DNA of 64,000 bases from Nocardia iowensis. Lineage in GTDB: Bacteria > Actinomycetota > Actinomycetes > Mycobacteriales > Mycobacteriaceae. The position numbers were made by a program, and so were the translations under genes. A model generated the notes under the pieces. The model searched no databases. It was given only the letters and a program-made list of their open reading frames with translations, and had not been told where the DNA came from. The DNA lies in assembly GCF_019222765.1 (NCBI RefSeq), contig NZ_CP078145.1, positions 4,340,001-4,404,000 on the forward strand. Reading direction: 5' to 3'. Shown here one piece after another: positions 1 through 64,000 of the stretch (within the stretch, counting starts at the first letter, position 1; every line of letters begins with the position of its first letter).

Positions 1-613
1 GGGCGCGATGCTCGGCCTTCAGTTCGCCGCACAGCGGGCACCCGAGTGGACGAGTCTGATCTGTGCCAATGGATTGGCGAGCGTGCCCCGATTCGAGAAC
101 GAGGTACGAGACTTGCTGGCGAAGTTACCCGGCAATGTGTTGGACCGAACTTACGGGCGTGAATTGAGCGGTGAGACGAACGATCCCGACTATCGGGTTG
201 CCCAAGAGGAGTACTTGCGCGCATGCATTGTGCGCACCGCGACGGTGCACCTCGATCCGGATCGCATGAGCTTGATGACATTCCGGACCATGATCGGACA
301 TGCGGACTACCACGTCACCGGAGTCCTGCACGATTGGGACATATTCGACGAGCTCGAACGGATTCGCGTTCCTACTCTGGTGCTCGGCGGAGAGTTCGAC
401 GAGTGCGTTCCCGCGCACCTCGCCGACATCGCCAGCCGAATCCCGGACTCCGACCATGTCACGCAGTCGGGCGCGGCCCACATGGGATACCTCGAGCATG
501 AGCCACTTCGCCACGAGTATATCTCGATCATTCAGGACTACATGCTTCGAATCGAAGAACGTGCGCAACCGAACGCGACGAATCTGCGCGGGCAGCTTTC
601 GATGCCGCGATGA
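1..613 (+). CDS. alpha/beta hydrolase, C-terminal part (5' end outside window)
   Basis: The frame is open from base 2. The first codons read G-A-M-L-G-L-Q-F-A, which fits the residues just after the catalytic serine of a G-x-S-x-G-A elbow, as in proline iminopeptidase-like hydrolases. The N-terminal core and nucleophile therefore lie outside the window. Later residues show a strand followed by an acid (VPTLVLGGEFDECVP) and a late His (GAAHMGYLEHEP), the usual positions of the catalytic Asp and His. It could be a proline iminopeptidase or a related hydrolase; the substrate cannot be told from this fragment. Confidence 0.75.
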   Translation, partial: GAMLGLQFAAQRAPEWTSLICANGLASVPRFENEVRDLLAKLPGNVLDRTYGRELSGETNDPDYRVAQEEYLRACIVRTATVHLDPDRMSLMTFRTMIGHADYHVTGVLHDWDIFDELERIRVPTLVLGGEFDECVPAHLADIASRIPDSDHVTQSGAAHMGYLEHEPLRHEYISIIQDYMLRIEERAQPNATNLRGQLSMPR

Positions 614-820
614 CGCTGCGCTACCAGATGCGCAACGTAGATCGTGAATCGTTCGGCAGGGCCACCAGATCCAATGTCGCGGATTGTCGACGGTTTCCAA
701 CCGGTGGGTGACCGGGGCCCGGAACCGGTGGCGTAGCGGCCCGCCTAAGAATCTCCTTAGCGATCCCTAAGACCCGCTCACTACGTTTGATGCATCCACG
801 CAACACCTGGAGTAGCGATC

Positions 821-1333
821 ATGAAGACAAAAGTATCGTCGATACACAGATTCCGCAGCGCACTGACTGGAACAATACTGGCTATCGGACTGTACGCCGC
901 CAGCTCAGGGGCGCCTGTCACCGCAGCACCCGCAACCGGCGACGGCAAATGTGAACGCGGCGAGATCTGCGTCTGGCAGAACGACGACTTCAAAGGCTGC
1001 TTCTACGATTTCGTCCCACCGAACGAGGACTCCAACTACGGAAACGGATCTCCGCGATGGAACAACTGCGACGGGACGATGGAAGACAAGATCTCCTCCT
1101 ACCGGAACAGAAGTGGCCACTGGGTTGTCTTCGGGGAAACACGCGCGAATGCTGGTCGGTGGGGGGCAGCAGGCCAGTTCCGGCACTGCGCGGCTCCTGG
1201 CGCGGAGAGCAGCAATCTCGCCAATTTTGGGGACCCACTGATGTGGAGTATTGAAAACAGAATCAGCTCACATGACACCTTCGACTGGGGGAACAATCCT
1301 CCGGACGTATGTATTTGGTGGGATCGGGACTAG
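821..1333 (+). CDS. secreted peptidase-inhibitor I36 (crystallin-like) protein
   Basis: 170 residues. A basic N-terminus and hydrophobic stretch ending near VTAAPA form a Sec signal peptide, so the product should be exported. The mature part is Cys-rich. It contains a CERGEICVWQNDDFKGCFYD block followed by a W-N-N-C segment, typical of the I36 / Streptomyces metalloproteinase-inhibitor family with a beta-gamma-crystallin-like fold. It stands alone, about 200 bases after the preceding gene and converging on a leftward gene. Protease inhibition is a family-based guess; it could equally be a structural or Ca-binding crystallin-type protein. Confidence 0.7.
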   Translation: MKTKVSSIHRFRSALTGTILAIGLYAASSGAPVTAAPATGDGKCERGEICVWQNDDFKGCFYDFVPPNEDSNYGNGSPRWNNCDGTMEDKISSYRNRSGHWVVFGETRANAGRWGAAGQFRHCAAPGAESSNLANFGDPLMWSIENRISSHDTFDWGNNPPDVCIWWDRD

Positions 1334-1402
1334 CTGACGAGCGTCGACGGCGCCACCGAAGACGAGAGAAGCAGCATGGCAACGCGGACGGGCGTTCGCG
1401 TG

Positions 1403-2077
1403 TCACACGGGCTTGCAGACGATTGCCGCGAATCCGATCTGGTTCGCGCTCAGTCTTTTTGATACCGACTTTCGGAAACTTGGCTGGAGCAGGCGGAGGA
1501 AGAAGCGTAGGGGGCCGCAGGGGAGGGCGACGTGGTTGACGAACACGTATGGGGACTCGCCGGTGGGTTGGAGCAGGGCCGAGTGGTCCACCCCGGCTTT
1601 GTGGGTGAACCAGCCGGCGATCTGTTCCCACTGGCGCAGCGCGGGTTCGGTCTCGGGCGAAGTGAAGTGGTTGAACAGGAAGGCATCTGAAGTCGCATGG
1701 TCGATGTCACCGATGCGTCTGGTGTTACGTGCTGCCATCACGAAGTCGGCGTCCAAGTGCATCAAGGCCTCGTCGGCCTCGACGGCCGGGATCGTTTCGG
1801 GTGAGGTCGTCTGGACCAGGACCAGCACGTCGAACCGCGGGTGGTTGGTTGCCGGGGGGATCAGGAGGGCCTCGTACACGGTGACCCGCACGACCTCGGA
1901 CCGTGTTTCGAGTCGCCGGGCCATGGTGGTGCAGCGCCGGAGTGCGTCGGTGCGCGACGCGCTTCTGCCTACGAAGGGTGTTCTCTGCGGCGGGTCGATG
2001 CGCATTCCGAGATAGAGGTAGCCGTAGGACGCGGGCTCGGTGAACGGGGCCGGCGGGTTGGTCGCGGTCATGACCAT
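1403..2077 (-). CDS. conserved hypothetical protein divergent from TetR
   Basis: 224 residues without signal peptide or membrane segments. I do not recognise a domain. Visible features are a basic central part (LRRCTTMARRLETRSEVVRV) and a conserved-looking C-terminus with FVNHVALPCGPLRF. It is transcribed divergently from a TetR gene 80 bases away. The shared gap holds an AATCGA/TCGATT inverted repeat, so it is probably the direct target of that regulator. Its composition hints at a small-molecule-modifying or ferredoxin-like alpha/beta protein, but no function is assigned. Confidence 0.7.
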   Translation of the reverse strand: MVMTATNPPAPFTEPASYGYLYLGMRIDPPQRTPFVGRSASRTDALRRCTTMARRLETRSEVVRVTVYEALLIPPATNHPRFDVLVLVQTTSPETIPAVEADEALMHLDADFVMAARNTRRIGDIDHATSDAFLFNHFTSPETEPALRQWEQIAGWFTHKAGVDHSALLQPTGESPYVFVNHVALPCGPLRFFLRLLQPSFRKSVSKRLSANQIGFAAIVCKPV

Positions 2078-2114
2078 CTCCTTGGTTTGTGCTTCCCCAC
2101 TATGCTAGCAATAT

Positions 2115-2130
2115 AATCGAACGATCGATT
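2115..2130. promoter_or_regulatory. candidate TetR operator
   Basis: Inverted repeat AATCGA-ACGA-TCGATT (14 of 16 positions symmetric) in the 80-base gap between the divergent hypothetical gene and the TetR gene. The AT-rich setting is unusual for this genome. Position and symmetry suit autoregulation plus control of the leftward gene. Confidence 0.55.
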
Positions 2131-2157
2131 AATTTTTGCCGCAAGTCGAAAGGCGCT

Positions 2158-2847
2158 ATGGAAGGCACCTCGGAGGGGTCGGCAGCACGGGCGCGGAAGC
2201 CAGGACGACCCCGCAAAGCCGCCGCGGGCGACACCAAACGCCTGCTGCAGCGCGCCGCGCTGCGATTGTTCGCGCACAACGGTTATGCCGGAACCTCGAT
2301 CCGGGCGATCGCGCGGGAGGTCGGGCTGAGCGAAAGCGTGCTGTACGCCCACTTCTCCAGCAAACAGGCGATCTTCGACGCAGTCCTGGCCGAGTTCGGG
2401 CCGCAAGGTGTGGCCACCATGACCGGACGGGTCGATCCGGATCTCGCCGCGACTGATCCACCGCGATACCTACGCGAGCTCGTGCTCGCCTTTCTCGACG
2501 AGTGGGACAGCGCGGACGCACGCCTGCTGATCAGCCTGATAACCAGGGACGGCCTCCTGCACGATCCCGCATTGCGGGATGCTCTCCAGGCCATGCGAGC
2601 CTCCGTCGCGCATTTGCTGGACCGGTGGATCAGCGACGGACTCATAGCGCGCAGTCTCGGCTCAGCACACGACTTGGCGCTGTGGTTCACCAGCCCGATC
2701 GGACTCGCCAGAATCCTGCACCTGCACGCCGACGCGACAGCGCAGGAGCGCAATGGCGCGCGCGATGAGATCCTCCAGCACACCGAGACTTTCATCCAGG
2801 TTGTCTTCAACTCCCGGACAAACAGCGCAGACTCCGCCAACGCGTGA
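2158..2847 (+). CDS. TetR/AcrR family transcriptional regulator
   Basis: 229 residues. After a basic AT-hook-like leader (RKPGRPRK) comes a clear helix-turn-helix at about residues 25-70 (TSIRAIAREVGLSESVLYAH, then FSSKQAIFDAVL). A ligand-binding helical domain follows. I chose the ATG at 2158 because GAAAGG lies just upstream; an earlier ATG at 2089 would run through the probable operator. The divergent gene at 1403-2077 is the likely target. The ligand is unknown. Confidence 0.88.
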   Translation: MEGTSEGSAARARKPGRPRKAAAGDTKRLLQRAALRLFAHNGYAGTSIRAIAREVGLSESVLYAHFSSKQAIFDAVLAEFGPQGVATMTGRVDPDLAATDPPRYLRELVLAFLDEWDSADARLLISLITRDGLLHDPALRDALQAMRASVAHLLDRWISDGLIARSLGSAHDLALWFTSPIGLARILHLHADATAQERNGARDEILQHTETFIQVVFNSRTNSADSANA

Positions 2848-3189
2848 GGTACCGCCCGCTTACCGGTTCCCGGCAGTGACGAAGTCCCCCAACGCGATCG
2901 CTGGATGGTTGACCGGGATCGACCTGATCGCCCTGGTTCAGGACTGGCTCTACCACCGCTTCCGAGTCCGCACCGTCTCAAATCCGGGTGCGATCCTTGG
3001 ACTGGGCGTCGTCCTCACGCGCGAGGACGCGGGCGAACATTTGCTGATGTTCGATGGGGTCATCGGGGTTGCTGGTCGCAGGTGGATCGATGAGGGTGTC
3101 GGTGGATTGTCGTCGGCGCTCAGGTCGATGGAACGCTGATCCGCTACCCTGGGCGCTGCACTGGAGATAGTCGGATGTGAGGAAGATTT
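2848..3189. other. 342-base gap, no convincing gene
   Basis: One open frame runs through here (to 3139) but starts inside the TetR gene. It has no ribosome-binding site, and its composition shows no family. I see no hairpin or repeat that explains the gap before the small frame at 3190. Confidence 0.4.
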
Positions 3190-3291
3190 ATGGGAAGCGT
3201 TGTCCTCGACGTTGTCGCGTTGCTCGCCAATCGTGCGGCGATGTTCTGGAATTGGATGGCCACCGGCTCGTCCGGGTTTCCGCCGCTGTGA
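3190..3291 (+). CDS. possible small protein, 33 residues
   Basis: ATG preceded by a good Shine-Dalgarno (GAGGAAG, 3179-3185). The frame encodes 33 residues: a hydrophobic stretch (VVLDVVALLANRAAMFWNWM) followed by a Gly/Ser/Pro tail. A strong hairpin 24 bases after the stop would terminate the message. Small amphipathic or membrane peptides of this size are common in mycolate actinomycetes. There is no homology support, so this is a candidate only. Confidence 0.4.
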   Translation: MGSVVLDVVALLANRAAMFWNWMATGSSGFPPL

Positions 3292-3314
3292 TTTCGCGAT
3301 GAACGGTTAGTCTG

Positions 3315-3345
3315 CGAACGCCCTGGTCTTCGGCCGGGGCGTTCG
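3315..3345 (+). terminator. hairpin terminator
   Basis: Twelve-base-pair stem (CGAACGCCCTGG with CCGGGGCGTTCG, one T-G pair) around a 7-base loop. It lies just after the small frame at 3190-3291. No T-run follows, as is usual in high-GC actinomycetes. Confidence 0.6.
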
Positions 3346-3448
3346 TGTATTCGTACCCGCGACTCCGGTCTTCGCCCTGCGGCGCCTGATCGCTGCCGGG
3401 TTAGGGGATTTCGCTGTCCATACCCGCGGGCAGCCGTATGTTGATCAC

Positions 3449-4009
3449 GTGAAAACTGCCGGATCCGCGTGCCGTACCCCAGGTTGGTTCGTACTCTGGA
3501 TGGGGCTCTTGACAGCCCTGCTCGTGCTGTGTTGCCTAGTCCTGTTCTGGCAGTTGGCGGCCGAAGGGGCGCTGCCCATCAAGGTGATCCTGTGGCTGGC
3601 CATCGGGGTGCTCGGCGTGGTCGCCCTGCTGTTCGGGTTACTCGGGGTGTTTCGCTATCGGGCCTTCTTCTACAGTGTCGTCGCGCCCCTTGTCATCGTC
3701 GTGTTCGGCGCGCTGGTCTGGTACGACGTTCCGGAATCCACCGGCTGGAAACTGTCTCGAGACATCCTTCAAGACCAAGCGGTTGACTGCGTGAACCCTG
3801 GCCACCGCACCCGCCTCGGCGTCTACACAATCACGTTCATCACCCGCCGGGACGGGGGTTGTTTGTTCTATACCCAAGGGGAAGAGTCGAATTCGAAGGG
3901 GTTCGCCTACTTCCCGGACGCCGCGCCACCGTATATCGGGACGCCCGCTGCGGGGATCGGGTACGAACCGTTTCATGGGAACTGGTATCGGTTCAGCGAA
4001 GAGTCTTGA
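3449..4009 (+). CDS. predicted membrane protein with extracytoplasmic C-terminal domain
   Basis: 186 residues, GTG start. Three hydrophobic helices lie at about residues 13-35, 43-66 and 70-92. A soluble domain with two Cys residues (DQAVDCVNPGHR and RDGGCLFYTQ) follows, likely joined by a disulfide if it lies outside the cell. Its strand-rich end (PPYIGTPAAGIGYEPFHGNW) is not a family I recognise. It converges on the gene at 4043 with a 33-base gap. Confidence 0.65.
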   Translation: MKTAGSACRTPGWFVLWMGLLTALLVLCCLVLFWQLAAEGALPIKVILWLAIGVLGVVALLFGLLGVFRYRAFFYSVVAPLVIVVFGALVWYDVPESTGWKLSRDILQDQAVDCVNPGHRTRLGVYTITFITRRDGGCLFYTQGEESNSKGFAYFPDAAPPYIGTPAAGIGYEPFHGNWYRFSEES

Positions 4010-4042
4010 GCGGCAGCGTGATTCGCCTTGTTACGCGGGTGA

Positions 4043-4804
4043 CTAAGTGCGATTCGAGTGTGGTGGTAGCTGGTGGTCGGGCGTTGAGTCCGGGCGGGGC
4101 TCGATCCATAGTGCTTCTGCGAGCGCGCATGGGGTGCCGTCGGGGGTGGCCAGTGCGACGCCGACGGTGTGTTTGCGGCCTTCGTGACTGATCGGCCAGG
4201 CGTAGGAAATGTAGGGGTGATCGGGCCAGACGGGGGCTAGTTGGGTAGCTGTGATGGCGGCGGTTACCGAGCCGCGGCGCATTTTGCGGAGGGCCCCGGC
4301 GGCCCAGCCGCCGGGGCAATCGAGGGCGGCCCAGACTACTTCGGGCGGGAGTTCGCCGGTGGGGGCGGCCAGGGCGGGGTCAGGGGTCCAGGCTGCGATG
4401 ACGCGGTCTCGTTCGGGGACGGCCCAGGGGAACAGGCGAAGGCCACGCCCGGGTGGGCAGGCGGATCCGCAACCGTAACAGTCATTTTCGCGGCGCTTGG
4501 TGGCTTGGGCCTCGGTGATGGCGAGGGCATCGCGCCAGGATGGGGCAGGAGGCGGAGCGATGGTTACGACCGAGGAGGAGGCTTCCACGAGAACGTTGCC
4601 ATCGAGATCGATCAGAGCGCAACCGCCGGATTCGGTGGGACGCACGGCTATCGGGGTGTCGACCGCGACCTTGCGCCGAAAGTCGACCCGCAACTCCGCG
4701 GCGGCGGATTGCGCGGCAAGGAGGCCCGCCACGTACCCGCCGAAAGCGACCCCCGGGTAACCGTGCACGTGCTCAGGCACAGTGAACGTGTCCGTCCGAA
4801 TCAT
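4043..4804 (-). CDS. hotdog-fold thioesterase-like protein
   Basis: 253 residues, soluble. The opening (HVHGYPGVAFGGYVAGLLA) resembles the hotdog central-helix region with its substrate-lining G-G-Y-V. A middle C-x2-C-x3-C cluster (NDCYGCGSACPPG) leads to a second hotdog-like half (PEVVWAALDCPGGWAAGAL). It looks like a double-hotdog acyl-CoA thioesterase or dehydratase relative. The Cys cluster is also seen in actinobacterial PaaI-like proteins. Substrate is unknown; divergent neighbour is the quinone reductase. Confidence 0.6.
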   Translation of the reverse strand: MIRTDTFTVPEHVHGYPGVAFGGYVAGLLAAQSAAAELRVDFRRKVAVDTPIAVRPTESGGCALIDLDGNVLVEASSSVVTIAPPPAPSWRDALAITEAQATKRRENDCYGCGSACPPGRGLRLFPWAVPERDRVIAAWTPDPALAAPTGELPPEVVWAALDCPGGWAAGALRKMRRGSVTAAITATQLAPVWPDHPYISYAWPISHEGRKHTVGVALATPDGTPCALAEALWIEPRPDSTPDHQLPPHSNRT

Positions 4805-5010
4805 ATGGTGCTCAACCCCTCCCGGCCCACAGCCTCAGCCGCTCCCAATCGACCATACCGACGTCGCGGTTCGGTCGAATCATGCGGCTCGGGCCATCGC
4901 TGCCACCACTCGGTCTTCTCGGACAATGCCACCCAAAAGTGCAGGTACGGGGGTGGGTTGGAATTTCGTGGAGTGGTGGGGTGTTGCGACGGGGTGTGAC
5001 GAAAGCTGGA

Positions 5011-5769
5011 ATGAACGTACTTGTTGTGTACGCGCACCCGAAGCCCGACTCACTGACCGGGGCGCTGAAAGATGTTGCCGTCGAGCAATTGCGGGCGGAT
5101 GGGCATGAGGTTCGGGTTAGCGATCTGTATGCGATGGGGTGGAAGGCGCAGGCGGATACGGACGATTTCGGGGCGGTGGATGAGTCCAATTTCATGTTGG
5201 CTTCGGGGGAGGCGTATCGAGCGGGGACGCTGAGCCCGGATATTCGTGCTGAGCAGGAGAAATTGCTCTGGGCCGACACGGTTCTGCTGCATTTTCCGCT
5301 GTGGTGGTTCGGTATGCCCGCGATCATGAAGGGGTGGGTGGATCGGGTGCTCACCTGCGGGTTTGCCTACGGGGCCGGGGGAACGGCGGTGCCGCGATAC
5401 GGTGCGGGGGTGCTGGCGGGGCGGCGGGCGATGCTGGTGGTTTCCATCGGTGGGAAGGAGTCGTCGTATTCCGATCGGGGGATCAACGGGCCGGTGGAGG
5501 ATCTGCTGTTCCCGATCCAGCACGGAATCCTGTACTACCCGGGGATGGACGTGCTGCCACCGTTCCTGGTGCACGGCACAATTCGGGTCGACTCGGACCG
5601 CTTCGACGATATCGCCGATGATCTGCGCGAGCGGCTGTCGGGCCTGGAGAAGCTCGAACCGATTCGGTACCGCCCGCAAGGCGGTGGCGATTACGACCGA
5701 AGCCTGCGATTGGCGGCTGGCCGAGAGGTGCCGGGGGCCAACGGATTCGGGCTGCACGTAGCCGGGTAA
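5011..5769 (+). CDS. NAD(P)H:quinone oxidoreductase, flavodoxin-fold
   Basis: 252 residues. It begins MNVLVVYAHPKPDSLTGAL, the FMN/FAD phosphate loop of the NQO1/MdaB/KefF family. Later comes FPLWWFGMPAIMKGWVDRVL, the flavin-contact signature of that family. I chose the ATG at 5011 since the fold starts there and AAAGCTGGA precedes it. It probably makes a two-electron reduction of quinones, protecting against redox cycling. Its stop lies 8 bases from the convergent DUF305 gene. Confidence 0.88.
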   Translation: MNVLVVYAHPKPDSLTGALKDVAVEQLRADGHEVRVSDLYAMGWKAQADTDDFGAVDESNFMLASGEAYRAGTLSPDIRAEQEKLLWADTVLLHFPLWWFGMPAIMKGWVDRVLTCGFAYGAGGTAVPRYGAGVLAGRRAMLVVSIGGKESSYSDRGINGPVEDLLFPIQHGILYYPGMDVLPPFLVHGTIRVDSDRFDDIADDLRERLSGLEKLEPIRYRPQGGGDYDRSLRLAAGREVPGANGFGLHVAG

Positions 5770-5777
5770 CCCCCGGA

Positions 5778-6437
5778 TCAGGGCAGCGGCGCGGCGCCAC
5801 GTTGGGCCAGTAGGACACCCATGAGTCCGGCTTCCTGGCCCTGCGCGTGGATCATCGAGCGCGCGGTTTCCTTGACCGGGCCGGACGGGAGGAGCTGGTC
5901 GGCGGCTTGCGCCATGGCGATCCCGCCCTGGTGATGGCGAAACATGAGCTGTAAGAACAGGGTTTCGGCGTCCCGGCCGCGTGTGGCGGCGAGGGCGTCG
6001 AGTTCGGCTATCGTCGCCATTCCCGCCATCGTGGTGCCCGAAGTCTGTTTCGGATCGGCCTGTGCGATCGGCGTCGAATGCTGATGTGGCACAGCTTCAT
6101 CGGCGTGCATCCAGGCCATCGGATGCGCTCCCACCGGCGACGCGTTGGCCAGACGTAACCACCCGAGCATGGTGCCGATCTCGAGCCGTTGGGTGTCGTC
6201 GAGCTGTTGGGTCAGGCGCAGCACGGCGGGATCGATATTGCGGTCCAGGCGCTGCACCATGATCAGCGCCTGCTGGTGATGCGCGGTCATGTCCTGCAGG
6301 AAACCGATCTCCACCGCGCTGAGAATCGGAGTGGCCGTGTGCGTTTCCGGTAGCACGAGTGGGCGCAGTGCCGCACCGAGCACCAGCAGGGCAAAGGCGA
6401 GTGAGGCGAGCGCGGCACCCCGGATCCAGCGTGGCAC
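5778..6437 (-). CDS. DUF305 family exported protein
   Basis: 219 residues with a GTG start 2 bases after the stop of the upstream LVIVD gene, so the pair is surely co-transcribed. An N-terminal hydrophobic helix (ALASLAFALLVLGAAL) anchors or exports it. Two DUF305 ferritin-like repeats follow, each with an HHQ motif (MTAHHQQALIMVQRL and MFRHHQGGIAMA). DUF305 proteins are four-helix, often metal-associated. The His/Met-rich linker (MHADEAVPHQHS) would suit copper handling, but that is inference. Confidence 0.85.
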   Translation of the reverse strand: MPRWIRGAALASLAFALLVLGAALRPLVLPETHTATPILSAVEIGFLQDMTAHHQQALIMVQRLDRNIDPAVLRLTQQLDDTQRLEIGTMLGWLRLANASPVGAHPMAWMHADEAVPHQHSTPIAQADPKQTSGTTMAGMATIAELDALAATRGRDAETLFLQLMFRHHQGGIAMAQAADQLLPSGPVKETARSMIHAQGQEAGLMGVLLAQRGAAPLP

Positions 6438-6439
6438 CG

Positions 6440-8014
6440 CTACGACCCGACGATCGATTCTTGGTCCGCCGGTGGCGAATACACGTCGTTGTCGAGCTGC
6501 AACACCATGAACCCGTTGTCGGAGCAGGTGACATACAGCTGCGAGCCACGCCATTCCGGCGGTGAGAGGCACCAGTCGGTGGAGACGTCGCCGAAGGCCA
6601 GCCTGCCGGTGCGCGGGGTGAGTGCGTCGGCCGGATTGAACTGCCCTTCCAGCACCGCGCGAATGGCGGGTGGTGTGCTCATCAGCGGCACGCCGATAAT
6701 CGAGGCGAGCGCGTGCGGCGAGTTCCACAAACTGAGGTTCTGACCGGTCCGGGCAGGTGGGTTGTAGTAGGCGATCTCATGGATATTGCGGGGGTCGCGT
6801 ACATCGAAAACCCGGATGCCAGAGGAGATCCAGCCGCACGCGAGGGCCGTCGGGTTGTCTCGGCGGTCGGCCGTGCAGTAGTGCGATTCGTAGGCGAAGG
6901 CCGAACCACCCATGGACGAACCGATATTGCTGTCGAGGTTCTGCGGCAGATTGATTTCCAGCTTGATTTTCGCGGCGACCTTCGGGTTGGTGTCGTCGGC
7001 GATGTCGATGAGTTTCACCCCGCCCGAACCACCTTCGTCGACGGTGTAGAGGTAGGGCTTGCCGTCGTAGGTCACCGGGATGCTGTGCTGGGTGGCCCAG
7101 CCGTCGGTCCAGAAGACCCGGCCGATGTGGTGCACCTGCGGGTTCGGGTCGCGGCGCTGCACCGCACTGATGTCGAGCACGGTGAAACCACCGAGCGCGG
7201 AAATGTACATCCGGTTGCCGTCGGCGCTGATGCCGAATCCGTGTGCCTCGATGCCGGTCAGGCCCTGCCAGACGACGTGCGGGTTCGCCGGATCGGAGAG
7301 GTCGACGGCGCTGACGAAGCCTGGCGCGATACCTGAGGCCCAGTAGGTGTTGCCGTCGGGGGAGAAGCCGCCCTCGTGCGTCGTAATCGGCAGTGGCATC
7401 AGCATATTCGTGCCGGGACCGGGGTTGAGCAGGCGCGGATGGGCACAGTCGGAGATGTCGTAGACCGACAGGTAGCCCACGCCGGTGCCGACCGGCACAC
7501 CGGTGCCGACGAGCAGCTTGCGTGCGGTATTGACCTTCAGGCTCTCCCAGGTGCCCGCGAGCATCGCGGGTTCGGTGAGGTTGGCCGTCGGTCGCGGATT
7601 CGCCGGATCGGAGACGTCGAGCACCTGGACGCCGCGGCCCTCGCTGATCAGGTCGCCGGGGAAGAAGGAGCCCATGTACGAGCAGTGCTCGAAGCTGGTC
7701 GAGGTGATGCCCGCGCCACGACCGGCGAAGCCGCCGACGAACGACATGTTGCAGCGGTAGCCCTGGGTGGAGCGGCCGCTGTCTCGGTCAGCGGCGGTGA
7801 CGTCGCCTTGCATGCCGTTCTCTGGCATCGAACCGGGCCCGCAGTCCGCCCGTGGGACGGCGGTGCGGCCGACGTCGAGGAATTCCTGCACGGCGTTCTG
7901 GATATCGGACTGCAGGTCGGCCGATGCGCTGCTGGGCAGCATCAACGCGGCGGCGAGGCCGACCGTAACCAGGGCCAGCGGCTTGAATCGGCGCAGGCTC
8001 GTCAGTGAGCGCAT
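6440..8014 (-). CDS. secreted LVIVD-repeat beta-propeller protein
   Basis: 524 residues. The signal peptide (KPLALVTVGLAAALMLPSSASA) is followed by about six LVIVD-type blades, for example GVQVLDVSDPANP, YLSVYDISDCAHP, VKLIDIADDTNP and IRVFDVRDPRN. These form a surface or periplasmic beta-propeller. I preferred ATG 8014 because it gives a standard signal peptide; ATG 8035 in the same frame is possible. The partner DUF305 gene follows at once. The ligand is unknown; such propellers usually bind proteins or sugars. Confidence 0.82.
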   Translation of the reverse strand: MRSLTSLRRFKPLALVTVGLAAALMLPSSASADLQSDIQNAVQEFLDVGRTAVPRADCGPGSMPENGMQGDVTAADRDSGRSTQGYRCNMSFVGGFAGRGAGITSTSFEHCSYMGSFFPGDLISEGRGVQVLDVSDPANPRPTANLTEPAMLAGTWESLKVNTARKLLVGTGVPVGTGVGYLSVYDISDCAHPRLLNPGPGTNMLMPLPITTHEGGFSPDGNTYWASGIAPGFVSAVDLSDPANPHVVWQGLTGIEAHGFGISADGNRMYISALGGFTVLDISAVQRRDPNPQVHHIGRVFWTDGWATQHSIPVTYDGKPYLYTVDEGGSGGVKLIDIADDTNPKVAAKIKLEINLPQNLDSNIGSSMGGSAFAYESHYCTADRRDNPTALACGWISSGIRVFDVRDPRNIHEIAYYNPPARTGQNLSLWNSPHALASIIGVPLMSTPPAIRAVLEGQFNPADALTPRTGRLAFGDVSTDWCLSPPEWRGSQLYVTCSDNGFMVLQLDNDVYSPPADQESIVGS

Positions 8015-8092
8015 CGTCGGAACCCCAACCTTCATCAATGAGTTGTCCGTTGTCCCGCTGCTGACTGGGACAGCAGGAGGAACTGACTGAAT

Positions 8093-8105
8093 GGTAGGTA
8101 CTACC
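8093..8105. promoter_or_regulatory. palindrome upstream of LVIVD gene
   Basis: Perfect inverted repeat GGTAG-GTA-CTACC about 60-90 bases upstream of the LVIVD/DUF305 start. Position suits an operator; no regulator is encoded next to it. Confidence 0.35.
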
Positions 8106-8199
8106 GTTAACTTATGCGGGCGCTTTCGATGAAATGCCGTGACGCGGTGCCGCCGACCGTCCGTCGCGGCAGGTCGATCGGCCAGGCTGGACACTGTTT

Positions 8200-8241
8200 T
8201 TGCAAGCCGGACACCCAGTACAGAGGGTGTGCGGCTTGCAA
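8200..8241. terminator. long hairpin between two leftward genes
   Basis: Arms TTGCAAGCCG-g-ACACCC and GGGTGT-g-CGGCTTGCAA pair over 16 base pairs with one central mismatch and an 8-base loop. It lies about 190 bases past the stop of the gene at 8429-9373 and before the LVIVD gene. Probably it ends the upstream transcript, though no U-run follows on the minus strand. The rest of 8107-8428 shows no gene. Confidence 0.5.
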
Positions 8242-8428
8242 GAACGGGTGTGTGGTGCGGTGGGCTGGGGGACGGGGGAGGGTATCCGTGCGGACGGCTT
8301 TCACGGGTCGTCGGCGGTCGTCACCGTGGTGACCACATGACCCTCCCTGCACGAGCCACGGCCGCGATCGAGCACTGCCAACAGGGCCCAACGTGAGCGG
8401 AAGGTGTGGCCGGGGGTGGTGCGAGGCT

Positions 8429-9373
8429 TCAGTCGGCTGCCAGAGCGGACGCGTCGTGCGCTAGGAGTTCGGTGCAGGTGTCGAGTAGAACCTGGCGTAA
8501 TTCGGCCGATCGCTCGGCGAGCGCGGACTGTGCTCGCACGTATTCCGCTCGCCCGGAGGGTGTTTCGATGCGCACCGGCGTGTATCCGTATTCGGACAGA
8601 TCGTAGGGGCTGGCGCGCATGTCGAGTTCACGTGCGGCACAGGCCAATTCGAAGCAGTCCAGAATTAGCGAGGACGGGACGAGCGGAACGAGCTTGAAGC
8701 CCCACTTGTAGAGATCCATGTTCGCGTGCAGGCAGCCGGGTTGTTCTCGGCTGACCTGGTCGGCGCGGGTCAGCGGTTCGGCGTTGCGGCCGACAGCATC
8801 GGGTGTGAAGAAGCGAAAAGCGTCGAAGTGGGTGCAGCGCAGCGACATCGACTCGACGACCTCGTCGGTGCCCGACCGGCCCAGACGCAGCGGCACCTGC
8901 TGATGCCGGACGTCGTCGGTGCGGTACACCATCGCCCACTCGTGCAGTCCGAAACAGGACAGCTGAGCCGGACGAGACGCCGTGGCGCGCAGAAGATTCG
9001 CGACGAACTCGATGGTGTCGCGGCGTCGTTCCAGATAAGCCGGGTCGGCCGTGAAAACGCTGGATCCAGACGACTGCTCTTGTCCCGCAACAGAATCCGG
9101 TACTGCATCCGGAAGCCGATGGTACCCCCGCGCACCATCGTATTCGCGAGCCCCAGCCAGCCCGACCCCGAACCCCGGATGCCACCGCCGCAGCTGCGCA
9201 GGCTTGTGCCCGTAATAGGTGAACAGAAAATCGATCACCGGATGTGACGACCCCGCCGCCCGCCGCTCGACATACGGCCCGACCAGCTGATCCACCCGCA
9301 CCAGATGCGCAGCAGCCCGTGCGCGCCACTGCGCTTCGGCAAGCACCGCCATCTCGGCTCGCTGGGCGCTCAT
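8429..9373 (-). CDS. conserved actinobacterial protein annotated as 3-methyladenine DNA glycosylase
   Basis: 314 residues. It has HPVIDFLFTYYGHKPAQLRRWHPGFGV near the N-terminus and conserved blocks LSCFGLHEWAMVY, LRCTHFDAFRFFTP and QPGCLHANMDLYKWGFKL. From memory, close relatives in Nocardia and mycobacteria carry the label 3-methyladenine DNA glycosylase, but I see none of the helix-hairpin-helix or AAG motifs of studied glycosylases, so the function is doubtful. The ATG at 9373 sits in the first unit of a 36-base tandem repeat; longer starts would read into that repeat. Confidence 0.72.
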   Translation of the reverse strand: MSAQRAEMAVLAEAQWRARAAAHLVRVDQLVGPYVERRAAGSSHPVIDFLFTYYGHKPAQLRRWHPGFGVGLAGAREYDGARGYHRLPDAVPDSVAGQEQSSGSSVFTADPAYLERRRDTIEFVANLLRATASRPAQLSCFGLHEWAMVYRTDDVRHQQVPLRLGRSGTDEVVESMSLRCTHFDAFRFFTPDAVGRNAEPLTRADQVSREQPGCLHANMDLYKWGFKLVPLVPSSLILDCFELACAARELDMRASPYDLSEYGYTPVRIETPSGRAEYVRAQSALAERSAELRQVLLDTCTELLAHDASALAAD

Positions 9374-9514
9374 GCGACAGCCGGATGTGGGCCAGACGCC
9401 GACGAGCATGCGGCAGCCGAGTATGGGTTGGATTCCGCGGACCATGTGTCAGTCGGGCGTGGGTTGGACTGCGGCAACCATGCGACAGCTGAGCATGGAC
9501 CGGACTCCGGCAAT
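9371..9514. repeat. tandem repeat, four 36-bp units
   Basis: Four adjacent 36-base units start at 9371, 9407, 9443 and 9479. Each opens with CATG(C/T)G(A/G/T)CAG and carries a G-rich centre. They diverge by roughly a third, so this is an old minisatellite. A fragment of a fifth (CGTGCGTCC) follows. It overlaps the start codon of the gene at 8429-9373. The spacing of 12 codons keeps frames open on both strands. It has no spacers, so it is not CRISPR. Confidence 0.8.
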
Positions 9515-9647
9515 CGTGCGTCCGGGGGGTTGAACGAGATTACGGGAGTCGCGTCGTACCGGCACCACCGTGAGCGCTCGTACCTGCAGCACCGCGCGTG
9601 GGAGTGCACCGGGAGGAGGAACCGGTGCGAACCCATACGAACCACGC

Positions 9648-10712
9648 TCATTCGATGATCCGGTGCGTCCCGTCGCGGACCGTGCCGACGAACTCTTCCA
9701 CCAAATCCTCCAGCGCCACAATGCCTGTGGTGTTGCCGCGGGTGTCAACTACGCGACCGAGGTGACTGTTGGTGCGGCGCAGTCTGGCGAGCGCTTCGTA
9801 CAGCGGGGTGTGCATGCTCACCGTAGGTAGCGGACGGATGTCGGTGCGCGGGATGGGGGTTCCCGGGCCTGCGCTCTCGTCGGCGACCTTGTCCAGCACA
9901 TCCTTCACGTGCAGGTAGCCGACCAGTGAACCGTCGCTCGCTTGCACGGGGTAGCGGGAGAAGCCGGTTTCGGCGACGCCGGTCTCGATGTCGCCGAGGG
10001 TGGTTCCGTTGCCGCGCAGGGGAACTGTCCTGGTCGTTTCCAGTGACACCATCACGTCGGCGACCACTCGTTCGCTGGTGCCCAGTGCCTGGGTGAGTCG
10101 CCGATGCTCTTCCTCGTCGAGCAGGCCCTCCGAGCGCGACTCGCCGATCATCTCGGCGAGTTCCACCGACGAGACGGTCGCTTGCAGTTCGTCCTTGGGT
10201 TCGATCCGAATCAACCGCAGCGAGAGATTCGCGGCGAGGTTGTAGATCGCGATCAGCGGGCGGGCCAGTCGCAACCACATGAGGTGCACCGGAACCAGCA
10301 GCAGTGCACTGCGTTCCGGACCGGCCAGGGCGATGTTCTTCGGGATCATTTCGCCGAACAGGATGTGCAGGACCACCACGATGGCCAGCGCGACCGCGAA
10401 TGCCACCGGGTGCAGCAACTGTTCGGGCATGCCGAGGAAATTGAACGGCCCCTCCAGCAGGTGCGCCACCGCCGGTTCGCCGACGCGACCGAGCAGGATC
10501 GAGCAGATGGTGATGCCGAGCTGCGCGGCGGCCAGCATCATCGACAGGTTCTCACCGGCCCGAATCACGATGTTGGCGTTGCGCTTTCCCTGGGCGGCCA
10601 GCGCCTCCAGGCGGTCACGGCGGGCCGAGATCAAGGCGAACTCGGCGGCGACGAAGAACGCGTTGCCCGCGAGCAACACCACGGTGAGCAGGACACCGAA
10701 CAGATCACCCAT
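9648..10712 (-). CDS. CNNM/DUF21-CBS membrane protein (hemolysin family), second of pair
   Basis: 354 residues. It starts MGDLFGVLLTVVLLAGNAFF, then FVAAEFALISARRDRLEALA, the DUF21 signature. Four membrane helices with HILFGEMIPKNIALAGPERS follow, then a CBS pair (about residues 200-325) ending ALEDLVEEFVGTVRD. Such CNNM/CorC proteins are linked to Mg or Co efflux. It lacks the CorC-type C-terminal domain of its larger partner. Its start overlaps that partner's stop by 8 bases. From memory of gene order it corresponds to Rv1841c. Confidence 0.9.
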   Translation of the reverse strand: MGDLFGVLLTVVLLAGNAFFVAAEFALISARRDRLEALAAQGKRNANIVIRAGENLSMMLAAAQLGITICSILLGRVGEPAVAHLLEGPFNFLGMPEQLLHPVAFAVALAIVVVLHILFGEMIPKNIALAGPERSALLLVPVHLMWLRLARPLIAIYNLAANLSLRLIRIEPKDELQATVSSVELAEMIGESRSEGLLDEEEHRRLTQALGTSERVVADVMVSLETTRTVPLRGNGTTLGDIETGVAETGFSRYPVQASDGSLVGYLHVKDVLDKVADESAGPGTPIPRTDIRPLPTVSMHTPLYEALARLRRTNSHLGRVVDTRGNTTGIVALEDLVEEFVGTVRDGTHRIIE

Positions 10713-12111
10713 GACTGTGCTCCTGCTCGTGTTCCGCCTGAATCTGGTGGAACGCCAGGTCATCCGGAGCGACCGGGACCAGGCGAACCCGGTCGATGCG
10801 GCGTCCGTCCATGCGTTCCACCCGCGCGATCCAGCCACCGGTGCTCGGCTGTTCGATCGAAGACCATTGCTGCGAGCGCGGATTCGGCAGCACGACCTCG
10901 TCGCCGGCCACCGGGATGCGGCCGAGGCGGGTGAGCACGAGGCCGCCGAGCGTTTCGTATTCGCCTTCGGGGGCGTCGTATCCGGTGGCCCTCGACACCT
11001 CGTCGATGCGCAGCAGACCGGAACAGTCCCAGCCGTCGGACACTCGGCGTACGTCGAGTTCTTCCTCGTCGTGCTCGTCGCGGACATCGCCGAGGATCTC
11101 CTCGATGATGTCCTCCATGGTGACGATGCCCGCGGTGCCGCCGTATTCGTCGACGACCAACGCGACCTGCATGCCGTCGGCCCGGATGCGTTCGAGCACC
11201 GCGTCGCCGTCGAGGCTGGCGGGCACGATCGGGACCGGGTGCGCCAGCATCTGCAGCGGAATGGTGCGGCGCACGCTTGCCGGATGGGTGAACGCCTGCT
11301 TCACGTGCACGACGCCGAGGGTGTTGTCGAGGTCGCCGTCGATCACCGGGAATCGGGAGTAACCGGTGCGGCTGGCCGCCGCGATGAGGTCGGCAATGGT
11401 GTCCAGCTTGTCCAGCGACTCGATCTTCACCCGCGGGGTCATCAGTTCCTCGGCGCTGCGCTCGCCGAACTGCAGCGACCGGTCGATGACCAGTGCGGTG
11501 CGCTGGTCGAGCGCGCCGCGCAGCGCGGAGGTGCGCACCAGCGAGCCGAGTTCCTGCGGTGATCGCGCGGAACGAAGTTCCTCGGCCGGTTCCACACCGA
11601 GCCTGCGGACCACCCAGTTGGCGGTGTTGTTCAGGAAGTGGATCAGCCACTTGAACACGACGGAAAAGGCGACCATCGGTGCGGCGGTGGTGCGCGCGGT
11701 GGCCAGCGGCTTGGCGATGGCGATGTTCTTCGGCACCAATTCGCCGTAGATCATCGACAGCGAGGTGGCCAGGACGAGCGCGAGGGCCAGCGAGGTGCCG
11801 CGCGCGGTGCCGTCGCTGAGTCCGATGCCGGTGAACAGCGGATCGAGCAGCCGCGCGAGCACCGGTTCGGCGATGTAACCGGTGATCAGGGTGGTGATGG
11901 TGATGCCGAGCTGGGCGCCGGACAGCTGGAAAGACAGCGTGCGATGGGCTTGCCGGACCATCCTGGCGCGGACGTCACCGGCGCGCGCGTGCGCTTCGAC
12001 GGTGCTGCGTTCCAGTGCGGTGAGCGAGAATTCGGCGGCGACGAACAGTGCGGTGCCTGCCGTGAGAGCGATGAACCCCAGCAGGCTGAGCGCCGTTAGT
12101 GCGACGGACAT
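10705..12111 (-). CDS. CNNM/DUF21-CBS-CorC_HlyC membrane protein (hemolysin family)
   Basis: 468 residues. Order: DUF21 membrane domain (about 1-200, with FVAAEFSLTALERSTVEAHA and SMIYGELVPKNIAIAKPLA), two CBS domains (about 215-345, ending VTMEDIIEEILGDVRDEHD), and a CorC_HlyC transporter-associated domain (about 360-440). Probable role: divalent-cation (Mg) efflux or homeostasis. ATG 12111 begins the first helix. A 400-base leader with competing hairpins precedes it. From memory this matches Rv1842c, and guaB1 just upstream matches Rv1843c. Confidence 0.9.
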   Translation of the reverse strand: MSVALTALSLLGFIALTAGTALFVAAEFSLTALERSTVEAHARAGDVRARMVRQAHRTLSFQLSGAQLGITITTLITGYIAEPVLARLLDPLFTGIGLSDGTARGTSLALALVLATSLSMIYGELVPKNIAIAKPLATARTTAAPMVAFSVVFKWLIHFLNNTANWVVRRLGVEPAEELRSARSPQELGSLVRTSALRGALDQRTALVIDRSLQFGERSAEELMTPRVKIESLDKLDTIADLIAAASRTGYSRFPVIDGDLDNTLGVVHVKQAFTHPASVRRTIPLQMLAHPVPIVPASLDGDAVLERIRADGMQVALVVDEYGGTAGIVTMEDIIEEILGDVRDEHDEEELDVRRVSDGWDCSGLLRIDEVSRATGYDAPEGEYETLGGLVLTRLGRIPVAGDEVVLPNPRSQQWSSIEQPSTGGWIARVERMDGRRIDRVRLVPVAPDDLAFHQIQAEHEQEHSHG

Positions 12112-12520
12112 CGTCAGCACCACCCGAACGGTGCTGGGAACTGGCCGGTGGGGAACGGGGCTGGGGGAAGGAGGACGCCGGGTTTGTCACCCGGCTCGGT
12201 AGAGGAGCCCTCCTGTGCTGCGCCCTCGGACGCGGGTGACAACTGGATCCTTTCGCAAGCCGGAGACATGGGGCCGGAGACCGGCAACCCCTATGTTACC
12301 GGCCCACGCATGCGGTCGCGTGGGCCGGTGGGGTGCTGTCGCGGGCGTGTCGGACGGTGATCACGACGCGCGGGGCCGTCAACGGCCGGTCGCGGGCCGT
12401 CTCACGTCCGCGCGAATCCGCGGCACATCGAAATTCAATGCAGGCCACCTGCGACGCTGCCGGGCACGAGACCAACAGAGCGCGAACACGGAGCGTGGCA
12501 GGCGGACGATCAGACGCAGC
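12112..12520 (-). promoter_or_regulatory. structured leader of the CNNM pair
   Basis: This 409-base gap has no gene. Read leftward, TTGTCACCCG (complement of 12233-12242) can pair with CGGGTGACAA (complement of 12184-12193). Part of the latter can instead pair with ACCCGGC to form a compact stem at 12177-12195 (GCCGGGT, 5-base loop, ACCCGGC). The two folds exclude each other, as in an attenuator or riboswitch. A magnesium M-box would fit the gene, but its core sequence is not present. Confidence 0.4.
12298..12329 (-). terminator. guaB1 terminator hairpin
   Basis: Perfect 12-base-pair stem ACCGGCCCACGC / GCGTGGGCCGGT with an 8-base loop. It lies 190 bases past the guaB1 stop and before the leader of the CNNM genes, so it separates the two leftward units. 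Confidence 0.55.
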
Positions 12521-13957
<1,437 letters not shown>

Positions 13958-14164
13958 TTAACCGATGATAACCAAGTCCGGCCGATGACGCGCAATTCCC
14001 CAGCACTCCACGGAGATGAACGTCACATGCCGCGTCGGCCGCACAGGCTGCGGTGACGCCGCCCCTCGCCCCCGCAACCGCTCCACCCCACCCGCCCGCA
14101 AAACCCCGGCGCGCCCCCAGCGAACCGCGCAGCGCAGCGCCCGAGAACGATGCGGCGGGGTGAG

Positions 14165-15010
14165 TCAGGCGGCGGCCTGGGTGCGGGAGAGACGGATTGT
14201 GGTGGCGCACATGACGACTACCGCGAGGCCGGTGAGCACGAGGCCGAAAGTGTTGGTGCGGAAGCGTTCGTCGAGGACGGTCACGCCGATGAAGGCCGCT
14301 GCGAGCGGTTCGGCGATGGTCACCGCGGGCAGTGAGGCCGAGAGCGGGCCCGCTTGAAATGCCCGCTGTTGCAAGTAGACGCCGGTGATTCCGGCCGCGA
14401 CCAGTGCCCAGGTCTGCCAGCTGGTGAGGACGTGGCCGATGCCGTGTTCGAACAGGCCGGTGACGTAGGAGGTGAGCGCGGCGGCGAGGCCATAGAGCGA
14501 ACCGCTCGCGGTGCCGAGGAGTAGCGCTCGGCGGCCGGGGGCGGGGGCGCGGATGCCGAGTGCGGTCGCGGTGCCGATGAGGCCGACCAGGATGGTCAGC
14601 GGGATCAGCCAATCCCGCAGTGGGGCATTGGTATTGCCCTCGGTGGGGTTGCCGACGAGCAGGAAGCAGGCGAGTGCCGCGGTGAGCGCGAGTGCGGTGG
14701 CCCAGGTCCGTCCGGTGATCCGGCGGCCATTGAGTTTGGCGGCCAGCGGTAGCGCGAACACCAGCGCGCTCACCAGGATCGGTTGCACCAGCAGGACCGC
14801 ACCGAGAGCGAGCGCGGCCACCTGCATTCCGTAGCCGCCGATATCGCCCAGCACACCTGCCCACCACCGCGGATTGCTCAGCAGTGCGCGAACGAGCGAA
14901 TCGCCTTCAGGCACTGAGGCGGCCGCGCGCTGCTGCGCAACCGCCGCCAGCGCGAAGAACAGCGCGGCCAGCAGCGCGCAGCCGACAGCGCCTACCGGAT
15001 GGTTGGACAC
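14165..15010 (-). CDS. DMT-superfamily (EamA/NIPA-like) transporter
   Basis: 281 residues and nine to ten hydrophobic helices. The first (ALLAALFFALAAVAQQRAA) is typical of the actinobacterial DMT permeases related to EamA and NIPA. The substrate is unknown; NIPA relatives carry Mg, but there is no direct evidence here. It stops 5 bases past the start side of nothing else: the next gene upstream is the helicase, whose stop lies 5 bases before this start, so the two are likely one transcript. Confidence 0.8.
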   Translation of the reverse strand: MSNHPVGAVGCALLAALFFALAAVAQQRAAASVPEGDSLVRALLSNPRWWAGVLGDIGGYGMQVAALALGAVLLVQPILVSALVFALPLAAKLNGRRITGRTWATALALTAALACFLLVGNPTEGNTNAPLRDWLIPLTILVGLIGTATALGIRAPAPGRRALLLGTASGSLYGLAAALTSYVTGLFEHGIGHVLTSWQTWALVAAGITGVYLQQRAFQAGPLSASLPAVTIAEPLAAAFIGVTVLDERFRTNTFGLVLTGLAVVVMCATTIRLSRTQAAA

Positions 15011-15015
15011 TTCGG

Positions 15016-16728
15016 TCAGTTTGCCCCACGATTGCCGCGCTCCGGAGCGCGCTCTGGACGCACGGCGCGTCGGCGCCCATTCCCGGGCGTGTCGGTGCCG
15101 CCGGAGCGGCCGGTGAACCCGGCGGTAGCGCCTGCGGAACGACCCGCGAACCCCGAGGTGGAACCGGCTGAGCGGCCGGTCGATCCTGAGGTGCCTGCGG
15201 CGTTCCGCCCGGAGCTGCCCGACCCGGCAGCGCGGCTCGCACCGCGCGCCACGCCGGTGCCCGCCCCGACCTTCGCCGCCCCGCGCCCGCCACCGGTGCG
15301 GTTCGCGCCGCCCCTGCTCGCCGCCGAATTGTCGTCGCGAGAGGACCCCTTGACCGAACCGTCCCTCCGGCGTTCACCCGCCGAGGCCTCGGCCCGGACC
15401 GGTGCACCGCCACCGCGAGTCTCGGCCGAACCCGACCGACGGCCCGCTCCGGAACGCCGGCGCCCGGTGCCCGAGTTCGACGCCCCCGCTGCCACCGGCT
15501 GCTTCGGCGGCGCGGGCGCGGCGACCGGTACCCCCGACGGCTGTCGCGCGCCGGTGATCTCGATCAGCCGACGATCGCCCGGCCGAACCTCGATGCCGAC
15601 GATCTCCACCCCCGCTTTACGGGTCATCGTCTCGACTTCACGCCGTTCCTCGTCCATGACCAGGGTGACGACCACGCCGTCCTCGCCCGCGCGTGCGGTG
15701 CGTCCGGCCCGGTGCAGGTACGCCTTGGACTCGGCGGGCGGATCAACGTGCACGACAAGGGAAATGTTGTCGACGTGAATGCCGCGCGCCGCGACGTCCG
15801 TGGTGACCAAGACCGGAATGCTGCCGTCGGCGAAGGCCGCCAGCGTGCGGGTCCGGTTGTTCTGCGCCTTGCCGCCGTGCAGCGCGCCCGCCGGAATGCC
15901 GGAGCCGCGCAGCTGCTTGGCCAGCCGGTCGGCGCCGTGCTTGGTGCGCACGAACATGATGGTGAGCCCGTCGCGCGCGGCGATCTCGGCGGCGACGGCC
16001 CGCTTGGCCATCTTGTCCCGCACAAAGAGCAGGTGGTGCGTCATGGTGGCGACGGACGCGGACGCGGGGGCGGTCGAATGGGTGACGGGGGAGCGCAGGT
16101 AGCGCTTGACGAGCTTGTCCACCTCACCGTCGAGGGTGGCCGAGAACAGCAGGCGCTGACCGTCTTTCGGGGTCTGGTCGAGCAGCTTGGTGACCTGCGG
16201 CAGGAAGCCCATGTCGGCCATGTGGTCGGCCTCGTCCAAGGCGGTGATCTGCACGTCGGACAGCGCCGCCGAGCCCTGCGCGATCAGATCGGCGAGCCGG
16301 CCGGGCGTGGCGATGAGCAGGTCGACGCCGCGCGCGAGCCGCTCGGCTTGTCGCCGGATCGGCGCGCCGCCGACCACGGAGGCGACCCGCAGGCCGATCG
16401 CGAGAGCGGGCTCGTCCAGGGCGCGTTCGATCTGCGCGGCCAGTTCGCGGGTGGGTACCAGCACCAGACCGCGCGGTCTGCCCGGCTTGGTCGACCCGCT
16501 CGCCAGCCGGGCCAGCATGGGCAGCCCGAACGCGAGGGTCTTGCCGGAGCCGGTCGGGCCGCGGCCGAGTACGTCCTTGCCCGCGAGTGCGTCCGGCACG
16601 GTCGCGGCCTGGATGGGGAACGGTGCCTCGATGCCGTCGCGGCGCAGTGCTTGCACGAGCACAGCGGGCAGGCCCAGGTCCATGAAGGTCACGCCGGGCG
16701 CAGCGGCGACGGGTGTCGAGGAGGTCAC
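15016..16728 (-). CDS. DEAD-box RNA helicase with low-complexity tail
   Basis: 570 residues. Helicase motifs in order: Q motif (FPIQAATVP), GRGPTGSGKT (Walker A), PTRELAAQ, TPGR, DEADHMADMG (Walker B as DEAD), SAT, then ARGIHVDN and HRAGRTARAG. The core ends near residue 375. The tail of about 190 residues is Gly/Arg/Ser/Ala-rich, as in RNA-binding tails of cold or ribosome-assembly helicases such as RhlE. It ends with four 11-residue repeats. The gene lies between guaB1 and the M56/BlaI pair where gnd1 would be in M. tuberculosis. Confidence 0.92.
   Translation of the reverse strand: MTSSTPVAAAPGVTFMDLGLPAVLVQALRRDGIEAPFPIQAATVPDALAGKDVLGRGPTGSGKTLAFGLPMLARLASGSTKPGRPRGLVLVPTRELAAQIERALDEPALAIGLRVASVVGGAPIRRQAERLARGVDLLIATPGRLADLIAQGSAALSDVQITALDEADHMADMGFLPQVTKLLDQTPKDGQRLLFSATLDGEVDKLVKRYLRSPVTHSTAPASASVATMTHHLLFVRDKMAKRAVAAEIAARDGLTIMFVRTKHGADRLAKQLRGSGIPAGALHGGKAQNNRTRTLAAFADGSIPVLVTTDVAARGIHVDNISLVVHVDPPAESKAYLHRAGRTARAGEDGVVVTLVMDEERREVETMTRKAGVEIVGIEVRPGDRRLIEITGARQPSGVPVAAPAPPKQPVAAGASNSGTGRRRSGAGRRSGSAETRGGGAPVRAEASAGERRRDGSVKGSSRDDNSAASRGGANRTGGGRGAAKVGAGTGVARGASRAAGSGSSGRNAAGTSGSTGRSAGSTSGFAGRSAGATAGFTGRSGGTDTPGNGRRRAVRPERAPERGNRGAN
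15091..15222 (-). repeat. four 33-bp (11-residue) repeats in helicase tail
   Basis: Successive 11-residue units SGSSGRNAAGT, SGSTGRSAGST, SGFAGRSAGAT and AGFTGRSGGTD, encoded by 33-base repeats. The motif core is G-R-S-A-G. Such RGG/SGR-like repeats often mediate weak RNA contacts; repeat number is likely to vary between strains. Confidence 0.75.
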
Positions 16729-16901
16729 GGGTGGTGTGTGCCTTTCGTATGACGCGCTCGAATCCGTGCACGCGCTGTTCGGTGGGTCGGGGCGGTGACC
16801 GAGTTCCGGGGCACCGCGCGCTGCGACATCGGGTACAGCGCGAGAAGACGATGCGGCCGACCGAGCGGCGGGCCAAGTGTCCAGGATACGTCCTACGAGT
16901 G

Positions 16902-17840
16902 TCAGCCGTGGAACAGCCGACCCAGCTCGACGAGCCAGGGGACCGCGACGGCCATCGTCGGAACCACGAGAATGGCGGCCGAGCCGAGGTAGGCGGCACC
17001 GGCGATGCGCACGTCACTGGTGCGTCCGCTGAGTCGCTGAATGCGAATCAGGGTGGTCGGCCCGCCCGCCGCGAGCGCACCCTGGGGTGCGGTGGACTTG
17101 GAACAGGCGACGAGGGCGCGAGCCAGCGGTTTCGGGCCGGTCACCTTCACCGCGGAATCGTCGGCGAGCAGTTCGATGAGCAGTTTCACCGAACCGAGCG
17201 CGGCCTTGCTGCGCACCACCCGCGGAAATGCTTCGTGTACCGCGGTGAACGCCTCGAGCACTAGATCGTGTCTGGCCCGCAGGTGCGAGCGCTCGTGGCT
17301 GACGATCGCGGTGATCTCGGCGTCGGCCAGGTTGGTCAGCGTGCCCTCGCTGATCACCACGCGCTGCCGCAGGCCGGGCAGGCAATAGGCGATCGGCTCG
17401 GTCGCGGCCAGCACCCGGATATCGGAGGCGCGGCGGCGCGGACCGCTCTGATCGAGCAGGTCGACCAGCATCCGGTGGCGGGCGCGGCGCCTGCGCGTGT
17501 GCACGCCGACCCGGACGATCGCGTAGATCAGCCGCGCACCGACCAGCAGCGTCAGCGCGAACACGAAGACATAGGCCAGCCACAGCGGCAGCCCGAGCGC
17601 GTCGATCTCGCGGGTGGGTGCGGTGGTCGGCCTGCCGTCGGGTCCGGGCACGAGCAGCTCGGCGGCGATGGCCAGACCGGAGCCGAACGCGCTGAGCACG
17701 GCGGCCAGCGCGATCGCCTGCCAGAGCACGAGCGCGGCGCGGGGCGTCCGGTATGTCCAGGTCGCCCGGCTGAGCAGGGCCGGAGCAGGCCCCGCGAGAA
17801 GCAATGCGAGTCCGGCGAATACCGGCGCGGTTGCGTTCAT
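16902..17840 (-). CDS. M56 family (BlaR1-like) membrane metallopeptidase
   Basis: 312 residues. Two N-terminal helices (ALVLWQAIALAAVLSAFGSG and WLAYVFVFALTLLVGARL) precede the peptidase domain, which carries the zinc motif SHERSHLRARHD (H-E-x-x-H). A last helix lies near the C-terminus. There is no beta-lactam sensor domain, unlike BlaR1. It sits 40 bases after BlaI and probably relieves BlaI repression by proteolysis. The pair corresponds to Rv1845c-Rv1846c by gene order from memory. Confidence 0.88.
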   Translation of the reverse strand: MNATAPVFAGLALLLAGPAPALLSRATWTYRTPRAALVLWQAIALAAVLSAFGSGLAIAAELLVPGPDGRPTTAPTREIDALGLPLWLAYVFVFALTLLVGARLIYAIVRVGVHTRRRRARHRMLVDLLDQSGPRRRASDIRVLAATEPIAYCLPGLRQRVVISEGTLTNLADAEITAIVSHERSHLRARHDLVLEAFTAVHEAFPRVVRSKAALGSVKLLIELLADDSAVKVTGPKPLARALVACSKSTAPQGALAAGGPTTLIRIQRLSGRTSDVRIAGAAYLGSAAILVVPTMAVAVPWLVELGRLFHG

Positions 17841-17880
17841 CGACTCAGCTCACTGCGTTGGGGGCCAGGACCCGAGAAGT

Positions 17881-18270
17881 CTACTGCGGTGGCGGTGTGT
17901 CCTCGGATGCTTCGAGCTTAGCGAGTGCCTCCCGCAGAGCGGCAGCCTCATCCTTGCCGACCTGTTCCACGAAGTGCACCAGCGCGGCGGCGCGGCTGCC
18001 CGCCGCGTCGGCCTGTTGCAGCGCGTCCACCATCAGGCTCGCGACGAGTTCGTCGCGAGTGTGCACCGGCGCGTAACGATGAGCACGGTCGTCGCGCTGC
18101 TGGACCACGAGATTCTTCTTCGCGAGTCGTTGCAGCACCGTCATCACCGTGGTGTACGCGAGCTCGCGGCGTGCGGCCAATGCCTCGTGCACCTGCCGGA
18201 CTGTCTGCGGTTCGTCGGTCGACCACAACTGGTCCATGACCGCTTTCTCGGGTTCACCAAGTCCTGCCAT
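17881..18270 (-). CDS. blaI: BlaI/MecI family transcriptional repressor
   Basis: 129 residues. A winged helix at about 8-75 (GEPEKAVMDQLWSTDEPQTV, then LAYTTVMTVLQRLAKKNLVV) is followed by the dimerisation helices. It is the expected partner of the M56 peptidase downstream. In M. tuberculosis BlaI controls blaC and respiratory genes; here no beta-lactamase gene is in view. A TACTACA-TGTCGTA dyad just upstream indicates autoregulation. Confidence 0.9.
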   Translation of the reverse strand: MAGLGEPEKAVMDQLWSTDEPQTVRQVHEALAARRELAYTTVMTVLQRLAKKNLVVQQRDDRAHRYAPVHTRDELVASLMVDALQQADAAGSRAAALVHFVEQVGKDEAAALREALAKLEASEDTPPPQ

Positions 18271-18304
18271 TCCCTAATTTTACGGACTCAACGACGCGCA
18301 TGCG

Positions 18305-18321
18305 TACTACAGGGTGTCGTA
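18305..18321 (-). promoter_or_regulatory. BlaI operator
   Basis: TACTACA-GGG-TGTCGTA, a 7+3+7 dyad with one mismatch, 35 bases upstream of blaI. BlaI/MecI operators are built on TACA/TGTA half-sites, which are present here in TACTACA and TGTCGTA. It supports autoregulation of the blaI-M56 unit. Confidence 0.6.
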
Positions 18322-18348
18322 ACTATGGAATAGCTGGTGTGTCATTTG

Positions 18349-19218
18349 TCATACGGGCGCGGATTCGGGCATGACGGGCCCGCCTGCCTTGCCGAGCACA
18401 TGGCGGGTGCCGATCGGCACGACCATCGGTCGGCCGGAGACCGGATCCGGCAAGACCGAGGCGTCCAGGTCGAAAACTTCGCGCAGCAGGGCGACGTCGA
18501 TGATGTCGGCTGGGCGGCCCTGCGCGACGATCCGGCCGTCGCGCATGACGATCAGCTCGTCGCTGTAGCGAATCGCGAGATTGAGGTCGTGCAGCACCAT
18601 CACCACGGTGCGGCCGAGCTCGGCGTGCAGCCGATCGACCAGGTCGAGCACGTCCACCGCGTGCGCGAGGTCGAGGTAGGTGGTCGGCTCGTCGAGCAGC
18701 AAGATGTCGGTGCCCTGCGCCAATGCCATGGAAATCCAAGCCCGTTGGCGCTGGCCGCCGGAGAGCTCGTCGAGGGCGCGGTCGGCGAGTTCGGCGATGC
18801 CGGTCTGCGCGAGCGCGGTCATCACCTCGGCTTCGTCGGTGGCCGACCACTGCTGGAACCACGACTGATGCGGATGACGCCCGCGCGCAACGAGATCGGC
18901 GACGGTGAGGCCTTCGGGCGCGACCGGTGACTGCGGCAGCATGCCGATCACCCTGGCCACGTCCTTGGTCTTCATCGTCGAAATGGCCTTGCCGTCCAAC
19001 AACACTCGGCCGTGCTGCGGGCGCAGCAGTCGGCCGAGCGAGCGCAGCAGCGTGGATTTGCCACAGCCGTTCGGGCCGATCACCGTGGTGATCACGCCGG
19101 GAGCGATATCGAGGGAGAGGCCGTCGATGATCACCCGGTCGCCGTAGGCGAGCTTGACGTCGTCGGCGGCAAGCCGGGTCAGCGCCCGGTCCGCGCTGGT
19201 CGCAGCGTCTGTGGTCAT
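18349..19218 (-). CDS. iron-siderophore ABC transporter, ATP-binding subunit
   Basis: 289 residues. Walker A GPNGCGKST, signature LSGGQRQRAWISMALA, Walker B ILLLDEPTTYLDLAH, and H-loop VLHDLNLA. It belongs to the FepC/FecE group that imports ferric siderophores, haem or B12. It is the last gene of the three-gene unit, overlapping the permease by ATGA. ATG 19218 is the start; frames extend further upstream only inside the permease. No substrate-binding protein is encoded in the unit. Confidence 0.92.
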   Translation of the reverse strand: MTTDAATSADRALTRLAADDVKLAYGDRVIIDGLSLDIAPGVITTVIGPNGCGKSTLLRSLGRLLRPQHGRVLLDGKAISTMKTKDVARVIGMLPQSPVAPEGLTVADLVARGRHPHQSWFQQWSATDEAEVMTALAQTGIAELADRALDELSGGQRQRAWISMALAQGTDILLLDEPTTYLDLAHAVDVLDLVDRLHAELGRTVVMVLHDLNLAIRYSDELIVMRDGRIVAQGRPADIIDVALLREVFDLDASVLPDPVSGRPMVVPIGTRHVLGKAGGPVMPESAPV

Positions 19219-20300
19219 GACAGCGTCGCCTTCCGATTCATTCGCACGAGCAGGTACAGCAGGAACGGCCCGCCGAAGGCGGCGGTCACGATGCCCACCG
19301 GCAGGTCGGCCGGAAACACCGAGCGGGACGCCACATCCGCGCCGACCACCAGGATGGCACCGATGAGCGCCGACCCGATCAGCGGTTCGCCGGGAGTGCG
19401 CAGCACGCGGCGCGCGATCTGCGGCGCGGCCAGCGCCACGAAGCTCACCGGCCCGACGACCGCGGTCGCCACCGAGGAGCCGACCACCGCCGCGCCGATC
19501 AGGATCGCCTGCTGGGTCTGGATCCGGACACCGAGCGAGCGGGTGGTGTCGGCGCCGAGCCGAAGCGCGGCCAGCGTGCGGGCCGAGCCGAGCGCGACCA
19601 CCACCACGACCGCGAGCGCGAATGCCGCGGGGAGCAAACCGGATCGGTCGGCGTTGTTGAGAGATCCGTTGAGCCACAACTGCGCTCGCTGGGCGTCTTG
19701 CAGGCTGGCGCGGGTGAGCAGCCAGCTGATGCCGGACAGCAGCAGCGCGTTCATGCCGACGCCGATCAACACCAGGCGCATCCCGGTGACGCCCCGATCG
19801 CCGGTCGGGCTGCGCCCCCAGGCCAGCAGATAAATCGCCGCGGCGGTGAGCAGACCGCCCGCCAGCGCGGCCAGCGGTCCGCCGAGGGTGGCGGCCAGGC
19901 CGCTGCCGCCGCCGATCACCAGCACCGTGACGGCGCCGAAGCTCGCGCCGGCGGTGATGCCGAGCATGTCCGGCGCGGCAAGGGGGTTGTGCAGGATGGA
20001 CTGGGTGATCGCGCCCGCGAGCCCGAGTGCCGCGCCGACCACCAACGCGGTGAGCGCCCGCGGCAGCCGGGAGTCGAGCACGATGAACCGCTGGGCTCTG
20101 GTTCCGCCGCCGGTCAAGACGTCGATCACCCGGCCGAGGGGGATATGTGATTCGCCAGTGGCGATGTCGAGGCAGAACAGCAGGAGCATCGCCGCGGCCA
20201 ACGCGGCAACCACCAGCACCATGATCGGGCGCAGCACCAGCGAGACGGGCCCGACCCGCAGCGCGGGCCGAACGCTCTCGGTCTTCAGCGACAGTGTCAC
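19215..20300 (-). CDS. FecCD-family siderophore permease, second subunit
   Basis: 361 residues with a GTG start. Nine or ten membrane helices and the family core ALGLAGAITQSILHNPLAAP, which contacts the ATPase and translocation path. Later SVATAVVGPVSFVALAAPQI is also typical. It overlaps the first permease by GTGA and the ATPase by ATGA, so all three are translationally coupled. It forms a heterodimer with the first permease. Confidence 0.92.
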   Translation of the reverse strand: MTLSLKTESVRPALRVGPVSLVLRPIMVLVVAALAAAMLLLFCLDIATGESHIPLGRVIDVLTGGGTRAQRFIVLDSRLPRALTALVVGAALGLAGAITQSILHNPLAAPDMLGITAGASFGAVTVLVIGGGSGLAATLGGPLAALAGGLLTAAAIYLLAWGRSPTGDRGVTGMRLVLIGVGMNALLLSGISWLLTRASLQDAQRAQLWLNGSLNNADRSGLLPAAFALAVVVVVALGSARTLAALRLGADTTRSLGVRIQTQQAILIGAAVVGSSVATAVVGPVSFVALAAPQIARRVLRTPGEPLIGSALIGAILVVGADVASRSVFPADLPVGIVTAAFGGPFLLYLLVRMNRKATLS

Positions 20301-21343
20301 AGGCTCACCAACTTCCGACGCCGCACGAACGCGATGAAGAACGGGGCGCCGACCGCGGCCAGCATGACACCCACCTGGAGCTCGCCGGGCCGGGCTACCA
20401 CCCGGCCGATGATGTCGGCGACCAGCAGCAACAAACCGCCGATCACCCCGGAATACGGGATGAGCCAGCGATAGTCCGGCCCGGTGATGACCCGGGCGAG
20501 GTGCGGCACCACGAGCCCGAGAAACGCGATCGGACCGACCGCCGCCGTCGCCGCACCGGACAGCAGCACGATCGCGGCCAGCCCGAGAGCGCGACTGCGG
20601 CCGATGTTCACTCCGAGCCCGCGCGCGACCTCGTCGCCGAGACTGAGCAGGTTCAACCCGGGCGAGGCCACCAGTGCCAGCAGCACCCCGAACGCCAGGA
20701 ATGGCAGCACCTGCCACAACACCGCGGCGTCGCGGCCGGCCACCGAGCCGACGACCCAGAACCGGTAGGTGTCCAGCGCCGTGGGATCAAGGAGCACAAC
20801 GGCATTTGTCATCGCCTGCAAAAACGCGGTGACTGCCGCGCCGGCCAGCACGAGACTCAGCGGGCTTGCCTTGCCGCCGCCGACCGCCGACGCCCCGAAC
20901 ACCACCAGCCCGGCGATCAACGCGCCCGCGAAGGCGAACCAGATGTATTGCTCCGGCGAGGTGAACCCGAACAGGTAGATGCTCAGTGCCGCGAGAAAGG
21001 CGGCACCGGCGTTCAAGCCGAGCAGTCCGGCGTCGGCGAGTGGATTGCGCGTGTAGCCCTGGATCAGCGCGCCCGCGATGCCCAGCGCCAGTCCGGTGAC
21101 CAGCGCCAGTGCCGTGCGAGGCAGCCGGAGTCCACGTACGATTTCCTCGGCGGTGGAACCGGCCGGACAGCTGAACGGTCCACCCGGGCAGGTGACCGCG
21201 TTGTGCACGGCGTCGTAAACCGTGCCCGGCGAGAGTGACCTGGTGCCGATCGCGATGCTGGCGAGCACGGTGAGCAGGAGTAGAGCGGTCAGGACGACGA
21301 GCCCGGAAAGACGCCGCCGCCGTACGGTGCCAAGCGTGGTCAC
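20297..21343 (-). CDS. FecCD-family siderophore permease, first subunit
   Basis: 348 residues, GTG start. The core ALGIAGALIQGYTRNPLADA and AAVGPIAFLGLVVPHLARVI place it with FecCD permeases such as FepD. First gene of the leftward iron-uptake operon. An IdeR-type iron box lies about 50-65 bases upstream and is shared with the divergent gene at 21451. Repressed by iron, presumably. The ferric complex carried is unknown. Confidence 0.92.
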   Translation of the reverse strand: MTTLGTVRRRRLSGLVVLTALLLLTVLASIAIGTRSLSPGTVYDAVHNAVTCPGGPFSCPAGSTAEEIVRGLRLPRTALALVTGLALGIAGALIQGYTRNPLADAGLLGLNAGAAFLAALSIYLFGFTSPEQYIWFAFAGALIAGLVVFGASAVGGGKASPLSLVLAGAAVTAFLQAMTNAVVLLDPTALDTYRFWVVGSVAGRDAAVLWQVLPFLAFGVLLALVASPGLNLLSLGDEVARGLGVNIGRSRALGLAAIVLLSGAATAAVGPIAFLGLVVPHLARVITGPDYRWLIPYSGVIGGLLLLVADIIGRVVARPGELQVGVMLAAVGAPFFIAFVRRRKLVSL

Positions 21344-21389
21344 GGTGACGAACTACTCCTGAGATTCGATGTAGCAGAGTACTGATTGG

Positions 21390-21408
21390 TCTGGTAAGCC
21401 TAACCTAT
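21390..21408. promoter_or_regulatory. IdeR/DtxR iron box, divergent siderophore genes
   Basis: Read on the minus strand the 19-mer is ATAGGTTAGGCTTACCAGA, matching the DtxR/IdeR consensus TTAGGTTAGGCTAACCTAA at 15 of 19 positions. It sits between the divergent permease and the gene at 21451, placed to shut both when iron is plentiful. Confidence 0.75.
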
Positions 21409-21450
21409 CTTGCGGTGCGTACCGCGACGGCCAATCCTCGAGGAGGTTCA

Positions 21451-22161
21451 ATGCCCGAGCTCATGACCACCTGCCCGCCACGCCATACGCAGATGGCGTT
21501 CGAGCGCACGTGTGACAGGTTGCGCGCGTTGCAACCTGAGCATCCGCGTGTGTATGCGGTGGCGGCGATGGTCGAGCAGGGCAAACGTCGCTGGTGGCGG
21601 CTGGCCGACGGGGTGCGCGAGGGGCGCATCGAACTGATGTACCGCAGGCATGCGGCGGAGATGATCCGCGCCGATGTCGCGGCGGAGGTGGTGGCGACCG
21701 CGCTGATCCACGCGGTGGTCGGCCGAGTGGTCGCCCTGCTGGTGGCCGAGGGGCGGGCCTGGGATCCCGGTCTGGAGAACCTGTGGATCCACACCGACAA
21801 CGACGGCGGCATCGACTGGGCCGGGCTGGGGGACACCACGATCCGGGTGGTCGATGGTGATCCGCTGGCCGGCGAGTCCGGTGCGGTGACCCTGCCGTGC
21901 GAGGGGGCGATGTATGTCTGGCTGGCGCACCGCTGCGAGCCCTCGCTGACGCTGATCCAGTCGAGCATGGCCCGCTACTCGGGTCTGAGCGCGCGCCGAT
22001 TCTGGTTGCTCGTCGGTGAATCCATCGCGGGCGCTTCGACATACGTGCCGGAGCTCGCGCGCACCGACGCGGTAGTGGGGACGCGCCGCGGTCAAGGGAT
22101 GTTGGCAGCATTGGAGCGGCGCGGATTGCCGGTTCGGCGCACGACGGGCTTGCTTAGTTAG
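21451..22161 (+). CDS. iron-regulated hypothetical protein
   Basis: 236 residues; ATG with a strong GAGGAGG ribosome-binding site. Soluble, no signal peptide. Blocks seen: RLADGVREGRIELMYRRHA, AATALIHAVVGRVVALLVAE-like helices, and ENLWIHTDNDGGIDWAGLGD. The divergent siderophore importer and shared iron box imply a job in ferric-siderophore use, perhaps like FhuF-type reductases. The C-terminal Cys cluster of FhuF is absent, so I do not assign that. The second IdeR box overlaps its stop codon. Confidence 0.7.
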   Translation: MPELMTTCPPRHTQMAFERTCDRLRALQPEHPRVYAVAAMVEQGKRRWWRLADGVREGRIELMYRRHAAEMIRADVAAEVVATALIHAVVGRVVALLVAEGRAWDPGLENLWIHTDNDGGIDWAGLGDTTIRVVDGDPLAGESGAVTLPCEGAMYVWLAHRCEPSLTLIQSSMARYSGLSARRFWLLVGESIAGASTYVPELARTDAVVGTRRGQGMLAALERRGLPVRRTTGLLS

Positions 22162-22179
22162 GTAAGCCTGACCTATACT
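22150..22179 (+). promoter_or_regulatory. iron-controlled promoter with IdeR box
   Basis: TTGCTT (22150-22155), an 18-base spacer, then TATACT (22174-22179) make a good sigma-A-type promoter. The IdeR box TTAGGTAAGCCTGACCTAT (22158-22176) covers the spacer and -10, matching the consensus at 16 of 19 in reverse. It follows the gene at 21451 but faces only a short non-coding stretch and a hairpin, so it appears to drive a small RNA. Confidence 0.7.
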
Positions 22180-22185
22180 CGGAAC

Positions 22186-22285
22186 CGGCGTACGGATTGG
22201 TCGAGAGTCCCGAGGGCTGCGGTGACCCCTGATCCATTGCCGCGATGGGCTCCACCGTTGACGCGGTGGAGCCCATCGCTCTGTG
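22186..22285 (+). ncRNA. candidate iron-responsive sRNA, MrsI-like
   Basis: Start is taken about 7 bases after the TATACT -10. The end is the hairpin at 22243-22278: a perfect 15-bp stem (CGATGGGCTCCACCG with CGGTGGAGCCCATCG) and a 6-base loop TTGACG. No open frame fits. The M. tuberculosis sRNA MrsI (ncRv11846) is IdeR-controlled and, as its name indicates, lies by Rv1846c (blaI), before Rv1847. Here the candidate likewise lies between blaI and the Rv1847-like thioesterase gene. MrsI represses non-essential iron proteins when iron is scarce. Ends are approximate. Confidence 0.6.
22243..22278 (+). terminator. sRNA terminator / functional hairpin
   Basis: Perfect 15-base-pair stem with 6-base loop, followed by CTCTGTG. 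It ends the short transcript started at about 22186. The loop could also act as a seed. Beyond it, 22286-22583 shows no gene. Confidence 0.75.
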
Positions 22286-22583
22286 CTGGGTGACCACTCT
22301 GCGCTGTGTGACCTATCTCGCTATTCATTTTCTGGCGTGGCGCGTTTACCTGGGTTTAACGTGACCGCGACACGGATGCGAAATCCCCTGACCCCCTGGG
22401 GTATTCGTCCCATTCCGCGCAGACCGGCGTGTCGACCACCGCCGCGTAGCCGATCGGCTCGGTGCCCGTGTCGCCGACCATCGGTGCGCCCGCGCGCACC
22501 GCGTCCGAGTCGCCGATGCGCGTTTGCCTTGTCCGGCAGACGTTCTCACGGTCGCTCACGTTGTGCCAAGGAAGTGGTGCCGG

Positions 22584-23405
22584 GTGCTCGCCGAATCGTC
22601 CCGTATCCGTTCGTTCGCCGCAGTGCTGTCCGCAGCCGCGCTGCTACTCGTCCCCGCCTGTGGTGGCGATCAGACGAAGCCGCGCAGCCAGGTCGATCCG
22701 CCCATGGGCGCGCACGCCGCGCCGCACTGGGACTACGACGCCGAAGGTCCCGACCACTGGGCCGAGCTCGACCAGGAGTTCGTGACCTGTAAGAGCGGGC
22801 ACGAACAATCGCCGATCGATCTGCCGGGCCACACCCGGCTGGACCCGGTCGAGCACATCACCCTCGACTACGGCACGGTGCCGACGTTGCGGCTGGTCAA
22901 CACTGGGCACGCCGTGCAGGCAAATCTTCAGGCGGGCAATGGAAATCGCCTCGTCGCCGAGGGAGTGCCGCACGAGCTCACCCAGTTCCACTTCCACCTG
23001 CCGAGCGAACACACCGTCGACGGCGCGGGCACCACCATGGAATTGCACCTGGTGCACAAGAGCAGTGCGGGCAAGACCGCCGTGCTCGGCGTGCTGATGC
23101 AGGCGACCGACGGTCCATCGGCATTCGACTCGATGCTCACGGCCCCACCGGAAGTGACCGATGCCGAAACCACCGTCGAAGGTGCCGTGGACCTGCGCAC
23201 GCTGCTGCCCGCCGATCTAGACCAATTCCGCTACCAGGGTTCGCTCACCACACCGCCGTGCAGCGAGGGCGTCTCGTGGACCGTGCTCGAGCATCCGGTC
23301 CCGGTCGCGACCGCCGACGCGGACCGATACCGAATCCTGTTCGCGCACAGCAACCGTCCGATCCAGCCGCTGAACGGACGATCGGTCACCCTGGCAGGCG
23401 GGTGA
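22584..23405 (+). CDS. alpha-type carbonic anhydrase lipoprotein
   Basis: 273 residues from GTG 22584. The signal peptide ends in the lipobox LVPACGG, so it should be lipid-anchored outside the membrane. Zinc ligands are visible in QFHFHLPSEH and the later MELHLVHKS. EQSPIDL and the end SLTTPPCSEGVSWTVLEHPV are hallmarks of the alpha class. It hydrates CO2 at the cell surface. It stands before the thioesterase and urease genes; bicarbonate made by urea breakdown is one possible link. Confidence 0.9.
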   Translation: MLAESSRIRSFAAVLSAAALLLVPACGGDQTKPRSQVDPPMGAHAAPHWDYDAEGPDHWAELDQEFVTCKSGHEQSPIDLPGHTRLDPVEHITLDYGTVPTLRLVNTGHAVQANLQAGNGNRLVAEGVPHELTQFHFHLPSEHTVDGAGTTMELHLVHKSSAGKTAVLGVLMQATDGPSAFDSMLTAPPEVTDAETTVEGAVDLRTLLPADLDQFRYQGSLTTPPCSEGVSWTVLEHPVPVATADADRYRILFAHSNRPIQPLNGRSVTLAGG

Positions 23406-23448
23406 GCCAGCGGTAATCGGCCGCGGGCGCTGTGCAAAAGTGGACCGC

Positions 23449-23895
23449 ATGACAGAGCAGGAGACCCAGACGGCCGCGTGGCTGGCGAACATCACGCCGG
23501 AGTTGATGACCAAGGCCAGCGAAGGCACGTTCACCGACCTGATCGGCCTGCACTACACCGAGGTAAGCCCGGAGCGGGTGCGCGCCGAGTGGACCGTCAA
23601 GCCGCACCTCTACCAGCCGGCGGGCATCCAGAACGGTGGCGTGTACTGCACCGTCATCGAGACGCTCGCCAGCGTCGGCGGCGGCGTCTGGTACGGCGGC
23701 CGCGGCACGGTCGTCGGAGTGAACAACAACACCGACTTCCTGCGCGCGGTTCGCGAGGGCACCCTCACCGGCGAGGCCATCCCGGTGCACCGCGGCCGGT
23801 TGCAGCAGCTGTGGCAGGTGGTGATCACCGACGAGCAGGACCGACTGGTGGCCCGCGGCCAGGTGCGGCTGCAGAACCTGCCTGCCGAGGCGTGA
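23449..23895 (+). CDS. PaaI-type hotdog thioesterase (Rv1847-like)
   Basis: 148 residues. Hotdog core YQPAGIQNGGVYCTVIETLA carries the HxGG-like substrate helix (here Q-N-G-G), followed by GTVVGVNNNTDFLRAVREG. From memory it matches Rv1847, the gene between blaI/MrsI and ureA in M. tuberculosis. Acyl-CoA substrate is unknown; menaquinone-pathway thioesterases (MenI) belong to the same family. ATG 23449 was preferred to GTG 23440. Confidence 0.85.
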   Translation: MTEQETQTAAWLANITPELMTKASEGTFTDLIGLHYTEVSPERVRAEWTVKPHLYQPAGIQNGGVYCTVIETLASVGGGVWYGGRGTVVGVNNNTDFLRAVREGTLTGEAIPVHRGRLQQLWQVVITDEQDRLVARGQVRLQNLPAEA

Positions 23896-23976
23896 CCGGG
23901 CGCTCGTCCCGGGTGGCCGGAACGGGCGTGCCAGAATATCCGTCACCCATCCACCCCGACCTGGTGAGGAGCTCGG

Positions 23977-24279
23977 ATGCGACTGTCGCCGCATGAGCAG
24001 GAACGGCTGCTGCTGAGCTACGCGGCCGAGCTGGCCCGGCGCAGGCAGGCCCGTGGGCTCAAGTTGAACCACCCGGAGGCCGTCGCGCTGATCACCGACC
24101 ACGTGCTCGAGGGCGCGCGGGACGGTCGCTCGGTCGCCGAGCTGATGTCGTCCGGCCGAACGGTTCTCACGCGTTCCGACGTGATGGCGGGCGTGCCGGA
24201 GATGATTCACGACGTCCAGGTCGAGGCCACCTTTCCGGACGGCACCAAGCTGGTGACCGTCCACCATCCGATCGGCTAG
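23977..24279 (+). CDS. ureA: urease gamma subunit
   Basis: 100 residues, the normal length. [20 protein letters not shown] at the start and [20 protein letters not shown] are the family signature. Good GAGGAG ribosome-binding site. First gene of ureA-ureB-ureC. It packs with the beta and alpha subunits in the (abc)3 urease of the cytosol. Confidence 0.97.
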
Positions 24280-24288
24280 GAGGGCCGC

Positions 24289-24333
24289 ATGACAGACCAC
24301 GGCGAAGCCCTCGACTGGGCGCGCACGGCATGA
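24289..24333 (+). CDS. 14-residue leader peptide overlapping the ureB start
   Basis: ATG with an excellent AGGAGGG site (24278-24284) opens the frame [14 protein letters not shown]. Its TGA stop (24331-24333) overlaps the ureB ATG (24330-24332) as ATGA. The ureB ATG has no good site of its own, so ribosomes loaded here would restart at ureB. This looks like translational coupling; the peptide itself need not matter. A sequencing frameshift is less likely, because UreB proteins normally begin MIPGE. Confidence 0.5.
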
Positions 24334-24650
24334 TTCCCGGTGAATACTTCTGTGCCGAGGGCACTATCGAGCTGAACGCCGGTGCCGATCGGATCGGACT
24401 CGACGTGGTCAATACCGGCGACCGTCCGGTGCAGGTCGGCAGCCACGTGCACTTCCCGCAGGCCAACGCCGCGCTGCGCTTCGACCGCGTCGCCGCGCAC
24501 GGCCGACGGCTTGATATCCCGGCTGGCACCGCGGTGCGTTTCGAACCGGGTCTCGGACAGCGGGTTTCGCTGGTCCCGATCGGCGGCACCCGCGAAGTGC
24601 ACGGCATCAGCCTGAACCCGCCCGGACACCTGGATGGACAGCATGAGTGA
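24330..24650 (+). CDS. ureB: urease beta subunit
   Basis: 106 residues. It starts [20 protein letters not shown] as expected and keeps [20 protein letters not shown] and [13 protein letters not shown]. It likely depends on the upstream 14-codon frame for initiation. Its stop overlaps the start of ureC. Confidence 0.97.
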
Positions 24651-26364
24651 ACTGAGCCGCGCCCGTTATGCCGAACTGTTCGGGCCGACGACCGGTGACC
24701 GAATTCGCCTGGCCGACACCGATCTGCTGATCGAGATCACCGAAGACCGCAGCGGCGGTCCGGGTCTCGCGGGTGACGAGGCGGTCTTCGGCGGCGGCAA
24801 GGTGCTGCGCGAATCCATGGGGCAGGCCCGCGCCACCCGGGCCGATGGCACCCCGGACACCGTGATCACCGGCGTGGTCATCGTCGACCACTGGGGAATC
24901 ATCAAGGCCGACGTCGGAATTCGGGACGGCCGCATTTGCGCCATCGGCAAGGCGGGTAACCCGGACACGATGGACGGGGTGCACCCCGACCTGGTGGTCG
25001 GCCCGTCCACCGAGATCATCGCGGGCAACGGGCGCATCCTCACCGCGGGCGCCATCGACTGCCACGTGCACTTCATCTGCCCGCAGCTGATGGACGAGGC
25101 GCTCGGCGGCGGCATCACCACCCTGATCGGCGGCGGCACCGGCCCCGCCGAGGGCAGCAAGGCGACCACCGTCACGCCCGGCTCCTGGCACCTGGCCCGG
25201 ATGTTCGAGGCCACCGACGGCTGGCCGCTGAACATCGTGCTGCTCGGCAAGGGCAACACGGTCAGCGCTGAGTCCATGTGGGAGCAATTGCGCGGCGGCG
25301 CATCGGGTTTCAAGCTGCACGAGGACTGGGGTTCCACCCCGGCCGCGATCGACGCCTGCCTCACCGTCGCCGACGCGGCGGGCGTGCAGGTGGCGCTGCA
25401 CTCGGACACGTTGAACGAGGCCGGTTTCGTCGAGGACACCCTCGGCGCCATCGCGGGCCGAGGCATCCACGCCTATCACACCGAGGGCGCGGGCGGCGGG
25501 CACGCGCCCGACATCATCACGGTCGCAGCGCATCTCAACGTGCTGCCAAGCTCGACCAACCCGACCCGACCGCACACCGTCAACACCCTCGACGAGCACC
25601 TGGACATGCTCATGGTGTGCCACCACCTCAGCGCGTCCATCCCGGAGGATCTCGCGTTCGCCGAGAGCCGGATTCGCCCGTCCACCATTGCCGCCGAGGA
25701 CCTGCTGCACGACCTCGGCGCGATCTCGATGATCGGCAGCGACTCCCAGGCGATGGGCCGCATCGGCGAGGTGGTCATGCGCACCTGGCAGACCGCGCAC
25801 GTGATGAAGCGCCGCCGTGGCGCGCTGCCCGGTGACGGCGCCGCCGACAACGCCCGCGTCCAGCGCTACATCGCGAAATACACCATCTGCCCCGCCGTGG
25901 CGCACGGCCTCGACCACGAGATCGGTTCCGTGGCCGTCGGCAAGCTCGCCGACCTGGTGCTCTGGGAGCCCGCCTTCTTCGGCGTCCGCCCGCACGCCGT
26001 GCTCAAGGGCGGTGCCATCGCCTGGGCGGCGATGGGCGATGCCAACGCGTCCATCCCGACGCCGCAGCCGGTGCTGCCGCGGCCGATGTTCGGCGCGGCA
26101 CCGCTCGTCGCGGCGGCCACCTCGTTGCACTTCGTCTCCGAGCAAGCCATCGACGACGGCCTCGCCGACCGGCTGCGGATCAACCGAAAACTGGCCCCTG
26201 TCAAGAACGTTCGGGATCGCAAGAAGACCGACATGCCCCATAACGACGCGATGCCGCGCATCGAAGTCGACCCGGACACCTTTACCGTCCGCATCGATGG
26301 CGAGGTCTGGACCGAGCAACCGGCCACCGAACTGCCGATGGCACAGCGCTATTTCCTGTTCTGA
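24643..26364 (+). CDS. ureC: urease alpha (catalytic) subunit
   Basis: 573 residues. Nickel ligands in [10 protein letters not shown], the carbamylated lysine in [12 protein letters not shown], and the catalytic-flap His in [13 protein letters not shown] are all present, so the enzyme should be active if matured. ATG 24643 gives the usual [19 protein letters not shown] start. The next gene is on the other strand 3 bases away, so ureF, ureG and ureD do not follow as they do in M. tuberculosis. They must be elsewhere. Confidence 0.97.
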
Positions 26365-26367
26365 GCG

Positions 26368-26898
26368 TTACGGCGACAGGTCGACCATCATCGTGGCCAG
26401 CTCGAGCGAAGCGGCGCAGGGATCGAGTGATGTTGTGCGCGAAAGGTTCTGGACGCGCCAGGTGATGGCGCCGTTGGACGCGGCGACAACGGCGCAGCCG
26501 GTGGGGTCGTGCGGGTCGCGGACGTAGAACGCGGTCGCGGTCACCGTGCCGAGCGCATGTTTGGTGATCACCATATGTTCGGTCTGGAAACCGTCCGACC
26601 TGGCGCGGTCCCAGAGTTGCTGGAGCGAGTCCGTGGCGGAGAAGGTGAAGCTGATGTCAGCGCCGCCGGCGCCGATCTGGGCAGCCCACCGGCAGGCCGG
26701 TAAGGTGTGCTGCGCGATGAGCCGGTCGGCGTGGACGGCGTCGCTGATCTGCTGGGTGGACAGCGGCGCGCAGTCGGCGAACGGGGCGGCGGGCGCCGTG
26801 CGGGCGGCCTCCGGTGTGGTACCGCTGCTACATCCGGTCAGCAATCCGGCCAGGGCAATAACGGCAAGTCCGGCATTGCGGACAGAGAACGGGATCAT
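26368..26898 (-). CDS. DUF3558-type lipoprotein
   Basis: 176 residues. Signal peptide with lipobox LTGCSS, then CAPLSTQQISDAVHADRLIA and PACRWAAQIGAGGADISFTF, features of the actinobacterial DUF3558 lipoproteins. A conserved Cys set probably forms disulfides. ATG 26898 has GGGAGCGG upstream and was chosen over 26922. Function unknown; surface-exposed. Confidence 0.82.
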   Translation of the reverse strand: MIPFSVRNAGLAVIALAGLLTGCSSGTTPEAARTAPAAPFADCAPLSTQQISDAVHADRLIAQHTLPACRWAAQIGAGGADISFTFSATDSLQQLWDRARSDGFQTEHMVITKHALGTVTATAFYVRDPHDPTGCAVVAASNGAITWRVQNLSRTTSLDPCAASLELATMMVDLSP

Positions 26899-26990
26899 CA
26901 CCGCTCCCTTCTGGATCATCAACGGGTCAGACTAGGTCACGGTACCGATCAGTACCTGACCATGCGACCTGAGCAGGCGCGATCTTGCTC

Positions 26991-27332
26991 TCAGTCGTCG
27001 AGATGGCCGGGGAGTGACCCGCCGCGCAGCCGGTGGTGGCGGAAGGCCAGGCGGACGATGTCGGCGATGCCCGGGTCGGCGATCGTGTAGACATTGCGCC
27101 TGCCCTCTTTGCGCACATGCACCAAACCGGCCAGTTTGAGTTTGGCGAGGTGCTGGCTGACCGCGGGCACGGTCTGGCCGATGTCGGTCGCCAGCGTGCC
27201 GACGTCGCGTTCCCCCTGGCTCAGCAACCAGAGGATCTGCAGCCGGGCGGTGGCCGCGAGCATGCCGAAAACCGCTGCCGCGTCCTCTAGTTGAGCCGCC
27301 GGGATGGGGCCCGGCTCGCCGTGCTCGGTCAC
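26991..27332 (-). CDS. ArsR/SmtB family regulator
   Basis: 113 residues, GTG start. Winged helix with the recognition helix TVPAVSQHLAKLKLAGLV and wing EGRRNVYTIAD. There is no Cys, so arsenic-type sensing is ruled out. The end is His-rich (FRHHRLRGGSLPGH), as in Ni/Co sensors such as NmtR and KmtR. CorA and a small membrane protein are divergent, so metal control of those genes is a reasonable guess. Confidence 0.88.
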   Translation of the reverse strand: MTEHGEPGPIPAAQLEDAAAVFGMLAATARLQILWLLSQGERDVGTLATDIGQTVPAVSQHLAKLKLAGLVHVRKEGRRNVYTIADPGIADIVRLAFRHHRLRGGSLPGHLDD

Positions 27333-27792
27333 GTCCGCCTCCAACCTGTCGGTAGCGTGGCACGGAGTCGAATACTTGCGCAACTGATTGACGAACCCAG
27401 GGTGACGGGTTTCTAATGATGGGTGCGCAATTCTGCGTAGATGAGCAACCAACGCAGTGTCTTTATCAACGAAGTGGGGTGAGCGGCTGATGCCGGTTGA
27501 CAGTATCGACGTCTCTAGCCGGGCCGCCCTAGCGAAACGGGTTGTGCCGGTTCGTCGTTGATCTGCCCGCGCGATCCGCGGCCGAGGGTGACCGGCCGGC
27601 CGATCGCCTGACGCGGCACCGATTTTCAGCATTCTTCGACCCGACAGGTCGGCGCGTACGGCGCGGGCCTGGCAGTTCGATGCGATCGTCCCGGACGGCC
27701 GCACCGAGGTCCGGGCGCGGCTTCATGCTGCCCGCGTCCGGGCTGGGCGCGCGCCGTTACCACCAGACGCTACGAAGTATTGGAGTTCCGCC
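27333..27792. other. 460-base divergent gap before the CorA unit
   Basis: No convincing gene. TTGCGCAA (27376-27383) and TGCGCA (27424-27429) are possible ArsR half-sites. A perfect -35 TTGACA lies at 27497-27502 without an equally clear -10, which would leave a leader of about 270 bases before 27793. I see no M-box core, so a Mg riboswitch is not claimed. Confidence 0.35.
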
Positions 27793-27981
27793 ATGGCGAC
27801 CATGTTCAAGAGGGCCGAAACAGCGCACCGCGCACCGAATCTGGAACGTCAGTCGATCTGGTTCACGATCGGGCTCTACCTGCTGATCAGTGCCGGACTG
27901 CTGACGATGCACTACGCGCACCCGCAGGGACCCGTCGGCTCGTCGTCGGTCTCACCCGCGCACTCGTCCTACGGTCAGTAG
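27793..27981 (+). CDS. small single-helix membrane protein
   Basis: 62 residues with one membrane helix (IWFTIGLYLLISAGLLTMHY) and a Ser/Gly-rich tail. It ends 3 bases before corA, so the two are co-expressed. It may be an accessory peptide of the transporter. No family recognised. Confidence 0.7.
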   Translation: MATMFKRAETAHRAPNLERQSIWFTIGLYLLISAGLLTMHYAHPQGPVGSSSVSPAHSSYGQ

Positions 27982-27984
27982 CCG

Positions 27985-28929
27985 ATGCGTGCCGTCAGCA
28001 GCGCCATGGCCGCCGACCGGTTCGATACCGAAGTCCTGCAACAACATTGGATTCCGCTGGCGTCCTCGGACGCCGACACCGCCGCGGTCCTGCGGGAGCG
28101 CTTGGGTGTGGACTTCGCGGCAGCGCGGAACCGGGTCTGGGAAACGGATAATTTCCTCTACCTGCCGGTGGTCGCCAACTACAAGCGCGGCGACACGATC
28201 GAACGCGAAACGATCGTCTTCGCGCTCGGCAGCGAATTCCTGGTGACGCTGCAACCCGCCGAGCACTTCGTTCCGTTCGACAAGGCCATCGCGAAGATGC
28301 GCCGCAACCCGGCGCTCACCGGCTCCGCGCACGGCGTGATGTACGCGCTGCTGTGGGCCCTCAACGAGGCCTCCGAGCGGGTCATCTACTACGCGAGCGA
28401 CGCGCTGGAGGCGATGACCGACGACATCGAGATGGCCACCAACGGCTACGACCAGCGCGGCCGCGAGATCGGGGTCGCCGACATGCGCGGCACCATGTCG
28501 CGGATGAACGCCGCCGAGGAAATAGTCTCGCGCACCCAGGAGACACAGCTCCAATTGGCCCGTGCCGCAAGGCATCTGATGGCCGACATCGCCGTGCACA
28601 GTGCGGCGCTGGAGAGCCTGATCGCCATCCTGATCGCCGATATCGACGGGGTGAAACAGCATGCGGGCTTCGAACACGACAAGGTCCGCTACCTGCAGCA
28701 GTCGGTGATGACCTGGCTGGATGTCAAGCAGAACCAGATCGTCAAGGTGTTCACCATCATCACCGCGGTCTTCCTGCCGCCCACCCTGATCGCCACCTTC
28801 TACGGCATGAACTTCACCTGGATGCCCGAACTGGACTGGCAGCACGGCTTTCTCGCCACCACCCTGATGACCTTGGTGGCGGCGGTGATCCCGCTGGTCT
28901 ACATCAAACGAAAAGGTTGGCTGCGCTGA
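27985..28929 (+). CDS. corA: CorA family magnesium transporter
   Basis: 314 residues. A long soluble helical funnel domain leads to two C-terminal helices, with the selectivity motif YGMNF between them (TFYGMNFTWMPELDW) and a basic end (KRKGW). It carries Mg and possibly Co or Ni as a pentamer. A divergent ArsR-type regulator and a 62-residue membrane peptide are its neighbours. Confidence 0.93.
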   Translation: MRAVSSAMAADRFDTEVLQQHWIPLASSDADTAAVLRERLGVDFAAARNRVWETDNFLYLPVVANYKRGDTIERETIVFALGSEFLVTLQPAEHFVPFDKAIAKMRRNPALTGSAHGVMYALLWALNEASERVIYYASDALEAMTDDIEMATNGYDQRGREIGVADMRGTMSRMNAAEEIVSRTQETQLQLARAARHLMADIAVHSAALESLIAILIADIDGVKQHAGFEHDKVRYLQQSVMTWLDVKQNQIVKVFTIITAVFLPPTLIATFYGMNFTWMPELDWQHGFLATTLMTLVAAVIPLVYIKRKGWLR

Positions 28930-29041
28930 GCGGCTACGGCAACTGGTCGATGAGCGCATCCGTTGCGCCTGCGGTGAATACGGTGCGCACCGCGCCGAGT
29001 CCGGGCATGCTGGAGGGGTTGGTGTAAACGGGTAATCAGGG

Positions 29042-29974
29042 GTGGTGGTCACTGTGGACGACGAAGCCGCGATGGATGCCTATTCGCGCACGGTGATCGC
29101 GGTCGCCGCCTCGATCACGCCACATGTGGCCAGCGTGCGGACCAGACGCGGGCACGGATCGGCGGTGGTGTTCACCGAGGACGGCTTCCTGCTGACCAAC
29201 GCGCACGTCATCGGGTCGGCCACCGGGGGAGAGGTGGTGTTCGCCGACGGCGTGGAAGCCCGGTTCGATGTCGTCGGCGTAGACCCGCTGTCCGATCTGG
29301 CGGTGCTGCACTCCCGCAATGGCGCCCCGGGGGCGGTGACGCTCGGCGATGCCGACGAACTCGTCGTGGGTCAGCTGGTGGTCGCCGTCGGCAGCCCGCT
29401 CGGCCTCGCGGGCTCGGTCACCGCCGGGGTGGTGAGCGCGCTCGGCCGTGCCGTACCGGTCGCCTCGCGCCGGGCAGGCCGGGTGATCGAAGACGTGATC
29501 CAGACCGATGCCGCGCTCAATCCCGGCAATTCCGGTGGCGCGCTGTCGGATTCGTCGGGCCGGGTGGTCGGCATCAATACCGCCGTCGCGGGTATCGGTC
29601 TGGGACTGGCGATTCCGATCAACGCGACCACTCGTCGCATCATCGGCACGCTGCACACCGACGGCCGAGTACGCCGCGCCTACCTGGGTTTGGTCGGCAT
29701 GCCCGCACCGCTGCCCGCGGCGGTCGCCGCACGCACGGGACAGTCGGCCGGGGTGCGGATCATGGAGGTGGTGCGCGGCGGCCCCGCCGACCAGGCCGGA
29801 TTGCGGCGCGGCGATCTGGTGCTGAGCGTCGCCCGCGCCGAAGTCCGTGACGCACAAGGCATTCAACGGCAGCTGTTCGCCGACGCGATCGGCACCAAAC
29901 TGCCGGTGACGGTGCTGCGCAACGGCGCGATGGTGGACGTGATCGCCGTCCCGATCGAACTGACCGTCGACTGA
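29042..29974 (+). CDS. S1C (HtrA/DegP-like) serine protease with PDZ domain
   Basis: 310 residues, GTG start. Catalytic triad: His in LLTNAHVIGS, Asp in DPLSDLAVL, Ser in NPGNSGGALSD. A PDZ domain covers about 215-300 (VVRGGPADQAGLRRGDLVLS). There is no signal peptide or membrane anchor, unlike PepD/HtrA of mycobacteria, so it seems cytosolic unless the start is wrong. Role in protein quality control is inferred. Confidence 0.88.
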   Translation: MVVTVDDEAAMDAYSRTVIAVAASITPHVASVRTRRGHGSAVVFTEDGFLLTNAHVIGSATGGEVVFADGVEARFDVVGVDPLSDLAVLHSRNGAPGAVTLGDADELVVGQLVVAVGSPLGLAGSVTAGVVSALGRAVPVASRRAGRVIEDVIQTDAALNPGNSGGALSDSSGRVVGINTAVAGIGLGLAIPINATTRRIIGTLHTDGRVRRAYLGLVGMPAPLPAAVAARTGQSAGVRIMEVVRGGPADQAGLRRGDLVLSVARAEVRDAQGIQRQLFADAIGTKLPVTVLRNGAMVDVIAVPIELTVD

Positions 29975-29997
29975 CCGGAGCTGACCGACCAGAACGG

Positions 29998-30675
29998 CTA
30001 GTCGGCGACGGTGACCGGGGTAGGGGTTTCGGCGGGCTTGTTGTTCCAGCGTGCGTCGACGACCAAGCCGATCAGGCCGACGGCAACCAGCGCGCCGGAG
30101 AACACGATCATCGCCGGATGGGTGGTGCCGGTGAGCGCGTCGCCGAGGATGACGGTTCCGATGGTGCCGGGCAGCACGCCGACCAGCGTGGCGATCATGT
30201 ACGGCCAGAAGCGGATCGAGGACAACCCGCAGCAGTAATTGATCACCGAGAACGGCACCGGCGCGATCAGCCGCAACGAGCCGACGGCGAGCCAGCCGCG
30301 CCGCCGCAGCCGATCATCGACGGCCCGCACGGCCGGATGGGTGAGGCGCGAGGCCACCTGCTCGCGGTCCAGCGCACGCACCAGCAGGATGGCGAGCGCG
30401 GCACTGACCGTCGTCGCACCAACGGCGAGCGCGATGCCGAGTACCGGCCCGAACAACAGTCCCGCGCTCACGGTGAACACGGTGCGCGGGATCGGCGCGA
30501 CCGTCACCAGCGCGTGGACCACGAAGAACAGCAACGGAAATATCGGGCCGACCGAGGTCGCCCAGTCCTGGATCTGCCGCGGACTCGGCAGCGGGACCAG
30601 CAGCGCCGCGACGAACAACGCGAGCGCGCCGACGAGCAGCCCGAGCACGCGCGGGTCACGGATCAGCCTGGTCAC
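29998..30675 (-). CDS. TVP38/TMEM64 (DedA-like) membrane protein
   Basis: 225 residues from GTG 30675. Family core APIPRTVFTVSAGLLFGPVL and later SLRLIAPVPFSVINYCCGLS match the SNARE-associated/VTT domain, with about six membrane segments. Related proteins are lipid scramblases or support envelope integrity. Longer upstream frames have no start site support. It converges on the protease gene. Confidence 0.88.
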   Translation of the reverse strand: MTRLIRDPRVLGLLVGALALFVAALLVPLPSPRQIQDWATSVGPIFPLLFFVVHALVTVAPIPRTVFTVSAGLLFGPVLGIALAVGATTVSAALAILLVRALDREQVASRLTHPAVRAVDDRLRRRGWLAVGSLRLIAPVPFSVINYCCGLSSIRFWPYMIATLVGVLPGTIGTVILGDALTGTTHPAMIVFSGALVAVGLIGLVVDARWNNKPAETPTPVTVAD

Positions 30676-30857
30676 CGGGGCCAGGTTACCGGGTGGTAGT
30701 GGTACTAGGGAGCAACCCGTAGCGGCAATGCCGCTAGCATCAGAGGAAACGGGACGAATGCTCGTTAACCAAAGTAGTCGCTGAACTGGGCGAATACCGC
30801 GGTTTCGGCACACACCACGAGTGCGCTGGCGGTCGAGTGGAAGAGGAACAGCAAGCT

Positions 30858-32720
30858 ATGCCGATTGCTTCAGAGCCCGGGCCGGGCGCGGAACCGGTTC
30901 CGCAGTTCTCCGCGTGGCGCAAGGGCGTGGCCGGGGTGCTGGCGAAGGTCCGGCGGGTCGATATCGCCGAACTCCCCGATGAACCAGAGCACCTGCTCGA
31001 CGAAACCACCTACGACGGGCTGACCATCGCCCCGCTGTACACGCGCCGGGACGAGTTGCCCGAGCAGCCGCTGCCCGGGACCTATCCATTCGTCCGAGGC
31101 AGCGATGCCACCCGCGACGTGCACCGCGGCTGGTATGTGAGCGCCCACTTCACCGGTCATGACGCGGCCGCGGTGAACCGGGAGATCCTGGCCGGTCTGG
31201 AGAGCGGCATCAGCGCCGTATGGCTCGGTGTCGGCGAACGCGGCGTGCCGGTGGCGGAGCTGCCTGTGGCGCTGTCCGGTCTGCTGTTCGATCTCGCCCC
31301 ACTGACCCTGGATGCGGGCACGGCGGCGGTCGACGCGGCGGCGCAGGTGTTCACCGCGCTCGACGGCTATGCCGCGGCCTCCCGCAAGGAGATTCAGGTT
31401 TCGCTCGGCGCGGCACCGCTCACCAGCCGGTTCGCCGGGACCGCTGATCTCGAGCTGGCGGCGACCGTGACATTGGCCGGTACCGCGGCGGCGCGCGCCG
31501 AGACGGTGCGCGCGATCACCGTGGACGGCACCGTATTCCACAATGCGGGCGCGTCCGACGCCCAAGAGCTCGGTGCCGCCATCGCCGCGGGCCTGGCCTA
31601 CCTGCGCGCCCTCAGCGAGGGCCTGGACATCGCGGACGCGCTGGAGCAGGTGAGCTTCCGTTTCGCGGCCACCGACGATCAATTCGCCACGGTCGCGAAA
31701 TTCCGCGCCGCACGCCAACTCTGGGCCCGGGTGGCACACGTGTGCGGGGCGCCGAACTTCGGTGGCGCACCGCAGCACGCGGTGACCTCCGCGGCCATGA
31801 TGACCCAGCGCGACCCGTGGGTGAACATGCTGCGTACCACCCTCGCGGCGTTCGGCGCCGGTGTCGGCGGCGCGGACACGGTGACGGTGCTGCCGTTCGA
31901 TTCGGCGCTGCCCCCCGGTGAGCTCGGGATCTCGAAGTCGTTCTCGGACCGGATGGCTCGCAACACCCAGCTGCTGCTGCTCGAGGAATCGCACCTCGGC
32001 TTCGTGCAGGACCCGGGCGCGGGCTCCTGGTACGTCGAAGACCTCACCAGCGCGCTCGCCGCCAAGGCGTGGGAGTTCATGCAAGAGCTCGAGGCCGCGG
32101 GCGGCTATCTCGCCGCGCTGGACTCCGGACTGCTCGCCGAACGTATCGCCGCGACCAAGGCGGCCCGCGATGCCGATGTCGCACACCGGAAGACGGCCGT
32201 CACCGGGGTGAACGAATTCCCGAACCTGGCCGAGCGACCACTGTCCGAGCAGGCCCGCCAGGCCGATCGGGTGGCCCGCTACGGTGCCACGTTCGAAGCG
32301 CTGCGCAACCGTTCCGACGCGTTCCTGGCCGAACACGGTGTCCGGCCGAAAGCGCTGCTGGTGCCGCTCGGTTCGGTCGCCGAGCACAACGTTCGGGTGA
32401 CCTTCATCGCGAACCTGCTGGCCTCGGGTGGTATCGAGTCCATCAACCCGGGACCATTGGAGGTGAGCGGAATCGCGCCTGCGGCAACCGAAGCCGGTGC
32501 CCCGATCGCCGTGCTGTGTGGTTCGGACAAGCGGTACGGCGCGGAAGCCGGTGCGGCGGTGGAGCAATTGCGCGCAGCCGGAGTGGAGACGGTGCTGCTG
32601 GCCGGTGCCGCGAAGGCGGTGGCCGAGCTCAGTGACGCGCAGCGTCCGGATGGATTCCTCACGGCCAAGATCGATGCGGTTGCCGCACTGTCCGACCTGT
32701 TGGAGAAGGTGGGAGCCTGA
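30858..32720 (+). CDS. mutA: methylmalonyl-CoA mutase small (beta) subunit
   Basis: 620 residues. Mutase barrel with [20 protein letters not shown], a degenerate version of the large subunit's active site, and a C-terminal Rossmann-like domain lacking the DxHxxG cobalamin motif. It is the non-catalytic partner of MutB. ATG 30858 follows GAGGAAC; GTG 30837 is an in-frame alternative. Its TGA shares a base with the mutB ATG. Confidence 0.95.
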
Positions 32721-35032
32721 TGACACTGAGTCATATTCACAACCCGGGCGAAATCAAGCACGTGATAGGCAGTTTCGCCGAGGTGCCGCTGACCGAGCGC
32801 GCCCCCGATCCCGCCGCCGTGGATGCCGCTCAGGTCGATGCCTACGTGCGCGCGGCCGCCGAAGCCAACCACTACTCGCCCGAGCAGTTGGTGTGGTCGA
32901 CACCCGAAGGCATCGACGTGCCACCGGTGTTCACCAAGGCCGACCGGGATGCCGTTGCGGCCGAGGGGTATCCGCTCGACAGCGTGCCGGGTATCGCGCC
33001 GTTCGTGCGCGGTCCGTACCCGACGATGTACGTCAACCAGCCGTGGACCATCCGCCAGTACGCGGGTTTCTCCACGGCCGCGGACTCGAATGCCTTCTAC
33101 CGGCGCAATCTTCAGGCCGGGCAGAAGGGCCTGTCGGTCGCCTTCGACCTGGCCACCCACCGCGGTTACGACTCCGACCACCCGCGCGTGCAGGGTGATG
33201 TCGGCATGGCCGGTGTCGCCATCGATTCCATCCTCGACATGCGCCAACTGTTCGACCACATCCCGCTCGACCAGGTCAGTGTGTCGATGACGATGAACGG
33301 CGCGGTGCTGCCGATCCTCGCGCTGTATGTCGTTGCGGCAGAAGAGCAGGGCGTCACTCCCGAGCAGCTGGCCGGAACCATTCAGAACGACATTCTGAAA
33401 GAGTTCATGGTCCGCAACACCTACATCTACCCGCCGAAGCCCTCGATGCGGATCATCTCCGACATCTTCGCCTACACCAGCGCGAAGATGCCGAAGTTCA
33501 ACTCGATCTCCATCTCCGGCTACCACATTCAGGAAGCGGGCGCGACCGCCGACCTGGAACTGGCCTACACCCTGGCCGATGGTGTCGAGTACATCCGGGC
33601 CGGTATCGACGCGGGCATGGCGGTGGACAAGTTCGCGCCGCGGCTGTCGTTCTTCTGGGCCATCGGCATGAACTTCTTCATGGAGGTGGCCAAGCTGCGC
33701 GCCGGGCGGCTGCTGTGGAGTGAGCTGGTCGCGAAGTTCGAGCCGAAGAGCGCGAAATCGCTGTCGCTGCGCACACATTCGCAGACCTCCGGCTGGTCGC
33801 TCACCGCGCAGGACGCCTACAACAATGTCGCGCGCACCTGCATCGAGGCGATGGCGGCGACCCAGGGCCATACCCAGTCGCTGCACACCAACGCGCTCGA
33901 CGAGGCGCTGGCGCTGCCCACCGATTTCTCCGCCCGCATCGCCCGCAACACCCAGCTGCTGATCCAGCAGGAGTCCAACACGACTCGGCCGATCGACCCG
34001 TGGGGCGGTTCGTATTACGTCGAATGGCTGACCCATCAGCTGGCCAACCGCGCGCGTGCGCACATCGCCGAGGTGGAGGCGCACGGCGGGATGGCGCAGG
34101 CGATCGGCGAGGGCATCCCCAAGCTGCGCATCGAGGAAGCCGCGGCGCGCACCCAAGCGCGCATCGACACCGGTCAGCAACCGGTGATCGGGGTGAACAA
34201 GTATCAGGTCGAAGAGGATCACGAGATCGAGGTCCTCAAGGTCGAGAACTCTCGGGTGCGCGCGGAGCAGATCGAGAAGCTGCGGCAGCTGCGGGCGGAC
34301 CGTGATTCGGCCGAGGTCGAGCGTGCGCTGGCCGAATTGACCCGTGCGGCAGCCTCTTCCGAGGGTGGCATGGCGAACAACCTGCTGGCGCTCGCCATCG
34401 ACGCGGCCCGCGCCAAGGCCACTGTCGGCGAGATCTCCGACGCGCTGGAGCGGGTATACGGCCGCCACCAGGCCGAGATCCGTACCCTCTCCGGTGTGTA
34501 CCGCGACGAGGCAGGGAAGGTCAGCAACATCACCAAGGCGAGCGATCTCGTCGAGGAGTTCGCCGAGGCGGAAGGTCGTCGCCCGCGCATCCTCGTCGCG
34601 AAGATGGGGCAGGACGGCCACGACCGCGGCCAGAAGGTGATCGCCACCGCCTTCGCCGACCTCGGCTTCGACGTCGACGTGGGCCCGCTGTTCCAGACCC
34701 CGGAAGAGGTGGCGCAGCAGGCGGCCGACAACGACGTGCACGTCGTCGGGGTGTCCTCGCTGGCGGCCGGTCACCTCACGCTGGTGCCCGCGTTGCGGCA
34801 GGCACTGGCCGATGCGGGGCGACCCGACATCATGGTCATCGTCGGCGGCGTCATCCCGCCCGGTGACTTCGCCGCGCTGTACGAGGCCGGTGCCGCGGCG
34901 ATCTTCCCACCCGGCACCGTCATCGCCGACGCCGCGATCGACCTGCTGAAGAAGCTCGCGACCGAGCTCGGCCACCCGGAGTTGTCTCCCGAAAGCGGCA
35001 GCGGCGCCGAGGATTCCGCCGCCACCGAATGA
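32720..35032 (+). CDS. mutB: methylmalonyl-CoA mutase large (alpha) subunit
   Basis: 770 residues. Substrate tunnel [20 protein letters not shown] and catalytic [18 protein letters not shown] are intact. The C-terminal cobalamin domain keeps [11 protein letters not shown] (DxHxxG, lower ligand His). It converts methylmalonyl-CoA and succinyl-CoA, linking propionate and odd-chain or cholesterol breakdown to the citric-acid cycle. Coupled to mutA upstream and meaB downstream (ATGA overlap). Confidence 0.97.
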
Positions 35033-36231
35033 GCGAGCGCAATTCCGCGGTGCCCTCGGCCGACGGCGCCCCGCAGCCGGACTCGTCCGGTGCAGCTCGC
35101 CTTCGGACCGAATCGGGGACGGCTGCGACTGACGCTCACGGGTCGGGTTCGCGGGTTGAACGTGGCGTTGGGTCGAGCGCCGGTGCGCCCGGTGGCGCCG
35201 GTGAATCCGTTGCACGTCCGACCGGGCGGGGTCGGACCATCGATGTCGACGCGCTGGCGGAGGCGGTCCGGGGCGGGGAGCGGGCCGCGCTGGCTCGGGC
35301 GATCACGCTGGTGGAGTCGACCCGGGCCGATCACCGGGATCAGGCGCAGCGGTTGCTGCTGAAGCTGACCCCGGACAAGCACAGCTCCGCGACCGCGGCT
35401 GTCTCGAATCGTGTCGGCATCACCGGTGTTCCGGGCGTCGGCAAGTCGACGTTCATCGACGCGCTTGGGATGGACCTGATCGGCAAAGGGCACCGGGTCG
35501 CTGTGCTCGCGGTCGATCCGTCGTCCACCAGGACCGGCGGCTCCATCCTCGGCGACAAAACCCGGATGGCGCGACTGTCCGTGGAGCGCAACGCCTATAT
35601 CCGCCCCTCACCGACCGCGGGGACCCTCGGCGGGGTGGCCAAGGCGACGCGCGAGACCATCGTGCTGCTCGAAGCCGCCGGGTACGACGTGATCCTGGTG
35701 GAGACGGTCGGTGTCGGTCAATCCGAGGTCACCGTCGCCGATATGGTCGATGTCTTCTGTTTCCTGACCCTGGCCCGCACCGGAGATCAGTTGCAGGGCA
35801 TCAAGAAAGGTGTGCTGGAACTCGCGGACCTGGTGGCGGTCAACAAGGCGGACGGCAAGCACGAGATGGAAGCCAAGTCGGCCGCTCGCGAACTGGCGGG
35901 CGCGCTGCGCCTGATCCACCCGCACGACGCGCTGTGGCGCCCACCGGTGCTCACCATGAGCGGTCTGGAAGGCATTGGCCTGGACAAGTTCTGGGACACC
36001 GTACTCGAACACCGTCGCGTCCTGACCGACGCCGGCGAATTCGACGAGAAGCGCCGCCGCCAGCAGATCGACTGGACCTGGACGATGGTGCACGACCAGC
36101 TCCTGCGCCGCCTCGCCGACAACCCCGCTGTGAAAGCCATTCGCGCCCAAGTGGAGAAGCAGGTCCGCGACGGTACCCTCACCGCCGCTCTGGCGGCTGA
36201 AGAACTCCTCCGCGCCTTCGACGGACGCTGA
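35029..36231 (+). CDS. meaB: MeaB/ArgK GTPase, mutase chaperone
   Basis: 400 residues. Residues 1-75 are a low-complexity Gly/Ser/Ala leader not seen in typical MeaB of about 330 residues. Then come G1 GVPGVGKST, the G3 region [10 protein letters not shown] and G4 NKADG. MeaB guards cofactor loading of MutB and rescues inactivated enzyme. ATGA overlap with mutB. A later start at about 35200 would give a standard-length protein, so the true start is uncertain. Confidence 0.93.
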
Positions 36232-36429
36232 ACCACCTTTCCGTGGCACGTGGTCAACCGAAGGGGTTGCCGTAGTGGACATCTGGGCGCGGCACATGGC
36301 ACGCTGGAGTCGGTTCACGCAACCGCGCGGACCATCCACAAATATCGTCAGCGCCAGGTAGGTCGGTGGAGCGCGTTGGCGTGCTCGTCGGTCGGCGGGC
36401 ACGGCCCGCTCCCTGAGGTGAGGACTGTG

Positions 36430-36452
36430 TTCGAGACCGGTGATGTCTCGAA
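36430..36452 (+). promoter_or_regulatory. inverted repeat at the ribosome-binding site of the ATC-hydrolase gene
   Basis: TTCGAGAC, 7 bases, GTCTCGAA: a perfect 8-base dyad whose right arm runs into the AAAGGAC ribosome-binding site, 10 bases before the ATG at 36463. It could be a repressor site or an RNA hairpin that blocks translation. Confidence 0.5.
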
Positions 36453-36462
36453 AGGACACAGC

Positions 36463-37137
36463 ATGAACACCGACCCCTTCAACCTTGCCGACGGCGAGTA
36501 CGTACCCGATGTCGCCGCCGACTCGGCCGCCATTGTCGAGGCATTCTTCGACCACCTCGCGACGAGTCTGCGCGACCGAGATCTGCCGGATGAGATGTTC
36601 ACCGGTATGCGCGGCGCGCTCGTCGAGCTGGAAGCGGCCAACGCGGACCGTCTGGTGGACGAGGCCGCGCGCTACAACTTACGGATGACCCTGGCCCTGG
36701 TGGTCGCCTATCGGGCAGTGCGGCCGCTGCTCGGAACCGACGCCACTATGGCCGCGCTACGGGCGGCGTTCGTCGAACCCCTCGGCGATCTCGTCCAGTC
36801 CGGGACCCGGGCAATGCTCGATGCCTCCGATGACCCGTTCGCGGCCATGGTCGCGGTCTCGAAGACGCGAGAGGAACATTCCTTCGGCGCTGGTTTCACC
36901 TTTGTCCGCGCTGCGGACGACGACCGGAGCTACCACGTCGACGTCGTGCGCTGCTTCTATCACGATGTGCTGGTTGCTAATTCGGCCTCGGAACTGACAC
37001 CGGTGATGTGTGAGTTCGACGCCAATTGGATCGACGCCATCGACCCGGCGAAGCACGGCTTCCGCTTCCACCGCGCCACCACGATCGGGCTGGGCGGATC
37101 GCACTGCCCGTTCCATTGGGATCGCACCGAGAGCTGA
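36463..37137 (+). CDS. L-2-amino-thiazoline-4-carboxylate hydrolase-like protein
   Basis: 224 residues. The C-terminal half carries the family pattern: VDVVRCFYHDVL, MCEFDANWIDAIDPAKHGFR and TTIGLGGSHCPFHW. The family (PF14196) includes the Pseudomonas enzyme opening the thiazoline ring on the way to L-cysteine. Many members, including regulators of unknown role, share only the Cys/His pattern, so the reaction is tentative. No Cys-pathway genes nearby. Confidence 0.7.
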   Translation: MNTDPFNLADGEYVPDVAADSAAIVEAFFDHLATSLRDRDLPDEMFTGMRGALVELEAANADRLVDEAARYNLRMTLALVVAYRAVRPLLGTDATMAALRAAFVEPLGDLVQSGTRAMLDASDDPFAAMVAVSKTREEHSFGAGFTFVRAADDDRSYHVDVVRCFYHDVLVANSASELTPVMCEFDANWIDAIDPAKHGFRFHRATTIGLGGSHCPFHWDRTES

Positions 37138-37376
37138 TCGGTTGCCAAGTCCGGCCGGGGCGGCGGCCAATCCGCCATCTCGGCCGGTAACCCGGCTCGT
37201 CCACCTGTGAAATGGTCGAGTTTCGCTGTTGTTTGCCAGTCGGCTGCTAGTTGTCGAGCCGCATTGACGAGTAGTAGCGTGGAAGGTTCCTCAGCTGGCG
37301 ACGACGCGGCGACGAGGACTCGCCAGCCGACGTGATGCGGGGGTCGTCCCTCCGTAGGGCGAGGGAGGTGCCAACG

Positions 37377-37850
37377 ATGTCCGACGAAGCGATGGCTCGA
37401 CCGTCCGAACCGCACGAGGTTCGGCCGCAGTGGATTCCCGGGCCGGAACCGCCTCCGCCGCAGCGCAACCGGCTCGATCCGGGGCCGATCCTGGTGACGG
37501 TCGGCGATATCGGATGCACGGCGACCCAGGTCATCACGCCCTCCGGACGGTACCCGCTGGCAGGCACCAACTGGATCGTCACCCATCAGACGAGCGTCAG
37601 CGAGCGCATCCCGTCGTATGCGATCGTGCTTGCGGTACTTCTCATGATCTTCTGCCTGCTCGGCCTCCTCTTCTTGGCCGTCAGAGAGGAAACCGTTCAG
37701 GGATTCGTCCAGGTCGGCGTCCATTGGCCCGACCGGCCCGGTTACTACTACGCCACTCAGGTGAAGATCACCAACCGCACTCAGATCGTCGACACCGAAC
37801 AGCGCGTCAATTACATCCGCGGCCTGGTAGCCGCACTGCCTGCCGCCTGA
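37377..37850 (+). CDS. hypothetical protein with two membrane-like strands, DUF6232-like
   Basis: 157 residues; ATG after GGGAGGTG. A Pro-rich cytosolic start (PGPEPPPPQRNR), a short folded region (TVGDIGCTATQVITPSGRYP), one clear membrane helix (YAIVLAVLLMIFCLLGLLFL), then a small C-terminal domain (YYYATQVKITNRTQIVDTEQ). The layout recalls small actinobacterial DUF6232 proteins. Function unknown. Confidence 0.65.
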   Translation: MSDEAMARPSEPHEVRPQWIPGPEPPPPQRNRLDPGPILVTVGDIGCTATQVITPSGRYPLAGTNWIVTHQTSVSERIPSYAIVLAVLLMIFCLLGLLFLAVREETVQGFVQVGVHWPDRPGYYYATQVKITNRTQIVDTEQRVNYIRGLVAALPAA

Positions 37851-37951
37851 CCAGCGCGCCCAATTGCGCGCCGCGCGCAGATCAGCTGGCAATCTTTGCG
37901 CGGGGTGAGAAGTGCGGCGCGGCATCGCCGCCGACCGGGCGGCGGAGCGAA

Positions 37952-38446
37952 TTAGGTTGAGTCGCCCAGGGATTCGAGCAAGGTTCGGAGGGTGGCCGCC
38001 AAACAGTTCCGCTGGGTGGGGGTGAGTGGGCCGAGGAGGCGTTCTTCGGTGGCGAGGTGGTCGGGGAGGGCCGCGTCGACGATGGTGCGGCCCGCGTCGG
38101 TGAGCGAGACCCGGACGCCGCGCCCGTCGGATTCGCTGCGGGATCGGCTCACCAGGCCGCGTTCCTCGAGGCGATCCAGGCGCTGGGTGATGGCGCCGGA
38201 GGTGACCATGGCCGCGTGCATGAGCTCGGTGGGGGTCAGGTGGGGGGTAGCACTGCGTCGCAGCGTGGCCAGGACATCGAACGAGGCGGCGTCGAGATCG
38301 TGCGCGGCAAAGTTTTTCCGGAGTTCGGCACCGGCGAGCTGGGAGAGCCTGGACAGCCGCCCGAACACGGCCATGGGGGCGACATCCAGGTCAGGGCGCT
38401 GCTCCTGCCATTGCGCGAGCACATGGTCGACGTGATCGGTCACCAC
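37952..38446 (-). CDS. MarR family regulator
   Basis: 164 residues. Winged helix: LTPTELMHAAMVTSGAITQR, LDRLEERGLVSR, then the wing SESDGRGVRVSLTDAGRTI. Divergent from an NAD(P)-binding oxidoreductase; three dyads lie in the 120-base gap, so it likely represses both genes. The ligand is probably an aromatic or electrophile, as usual in the family. Confidence 0.9.
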   Translation of the reverse strand: MVTDHVDHVLAQWQEQRPDLDVAPMAVFGRLSRLSQLAGAELRKNFAAHDLDAASFDVLATLRRSATPHLTPTELMHAAMVTSGAITQRLDRLEERGLVSRSRSESDGRGVRVSLTDAGRTIVDAALPDHLATEERLLGPLTPTQRNCLAATLRTLLESLGDST

Positions 38447-38460
38447 CGCACTCTAGCGAA

Positions 38461-38526
38461 TACCTCAGCGGTGAGGTATCTCATGCGGGAATTACTCAGC
38501 GCTAAGTTAAGTTACTTAGAGCTAAG
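38461..38526. promoter_or_regulatory. operator cluster between MarR and oxidoreductase
   Basis: Three dyads: TACCTCA-GCGG-TGAGGTA (38461-38478), CTCAG-CG-CTAAG (38495-38506) and CTTAG-AG-CTAAG (38515-38526). The last two are 20 bases apart, two helical turns, so two dimers could bind one face of the DNA. Confidence 0.55.
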
Positions 38527-38566
38527 CAACCAGCAGCGGACCGGTGGTCCGGAGGAGGACGAAATC

Positions 38567-39208
38567 ATGCGCATCACGGTGTTCGGCGCGACAGGCGATG
38601 TCGGTAGCCGGGTGGTGACCGAGGCACTCGCTCGCGGCCACGAAGTCGTTGCCGTGCTGCGGGACCCGGCCCGCGCGGCCGCCGTGCCCGCCGCGGCCGA
38701 GGTCAGGATCGGCGATGCGGCCGATCTCGACGACGTGGTAACCCTCAGTACCGGACAGGATCTCGTGATCACCGCGACCCGGCCAGCACCCGGCCGGGAA
38801 CACGAGCTGTCCGGCGTCACCGCGGTGCTGCTGAAGGCATTGGCGCACACCGGTGTCCGCCTGCTGGTGGTCGGCGGTGCCTCGACGCTGGTCGTCCCCG
38901 GCTCCGACGGCACGACGCTGCACGAAACACCCGATTTCCCAGTGGAATTGCGGCCGATCGCCCGGGCATGCGCCGATCAGCTCGCGCTGTGCCGAGCCGA
39001 AACCGTGGCGGACTGGACCTACCTGAGCCCACCCGCCGAACTGGTGCCCGGTGAGCGGACCGGTACCTACCGTTCGGGTTCCGACGAACTGCTCACCCGC
39101 CCCGACGGCGAATCGACCATCTCCATGGAGGATTTCGCGGTCGCCCTGCTCGACGAGGCGGAACGCCCCGCTCACCGCCGCAGCCGGTTCACTGTCGTCT
39201 CAGCCTGA
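38567..39208 (+). CDS. NAD(P)H-binding (NmrA/SDR atypical) oxidoreductase
   Basis: 213 residues. The dinucleotide loop VFGATGDVGSRVV opens the Rossmann fold, and LLVVGGASTLVVPGSDG is typical of the NAD(P)H-binding PF13460 family. No YxxxK catalytic pair is seen, as usual in this group. It follows a GGAGGAG site and is divergent from MarR, whose target it should be. It may reduce a quinone or act as a redox sensor. Confidence 0.88.
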   Translation: MRITVFGATGDVGSRVVTEALARGHEVVAVLRDPARAAAVPAAAEVRIGDAADLDDVVTLSTGQDLVITATRPAPGREHELSGVTAVLLKALAHTGVRLLVVGGASTLVVPGSDGTTLHETPDFPVELRPIARACADQLALCRAETVADWTYLSPPAELVPGERTGTYRSGSDELLTRPDGESTISMEDFAVALLDEAERPAHRRSRFTVVSA

Positions 39209-39243
39209 GGGGCCGACCGGATCTGAGTGTTCCATCGTCGAGT

Positions 39244-39261
39244 GCCTGGGCATGCCCAGGC
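39244..39261. terminator. bidirectional terminator
   Basis: Perfect 18-base palindrome GCCTGGGCATGCCCAGGC, ending at the stop codon of the leftward amidohydrolase and 35 bases after the stop of the rightward oxidoreductase. It fits a shared terminator for the convergent pair. Confidence 0.6.
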
Positions 39262-40164
39262 CTACTCGATACCGAACAGGTCCGCGGCATTCTGGTAGCA
39301 GACCTTGCGTAGCCAATCATCGCCCAGGTCCAGGCGTTCCAGCGCGTAGACGGCGTGGCCGTAGGTGTAGGGAATGTTCGGGAAGTCGCTGCCGAACATG
39401 ATCCGGTCGGCGAAGGCGTGCAGCCTGCCGCGTTCGCTGGCCGGGAAGGGGTCTTCGGCCTCGAAGAAGTCGGTGAACGTCATGGTGGTATCCAGGCGGA
39501 CGTCCGGGTAGCGCTCGGCCAGATCCAAGAATTCGGTGTATTCGGGGGCGCCCATGTGCGCGACGATCAGTTGTAGTCGCGGAAAGCGTTGCAGCAGGGC
39601 GGCAACGGGTTCCGGCCCGGTGAATTCACCGGCGACGGGCCCGGATCCGCAGTGGATCAGTACCGGAACTCCAGCATCCTGGATCATCCCCCAGACCGGG
39701 TCGAGGAGCGAGTCGCCGGGATGGAAGCGCCCCACCTGGATGTGCACCTTGAACAGTCGGGCACCGCGTTCCAGCGCTACCTCGACATAGCTTTCGGCGC
39801 TCGGCTCGGGGTAGAACGTGGCGGTGTGCAGGCAATCCGGTGTGCGCTCGGCGAATTCGGCGGTCCATTCGTTGAGCCACGCCGCCATCTCCGGCTTGTG
39901 CGGATAGACCAGGGAGCTGAAGGCGCGAACGCCGAAGCCGCGCAACGTCTTCAACCTGACCTGCTCGTCGTCGCGGTAGGCGATGGGCCAGGTGCGGGCG
40001 GTGAGCGGACCTGCCGAGTCGAAGTATGCCCACACCTTGCGCATCACCGGGTCCGGCATGAAATGCGTGTGCACGTCGATGATTCCGGGCACGCCGAGCC
40101 GGTTGCGGAAATCGGCGAGGTAGGTGTTGTCGTCGTTGTCGCCGAGCACGGCCCCTCCTGTCAT
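39262..40164 (-). CDS. amidohydrolase family (Amidohydro_2) metal-dependent hydrolase
   Basis: 300 residues. IIDVHTHFMPDPV gives the HxH metal motif; later VLIHCGSG, IVAHMGAPEY and FGSDFPNIPY supply the other His and Asp ligands of the TIM-barrel. Such enzymes hydrolyse or decarboxylate aromatic or lactone substrates. It is 7 bases downstream of the nucleoside hydrolase, so the two form one unit; a ring-opening step after base release is possible but unproven. Confidence 0.88.
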   Translation of the reverse strand: MTGGAVLGDNDDNTYLADFRNRLGVPGIIDVHTHFMPDPVMRKVWAYFDSAGPLTARTWPIAYRDDEQVRLKTLRGFGVRAFSSLVYPHKPEMAAWLNEWTAEFAERTPDCLHTATFYPEPSAESYVEVALERGARLFKVHIQVGRFHPGDSLLDPVWGMIQDAGVPVLIHCGSGPVAGEFTGPEPVAALLQRFPRLQLIVAHMGAPEYTEFLDLAERYPDVRLDTTMTFTDFFEAEDPFPASERGRLHAFADRIMFGSDFPNIPYTYGHAVYALERLDLGDDWLRKVCYQNAADLFGIE

Positions 40165-40171
40165 GTTGCGC

Positions 40172-41221
40172 TCACGCCTCCCGTGCGATCGGCGGGTAGA
40201 CCGCTCGAGCGAAGTCGCCGACTCTGGTGATCAGCCGGTCGAAGAACAGGTCTTGATCGGTGCCGATCACAATGTCGGCGTTGGGTTCCCGGCCCCACAT
40301 GCCCGCCCAGTCGGCCACCGTGGTCGCACGGGTCAGCGTCCCGGCCAGCTCGACGTCGACCGTCGCCGGACGGGTGACGGCGAGGGCGGGATCGAGCGCG
40401 ACCGCCGCGGCGAACGGGTCGTGCATATGCGCGAGGTAACCCAGGTCGTAGAGCCGGTGGAAATCGAAATAGAACCGCACCGCATCCGTGACGTACCGGA
40501 CGATGGGATTGCTCGTCATCGAGCGGGAATCGAGCGGATCTACTTCCGACACCAGCTCCACCGGAAGGCTGCCGGCGCGCTCGGCGAGCAGCGAAAGGTG
40601 CTTGGGCCGCATCTCGATGGTCTCGGTGATGTCGAGCGCGCAGACGATCGGCCTGCGGCCCGGTGGCGCGGTGGAGAAGGCGTCGAAGACCTCCTTGGCC
40701 GCCTCCGGGTCCACGTGCACGTTCCATTCGCTGGTGGGGGTGGTGTTGCCCGGATGGTTGAACGCACCACCCATGATCACCAATCGACGCAGCAGCGTCG
40801 GCAGCGCGGGTTCCAGCCGGAGGGCCAGCGCCAGATTGGTGAGCGGGCCGGTGCACAGTCCGATGATCTCGCCGGGATGCGCGCGCACCAGGTCGATCCA
40901 CATCTGCGCCGCGGACCGTGCCGAAAGTTCGCGGGCCGAGGGCGGGAGTTCGGCGTATCCGACGCCATGCGGCCCGTGCGTGTCCTCGGTGGTGCGCAAG
41001 GGGATCGCCAGCGGCTCGGCGGCGCCGAGCGCGACCTCGATATCGGGCGCTCGGCAGACATCCAGCCAGGCCAGATTGTTCGCGGCCACCTGTGGCGCGG
41101 GCACGTTTCCCGCGGTCGAGGCGATCCCGATGATCTCGGCCTCGGGCGAGGCGAGCAGATAGAGCAGGGCAAGGGAATCGTCGACCCCGGTATCGACGTC
41201 CATAATGATCTTCTGCCGCAC
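40172..41221 (-). CDS. nucleoside hydrolase
   Basis: 349 residues. The calcium-binding motif DVDTGVDD opens the protein; LCTGPLTNLALAL and VIMGGAFNHPGNTTP are the other family marks. It cleaves the N-glycosidic bond of a ribonucleoside. First gene of a two-gene unit, divergent from a TetR gene. A start at 41203 is also possible. Confidence 0.92.
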   Translation of the reverse strand: MRQKIIMDVDTGVDDSLALLYLLASPEAEIIGIASTAGNVPAPQVAANNLAWLDVCRAPDIEVALGAAEPLAIPLRTTEDTHGPHGVGYAELPPSARELSARSAAQMWIDLVRAHPGEIIGLCTGPLTNLALALRLEPALPTLLRRLVIMGGAFNHPGNTTPTSEWNVHVDPEAAKEVFDAFSTAPPGRRPIVCALDITETIEMRPKHLSLLAERAGSLPVELVSEVDPLDSRSMTSNPIVRYVTDAVRFYFDFHRLYDLGYLAHMHDPFAAAVALDPALAVTRPATVDVELAGTLTRATTVADWAGMWGREPNADIVIGTDQDLFFDRLITRVGDFARAVYPPIAREA

Positions 41222-41299
41222 TCCACGAGACTAGGTGGCACGGGTGACCCACCGCAGCCGAGGGTCGGTCGGACGGACACCGGTAGTACGGGTGTCTAG

Positions 41300-41322
41300 T
41301 ACAAATGTCTGAGAACGTTGTA
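41300..41322. promoter_or_regulatory. candidate operator, nucleoside hydrolase/TetR gap
   Basis: TACAA and TTGTA half-sites 13 bases apart, ending about 10 bases before the TetR start. Nearby are two TAGTAC direct repeats and GACACC/GGTGTC (41276-41296). The set suggests divergent control, but the symmetry is imperfect. Confidence 0.3.
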
Positions 41323-41332
41323 GCCTGGGCTG

Positions 41333-41920
41333 ATGGGAAACCGAGAAGACCTGTTGGCGGGGGCGCGCAAGGCGATCGTGGAGCGCGGCGTCGCCAAGAC
41401 CACGGCACGGGACATCGCGGCCGCCGCGGGAGTCAGCCTGGCCGCGATCGGGTATCACTTCGGCTCCAAGGAGCAGCTGATCACCGAGGCGCTCGCCGAT
41501 GCGCTGGGTAATGCGATCGGCGACAGCATGGAGGCGATGATCCGCGACGCGAGCGGCGTTGCGCTGGCGACGGGATTCGCCCGGCTGTGGAACGCGATGC
41601 CGCGGGTGTTCGAGGAGAACCGGGACAGCATGGTCGCGAGCATGGAGAACCTGGTGCGCGTCGCGCGCTCGGCGGAGTCGCGCAATTTCTACGCCGAGAG
41701 CCTGCCGACCATCTATCGCGAGATGGGCGAGACCCTGCGGGAGGCGCATCCGCAGCTCACGCAGCAGCAGGCGGAATCGATCGCGCAGCTGTATTTCGTA
41801 CTGGCGCAAGGCCTCGGCGTGCTGTGGGTGGTCGCGCCGGACGGCGACCTGCCGAACGGCGACCGGTTGGCCGAGGCCCTTACCGCGATCGCGGGGACAC
41901 CGTCGGACCCGGCAGACTAG
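41333..41920 (+). CDS. TetR family regulator
   Basis: 195 residues. The DNA-binding part VAKTTARDIAAAAGVSLAAI and GYHFGSKEQLITEAL is typical. Divergent from the nucleoside hydrolase unit and convergent with an MFS exporter; both are possible targets. A strong hairpin after its stop separates it from the exporter. Confidence 0.9.
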   Translation: MGNREDLLAGARKAIVERGVAKTTARDIAAAAGVSLAAIGYHFGSKEQLITEALADALGNAIGDSMEAMIRDASGVALATGFARLWNAMPRVFEENRDSMVASMENLVRVARSAESRNFYAESLPTIYREMGETLREAHPQLTQQQAESIAQLYFVLAQGLGVLWVVAPDGDLPNGDRLAEALTAIAGTPSDPAD

Positions 41921-41935
41921 TCGGCGTCGCGGAAA

Positions 41936-41973
41936 GTCGAGCGCGGCAACGCCGGTGGCGTACCGCACTCGAC
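41936..41973. terminator. bidirectional terminator between TetR and MFS genes
   Basis: Outer arms GTCGAGcGCGG / CCGCaCTCGAC (one mismatch) enclose an inner CGCC/GGCG hairpin. It fills the gap between two convergent stops. Confidence 0.6.
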
Positions 41974-41977
41974 CCGG

Positions 41978-43573
41978 TCAATCCTGCTCTGTGCCCACGC
42001 CCGCGGGAACGTGCCGCAGCCGCACCACCGCGATCACCGAAATGACCAGCGCCGCAACGGCCGTGATCGCCGCCGTGACATGCATGCCGTGCAGGAACGC
42101 CGCCCGTGCCGCGTGCAACACGGACTCGCCGAGCTCGCCGGGCAGCTCGGCACTGGTCTGCACCGCCGCGCCCAGGGTGTCGCGCACCGATCGGCCCGCC
42201 TCGGCAGGCAGGTCAGCGGGCAACGTGGCGGCCAGGTCGCCACGGTAGAGCGCGATGCTGATGCTGCCCAGGATCGAGATGCCCAGCGCACCACCGAGTT
42301 CCGCACCGGTTTCGGAAACACCGGAGGCGGCCCCGGCCTGCTCCGGCGGCGCCGAGCCGACGATGAGCTCGGTGGTGATGCCGAACACCGGCGCCAGCCC
42401 TAGCGAGATGACCACCGAGGCAGTGACCGCGAGCGCCAGGCTGCCGGTCGCGGCGACCTGCGTCATCATCAGCAGACCGACCGCCGAGGCGGCCATGCCG
42501 ACGCCGACCAGGTACGCGGGCCGAACCACCCGGACAATACGCGGAGCGAGCTGCGAGCCGACGATGAAGCCGATACCCGACGGCGCCATCGCGATGCCGG
42601 TGCCGAGCGGTGAAAGGCCGAGCACCAGCTGGAAGTACTGGGCGACGAACAAGAAGTAGCCGAAGGCGACGAAGATGCCGATGACGTTGATCAGCAAGGC
42701 GATCCGGAAGGTGCTGAGCCGGAACAGCCGCAGATCGAGCATCGGGTCGGGGCCGGTGAGCTGACGGCGCACGAAGAGCGCACCGACCGCCGCGCCCGCG
42801 ACCAAGGCCAGCAGCGCGGCGCCGCCGAGGCCGTCCTGGGCGATCTTCTTCATGCCGAACACCAGCGCGATCATGGCGGCCACGCAGAGCAGCGCGCTGA
42901 CCGGATCGAGCTTGCCCGCCTCGGGATCACGGAACTCGGGTAGCACCTTCGGGCCGATCACCAGCAACAGCGCCATCACCGGCACCGCGAGCAGGAACAC
43001 CGAACCCCACCAGAAGTACTCCAGCAGCACCCCGCCGAACAGCGGGCCGACCGCGCCGCCCGCCGAGAACGCGCCGACCCACACGCCGACCGCGACCGAA
43101 CGCTGCCTGGTGTCGCGAAACATGTTGAAGATCAACGACAGCGTCGACGGGGCCAGTGTCGCGCCCGCGATGCCGAGCAGGGCTCGGCAGAGGATCAGGG
43201 TCTCCGCGGTGGGGGCGAACGCGGCGATCACCGACACCACGGCGAACGCGGCCGCACCGCCGAGCAGGATGCGCCGCCTGCCGATGCGATCGCCGAGCGT
43301 GCCCATGGTGATCAGCAGTCCGGCCACCATGAATCCGTACACGTCGATGATCCACAGCAGTTGTGAGCTGGTCGGATGCAGATCCGCGCTGATCATCGGC
43401 ACGGCGAGATGCAGCACGGTGAGGTCCATCGCGTAGACCAGGCAGGCGAGCGCGAGCACCGCGAGCCCGAGCCACTCCCGCTGCCCGGCGCGCGGCTGCA
43501 CCGCTTCCGACGTCTGGTCGAGGGCGCTGTCCACGGGATGGAATCCTTCTGCTGCGGTGTCGATGAGGGTCAT
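41978..43573 (-). CDS. MFS drug exporter, DHA2 (14-helix) family
   Basis: 531 residues with about 14 membrane helices. Motif A is seen as LGDRIGRRRILLGGA, and motif C-like ALLGIAGATLAPSTLSLIFN lies in helix 5. EmrB/QacA-type antiporters export lipophilic drugs or lipids with protons. The C-terminal half has ELIVGSAPPEQAGAASGVSE, common in actinobacterial members. Confidence 0.92.
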   Translation of the reverse strand: MTLIDTAAEGFHPVDSALDQTSEAVQPRAGQREWLGLAVLALACLVYAMDLTVLHLAVPMISADLHPTSSQLLWIIDVYGFMVAGLLITMGTLGDRIGRRRILLGGAAAFAVVSVIAAFAPTAETLILCRALLGIAGATLAPSTLSLIFNMFRDTRQRSVAVGVWVGAFSAGGAVGPLFGGVLLEYFWWGSVFLLAVPVMALLLVIGPKVLPEFRDPEAGKLDPVSALLCVAAMIALVFGMKKIAQDGLGGAALLALVAGAAVGALFVRRQLTGPDPMLDLRLFRLSTFRIALLINVIGIFVAFGYFLFVAQYFQLVLGLSPLGTGIAMAPSGIGFIVGSQLAPRIVRVVRPAYLVGVGMAASAVGLLMMTQVAATGSLALAVTASVVISLGLAPVFGITTELIVGSAPPEQAGAASGVSETGAELGGALGISILGSISIALYRGDLAATLPADLPAEAGRSVRDTLGAAVQTSAELPGELGESVLHAARAAFLHGMHVTAAITAVAALVISVIAVVRLRHVPAGVGTEQD

Positions 43574-43722
43574 GCCAGTTCTGACGAACCGAGCACCACC
43601 ATCTCATCGGCCACCGACAAGAAACCGCAAACGATTTTCCGCTGGACACCGTCAGCCGGGAGACGCGCACGGATAAGCCGGCAATCCGTGCGCGTCCCGC
43701 TGGATGCGAGAAGAGCGGTCGA

Positions 43723-45069
43723 CTAGTGGGTCTTCAGGGGCCAAGCGGGGCGGTCCGCACCGTAGGTGGGCGCGGGCCAGTTGTAGGCGGGGTATTCGGC
43801 GACAACGGGTGCCGCGGTGATGGTGCCCGCGTGTGAAATCGCGTTGGCGGGGTCGGGCAGGGCGGCCTGCGGGTGACGGTGGGTGCGCTGCGGCGCGGCG
43901 AGCAGCCAGGAGGCGGTGCGCGCCAAGGAAACTCGGACATCCCGGCCGATACCGTCGGACGCGCGGGCGGCCAGTGCGTCGATCACGCCCGCGGCGAGCA
44001 GATAACCGGAGGCGTGGTCGAGTGCTTGCGCGGGCAGCGTGCCGGGCACGGCGGGTGCACCCTCGGCGATCGAGATCCCGGAGGCGGCCTGCACGATGCT
44101 GTCGAAACCGCGTCGTCCGCCCCAAGGTCCGACCTCGCCCCAGGCACTCACCCGGCCGTGCACCAGCCCTGGACGCATGGCGGCGGTGAGACCCGCGTGT
44201 TCCAGTGCGCCGGGGCGGTATCCGGTGACCAGCACGTCGGCTGCGGCCAGCAGGTCGCTGACCACCGGCAGTTGCGTCCACAAATCCAGCAGGGTCGAGC
44301 GTTTGCCCTGGCCGGTGTCGGCGTACTGCCAAGGGATTTCGGGCAGTTGCGGCGGATCCACCCGCAGGACGTCCGCGCCGAGCAGCGCCAACGTCCGGGT
44401 CGCGACCGGTCCGGCGATCACCCGGGTCAGGTCGAGCACCCGGATTCCGCGCAGCGGCTGGAACGGCGCCGCGCCGACCGGCAATCCGGGTTCGCCGCGG
44501 TCGGCGCGCCGGTCGATCGCGACGATCGGGCCGGCCGCGGCGGCCCGGCCTGCTGGGCTGTCGGCCCACTCGTGTTCGGTGCGAACGCGGACCGCGATCG
44601 CCCCGTGCGCGGCGGCGTAGTCTTCGATGTCGGACGCGCGGCTCATCGCCATCTGCGCGACGGCGAGATCAATGGGAGCGTCGGTGGGCAGGCCGAGGGC
44701 GGTGAGCAGACGATCACGGTGGTGTGGGTAGTTGGCGTGCGTGCGGACCCACCCGTCGAAGGTGGGGAAGAAGCCGGAGAGGTCGGCGAACATGGTCGCG
44801 GGCCTGCCGTTGATCCGCAGCAGTAGTTCGCTGCGGAACGCCGCGGTGATGCGGGCAGGGTCGATGCGATGGGCTACCGGATCGAGGCCGCGGACGGCGC
44901 GAATCCGGTTCGCCGCGGCGGTCAGCGCGGCGACCGACCCGGCGGCCAGCGCCCAGACCGGCAGTGTCGCAGCAAGATTGCTGCCGGGGTCAGGAGAAGG
45001 AGTAATGGCGGAGGCGGTGACACCGATTCCGGCTTCGTAGTCGTGGACCAGCCGTGTGTGAGCGTTCAC
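43723..45069 (-). CDS. CaiB/BaiF-type CoA transferase family III
   Basis: 448 residues, GTG start. The second half holds the family core RGIRVLDLTRVIAGPVATRT and a loop LLGADVLRVDPP. An N-terminal region of about 190 residues looks like a partial copy of the same fold (FPTFDGWVRTHANYPHHRDR), as in racemase-type tandem members. The catalytic Asp, normally after the second strand, is not clearly visible. The gap to the divergent thioesterase is 40 bases. Confidence 0.8.
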   Translation of the reverse strand: MNAHTRLVHDYEAGIGVTASAITPSPDPGSNLAATLPVWALAAGSVAALTAAANRIRAVRGLDPVAHRIDPARITAAFRSELLLRINGRPATMFADLSGFFPTFDGWVRTHANYPHHRDRLLTALGLPTDAPIDLAVAQMAMSRASDIEDYAAAHGAIAVRVRTEHEWADSPAGRAAAAGPIVAIDRRADRGEPGLPVGAAPFQPLRGIRVLDLTRVIAGPVATRTLALLGADVLRVDPPQLPEIPWQYADTGQGKRSTLLDLWTQLPVVSDLLAAADVLVTGYRPGALEHAGLTAAMRPGLVHGRVSAWGEVGPWGGRRGFDSIVQAASGISIAEGAPAVPGTLPAQALDHASGYLLAAGVIDALAARASDGIGRDVRVSLARTASWLLAAPQRTHRHPQAALPDPANAISHAGTITAAPVVAEYPAYNWPAPTYGADRPAWPLKTH

Positions 45070-45109
45070 GCGAAAGAGCGTAATAGTTCCGTCTGAGAAG
45101 GAGATCTAC

Positions 45110-45883
45110 GTGGGCAGAACCATCGAGTCCGGTGAGTGGCTGCGGATCCTGCGATCCGAGGCGACTCCCCGCCACCACCTGCTGTGTTTCCCCGCCGGCG
45201 GCGGGCCGGCCAGCGCGTACCGTGAGTTGGCACAACATGTCGGCGCGGGCGTCGCCGTTGCCGCGGTGCAATATCCGGGCCGGCAGGACCGGCTGGCCGA
45301 AGCACCGATCACCGAACTCGACACGCTCGCCGAGCGGATTGCTGAAGAAGTGCTGCGCCACGGATTCATCGATCGGCTCGCGTTGTTCGGGCACAGCATG
45401 GGGGCCACCGTCGCGTTCGAAACCGCGCGGCGGCTGGAGCGCGGGGGCCAAGCGGTGACCACGTTGTTCGTCTCCGGCCGTCCCGCACCGACTTTCGTGG
45501 AAACCCAACGTCTGCACCTCGGCACCGACGACGACCTGATCGGTGACCTGGAACGACTGTCCGCCGACCCCGCTCCCATCCAAATGCTGCGTGACGAACC
45601 GAGTCTCGCGGAATTGGTGCTGCCCGCCGTCCGCGGTGACTACCAGGCCGTCGAGACCTATCGGTACACGCCGGGTGACCCATTGACCGCAAACATCGCC
45701 GCACTGGTCAGCTCCAGCGACCCGACGATGACCCCGGATCAGGCCGATGAGTGGGCCGATTTCACCAGCGGAGCCTTCGAGCGCGCGACGTTCTCCGGTG
45801 GCCACTTCTATATCGACGAACGCCCGGCCGAGGTTGCCGAAGCCATCACCGCACACCTCACGGGCGACCGTTCGCGAGCTTGA
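45110..45883 (+). CDS. type II thioesterase (NRPS/PKS editing)
   Basis: 257 residues, GTG start after GAAGGAG. Nucleophile FGHSMGATVAFE, acid region SSSDPTM, and His in FSGGHFYI complete the triad. The LLCFPAGGGPASAYRELA opening is the hallmark of type II TEs that clear stalled carriers on nonribosomal or polyketide synthases. No synthetase lies in this window, so it may act on one elsewhere. Confidence 0.9.
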   Translation: MGRTIESGEWLRILRSEATPRHHLLCFPAGGGPASAYRELAQHVGAGVAVAAVQYPGRQDRLAEAPITELDTLAERIAEEVLRHGFIDRLALFGHSMGATVAFETARRLERGGQAVTTLFVSGRPAPTFVETQRLHLGTDDDLIGDLERLSADPAPIQMLRDEPSLAELVLPAVRGDYQAVETYRYTPGDPLTANIAALVSSSDPTMTPDQADEWADFTSGAFERATFSGGHFYIDERPAEVAEAITAHLTGDRSRA

Positions 45884-45908
45884 AAACGTTCCAGACTGTT
45901 CGTCCGCG

Positions 45909-46298
45909 CTAGTGCGACGGCTGCAGGCGGGTGGCCGATCCGGCTGCCCGCCGCCGCAGCCAGCCGTACCCAACCCAGGACACCAGGACACCTACCGCGA
46001 CGAGCACCCGCACCGTCACCAGCGCACTCTCCGGATAGATCACCCCGGTGATGTAGTGGTCGATGAACCCGCTCGGCGGCAACCCGGCCTGGCCCGCTCG
46101 ATGCCTTGCCCAATTCTCCAGATGGGTGAGCGGGCAATCGAGCCGGAACAGCACCGTGCCGAATCCCCAACCGAACGCGATCAAGTGCAGCCAGATGCTG
46201 CGCGGCCACCGCCACGCTATGAACCCACCGACCACCACGTAGGCCACGAATACGAAATGCGCGGCGGCGGTGGCATCGGCCAATAGCCGATACAGCAC
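45909..46298 (-). CDS. DUF2784 membrane protein
   Basis: 129 residues, GTG start. Three or four helices with AAAHFVFVAYVVVGGFIAWR at the start and FRLDCPLTHLENWARHRAGQ in the middle, the DUF2784 signature. It ends convergent with the thioesterase, 25 bases apart. Function unknown. Confidence 0.85.
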   Translation of the reverse strand: MLYRLLADATAAAHFVFVAYVVVGGFIAWRWPRSIWLHLIAFGWGFGTVLFRLDCPLTHLENWARHRAGQAGLPPSGFIDHYITGVIYPESALVTVRVLVAVGVLVSWVGYGWLRRRAAGSATRLQPSH

Positions 46299-46357
46299 AC
46301 CATCAGCCTAGCGGGCCGGGGCCGGAGGGAGTCTGTCCGCAGATTGCGCGGCTCCGC

Positions 46358-47146
46358 CTAGCCGGGCTCGCCCAGGTATTCGGATTCGAGCATCAAGTCG
46401 CGGATCAGGGATTGGTACTCGAGGTGGGTTTTGTGCTCGATGGTGCGCCAGGTGGAGCCTTCGTGGTCGCGCATATAGCGGCGGTAGTCCGGGGCGCCGG
46501 GGACCTTGACATTGTCGGCCACCACGACCGTGCCCGGATGCAGCCAGCGGGCGGCCATGATCGACTTCAGATCCGGGAGGTAGGCGCTCTTCAAGTGGTC
46601 GATGAACACGAAATCCAGGGTGCCGGGGCCGAAGTCGTGCTCGATGGCGAGGTGCCGCATGGTCGCGCCACCGTCGCCGATCTTGCCGACCACCACGGTG
46701 ATCCGATCGGCCAGTCCCGCGTGCTCGATGACGGCGCGGGCGATCTCGGCATTGGCGGAGCTCGCCTCCACCGAAACCAGCCGCGCGGTCGGCGGCATCA
46801 CCCGGCCGGTGCGCACCGCGCTGTATCCGCAGTAGGCACCCAGCTCGAGCAGCAGTGTCGGCGCGGCCCGCCGGATGGCGCTGTCGAGCAGCAGACCTTT
46901 TTCGTCGCCGACATTCATCAGCAAGCTGCGGTTGCGCGCGAAGTCATCGATGGTGGCGAGCACGCTGTCCGGGTCGCCCGCGGTGGCCTTGGCGCGAACG
47001 TAATCGAGCAGTGCCTGCTCGCGTCCGTCACCCACCTGCCCGGTGCGCAGCACGCTGCGTCCGCCGAGCGCGAATCGGATCATCGACCAGCGCAGGAAGG
47101 GCAGCCGATCGCGCACGATCGCGCCGAGTCCACTCCGGTTGGCCAT
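46358..47146 (-). CDS. class I SAM-dependent O-methyltransferase
   Basis: 262 residues. The SAM loop LLELGAYCGYSAVRTGRVMP and metal-binding FVFIDHLKSAYLPDL are those of catechol-O-methyltransferase-like enzymes. It resembles, from memory, the mycobacterial COMT homologue Rv1703c. Good GAGGGGCG site before ATG 47146. Substrate is likely a catechol. Confidence 0.87.
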   Translation of the reverse strand: MANRSGLGAIVRDRLPFLRWSMIRFALGGRSVLRTGQVGDGREQALLDYVRAKATAGDPDSVLATIDDFARNRSLLMNVGDEKGLLLDSAIRRAAPTLLLELGAYCGYSAVRTGRVMPPTARLVSVEASSANAEIARAVIEHAGLADRITVVVGKIGDGGATMRHLAIEHDFGPGTLDFVFIDHLKSAYLPDLKSIMAARWLHPGTVVVADNVKVPGAPDYRRYMRDHEGSTWRTIEHKTHLEYQSLIRDLMLESEYLGEPG

Positions 47147-47198
47147 ATCGCCCCTCAGCTGTCGGTGTGTGGCCGATTCTGCCTTGGGCGCGAATGGA

Positions 47199-48629
47199 TT
47201 ACCAGGGTGAGGGCCGGTAATCCTTGAGGAAGCAGCCGTAGAGGTCGGTGCCGTTTTCGCCCTGCACGATCGGGTCGTAGACGCGGGCGGCGCCGTCGAC
47301 CAGGTCCAGGGGCGCGTGGAAACCTTCTTCGGCCAGCCGGACCTTCGTGTAGTGCGGGCGCTCGTCGGTGATCCAGCCGGTGTCGACGGCGGTCATCAGA
47401 ATGCCGTCCGTTTCGAGCATTTCGCTCGCGCTGGTGCGGGTCAACATGTTCAGCGCCGCCTTGGCCATGTTGGTGTGTGGGTGGCCGGGCCCCTTGTAGG
47501 CGCGGGAGAACTGACCCTCCATCGCCGAGACGTTGACGATGTACTTGCGCCGCGCCGGTGCGGCGGCCATCGCGGGACGCAGGCGCGAGACGAGGATGAA
47601 CGGGGCGACCGAATTGCACAGCTGCACTTCGAGAAGTTCGGTCGGGTCGACTTCGGCGACGGTCTGCACCCAGCTGTTCGTGTGCGCCAGGTCCGGCACC
47701 AGGCCGCCGGCATCGATCGCGACGCCGCGTGAAATGCGTTCGGGGGTAGCCGATCCCGCGACCAGCGCGAGTTCGGCGACATCGGCGGCGGACAGCGTCG
47801 GGGTGAGCGAGGCAGTGAGCGCGGTCGGGTGCGCCTGCATCGTCTTACCGAACGTCACCACGTCGGGCAGCGCGCCCGCGGGCAGCGGACCGGACTCGGC
47901 GTCGACCAGCGCGCTGTAGGCGCCGGGGGAGCGGCGGACGGTCTGGGCGGCATTGTTGATCAGGATGTCGAGCGGGCCCTGCGCCGCGACGTCATCGGCG
48001 AGCGCCACCACCTGGGCGGGATCACGCAGGTCGATGCCGACGACGCGCAGCCGGTGCAGCCACTGCGGGCTGTCGTCCATGGCGGCGAAGCGGCGGATGG
48101 CGTCGTTCGGGAAGCGCGTGGTGATGGTGGTGTGCGCGCCGTCGCGGAGCAGTCGCAGCGCGATGTACATGCCGATCTTGGCGCGCCCGCCGGTCAGCAG
48201 CGCGCGACGGCCGGTCAGATCGGTACGGGCGTCCCGCTTGGTGTGGCTGCTCGCCGCGCACTCCGGGCACAACTGGTGATAGAACGCATCGACCTGCGTG
48301 TACTTCTGCTTGCAGATATAGCAGGGGCGCGGCCGGATCAGCGTGCCCGCGCTCGCGCCGCGGGCGTTCGACGCGAGCGGGATGCCCGCGGTCTCGTCAT
48401 CGATCCGCTGCGGCGAGCCGGTGGCCGTCGCGGCGACGACCTCGCGGTCCGCTTCGGTGACCGCCGCCCGCGCCTCGATCCGGCGCCGCTGCTTGAGCTT
48501 CTTGAACATGTGGCCGACCGCGCGCTGCACCGCTACCGAGTCGGGATGCTCCTTTTCCAGCTGCCCGGCCTGGTCCAGTACCCGCAGACAGGTCGCGAGC
48601 TCGTCCGGATCGATCATGCTTTCGGCCAT
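47199..48629 (-). CDS. zinc-ribbon SDR fusion protein
   Basis: 476 residues. A helical start (residues 1-75) precedes a zinc ribbon CYIC-x14-CPEC (Cys 103, 106, 121, 124). From about 140 comes a Rossmann fold with the variant loop LLTGGRAKIGMYIALRLL. The NNAA motif and NVSAMEG follow, but the usual Tyr of YxxxK is replaced by Thr in HTNMAK. The product may bind NAD without ordinary SDR chemistry. ATG 48629 preferred; 48644 is possible but its Shine-Dalgarno abuts it. Confidence 0.85.
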   Translation of the reverse strand: MAESMIDPDELATCLRVLDQAGQLEKEHPDSVAVQRAVGHMFKKLKQRRRIEARAAVTEADREVVAATATGSPQRIDDETAGIPLASNARGASAGTLIRPRPCYICKQKYTQVDAFYHQLCPECAASSHTKRDARTDLTGRRALLTGGRAKIGMYIALRLLRDGAHTTITTRFPNDAIRRFAAMDDSPQWLHRLRVVGIDLRDPAQVVALADDVAAQGPLDILINNAAQTVRRSPGAYSALVDAESGPLPAGALPDVVTFGKTMQAHPTALTASLTPTLSAADVAELALVAGSATPERISRGVAIDAGGLVPDLAHTNSWVQTVAEVDPTELLEVQLCNSVAPFILVSRLRPAMAAAPARRKYIVNVSAMEGQFSRAYKGPGHPHTNMAKAALNMLTRTSASEMLETDGILMTAVDTGWITDERPHYTKVRLAEEGFHAPLDLVDGAARVYDPIVQGENGTDLYGCFLKDYRPSPW

Positions 48630-48724
48630 CGGTGGTACAGGCATCCTTCACTGAGCTGGGAAATCGACCCGACCATTGTCGCAAACACCGCAGCCCGGTT
48701 ACCGCCCGGTTGCCTTCGCATCGA

Positions 48725-49519
48725 TCAGGCGCGCAGCAACGCCAGCGTCGTGACCGCGGTTCGCTTCAGCAGCTCGATGACTTCCGGCACCGTGAGGTCG
48801 GTGGTCGTGGTGACCGAAGGCGGGTGCAGCCAGCTGATCTCGTAGGTGGTCCAGCCGTCGCGAACGGCGAGGGTGACGCCCCTGCGCGGGGCGTGCTTGC
48901 TGTCCATTCGGACGACGTATGCCTCGTCGCCGAGGCCGTCGACCGTGGCGACGCCATCGTCCTCATTGAGGGGGGACTGGGTCCAGGTCTCGAACCGAGC
49001 GGTGAACTCCGGACCAGGATCGGTCCGCTTGTGCACCGCCGCGCTCACCGTGAGGGTGGTGTCATCGGACCGCTCGGCGGTCGCGGGCGCAGCGAGCCGG
49101 ATCGTGCAGGTCATCGAGTCGATCGCCGGGTGTAGGAGGGTCTGGTGGAGTGGGTATTTCGGCCCGGTCGGGCCGTTCGGCGCCAAGGCGAATCCGGCGC
49201 GGGTATAGGGCGCGGTGTCGGTGATCGCACACAGGTTGTCGACGTGGTGATAGCCCTGTAGGTCGGGTACCGCCTCGGCGCGCCGATCACTGCCGAAGAT
49301 CTGGAGCACGCCGAGCACCAGCAGCACCGAGAGGCAGATCGCGGCAGCGAGCGTCCCCAGTCGGCGCGGACCGGGGCCGGATTGTTTCCACCGGCCGAGC
49401 GGCCGCGGCGGCACCGACCCATCCGGGTACGGCCGCGGTGGCGCTACCGGTGCCAACGGCTCGTGCAGCCATCCGGCGTTGCTGAGGCGTGGAGGCCTCT
49501 GACCCGCCGGTCCCATCAT
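48725..49519 (-). CDS. membrane-anchored hypothetical protein
   Basis: 264 residues. A Pro-rich cytosolic start leads to one helix (LGTLAAAICLSVLLVLGVLQ, residues 54-75), then an extracytoplasmic domain. This is a type II anchored protein resembling the DUF3558/TPP-like sensors of actinomycetes, with Cys pairs at DNLCAITDT and SMTCTIRLA. It follows the helical-repeat gene by 15 bases. Confidence 0.68.
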   Translation of the reverse strand: MMGPAGQRPPRLSNAGWLHEPLAPVAPPRPYPDGSVPPRPLGRWKQSGPGPRRLGTLAAAICLSVLLVLGVLQIFGSDRRAEAVPDLQGYHHVDNLCAITDTAPYTRAGFALAPNGPTGPKYPLHQTLLHPAIDSMTCTIRLAAPATAERSDDTTLTVSAAVHKRTDPGPEFTARFETWTQSPLNEDDGVATVDGLGDEAYVVRMDSKHAPRRGVTLAVRDGWTTYEISWLHPPSVTTTTDLTVPEVIELLKRTAVTTLALLRA

Positions 49520-49534
49520 GGCCGCAAAATATCA

Positions 49535-51058
49535 TCACACCTGGTCGTCGCGCAGGCTGTCGGCCGCAGCGCCGCGGCCACAACCGTCCGCGCGCGCGGC
49601 GAGTTGATCACGCAGGGCACTCGGAATCTCCGTGCGGACCTCGATCAGCCCGTCCCACACCACATCTGGCGTCTCCGGTGTCAGTGCGGCGAGGAACTCG
49701 TCGAGATCGGCCATTCCATCGATGATGTCGAGTACCCGGGCCCGGCCCGCGGGATCCTGCGCGAGCGCGATAGCGACCAGGGTGTCGATATTGTCGCTGC
49801 GCGACGCGACGAGGACCGCGGCGAGCAGCTGATCCTTGCTCAGATCGCCGATACAGGAGGCGAGGATCGGGCTCGCGGAGTCGGGCAGTGCGTCCACCAA
49901 AGGCAGTGCCTGAGACCAGAGTTCGTGGGCTGCGGTGGTGTTGATCACCGCGCGGAGCACGTCGGGGTCGCGCATGATCGGCAGACCGGCCATCCGGCGG
50001 CGGTCGGTATCGGTCATGGCCAGCGCGATCGGCAGCATGGCGTCCCACAGGCCCGCCGTATCCGCTTGGGCGACAAGGTCACCGAGTTCCTCGTCGGATT
50101 TTTCGGCGAGGTGGGCGGCCAGCGTCGCCAGCTGCGCCGGCTGCAGATGGATGACCAGCGGCAGCAGATCGAGCCAAAAGCCTTTGTTCAGTGCGGCATT
50201 CATAATCGAGGCGAGCACCGATTCCTCCTGTACCGCAGGCCTTTCGGCGAATGCGCGCAAACTGTCCGCGGTCATCGCGCTGGTCACCGGCAGCAGCGAG
50301 TCCCAGGCATCCAGCGCCCGCACCGCCTCGATCAGGCCGTCGAGTACGTTGCCACCGAGCCCGGCCGCGATATCGCCGAGGGCGGCCCGATTCTCCGGAC
50401 CGACGCTGTCGAGCAGGTCGAGTCCTTCGGCCCAGAGGTCCTGATCGTGCGCGGCGCGGATGACCCCGGCGAGCCGGTCGGTGACCAAGCCCATCAGCCG
50501 GTCCAGCGCGGATTTGTCCTCCATCAGAAAGCCGATGCGCAGCAGGTCCGCGTCGCCGAGCACCGGCACCGCGGCCCGCATCGACTCCTCCGGGACGACG
50601 CCGACGAAACGACTCATCGTCACGTGGTCGTCGATGCGCAGCAGCTCCCTTGCCACCTCGACGACCAGCCGTGCGGGCACCGCGGCGATGATGTCGGCGG
50701 TGCGCCGCGGATCGAGCTGGATCGCGGTCTCGGCCAAAAACCGGGCGGGCAGCGCCTTCGCGATATCGATCGCGCGGGAAGGCTCGACCGATCCGGCGAC
50801 CGCGGCGCACAGTATCGGCCCGAACGCACGCTCGGCGGCTTTGGCGCTGATCGCGGTGGGCACCACTTTCGTTGCGGCGGCCACGCGTTTCATCCGTGCG
50901 GCATCGCCGTCGAAAAGCAGATCGGTGGCTCGCTCGCGAAACGTCCGGATTGCTTCGGGGGAAAGCGTGTTCAAAAAATCGAGCTCAGCGGGATCGGAGA
51001 TATCGAGCAGGCGCGCGAGTTTTGTGGTCTCGGCCCGCGCCATCAATTGCTCACTCAT
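49535..51058 (-). CDS. helical-repeat protein with five 43-residue repeats
   Basis: 507 residues, soluble. Residues 206-420 are five 43-residue repeats in register (206, 249, 292, 335, 378). Each starts near x-x-LW, with LP about 5 residues on, then LA..., and Leu-rich second helix. Residues 75-200 look like shorter helical repeats akin to the MgtE N-domain. It is an alpha-solenoid, probably a scaffold. Its ATG overlaps the stop of the 71-residue gene by ATGA. No function known. Confidence 0.78.
   Translation of the reverse strand: MSEQLMARAETTKLARLLDISDPAELDFLNTLSPEAIRTFRERATDLLFDGDAARMKRVAAATKVVPTAISAKAAERAFGPILCAAVAGSVEPSRAIDIAKALPARFLAETAIQLDPRRTADIIAAVPARLVVEVARELLRIDDHVTMSRFVGVVPEESMRAAVPVLGDADLLRIGFLMEDKSALDRLMGLVTDRLAGVIRAAHDQDLWAEGLDLLDSVGPENRAALGDIAAGLGGNVLDGLIEAVRALDAWDSLLPVTSAMTADSLRAFAERPAVQEESVLASIMNAALNKGFWLDLLPLVIHLQPAQLATLAAHLAEKSDEELGDLVAQADTAGLWDAMLPIALAMTDTDRRRMAGLPIMRDPDVLRAVINTTAAHELWSQALPLVDALPDSASPILASCIGDLSKDQLLAAVLVASRSDNIDTLVAIALAQDPAGRARVLDIIDGMADLDEFLAALTPETPDVVWDGLIEVRTEIPSALRDQLAARADGCGRGAAADSLRDDQV
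49799..50443 (-). repeat. five 43-residue protein repeats
   Basis: Encodes residues 206-420 of the helical-repeat protein, five 129-base units. Conserved points are LW at positions 3-4, LP at 8-9, and a Leu near 33-34. DNA identity is low, so the repeats are old. Confidence 0.7.
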
Positions 51059-51270
51059 AAACCGAGCGCTCGCTTCACGGCCGGACGCATCAGCCGGGGG
51101 ATGAGTCGGAGCGAGGATTCGACCGCCGCACCGAGGCGTTCGTCTCGGGCGGTGACGGCGGTGCGCAGCAGCCGGTCGAGTTCGGCGAGGTCGGAGTCGG
51201 TGAGCCGGTCGAATTCAGCGGGCAGGGGTGCGCCGAGTGTTCTGGTCAGCGGTTGGGCTGCGTCCGGCAT
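51055..51270 (-). CDS. small partner of helical-repeat protein
   Basis: 71 residues, helical, charged (LTDSDLAELDRLLRTAVTAR, RLMRPAVKRALGL). GGAG lies 5 bases before ATG 51270. Its stop overlaps the helical-repeat gene's start, implying equal expression. No family recognised. Confidence 0.7.
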   Translation of the reverse strand: MPDAAQPLTRTLGAPLPAEFDRLTDSDLAELDRLLRTAVTARDERLGAAVESSLRLIPRLMRPAVKRALGL

Positions 51271-51310
51271 GGGAGCTCCGTATCGGTGTCGAGTTGTCGA
51301 GAAGGGACGG

Positions 51311-52240
51311 TCAGCTGCTGCGCGGGGTAATCGCGGACTTGTCCGCCCGCATGTCGTCGACGAAGTTGGCGATCGCCTCGGCGACCAGCAGCGGCTCGGT
51401 GACCGGCAGCCAGTGGTCGGCGGGCACCGCGCAACGCCACAGCCGGTCCACCCAGCGGGTCGAGGTGTCGTAGAGGGCGGCGGGCACGAACGGGTCGGTG
51501 CTGTCGACGAGCAGCTGCACCGGCACCGCGGTGCGGCGCACCCGCGGCCGCCGCAGATGGTGCAGCAGGTTGGCCTGCGCGATCCGCCCGCCCGCAACCA
51601 GATCCGTGCGCCAGGTGCGGGCGATCCTGGCGGGCACCGGCGAGAGCCCGCCGAGCCGTTCCACCAGCAGCGTGCGCACCCGCGGCGGGTAGAGCCTGCG
51701 TGCCACGGGCACCGGGTCGAGGCTCCAGCGCGCACCGCGCAGCCACCAGCCCAGCTCGCTCGCCCGGAGCCGGACGTGCGGCGCGACGGCCCGCAGCCAC
51801 AGTCCGAGATGGTCCAGATTGGGTCCGGAAATGGCGGTGAACGAGGCGATCCGGGTATTCGCCCTCGGATCGCAGACCGCCTCCCACAGTTGCACCGCGC
51901 CCCAGCCGTGCCCGCAGGTGTGCACCGGACGCTTCGGGCTGGCCGCGTCGATCACCGCGAAGAAGTCGGCGGCCAGCCGGTCCAGCCGGAACTCCGCGAG
52001 CAATGCCGGGGTGGCCGAACGGCCGTGGCCGCGTACGTCGTAGGTGATCACTCGGAAGCCGTCGGTCAGTAATGCCGCGACGGTGGCCCACACCCGGTGC
52101 GTGTCGGTGAGGCCGTGCACCAGGACCAGGGGTTCGGCGGCGGGATCGCCCCATTCGAAGACGGCCAGGTCGGCGCCGTCGGCGGTCACCGTCCACTGCC
52201 GGTCCGGGCGGGGCGTGTCGGTGTGGAGCAGGTTGGTCAT
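51311..52240 (-). CDS. EphD-like alpha/beta hydrolase with Gly at the nucleophile
   Basis: 309 residues. Fold marks include LVLVHGLTDTH (oxyanion) and TYDVRGHGRS. The nucleophile elbow reads CGHGWGAVQL: position 112 is Gly (GGC at 51905-51907) where epoxide hydrolases such as EphD have Asp (GHDWG). The late acid (VDSTDPFVP) and His (ADHWLP) remain. ISGPNLDHLG also resembles EphD, but its C-terminal SDR domain is missing. It is either inactive or differently used. First gene of the leftward cluster. Confidence 0.85.
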   Translation of the reverse strand: MTNLLHTDTPRPDRQWTVTADGADLAVFEWGDPAAEPLVLVHGLTDTHRVWATVAALLTDGFRVITYDVRGHGRSATPALLAEFRLDRLAADFFAVIDAASPKRPVHTCGHGWGAVQLWEAVCDPRANTRIASFTAISGPNLDHLGLWLRAVAPHVRLRASELGWWLRGARWSLDPVPVARRLYPPRVRTLLVERLGGLSPVPARIARTWRTDLVAGGRIAQANLLHHLRRPRVRRTAVPVQLLVDSTDPFVPAALYDTSTRWVDRLWRCAVPADHWLPVTEPLLVAEAIANFVDDMRADKSAITPRSS

Positions 52241-52342
52241 GTCGTTGCCTCGTTCGGGTGCGAGCGGCCGGCCGGTGACGCGACTGTCGGCCTGGGCCGC
52301 CGCGCCCGCGACTGCTTGCTGGTCGCTCGAAACGGTCTGCCC

Positions 52343-52485
52343 GTACCGTCAGTACGGTTTCCGATACTGACAGTACGAAGAATTGTCCGAGAGCGGGAGG
52401 GGTAACCCGCAGAGTATGGCGTAGGTCACGCCCTCGCTCTGCCGACGCTGGGTCTCCGCTGTTCTGATATCCGTACCGCCGGTAC
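52343..52485. promoter_or_regulatory. three matching operators between hydrolase and TetR
   Basis: Three 13-base dyads fit RTACYGNCRGTAC: GTACCGTCAGTAC (52343-52355), ATACTGACAGTAC (52364-52376) and GTACCGCCGGTAC (52473-52485). The first two are 21 bases apart; the third is 15 bases before the TetR start. This fits repression of both divergent genes. Confidence 0.75.
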
Positions 52486-52500
52486 GTGTATGCTGCGGTC

Positions 52501-53190
52501 GTGCCCCGGCCCAGCGTTCGTTCGACGACCTCCCGTGCGGAGATCGTCGACGCCGCGATCCGGGTGATCGACCGGGACGGGCCGCGGCCGAGCATGGACG
52601 ACATCGCCCGCGAAGCGAACATCACCAAGCCGCGCCTGTATCGCCAGTTCGCCGACAAGGCCGATCTCTACACCGAGATCGGTAACCGGATGGCCAAGGC
52701 CGCCGCGGCCGCCGCGGGCAACGATCTGACGCTCATGCTGCAACCGCCGCGGACCGCGTTGCGGCGGGTGCTCACCGGATACGCCGACAGCATTCTGCAG
52801 CATCCCAACGTTTTTCGCTTCCTGGGCCAGGCGCAGGTGACCCAGCAGTCCGACGGCACGGTCCTGCAATTCGACCTCGGCCGGGCCGCGTCGGATCGTT
52901 TCGCCCGCCAGGCCCGCGAAATCGCCGAGTCCATCCCGATCGACACCGCGGGCATCGATTATCTGTCCCGCGCGGTGGTCGGCGTCGTCGTCTCGATCAC
53001 CGACCTGTGGCTCGCCGATTCCGCGTTGCCGCACCCCGACCGCACCGCCGAATTCATCGACCAGGCCACCGAATTAGTCTGGGGCCTGATCGACGGATTC
53101 CTGCGCAGGCAGGGCATTTCCGCCGATCCGGAGACACCCATCTTCACCTCGCTCGCCGCCGTCAACCAGGCGCAGCAGCCCGCGAACTGA
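52501..53190 (+). CDS. TetR family regulator of the leftward cluster
   Basis: 229 residues from GTG 52501. HTH part PSMDDIAREANITKPRLYRQ and FADKADLYTEIGNRM. It is divergent from the EphD-like hydrolase with three operators between, so it should control both. Its size and C-terminus are like mycobacterial TetR proteins near lipid and epoxide-hydrolase genes. Confidence 0.88.
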   Translation: MPRPSVRSTTSRAEIVDAAIRVIDRDGPRPSMDDIAREANITKPRLYRQFADKADLYTEIGNRMAKAAAAAAGNDLTLMLQPPRTALRRVLTGYADSILQHPNVFRFLGQAQVTQQSDGTVLQFDLGRAASDRFARQAREIAESIPIDTAGIDYLSRAVVGVVVSITDLWLADSALPHPDRTAEFIDQATELVWGLIDGFLRRQGISADPETPIFTSLAAVNQAQQPAN

Positions 53191-53323
53191 CCGTCGCCGA
53201 GTCCTCGACCGAACTCGGCCTACTCGACGCGTGCCCAGGTTGTTGACACACTGCCAATAGTGCGGGAATCTGTTGACGAGGGCCCGGCTGTAAGTCGGGG
53301 AACAGCGAGCAAAAGGATCCGAG

Positions 53324-54469
53324 ATGGCACGCGCCGCATGGAGTGACGATGAGGTCGAGGCGGTACGCGACCTCGCGAAGACGTTCTTCGAGAAGGAGGT
53401 CGTCCCGCACGAGGAGAAGTTCGTCGCCCAGGGCCACCCCGACCGCGCGCTGTACAACCGGGCGGGCGAGCTCGGCCTGCTGTGCGCCGCGATCCCCACC
53501 GAATTCGGCGGTGGCGGCGGCACGTTCGCGCACGAAGCGGCGATCATCGAGGAACAGTCGCGGGCGGGCGACGGCTCGATGGGCATGCCGGTGCACAGCT
53601 CGATCATCGCGCCGTACCTGAAGGAGTTCGGTTCCGCGGAACTCAAGCAACGGGTGCTGCCCAAGGCCGCCACCGGTGAAATGGTGCTGTCCATCGGGAT
53701 GACCGAACCAGGCACCGGCTCGGATCTGCAGAACATCAAGACTCGCGCGGTGCGCGAGGGCGACGAGTACGTCATCACCGGCTCGAAGATCTTCATCACC
53801 AACGGCTGGCTCTGCGACGGCATCATCATCGCCGTCAAGACCGACCCGACCAAGGGCGCGTCGGGTGTCTCGCTGATCTTCGCCGACGTCTCCGACGACA
53901 CCCCCGGCTTCAAGCGCGGCCGCATCCTCAACAAGATCGGCGGCAAGGGTCAAGACACCGCCGAACTGTTCTTCGACGGACTGCGGGTGCCCGCGGCGAA
54001 CCTGCTGGGCGAGGCCGAAGGCCTCGGCTTCTATCAGATGATGCAGATGCTCGCCCAGGAGCGCCTGGTCACCGGCATCATCGCGGTCGCAATGATGGAA
54101 AAGGCCGTGCAGCTGACCATCGATTACACCAAGGGCAGGGAGGCCTTCGGCAAGCCGCTGTTCGCCATGCAGAACACCAAGTTCGAGCTCGCCGAGTGCG
54201 CCACCCTCGCGAAGGTCAGCCGCACCTTCCTCGACGATTGCATCGTGCGGCATCTGCGTGGCGAACTCGATATTCCCACCGCGGCGATGTCGAAGTACTG
54301 GCTCACCGACCAGCTGGGTATCGTGGTGGACCGCTGCCTGCAACTGTTCGGCGGCTACGGCTACATGACGGAGTATCCGATTTCGCAGCTCTACACCGGC
54401 GCCCGCGTCCTGCGCATCCTGGCGGGTAGCAACGAGGTGATGAAGGATCTCATTGCCCGGTCTCTCTGA
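53324..54469 (+). CDS. acyl-CoA dehydrogenase
   Basis: 381 residues. MVLSIGMTEPGTGSDLQNIK and YVITGSKIFITNGWLCDGII are the FAD and substrate loops. The end ILAGSNEVMKDLIARSL carries the catalytic-type Glu region. FadE family, beta-oxidation step. AAGGATC site before ATG 53324. A TetR gene starts 1 base after its stop and may repress it. Confidence 0.95.
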   Translation: MARAAWSDDEVEAVRDLAKTFFEKEVVPHEEKFVAQGHPDRALYNRAGELGLLCAAIPTEFGGGGGTFAHEAAIIEEQSRAGDGSMGMPVHSSIIAPYLKEFGSAELKQRVLPKAATGEMVLSIGMTEPGTGSDLQNIKTRAVREGDEYVITGSKIFITNGWLCDGIIIAVKTDPTKGASGVSLIFADVSDDTPGFKRGRILNKIGGKGQDTAELFFDGLRVPAANLLGEAEGLGFYQMMQMLAQERLVTGIIAVAMMEKAVQLTIDYTKGREAFGKPLFAMQNTKFELAECATLAKVSRTFLDDCIVRHLRGELDIPTAAMSKYWLTDQLGIVVDRCLQLFGGYGYMTEYPISQLYTGARVLRILAGSNEVMKDLIARSL

Positions 54470-54470
54470 T

Positions 54471-55139
54471 ATGACGAGTGAGACCGCGGACGGTGCTGCG
54501 CTGGACTCACCCACTCCGCCGGCTGCCGTCGCCCTGCCGCGCCGTCGCCGGCTCGAACCCGACGAGCGGCGGGCCCAGATCCTGGCGTGCGCGATCGACA
54601 TGTTCGGTGAGCGGCCGTACGCGGCCGTCTCCACCGCCGAGCTGGCCCAGCGCGCAGGCGTCGCCCGCGGTCTGATCAACCACTACTTCGGCAACAAGCG
54701 CGACCTCTATCTCGCGGTGGTTCGTCGCATGGTCACCCTGCCCAAGCTCGATGACATGATCGTGCCCACCGGCACCGAGCGCGAGCGAGTCGATGCAAGT
54801 GTGCACTGGCTGCTGGATACCATCGCCGAGCACGGCAGCACCTGGGTGAAGGTGACCAGCCACGAGGGCGTCGGCGACGACCCCGAGGTGCAGCAGATCC
54901 TCGATCAGGCCGACGACGCGGCCGCCGAACGACTGCTGCTCATGGTCGGCCTCGCCGATTCGGCACGCAGTGCGGCTTTGCGCGCGATGGTCCGCGCCTA
55001 CGGCGGGCTGGTCAAAGTGGCGGGCCGGGAATGGATCACCCGCGGCACGCTGACCCGCCCGCAGGTGCACGAGCTGCTTGCCGACATGCTGATGACACTG
55101 GTCACCGAATCGCTGCCGAAGGTGGACCGCCGGCGCTGA
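54471..55139 (+). CDS. TetR family regulator
   Basis: 222 residues, ATG 1 base after the dehydrogenase stop. HTH part AAVSTAELAQRAGVARGLIN, then HYFGNKRDLYLAVVRRM. Likely regulates the dehydrogenase, as fatty-acid TetR proteins do in mycobacteria. Confidence 0.88.
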   Translation: MTSETADGAALDSPTPPAAVALPRRRRLEPDERRAQILACAIDMFGERPYAAVSTAELAQRAGVARGLINHYFGNKRDLYLAVVRRMVTLPKLDDMIVPTGTERERVDASVHWLLDTIAEHGSTWVKVTSHEGVGDDPEVQQILDQADDAAAERLLLMVGLADSARSAALRAMVRAYGGLVKVAGREWITRGTLTRPQVHELLADMLMTLVTESLPKVDRRR

Positions 55140-55183
55140 GCGCACGGCGGTCCCCGGCTATCGGATTAGTGCCTCAGGGGCTA

Positions 55184-55546
55184 TCAGGGGAGGGCCTCCG
55201 GCGCCGGATCGCCGGGCGCGGCGCTGCCCGCGCTGTAGCGCACCGGCCGCCGGTGTCCCGGCGCGTGTCCCTGCCGCCCGTACTTCAGCTCGATCACTTC
55301 TTCGCGCCGATGTTCCACCAACAGCGCCCCGACGCCGAGTATCCAGAGCGCGGCCGTCACGATCGCGCCGATCTGGGTCCATTCGTCGAGGCCGTACCCG
55401 GCGGCGGTGAGCGTGCACGCCAGCGACACCATGCCGAGCGCGCAGAGAATAAGGCCGGGAACGTTGTAATTGTCGCCGAGCAGATCGCCGGCTTGGGCGT
55501 GCCACGGCCGGTTTTCGTGGTCGGGCGGAGTGGTGCTACCGAGCAT
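55184..55546 (-). CDS. small two-helix membrane protein
   Basis: 120 residues; CTAGGAGG site before ATG 55546. Two helices (VPGLILCALGMVSLACTLTA and IVTAALWILGVGALLVEHRR) and a basic Pro-rich tail. Common small membrane protein of Nocardia-type genomes, function unknown. Confidence 0.75.
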   Translation of the reverse strand: MLGSTTPPDHENRPWHAQAGDLLGDNYNVPGLILCALGMVSLACTLTAAGYGLDEWTQIGAIVTAALWILGVGALLVEHRREEVIELKYGRQGHAPGHRRPVRYSAGSAAPGDPAPEALP

Positions 55547-55740
55547 GGATTCCTCCTAGGAGTCAACGCAAGATCAGTGACACTGCCCGATCAGCATGAA
55601 CCCTGATTGAGGAAAACAGTAGTAATTGGACGTTCCAGATGATGGCGCGCCGTTCCACCCCTATTGTGGGTCGGGAGATCGGGGCGGGTCCGGGCAGTCC
55701 GAGGTTCCTGCACGGTGTGTGGTGTGGAGAGGTACCTGGC

Positions 55741-56514
55741 ATGGCACGGGCAGATCGCCGTGAAAGTGAACGCTGGCCTGCGGCGCAGCAGGACGACCGC
55801 TGGCCAGCGGCGGAAGAGGAACAGTGGGTCGAGCCCGAGCCCGACGAGCGCTGGCAGGAACCCGCGGCGGGCCGTCGCAGGACCGGTCGGCTGCGGGTGG
55901 AAATTCCGCCCATCGTGAATCCGTATGCGATCGTCGCGCTGGTGGCCGCGCTGGTCGGTCTGTTCCCGGTCGCGATCGTCTTCGGCTTCATCGCCTTCTC
56001 GCATCCACGCGGCCGGGTGATGGCGATGTTCGCGCTGCTGATCGGCGTCGCGGAGGTGACGGCGCTGGCGGGACTCGTGGTGCTGTCGGGAAACATGCTG
56101 CCGGACTCGCTGACTCGCGCGGACCGACTACCCACCACGGCCAGCCTCTCGGTGCCGTCGAGCGCCGATCAACTACCCCCGCCGACGACCTCCGTCGCCC
56201 CCAACACGGTAGCGACCACCACGGCAGGCCCCACCACGACGAAGAACCAGAGCAACCTGAAAAAGGGAGCGGCGTGCACCGAGGCACAGGTCGGCCAGAT
56301 CGGTAGCGCCGCCGACGGCGGAACGCTGATCTGCCTACTCAACGCGGGCAGCGGCTATCAGTGGTCCGGCCCGTTCACGGTATCCACCGCGATCCAGCAG
56401 GCCGGGGCGAAATGCGACGGAAGTACCGGGAAGACCGGCCGCACCGCGGATGGCCGCGCGCTGGTCTGTGAAACGGGGGGCCGCAGCGGCACCTGGGTGC
56501 TCTGGACCGAATAG
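55741..56514 (+). CDS. DUF4190-like membrane protein with secreted tail
   Basis: 257 residues. A charged repetitive start (WPAAQQDDRWPAAEEEQW) leads to two helices (YAIVALVAALVGLFPVAIVF, AMFALLIGVAEVTALAGLVV) of DUF4190 type. A Thr/Pro-rich linker then carries an outer domain with Cys pairs (GAACTEAQVG, LICLLNAGS, KCDGSTG). ATG 55741 has GAGAGG upstream; an earlier ATG at 55639 exists. Convergent with PrimPol-C, 9 bases between stops. Confidence 0.7.
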   Translation: MARADRRESERWPAAQQDDRWPAAEEEQWVEPEPDERWQEPAAGRRRTGRLRVEIPPIVNPYAIVALVAALVGLFPVAIVFGFIAFSHPRGRVMAMFALLIGVAEVTALAGLVVLSGNMLPDSLTRADRLPTTASLSVPSSADQLPPPTTSVAPNTVATTTAGPTTTKNQSNLKKGAACTEAQVGQIGSAADGGTLICLLNAGSGYQWSGPFTVSTAIQQAGAKCDGSTGKTGRTADGRALVCETGGRSGTWVLWTE

Positions 56515-56523
56515 CGGCGCTGC

Positions 56524-57534
56524 CTACTCCTCTTTCTTGGCGCGACTCGGCTGAACGCGGGGCGGTTCGTTCGGCATTTTCGGATACTGCGGCGGCCACG
56601 GCGCGTCCATCAGTCCTGACGCCATGTCGCGCTCCGACATTTCCAGCAGCGGGACAATGGATTGCGGTGCGCGATCGGCCCACGGGTCACCCAGTTCGGC
56701 CAGCCGCGCCGGCACGGTGGCGATGGTCAGCTCATCCGGGACGACGGCGTCCAATTCGGACCAGGCGATCGGCGTCGACACCTGCCCGCCGACCTTCGGG
56801 CGCACACACCATGCCCCGAAAACCGTCTTGTGTGGGGCATTCTGGTTGTAGTCGATGAACACGCGGTTGCCGCGTTCTTCCTTCCACCAGTGCGCGGTGA
56901 TCTCTTCCGGATGGCGGCGCTCCAGTTCCCTCGCCAACGCGACGGAGGCGGCGCGCACCTGGTAGCCATCCCACTTCGGCGCCAGCGCAACGTAAATGTG
57001 CAAGCCGCGAGAACCGGAGGTCTTGATCCGCGACTCGATGCCCAACTCGGCGAACAACTCCCGGGTGAGCACCGCCGCGTGCTTGAGGTCGTCGAGGGTG
57101 ATGCCGGGGGAGGGATCGAGATCGATGCGCAGCTCGTCGGCGATCTTCAGATTGTCCGCGCGGTTGGGCCACACGTGAAAACCGAGACACCCCTGGTTGA
57201 CCGCCCACAGGAGGTGCGCGAGATCGTGGGCGACCAGCGCGTCGCTGGTGGTGCCGTTCGGCGTGGTTACCTCGACGGTGTGCAACCAGTCCGGCGCCGT
57301 TTTCGGCACCCGCTTCTGAAACCACGACTTACCGGAAGCCCCGTCGGGATAGCGCTCCAACAGCAGCGGACGGCCGCCGACCACATTCAGGAACGGTTCG
57401 GCCACCGCCTGGTAGTAATGCACGAGATCGAGTTTCGTCTCGCCGCGCTTGGTGAAATAGACCTTGCCGGGATTGCTGATGGTGACCGTCCGGCCGTCGA
57501 CCTCGATATCGACGGACTCGCCGCGCGCGCTCAT
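56524..57534 (-). CDS. PrimPol-C, LigC-associated primase-polymerase
   Basis: 336 residues, LigD polymerase-domain family. Catalytic acids in ELRIDLDPSPGI, and TSGSRGLHIYVAL (SGxRGxHI) binds the nucleotide. The stand-alone form resembles Rv3730c, which works with LigC in gap-filling repair. Overlaps ligC by ATGA, so the two are made together. Confidence 0.92.
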   Translation of the reverse strand: MSARGESVDIEVDGRTVTISNPGKVYFTKRGETKLDLVHYYQAVAEPFLNVVGGRPLLLERYPDGASGKSWFQKRVPKTAPDWLHTVEVTTPNGTTSDALVAHDLAHLLWAVNQGCLGFHVWPNRADNLKIADELRIDLDPSPGITLDDLKHAAVLTRELFAELGIESRIKTSGSRGLHIYVALAPKWDGYQVRAASVALARELERRHPEEITAHWWKEERGNRVFIDYNQNAPHKTVFGAWCVRPKVGGQVSTPIAWSELDAVVPDELTIATVPARLAELGDPWADRAPQSIVPLLEMSERDMASGLMDAPWPPQYPKMPNEPPRVQPSRAKKEE

Positions 57535-58610
57535 TTCGCCTCGCTGAAAATCGCACTCAATTCGGCGGGCGGCGCCTCGTCGAGCTGGGCGTAGGTGCAC
57601 GATTCGGGTGTGCGGTCGGCGCGGAAGCGTACCAGCCTGCCGCCGTGTCGCAGCCGCCCGGATTGCACGTGTTCGTAGCGGACCTCGGCGACCAGTTCGG
57701 GGCGCAGCGCCTCCCAGGAGAGGTCCTTGCCGCCGGTCCAGCGGCTGACTCCGCCCGGCATCTTGCCGTCGGCCCTGGCCTGTGCCGCGGCGTCGGCCCA
57801 TTCCCGCCACGGATGGTTTTCCAGTGCGTTCTCCCGCAGTGGTGCGAGTTCGTCGACGAGTTCCTTGCGCCGGGCCGCGGTGAAGCTGCTCGCGACGCCC
57901 ACGTGGTTCAGGTGACCCTGGTCGTCGAACAGTCCGAGCAGCAGCGAGCCGACCCCTTCGCCGTCCTTGTGCCACCGGAAGCCGGCCACCACGCAGTCGG
58001 CGGTGCGTTCGTGCTTGACCTTGAGCATCACCCGCTTGTCTTCCAGGTAAGCCAGGTCATTGGCCTTGACCATGACCCCGTCGAATCCGGCGCCCTCGAA
58101 CCGGGTGAACCAGTCCTCGGCCAGGTCGGGATCCTGCGTGATCGGCGTCAGGTGCACCCGTGCGAGCGCGGTGTCCAGAATGGTTTCCAGCAGCCGTCTG
58201 CGTTCGGTGAACGGTTCCTCGGTCAGATTCTTGTCACCGAGGGCGAGCAGATCGAAGGCGACGAAGCTGGCCGGAGTTTCCACGGCCAGCTTGTTGACTC
58301 TGGAGGCTGCCGGGTGCAGCCGGTTCTGCAGGGCGTCGAAGTCCAGGCCGTGCCCGGTGACCACCACGATCTCGCCGTCCACCACGCACCGGTCCGGCAG
58401 CGCCTGCTTCAGCAGCTCGGCGACCTCGGGGAAATACCTGGTCAGCGGGCGGTCGTTGCGGGAGCCGAGCTCCACCTCGTCGCCGTCGCGGAAGACGATG
58501 CAGCGAAAGCCGTCCCATTTCGGTTCGTAGCTCAGGCCGGGTTCGCGGGGAACTCCGGATGTTGTTTTGGCCAGCATGGGTCGGACGGGTGGCATGACCG
58601 GTAAGTCCAC
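57531..58610 (-). CDS. ligC: ATP-dependent DNA ligase LigC
   Basis: 359 residues from GTG 58610 (AGGAGGATCGC before it). Motif I EPKWDGFR contains the AMP-acceptor Lys 31; VVDGEIVV is motif III-like, GFDGVMVKANDLAYLEDKR motif IV, and MLKVK motif V. Matches mycobacterial LigC (Rv3731), used in excision repair with PrimPol-C. Confidence 0.94.
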   Translation of the reverse strand: MDLPVMPPVRPMLAKTTSGVPREPGLSYEPKWDGFRCIVFRDGDEVELGSRNDRPLTRYFPEVAELLKQALPDRCVVDGEIVVVTGHGLDFDALQNRLHPAASRVNKLAVETPASFVAFDLLALGDKNLTEEPFTERRRLLETILDTALARVHLTPITQDPDLAEDWFTRFEGAGFDGVMVKANDLAYLEDKRVMLKVKHERTADCVVAGFRWHKDGEGVGSLLLGLFDDQGHLNHVGVASSFTAARRKELVDELAPLRENALENHPWREWADAAAQARADGKMPGGVSRWTGGKDLSWEALRPELVAEVRYEHVQSGRLRHGGRLVRFRADRTPESCTYAQLDEAPPAELSAIFSEAK

Positions 58611-58671
58611 GCGATCCTCCTCGGTTCGGTTCTCACCCGTACCGACGACATGATCGAACGAAATTCATCGG

Positions 58672-58743
58672 TGCGGCCTCGGACATTCGTCGCTCGCAAG
58701 CGCTCCTTGCGGCCTCGGACATTCGTCACTCGCAAGCGCTCTC
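58672..58743. repeat. tandem duplicate of a 36-bp unit upstream of ligC
   Basis: Two adjacent units (58672-58707 and 58708-58743) share TGCGGCCTCGGACATTCGTC then CTCGCAAGCGCT, differing by one internal base and at the ends. Each contains an AGCGCTTGCGAGCG-like hairpin on the minus strand. They lie in the ligC promoter gap; the gap has no gene. Confidence 0.8.
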
Positions 58744-58816
58744 TGCCTGCCGACGATCGTATTCGCAGCATCCGACAAGATCATCGAACTCGCGGATGCG
58801 GCGAACCGAGGCACGC

Positions 58817-59221
58817 TCAGTTGTCCAGCCAGCCGTGTTGCTCGGCGAAGACCGTGAGCCGGTCGCGGATGGTCAGAATCTCGCCCGCCGTCAGTGCGGG
58901 GCTCGCGTCGAGGAGTAGCTCGGTGATCAGGCGTTTGTGTTCGGCGGCGGTGAGCTGTCCTGAGTTCGATCGGTGTTTGGATTTGTGGGGTATCGGGGGC
59001 GGGGTCGGCTGGCCGCCGACCACACTCAGATTGACCGCCTTCGGCCCACGATCACCCTCTGTCATGTCGAATTCGAACACTCGACCCTGGCGCAACTCGT
59101 CTTCGTCCAGACCGATGTCGTTGACGTGCACGAATACGTCCGGCCCGCCGTCCTCCGGTCGAATGAATCCGAATCCCCGAGAGCTGTCGAACGACACCAA
59201 TTTCCCGATGGACACCAACAC
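58817..59221 (-). CDS. cold-shock domain protein with C-terminal extension
   Basis: 134 residues. RNA-binding motifs RGFGFIRP and VFVHVNDIG in a CSD (1-68), then a linker (PTPPPIPHKSKHR) and a helical tail (residues 85-134). The tail makes it twice the length of CspA, like mycobacterial CspB. It binds single-stranded RNA or DNA. GTG start is uncertain by two codons. Confidence 0.88.
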   Translation of the reverse strand: MLVSIGKLVSFDSSRGFGFIRPEDGGPDVFVHVNDIGLDEDELRQGRVFEFDMTEGDRGPKAVNLSVVGGQPTPPPIPHKSKHRSNSGQLTAAEHKRLITELLLDASPALTAGEILTIRDRLTVFAEQHGWLDN

Positions 59222-59435
59222 CTGCTCCTCGCCGCGCCGTCGCTACCCGGTCACCTTAGCCCGCGTTATCGCCGTCGTTGGACGAAAGCGCCTTTTGTAA
59301 TGAATTGAAAACAGTCGGCCACTGACCGGCCATTCCGTCGACCGGTTCACGCACTCCGCCCGCCCGCCGAGCACGGTCGGGCCGGCGTGCACCGACTGGT
59401 GCGTGGTTACCAGCACCCCTGTCTCCCTTGCTGTT

Positions 59436-59669
59436 TCAAGATCTCTCAGCGGGGTCGGTGGTCGGCGGAATCCAGGGCACCACGTCCACGATGCACCCGG
59501 GAGTGACGTCGATGATGAGCACGGTTGCCCCCACCGGGATCGCTTCGGTGGCACGTGCGACGAACAGTTCCAGCCCCCCTCGAATCGCCACTTGCACCTC
59601 CCCGAGCAGCCCCGCGCCTCGGATCGGCGATGTGAGCGTACCCGTCGAACCGAGCAGGGGCTCACTCAT
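59436..59669 (-). CDS. NfeD-like OB-fold small protein
   Basis: 77 residues. GSTGTLTSPIRGAGLLGEVQ, then VARATEAIPVGATVLIIDVT and CIVDVVPW match the C-terminal beta-barrel (NfeD) domain found beside stomatin-type proteins. The membrane part is missing. Function unknown. Confidence 0.72.
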   Translation of the reverse strand: MSEPLLGSTGTLTSPIRGAGLLGEVQVAIRGGLELFVARATEAIPVGATVLIIDVTPGCIVDVVPWIPPTTDPAERS

Positions 59670-59823
59670 CGCACCGATCTCCTCGCACAGGCGTCCGACC
59701 CCGCCACACTACGTCTCGCGCAGCGCGATTCGATATCGAAATGGGCACGGCCGACACAACTTGCCGACAACGGCGGGGAACGCTCAGATGCCGGGTGTGT
59801 CATTCCCAGGAGGGGCACGCGGG

Positions 59824-59835
59824 TATGTTTCTTGC
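59824..59835 (+). promoter_or_regulatory. leaderless -10 element of the caspase-STAND gene
   Basis: TATGTT at 59824-59829 (TAnnnT) ends 6 bases before the ATG at 59836. That spacing means transcription would begin at the A of ATG. No Shine-Dalgarno lies at a useful distance from that ATG (AGGAGGGG at 59808-59815 is 20 bases away), so a leaderless message is likely. Confidence 0.5.
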
Positions 59836-62800
59836 ATGGGAGGACGACTCGCTTTGGTTGTCGGGTCCGAATGTGAGGCGCTGGGGGAACTGGGGTTCAC
59901 CGGCGAACTCGCCACAGGGTTGTATGGGAATCTGACCGAGGCCGGTGGGTGGCGCTCCGCGATCGCGGAAGACGGGCCGGTGTTGAATCCGACTGCGGCG
60001 CAGCTGGTCACGGCGGTGGACGAGGCCTTCGCGGCGGCCGCGGAGCGCCAGGCCACCCTGCTGCTCGCCTTCATCGGTCACGGAGTCGCGACCAATGCCG
60101 AGGACTTCTATCTGCTCGGGCTCGATTCGCCTGCGGTGCCCAACTCGCGCAACGCCTTTCATCTCACGCAGGAGATCAGGGAGCGGCTGAACCAGGCGGC
60201 GCTGGATGGGCTGGTCGTGCTGGTCGACGCCTGCGAGACCGGTCAGGGTGTGATCGGTGCCGCGCGGCGGTGGACCGACCTGCTCGCCCAGTCGGCGGGG
60301 CGGATGGAGATGCTGGTCGCGGCGGGCGAGGGGCCCGCGTTCTCCGGCTGCTTCACCCGAACCATGCTGGCCACCTTCGGTGTGGGATTACCGATGCGCG
60401 GCGAGAACCTGCTCCCGGCGGATCTGGTCGATCCGATCGCCGGGGAATGCATTCATCAACAGCCCCAATATCTTTCGTTCACCACGGGGGCGGTGTCGAT
60501 GGCACAGGGCGCGGACCCCGGTCTCTGGCTGGTGCCCAACACCGCGCGGCATCGAGACGCGGTGAGCGGCCGCTCCGCCGCGGGCTTCGTCGACCAGTTG
60601 ACCCGCGGGCTGCTGGTGACACCCGATGTCCGTGAGCAGCTCGACGCCATCGTGGACGCGGGCAGCCATCGCCTGCGGGCGGTGATCGGCCCCGCGGGCT
60701 CCGGTAAATCCACCCTGCTCGCCATGCTGATCCGGCCGAGCCTGGTGGAGGGCCTGGCGGTGACGCCCGAATACATCACTGCCGCAGTGTTTCTCACCGC
60801 CGCCAGCTCCATCGAGGCGGTCGCGGCCGAGCTGGCGGCGCAGCTGAGCGCCCGGCTGCCCGGCTTCACCGAGGCGGCGCAGGCGGTGCGCGCGCACCGG
60901 GCCAGGGACGAGTTCGACATCTTCGACCTTTCGGTGCGGCATCCGCTGGCACGGTTGTCGACCGCGGGCCGCCGGGTGACGCTGGTGCTGGACGGATTGA
61001 ACCAAGCTCAGCCGGGGACGCGGCGGTTGCTGGTCTGCGCCATCGCCGATCTGACCAAGCGCGAGGATCTGCGGCACGTCCGGGTCATCGTCGGTATCCG
61101 GGACGGCACCGGCGTCGAGGACGATCCGGAACTGGCCCACATGCACCGGATCGAGATCGGCGAACCCGCCGCCGACGACATCGCCACCCTCGTCGGATCC
61201 GCCCGCGACAGCGGTGCGCCCGCGGATCCGGCGGATTGGGTGAACTGGATCCAGATGTTGCTGGCCGAGACGCCGACCTCCGTCGGCGACGGCCACCACG
61301 TCGTTTCGGGCGGCTGGCTGCTGGCGCGAATGCTGCGCGAGGTGGCGTCGAACATCACCGATGGCGCGGTCGCCGCCGGTATCGGCCTGGACCGGATCGT
61401 CGCGCTGCGGGTCGACGCCGCAATACGCGGGATGCATCCCGAAACCGTCAGTGCCACAGGGGCGTTCCTCAGCATCCTGGTCGCGGCCGGTGTCGGGCCG
61501 GTTTTGCCGATCGAGCTGCTGGATGCGGCGTTGACCGCGCTCGGCGTGGACCTGCACATCGCCCGAATACGCGATATGACGGTGGCGATGGGTGCGCTGG
61601 TCACCCGCAGCCGTCCCGGCACCCCGCGCGAGTCGCTCGGGATAACCCATGGCGCCCTGCTGCCCGGACTACGCGCCGAGTGTAAAGAGCTCGGCGTGGA
61701 AACCGAACACGCGCACCGGGCCATCGTCGCGGCGATCAAAGAGAGTTCCAGCGACCGCGCCGCCGACTACGCGCGCGGTTCGGCCGTGCGCCACTGCCTC
61801 GCCTATGGAGATTCCGCGAGCGCGCTGCACTTCCTCGAAATGCTGGAAACCATGAGAGCCGCAGACAACCGCGATCTCTGGGCCGCCTGGGTACCCGCGT
61901 TTGTCGACACGCTCGGACCGAACCATCCCGATACCCTGACGACGCGCAGCCGCGAGGCGTACCACCGCGCCGAGAGTGGCGATTTGATCGGCGCGATCAC
62001 GGCTTTCGAACAGTTGCTCGTCGACCGGTTCCGCGTACTGGGACCCGACCACCCGAAAACCCTTGGCACACGCACCAATCTGGCAACCTACCGGGCCCGT
62101 TGCGGCGACTACACCGGCGCCAGAGCCGACTACGAACGCCTGTTCGCCGACCAGCGCCGCCTCCTCGGTCCCGACCACCCCGACACCCTCCGCACCCGAA
62201 ACGACCTGGCGTCCAACCGCGCCGACCTGGCGTCCAACCGCGCCGACCGGAACGAGCTCGTCGCCGCCATCACCGATTTCGAAAAGCTGGTCGCCGACCG
62301 CGCCCGAGTACTCGGCCCCGACCACCCGCAGACCATGCGAACCCGCAACAGCCTCGCCTACTGGCGCGGCGAGATCGGCGATCTGCCCGGTGCCCGAACC
62401 GAATTCGAACAACTGCTCGCCGACTGCCTGCGCATCTACGGCCCCGACCACGCCGCGACGCTGGCCGCCCGAAACGCCCTGGCCGCCTTCCGCACCCGCA
62501 GCGGCGACCTCGTGGGCGCCAGCGCCGAATTCAATCACCTTCTCGCAGACCGCCTCCGGGTGCTCGGCTCCGACCACCCCGACACCCTGACCACCCGAAG
62601 CACTCTCGCCGGTTTCCGTGCCGACGCGGGCAATCTCCCCGAGGCCATCGCCGAACTCGAGCAACTGCTCGCCGACCGCCTCCGCGTCCTCGGCCCCGAT
62701 CACCCCGACACCTTCGCCACCCGCAACGACCTGGCCACCCGCCGAGCCGAAAATGGCGACGTGCGCCGAGCCATAGCCGAACTCGAAATCCTGCTGGTAG

Positions 62801-62889
62801 CCGAACTCCGCGCGCTCGGCCCCAACCACGCCGCCACCATCCGCACCCAAACGTCGCTCTCCTACTGGCGAGGCCAACTCGGCCGATAG
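59836..62889 (+). CDS. caspase-STAND NTPase-TPR protein
   Basis: 1017 residues in three parts. Residues 1-235 are a caspase-like (C14) domain: LALVVGSECE, His 82 in FIGHGV and Cys 133 in LVDACETG form the dyad. Residues 280-640 are a STAND P-loop ATPase: Walker A GPAGSGKST (285-293), Walker B VTLVLDGLNQ (381-390). Residues 690-1017 are eight kinesin-light-chain-type TPRs at 42-residue spacing. Such proteins sense a cue with the repeats, oligomerise and switch on the protease, as in anti-phage abortive infection. Lone gene; no dedicated substrate nearby. Confidence 0.9.
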   Translation: MGGRLALVVGSECEALGELGFTGELATGLYGNLTEAGGWRSAIAEDGPVLNPTAAQLVTAVDEAFAAAAERQATLLLAFIGHGVATNAEDFYLLGLDSPAVPNSRNAFHLTQEIRERLNQAALDGLVVLVDACETGQGVIGAARRWTDLLAQSAGRMEMLVAAGEGPAFSGCFTRTMLATFGVGLPMRGENLLPADLVDPIAGECIHQQPQYLSFTTGAVSMAQGADPGLWLVPNTARHRDAVSGRSAAGFVDQLTRGLLVTPDVREQLDAIVDAGSHRLRAVIGPAGSGKSTLLAMLIRPSLVEGLAVTPEYITAAVFLTAASSIEAVAAELAAQLSARLPGFTEAAQAVRAHRARDEFDIFDLSVRHPLARLSTAGRRVTLVLDGLNQAQPGTRRLLVCAIADLTKREDLRHVRVIVGIRDGTGVEDDPELAHMHRIEIGEPAADDIATLVGSARDSGAPADPADWVNWIQMLLAETPTSVGDGHHVVSGGWLLARMLREVASNITDGAVAAGIGLDRIVALRVDAAIRGMHPETVSATGAFLSILVAAGVGPVLPIELLDAALTALGVDLHIARIRDMTVAMGALVTRSRPGTPRESLGITHGALLPGLRAECKELGVETEHAHRAIVAAIKESSSDRAADYARGSAVRHCLAYGDSASALHFLEMLETMRAADNRDLWAAWVPAFVDTLGPNHPDTLTTRSREAYHRAESGDLIGAITAFEQLLVDRFRVLGPDHPKTLGTRTNLATYRARCGDYTGARADYERLFADQRRLLGPDHPDTLRTRNDLASNRADLASNRADRNELVAAITDFEKLVADRARVLGPDHPQTMRTRNSLAYWRGEIGDLPGARTEFEQLLADCLRIYGPDHAATLAARNALAAFRTRSGDLVGASAEFNHLLADRLRVLGSDHPDTLTTRSTLAGFRADAGNLPEAIAELEQLLADRLRVLGPDHPDTFATRNDLATRRAENGDVRRAIAELEILLVAELRALGPNHAATIRTQTSLSYWRGQLGR
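61912..62838 (+). repeat. eight TPR (42-residue) repeats
   Basis: The LGPDHPDT-type motif occurs at residues 693, 735, 777, 826, 868, 910, 952 and 994 of the caspase-STAND protein, 42 residues apart except for one 49-residue step. The codons are repeated closely, so this array can change by recombination. Confidence 0.9.
62203..62244 (+). repeat. perfect 21-bp tandem duplication within TPR
   Basis: Bases 62203-62223 are repeated exactly at 62224-62244, duplicating seven residues (DLASNRA twice). This adds the extra 7 residues in the 49-residue repeat. Exact identity points to a recent slippage. Confidence 0.9.
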
Positions 62890-62926
62890 GCGCGAAGCTC
62901 GCCACCGCGCGCGGCGGGGCGGGGGA

Positions 62927-63322
62927 TCAGTGCAGGTCGCGGATGAGGCGGGTAGCGCCGACGGTCATGTAGCTGCCGGTCATCGCGACCATAGCGATGG
63001 CGGCGGGGCGGGGGACGTCGCCGCGGGCGAGGTGGGCGGTGCCGTGGCTGGTGTCGATGATGTCGACCAGCAGGGACAGGCGTTGCCATCGGGGGCGTTC
63101 GGCAGCGGGAGCGGTCAGGTAACCCAGGCCGAGTGCGATGGCTCGGGCGCCGAAGATACGGGTCATGTAGGTGAGTTCGGGTGTGGCGCGGATTCGGAAG
63201 GCCGCGGTCAGTGTTCGTGGTGCCGCGATGGCGGCGGCGCCGAGGACGATGCGGCCGACGGCCAGGCCACGCAGGGCGGCGGCCAGCGGTGGGCGGGGTG
63301 CTGGCGCGGTGTTCATTGCCAT
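62927..63322 (-). CDS. DUF4267-like membrane protein
   Basis: 131 residues. Four hydrophobic helices; GRIVLGAAAIAAPRTLTAAF and MTRIFGARAIALGLGYLT are the pattern of DUF4267 proteins of actinomycetes. Convergent with the caspase-STAND gene, 37 bases between stops. Function unknown. ATG 63316 is an alternative start. Confidence 0.75.
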   Translation of the reverse strand: MAMNTAPAPRPPLAAALRGLAVGRIVLGAAAIAAPRTLTAAFRIRATPELTYMTRIFGARAIALGLGYLTAPAAERPRWQRLSLLVDIIDTSHGTAHLARGDVPRPAAIAMVAMTGSYMTVGATRLIRDLH

Positions 63323-63407
63323 GAGGTGAGTGTTGCCGACAGACGACGCGGGGTCGATTACCTCCGAGGTAATCGACCCCGCAGCGGCGTCGGTCGTGTT
63401 CCGGACG

Positions 63408-64000
63408 CTACGCGGTCCACTTCCCGCGCACGCCCGCGAAGATCTGGGCCGCCGGATCCGCGGTGATCTTGTCGGAATCGGTGTCGTAGTCGTACAACTC
63501 GGCGTAGCGCCCCCAGTCGATGGCGATATCGAGCTGGCGCCGCGCGTCTTCGGGCCCGAAGCCGCGGCGGAGCAAGTCGAGAAAGAAACCGGCGCGCAGG
63601 CTGCCATCGGAACTGCCTGCGAGTCCCTTACAGATGGTGCGGACCAACGGTGCGCGATGGCGGGCCTGTTCGGCGAAAATGCGCTTGCTCTCTTGGATGT
63701 CGGCGGTGGTGAACCGGGTGCCGATCTCGGTGAGCAGCACGTCGCCGTCTTCGACGGTGCTGAAACCGAGCATTTCGGCGGCGTCGACGAGCGGCAGGAG
63801 ACTGTCGATCTCGAAGTTCAGTTCGTCGGCGATGTCCGGGAGATCGGCGCGGCCACCGGTGGCGTAGACGAGCTCGACCAGACCCGCCAAGCCGCCGACC
63901 GAGGCGTCGGGCAGCGGCTGCGCGGTGGGGGTGGCCTTATCCGGTTCGGCGACAACGGGTTCGGTGTCGCGACCGGTGAGCAGGCCGTAGATCTGGTCGA
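63408..64000 (-). CDS. ABC transporter ATPase, AAA-associated C-terminal domain (5' end outside window)
   Basis: The frame runs off the right edge. The first residues visible, DQIYGLLTGRD, are the usual end of a nitrate/sulfonate-type ABC ATPase. Then comes a linker and the AAA-associated C-terminal domain (DLPDIADELNFEIDSLLPLV, GFFLDLLRRGFGPEDARRQL, DIAIDWGRYAELYDYD). The ATPase core is in the neighbouring sequence. It likely pairs with a binding-protein-dependent permease. Confidence 0.85.
   Translation of the reverse strand, partial: DQIYGLLTGRDTEPVVAEPDKATPTAQPLPDASVGGLAGLVELVYATGGRADLPDIADELNFEIDSLLPLVDAAEMLGFSTVEDGDVLLTEIGTRFTTADIQESKRIFAEQARHRAPLVRTICKGLAGSSDGSLRAGFFLDLLRRGFGPEDARRQLDIAIDWGRYAELYDYDTDSDKITADPAAQIFAGVRGKWTA

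Follow-up and report, generated by a model that had tools for sequence, protein, structure and literature searches.

In enterobacteria, the Fur-controlled small RNA RyhB is thought to silence iron-using proteins. An excerpt of PMC9410917 describes IsrR of Staphylococcus aureus as an iron-repressed small RNA with an iron-sparing response. In actinobacteria, the closest described RNA is MrsI. Passages of two reviews (PMC8628891 and PMC11188477) present it as a mycobacterial RNA of ~100 nt that silences bfrA, hypF and fprA. In M. tuberculosis, according to them, it is encoded at 2096766-2096867, with blaI and Rv1847 on its two sides; an IdeR site is placed close to its start, a terminator is predicted, and a seed of 6-8 nt and an apical loop of 7 nt are given. 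Its induction in low iron is described in a portion of PMC7029489. As for its strand, PMC8628891 gives plus, which is followed here; a table of PMC7029489 has ncRv11846Ac with descending coordinates. Among the papers listed in literature searches, no title or abstract opening points to an MrsI-type RNA in Rhodococcus, Gordonia or Nocardia, and the core sequence led to a single unrelated paper on human cells.

We analyzed a window of 64,000 nucleotides from the genome of Nocardia iowensis, an 8.95-Mb single contig, and coordinates of this locus are those of the window. Positions 22150-22285 hold an IdeR box in promoter-like sequence and a conserved RNA, which is, with a probability of roughly 0.8, an orthologue of MrsI; iron scarcity is predicted to switch it on, and its loop AGGGCUG to mediate the silencing of mRNAs. 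Here IdeR with bound iron would cover the spacer and the -10 element, so that RNA polymerase would be blocked. Without iron, IdeR would let go and an RNA of ~100 nt would be made. Its loop would then pair with mRNAs of dispensable iron proteins close to their ribosome-binding sites, lowering their translation and sparing iron. That the RNA is transcribed, that IdeR binds the box, that transcripts end at the hairpin and that the loop pairs to mRNA is inferred from sequence comparison.

The predicted promoter (22150-22179, plus strand) was read from the sequence as a -35 element TTGCTT at 22150-22155, an 18-base spacer and a -10 element TATACT at 22174-22179. A preliminary description of this DNA had placed a consensus-like promoter here. 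The place stands, but 'consensus-like' is too strong for the -35 element, because TTGCTT matches at only 3 of 6 positions and a sigma-70 consensus scan of the region called no promoter. The same description had an IdeR box lying across the spacer and the -10 element, which was confirmed at 22158-22176. The box, TTAGGTAAGCCTGACCTAT, extends over the larger part of the spacer into the -10 element, and scores 17/19 rather than the earlier 16/19 against TWAGGTWAGSCTWACCTWA, which we take to be the 19-bp IdeR/DtxR consensus. With these two mismatches allowed, 100 shuffles gave 0 matches. The -35 element overlaps the end of an FhuF-like gene, and the box overlaps the stop codon of that gene (22159-22161). 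An IdeR-type regulator is plausible because the N. iowensis genome has two DtxR-family matches of 78 and 76 bits, plus weaker ones. A second IdeR box (16/19) lies at 21390-21408 between the divergent fepD-like and fhuF-like genes, and is predicted to control both.

The small RNA is predicted at 22186-22285 on the plus strand (~100 nt), its start being set by the spacing from the -10 element and its end by the hairpin. None of 200 shuffles of it folds as well (z -5.1). Three plus-strand open reading frames of at least 20 codons start inside it: one has 23 codons, another has 39 and continues beyond the hairpin, and the third, of 169 codons, begins at 22283 within the last bases. The 5′ domain (22194-22235, plus strand) consists of an outer stem GGAUUG/UGAUCC, pairing 22194-22199 with 22230-22235, and an inner stem, pairing 22207-22212 with 22220-22226, around the 7-nt apical loop AGGGCUG (22213-22219), which is nearly invariant among relatives and is proposed as the seed. 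The loop is more than 80% unpaired in 137 of 188 loci, with a median of 94% over the 188.

Between the promoter and the hairpin are ~65 bases, as had been described. The hairpin itself, described as a perfect one of 15 bp, is present but longer, with 17 bp followed by TCTGTGCT, and its fold at 22242-22279 on the plus strand is that of a predicted intrinsic terminator. A stricter terminator scan of the region called none, the T tail being weak. Elsewhere the terminator stem has at least 10 pairs in 183/188 loci, with at least 3 T among the next 8 bases in 153/188, and compensatory pairs occur in it within Nocardia. Among the Rfam 15 families, none matched the region at the gathering level, and the only matches were of microRNAs to the hairpin, far below the cut-off. 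A family model could thus be proposed to Rfam, as no Rfam family matched the RNA.

Conservation of the stem-loop and its loop in relatives, whose absence the preliminary description had named as a refutation, is extensive. A 151-base stretch matches 144 of 148 Nocardia genomes. In the family, a covariance model for the RNA only, built from 27 Nocardia RNAs with the promoter excluded, matches 162 of 241 genomes, which belong to 20 of the 31 genera searched, Nocardia included; one match is listed per matching genome. The model also matches 132 of 158 genomes of genus g29, one genome twice; from its similarity to named loci, g29 is presumed to be Mycobacterium. The exact core pattern finds 73 loci in records named Rhodococcus, Prescottella, Rhodococcoides and Mycobacterium/Mycolicibacterium, some of these records being metagenome bins. 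The model gives no match in 79 of the 241 family genomes, among which are genera with genomes of ~2 Mb, and none in 26 of the 158 g29 genomes. When 11 g29 genomes without a match were rerun with looser filters, one (G426) became clear and another (G431) was weak with the core present. Among single-contig g29 genomes, G382, G387, G428, G432, G434 and G469 have no clear match, possibly due to loss or divergence.

One Nocardia genome (G129) has two matches ~17 kb apart (C64:172012-172116 and 188992-189115), which could be a duplicated copy. Another genome (G048), with its match at position 4404068, is presumably that of N. brasiliensis. In a part of an RNA-seq study of N. brasiliensis (PMC5543724), no differentially expressed RNA appears near that position.

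The loop is almost invariant in these genomes. Among the 46 best model matches, the loop region reads GAGGGCUGC in 45 and GUGGGCUGC in 1, where the model had been built from sequences carrying the AGGGCUG loop. The pair next to the closing G-C pair of the loop is U-A in most genera, C-G in Nocardia and A-U in a few sequences. Covariation was counted on 50 RNAs, which we chose from 147 distinct ones and aligned by sequence alone. For the 12 named pairs, 98.3% of cells are paired, as compared with 93.6% in column shuffles and 32-45% in slid structures. Double changes occupy 38 cells versus 11.4 in shuffles, 15 of the 38 being at a pair required during locus selection and 19 at another pair, and four pairs vary on both sides; related species are not independent in these counts. 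The selection script demanded the loop and a standard pair beside it, and dropped none of the 209 loci given, which were best or chosen matches (40 of the 162 family genomes, and the best 30 of the 132 g29 matches).

The IdeR box accompanies the RNA throughout. A box of at least 14/19 is found in the 105 bases upstream of the loop in 187 of 187 distinct loci. Of 3740 control windows taken from these loci, 74 have one, some of the 74 probably being the second box. The 187 remain from the 209 loci with the core after 22 with too little flank or duplicates were left out. Among loci not selected on the promoter, the box is present in 43/43 family model matches, 71/71 core-pattern loci (from the 73) and 30/30 g29 model matches. 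Of 207 loci whose upstream flank is 140 nt or longer, 188 have TTG immediately 5′ of the box and 189 have TAnnnT across its end, the groups being summed and some loci occurring in more than one group. A stray palindromic box standing by chance beside a hairpin, for which no supporting point was found, is refuted by the conservation, by the box statistics (0 in 100 shuffles and 187/187 loci) and by the covariation, and has practically no probability left.

Along the plus strand of the window, the order is blaR and blaI (minus), a FepC/FepG/FepD-type transporter (minus), an FhuF-like gene (plus), the RNA, carbonic anhydrase, a 4HBT thioesterase and urease. The upstream side begins with a BlaR-type M56/M48 peptidase of Rv1845c type (16902-17840, minus; PF05569 and PF01435) and a BlaI-type repressor of Rv1846c type (17881-18270, minus; PF03965, 98.7 bits). 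These are followed by the FepC-like ABC ATPase of a siderophore transporter (18349-19149, minus; PF00005) and its FecCD-type permeases, FepG-like (19215-20273, minus; PF01032, 262 bits) and FepD-like (20297-21343, minus; PF01032, 302 bits). The FhuF-like gene, which ends inside the small-RNA promoter, is an open reading frame at 21451-22161 (plus) with a start chosen by us, and its Pfam FhuF score of 20.8 bits is below the cut-off of 25.2. The downstream side, all on the plus strand, has the carbonic anhydrase between the small RNA and the thioesterase (22524-23405; PF00194, 134.7 bits), the thioesterase of Rv1847 type (23440-23895; PF03061) and the urease gamma subunit, with which the urease operon starts (23977-24279; PF00547). 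Further on, an Rfam match to 5_ureB_sRNA (24810-25099, minus; 48.5 bits with a cut-off of 40) is antisense to the start of ureC, and may merely reflect the conserved urease coding sequence.

The preliminary description had blaI and Rv1847 as neighbors on either side of the RNA. Both are present, but strict adjacency fails, as blaI is 3.9 kb upstream and the carbonic anhydrase comes before the thioesterase. That siderophore genes lie between blaI and the RNA is true in N. iowensis and in Rhodococcus-type genomes, whereas their having been 'inserted' beside the RNA is a reading.

On the upstream side, neighborhoods were compared in other genera at the 93 loci whose left flank reaches 1.5 kb, by the next upstream gene among those tested. 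This gene was BlaI in 14 loci, BlaI with one FhuF-like gene between in another 14, FepD-like in 64 (60 of them with FhuF), and FhuF only in 1. Of 9 transporter-type loci whose left flank is 6.5 kb or longer, 4 have BlaI beyond the FepD-like transporter, as do L151 and N. iowensis. On the downstream side, 103 other-genus loci had a right flank of 1 kb or more. The thioesterase follows the RNA in 100 of them, 95 times within 700 bases and 5 times at a distance of 1.2-2.7 kb; in the other 3 it was not found. The fetched other-genus loci cover 16 of the 20 matching genera, and the thioesterase lies downstream of the RNA in one or more loci of every one of these 16. Within Nocardia, 32 other loci with ~1.5 kb of flank on each side have the thioesterase downstream in 28 cases and the carbonic anhydrase in 15; FhuF lies upstream in 25 and FepD in 23. 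Two of these 32 (L024 and L030) have BlaI, FhuF and the small RNA without the transporter, an arrangement otherwise seen in Mycobacterium and useful for dating the siderophore genes.

It could be that there is no separate small RNA, and that the conserved sequence is just the 3′ untranslated region of the FhuF-like gene with its terminator. The promoter does overlap the FhuF-like stop codon, the hairpin would also end the FhuF mRNA, and the gene is upstream in the 25 of 32 other Nocardia loci counted above. However, the RNA with its own IdeR box occurs without FhuF, with BlaI as the next upstream gene in 14 of 93 loci and behind fepD-like genes alone in 4 more, and 7 of the 32 Nocardia loci have no FhuF-like match in ~1.5 kb. 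We therefore hold this explanation to be improbable, although the RNA could additionally be released from the FhuF mRNA.

Slightly less probable still is that the RNA acts in cis, as a leader or attenuator of the carbonic anhydrase, thioesterase or urease gene downstream, and not in trans. It would agree with the RNA being upstream of, and on the same strand as, the downstream genes in N. iowensis and nearly all loci. On the other hand, the RNA is constant while the downstream gene varies, being carbonic anhydrase in N. iowensis and the 15 of 32 Nocardia loci, and mostly thioesterase elsewhere. Moreover, the terminator-like hairpin directly follows the conserved domain, and bfrA leaders elsewhere carry the loop complement, as described below. 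That the place of the RNA is kept while its flanking genes vary counts against a mere FhuF 3′ end as well as against a leader of a single gene.

An independent small RNA of the MrsI type thus remains our preferred reading. The earlier suggestion that the RNA and its place are conserved outside mycobacteria is supported, since the RNA, the IdeR box and the thioesterase neighborhood are found in Mycobacterium and many other genera. With matching RNAs in 20 of 31 genera, mostly in the same neighborhood, MrsI is likely to be older and wider than mycobacteria.

Targets were sought through the loop complement, CAGCCCU. A bfrA match at E 1e-45 was obtained in 30 of the 42 genomes examined. Of these 30 bfrA leaders, 11 carry CAGCCCU within 60 bases of the start, and the other 19 lack it. 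It ranks top among its 210 letter orders in the leaders (mean of all 210, 0.31), and the next order, AGCCCUC, which overlaps it, occurs in 8. By genus, it is in 5 of 18 leaders of g29, in 6 of 6 of g11, three of which (L379-L381) are identical, and in 0 of 6 elsewhere. An overlapping 7-mer, CCAGCCC, is slightly more common (12/30), partly via a separate CAGCCCA stretch. A smaller earlier set had CAGCCCU in 4 of 8 g29 bfrA leaders, from genomes that partly overlap the 30. In one locus (L270), the match in the bfrA leader extends to 12 contiguous pairs with the RNA of the same genome. Because bfrA leaders carry CAGCCCU above other letter orders, the AGGGCUG loop is likely the seed, and bfrA is likely used as the same target in at least one other genus. 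The comparison itself backs the seed, by a constant loop, covarying stems and the complement in target leaders.

In Nocardia, no bfrA match at E 1e-45 was found in either of the two genomes tested, N. iowensis and G073. Because this match is missing, the N. iowensis targets likely differ from the mycobacterial ones. No exact seed complement precedes the two adjacent ferritin genes of N. iowensis, only exact 7-mers having been sought for the second gene. Shortly before the start codons of Nocardia ferritin genes (L258, L262, L263, L264 and L267), IdeR-box-like sequences are seen by eye, as if ferritin were controlled by IdeR directly.

In a scan of the N. iowensis genome, CAGCCCU is not enriched near start codons, with 23 places versus 24 for the reversed pattern. 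Scans of three genomes (55 versus 26 reversed controls) and of four genomes (88 versus 86) gave no clear excess. The surroundings were read for part of the 55 and 88 places, and none of these pointed to an iron protein as a conserved target. A Rieske oxygenase (G089, L313) was considered as a target and rejected, the exact site being in 0 of 9 other orthologue leaders; one of them (L347) has a near match, GCAGCCC. Two N. iowensis genes have a perfect loop complement before a plausible start and by eye are no recognizable iron proteins, namely a 271-aa alpha/beta-hydrolase-like lipoprotein (L312) and an epimerase-like gene (L415, G000:C1:3995200-3997400).

It could be that the Nocardia RNA is MrsI by descent and yet no longer spares iron, regulating other mRNAs or binding a protein instead. 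The missing bfrA match in the two Nocardia genomes tested and the lack of a conserved target in the scans would fit this, as would the fold of the N. iowensis copy. When folded alone, this copy prefers another 5′ structure by 10 kcal/mol over the consensus fold, with the loop 30% unpaired. However, the loop and the IdeR box are equally conserved in Nocardia and elsewhere, and the target search spanned few genomes, one seed and few start types. We consider such a change of function unlikely, though less so than the alternatives above, and retain an iron-sparing MrsI orthologue as the better account.

More broadly, MrsI may be an old small RNA of the whole actinobacterial family with a frozen loop, whose promoter, place and 7-nt seed are fixed while its targets are exchanged. 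Nocardia-type genomes, which may lack bfrA, would then use other mRNAs. A portion of the family, among it small genomes possibly of Corynebacterium, has no detectable copy. This broader picture is tentative, and we give it slightly less than even odds. If it is true, the part of the family without a copy would need another iron-sparing route. It also raises the question of how a seed stays fixed when the main target is absent. If the RNA is in most genera of the family, it would be a trans-acting actinobacterial small RNA with a known type of regulator and a seed conserved across genera, and MrsI could be studied in laboratory strains that are harmless, Rhodococcus for instance. The value of the finding lies in how widely MrsI-type RNAs occur, in the frozen loop and in the lack of a match to the main target in the Nocardia genomes tested.

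Among known systems, RyhB shares control by a metal repressor with the RNA of N. iowensis, but its repressor is Fur and its sequence and structure are different. IsrR is likewise iron-repressed and iron-sparing, but belongs to another lineage. Both are likened by description, and for RyhB shared descent is not implied. MrsI (ncRv11846 of M. tuberculosis, also in M. smegmatis) is far closer, the likeness to the M. tuberculosis RNA resting on its published description and on homologues in named Mycobacterium species. The two have in common the length of ~100 nt, the IdeR box at the promoter, the terminator-like hairpin, the 7-nt apical loop and the neighborhood of blaI, Rv1847 and urease, and bfrA leaders in some Mycobacterium-type genomes carry the loop complement. 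On the other hand, in N. iowensis four siderophore-type genes separate blaI from the RNA, a carbonic anhydrase gene follows it, no bfrA match was found, and the pair beside the closing pair of the loop is C-G instead of U-A.
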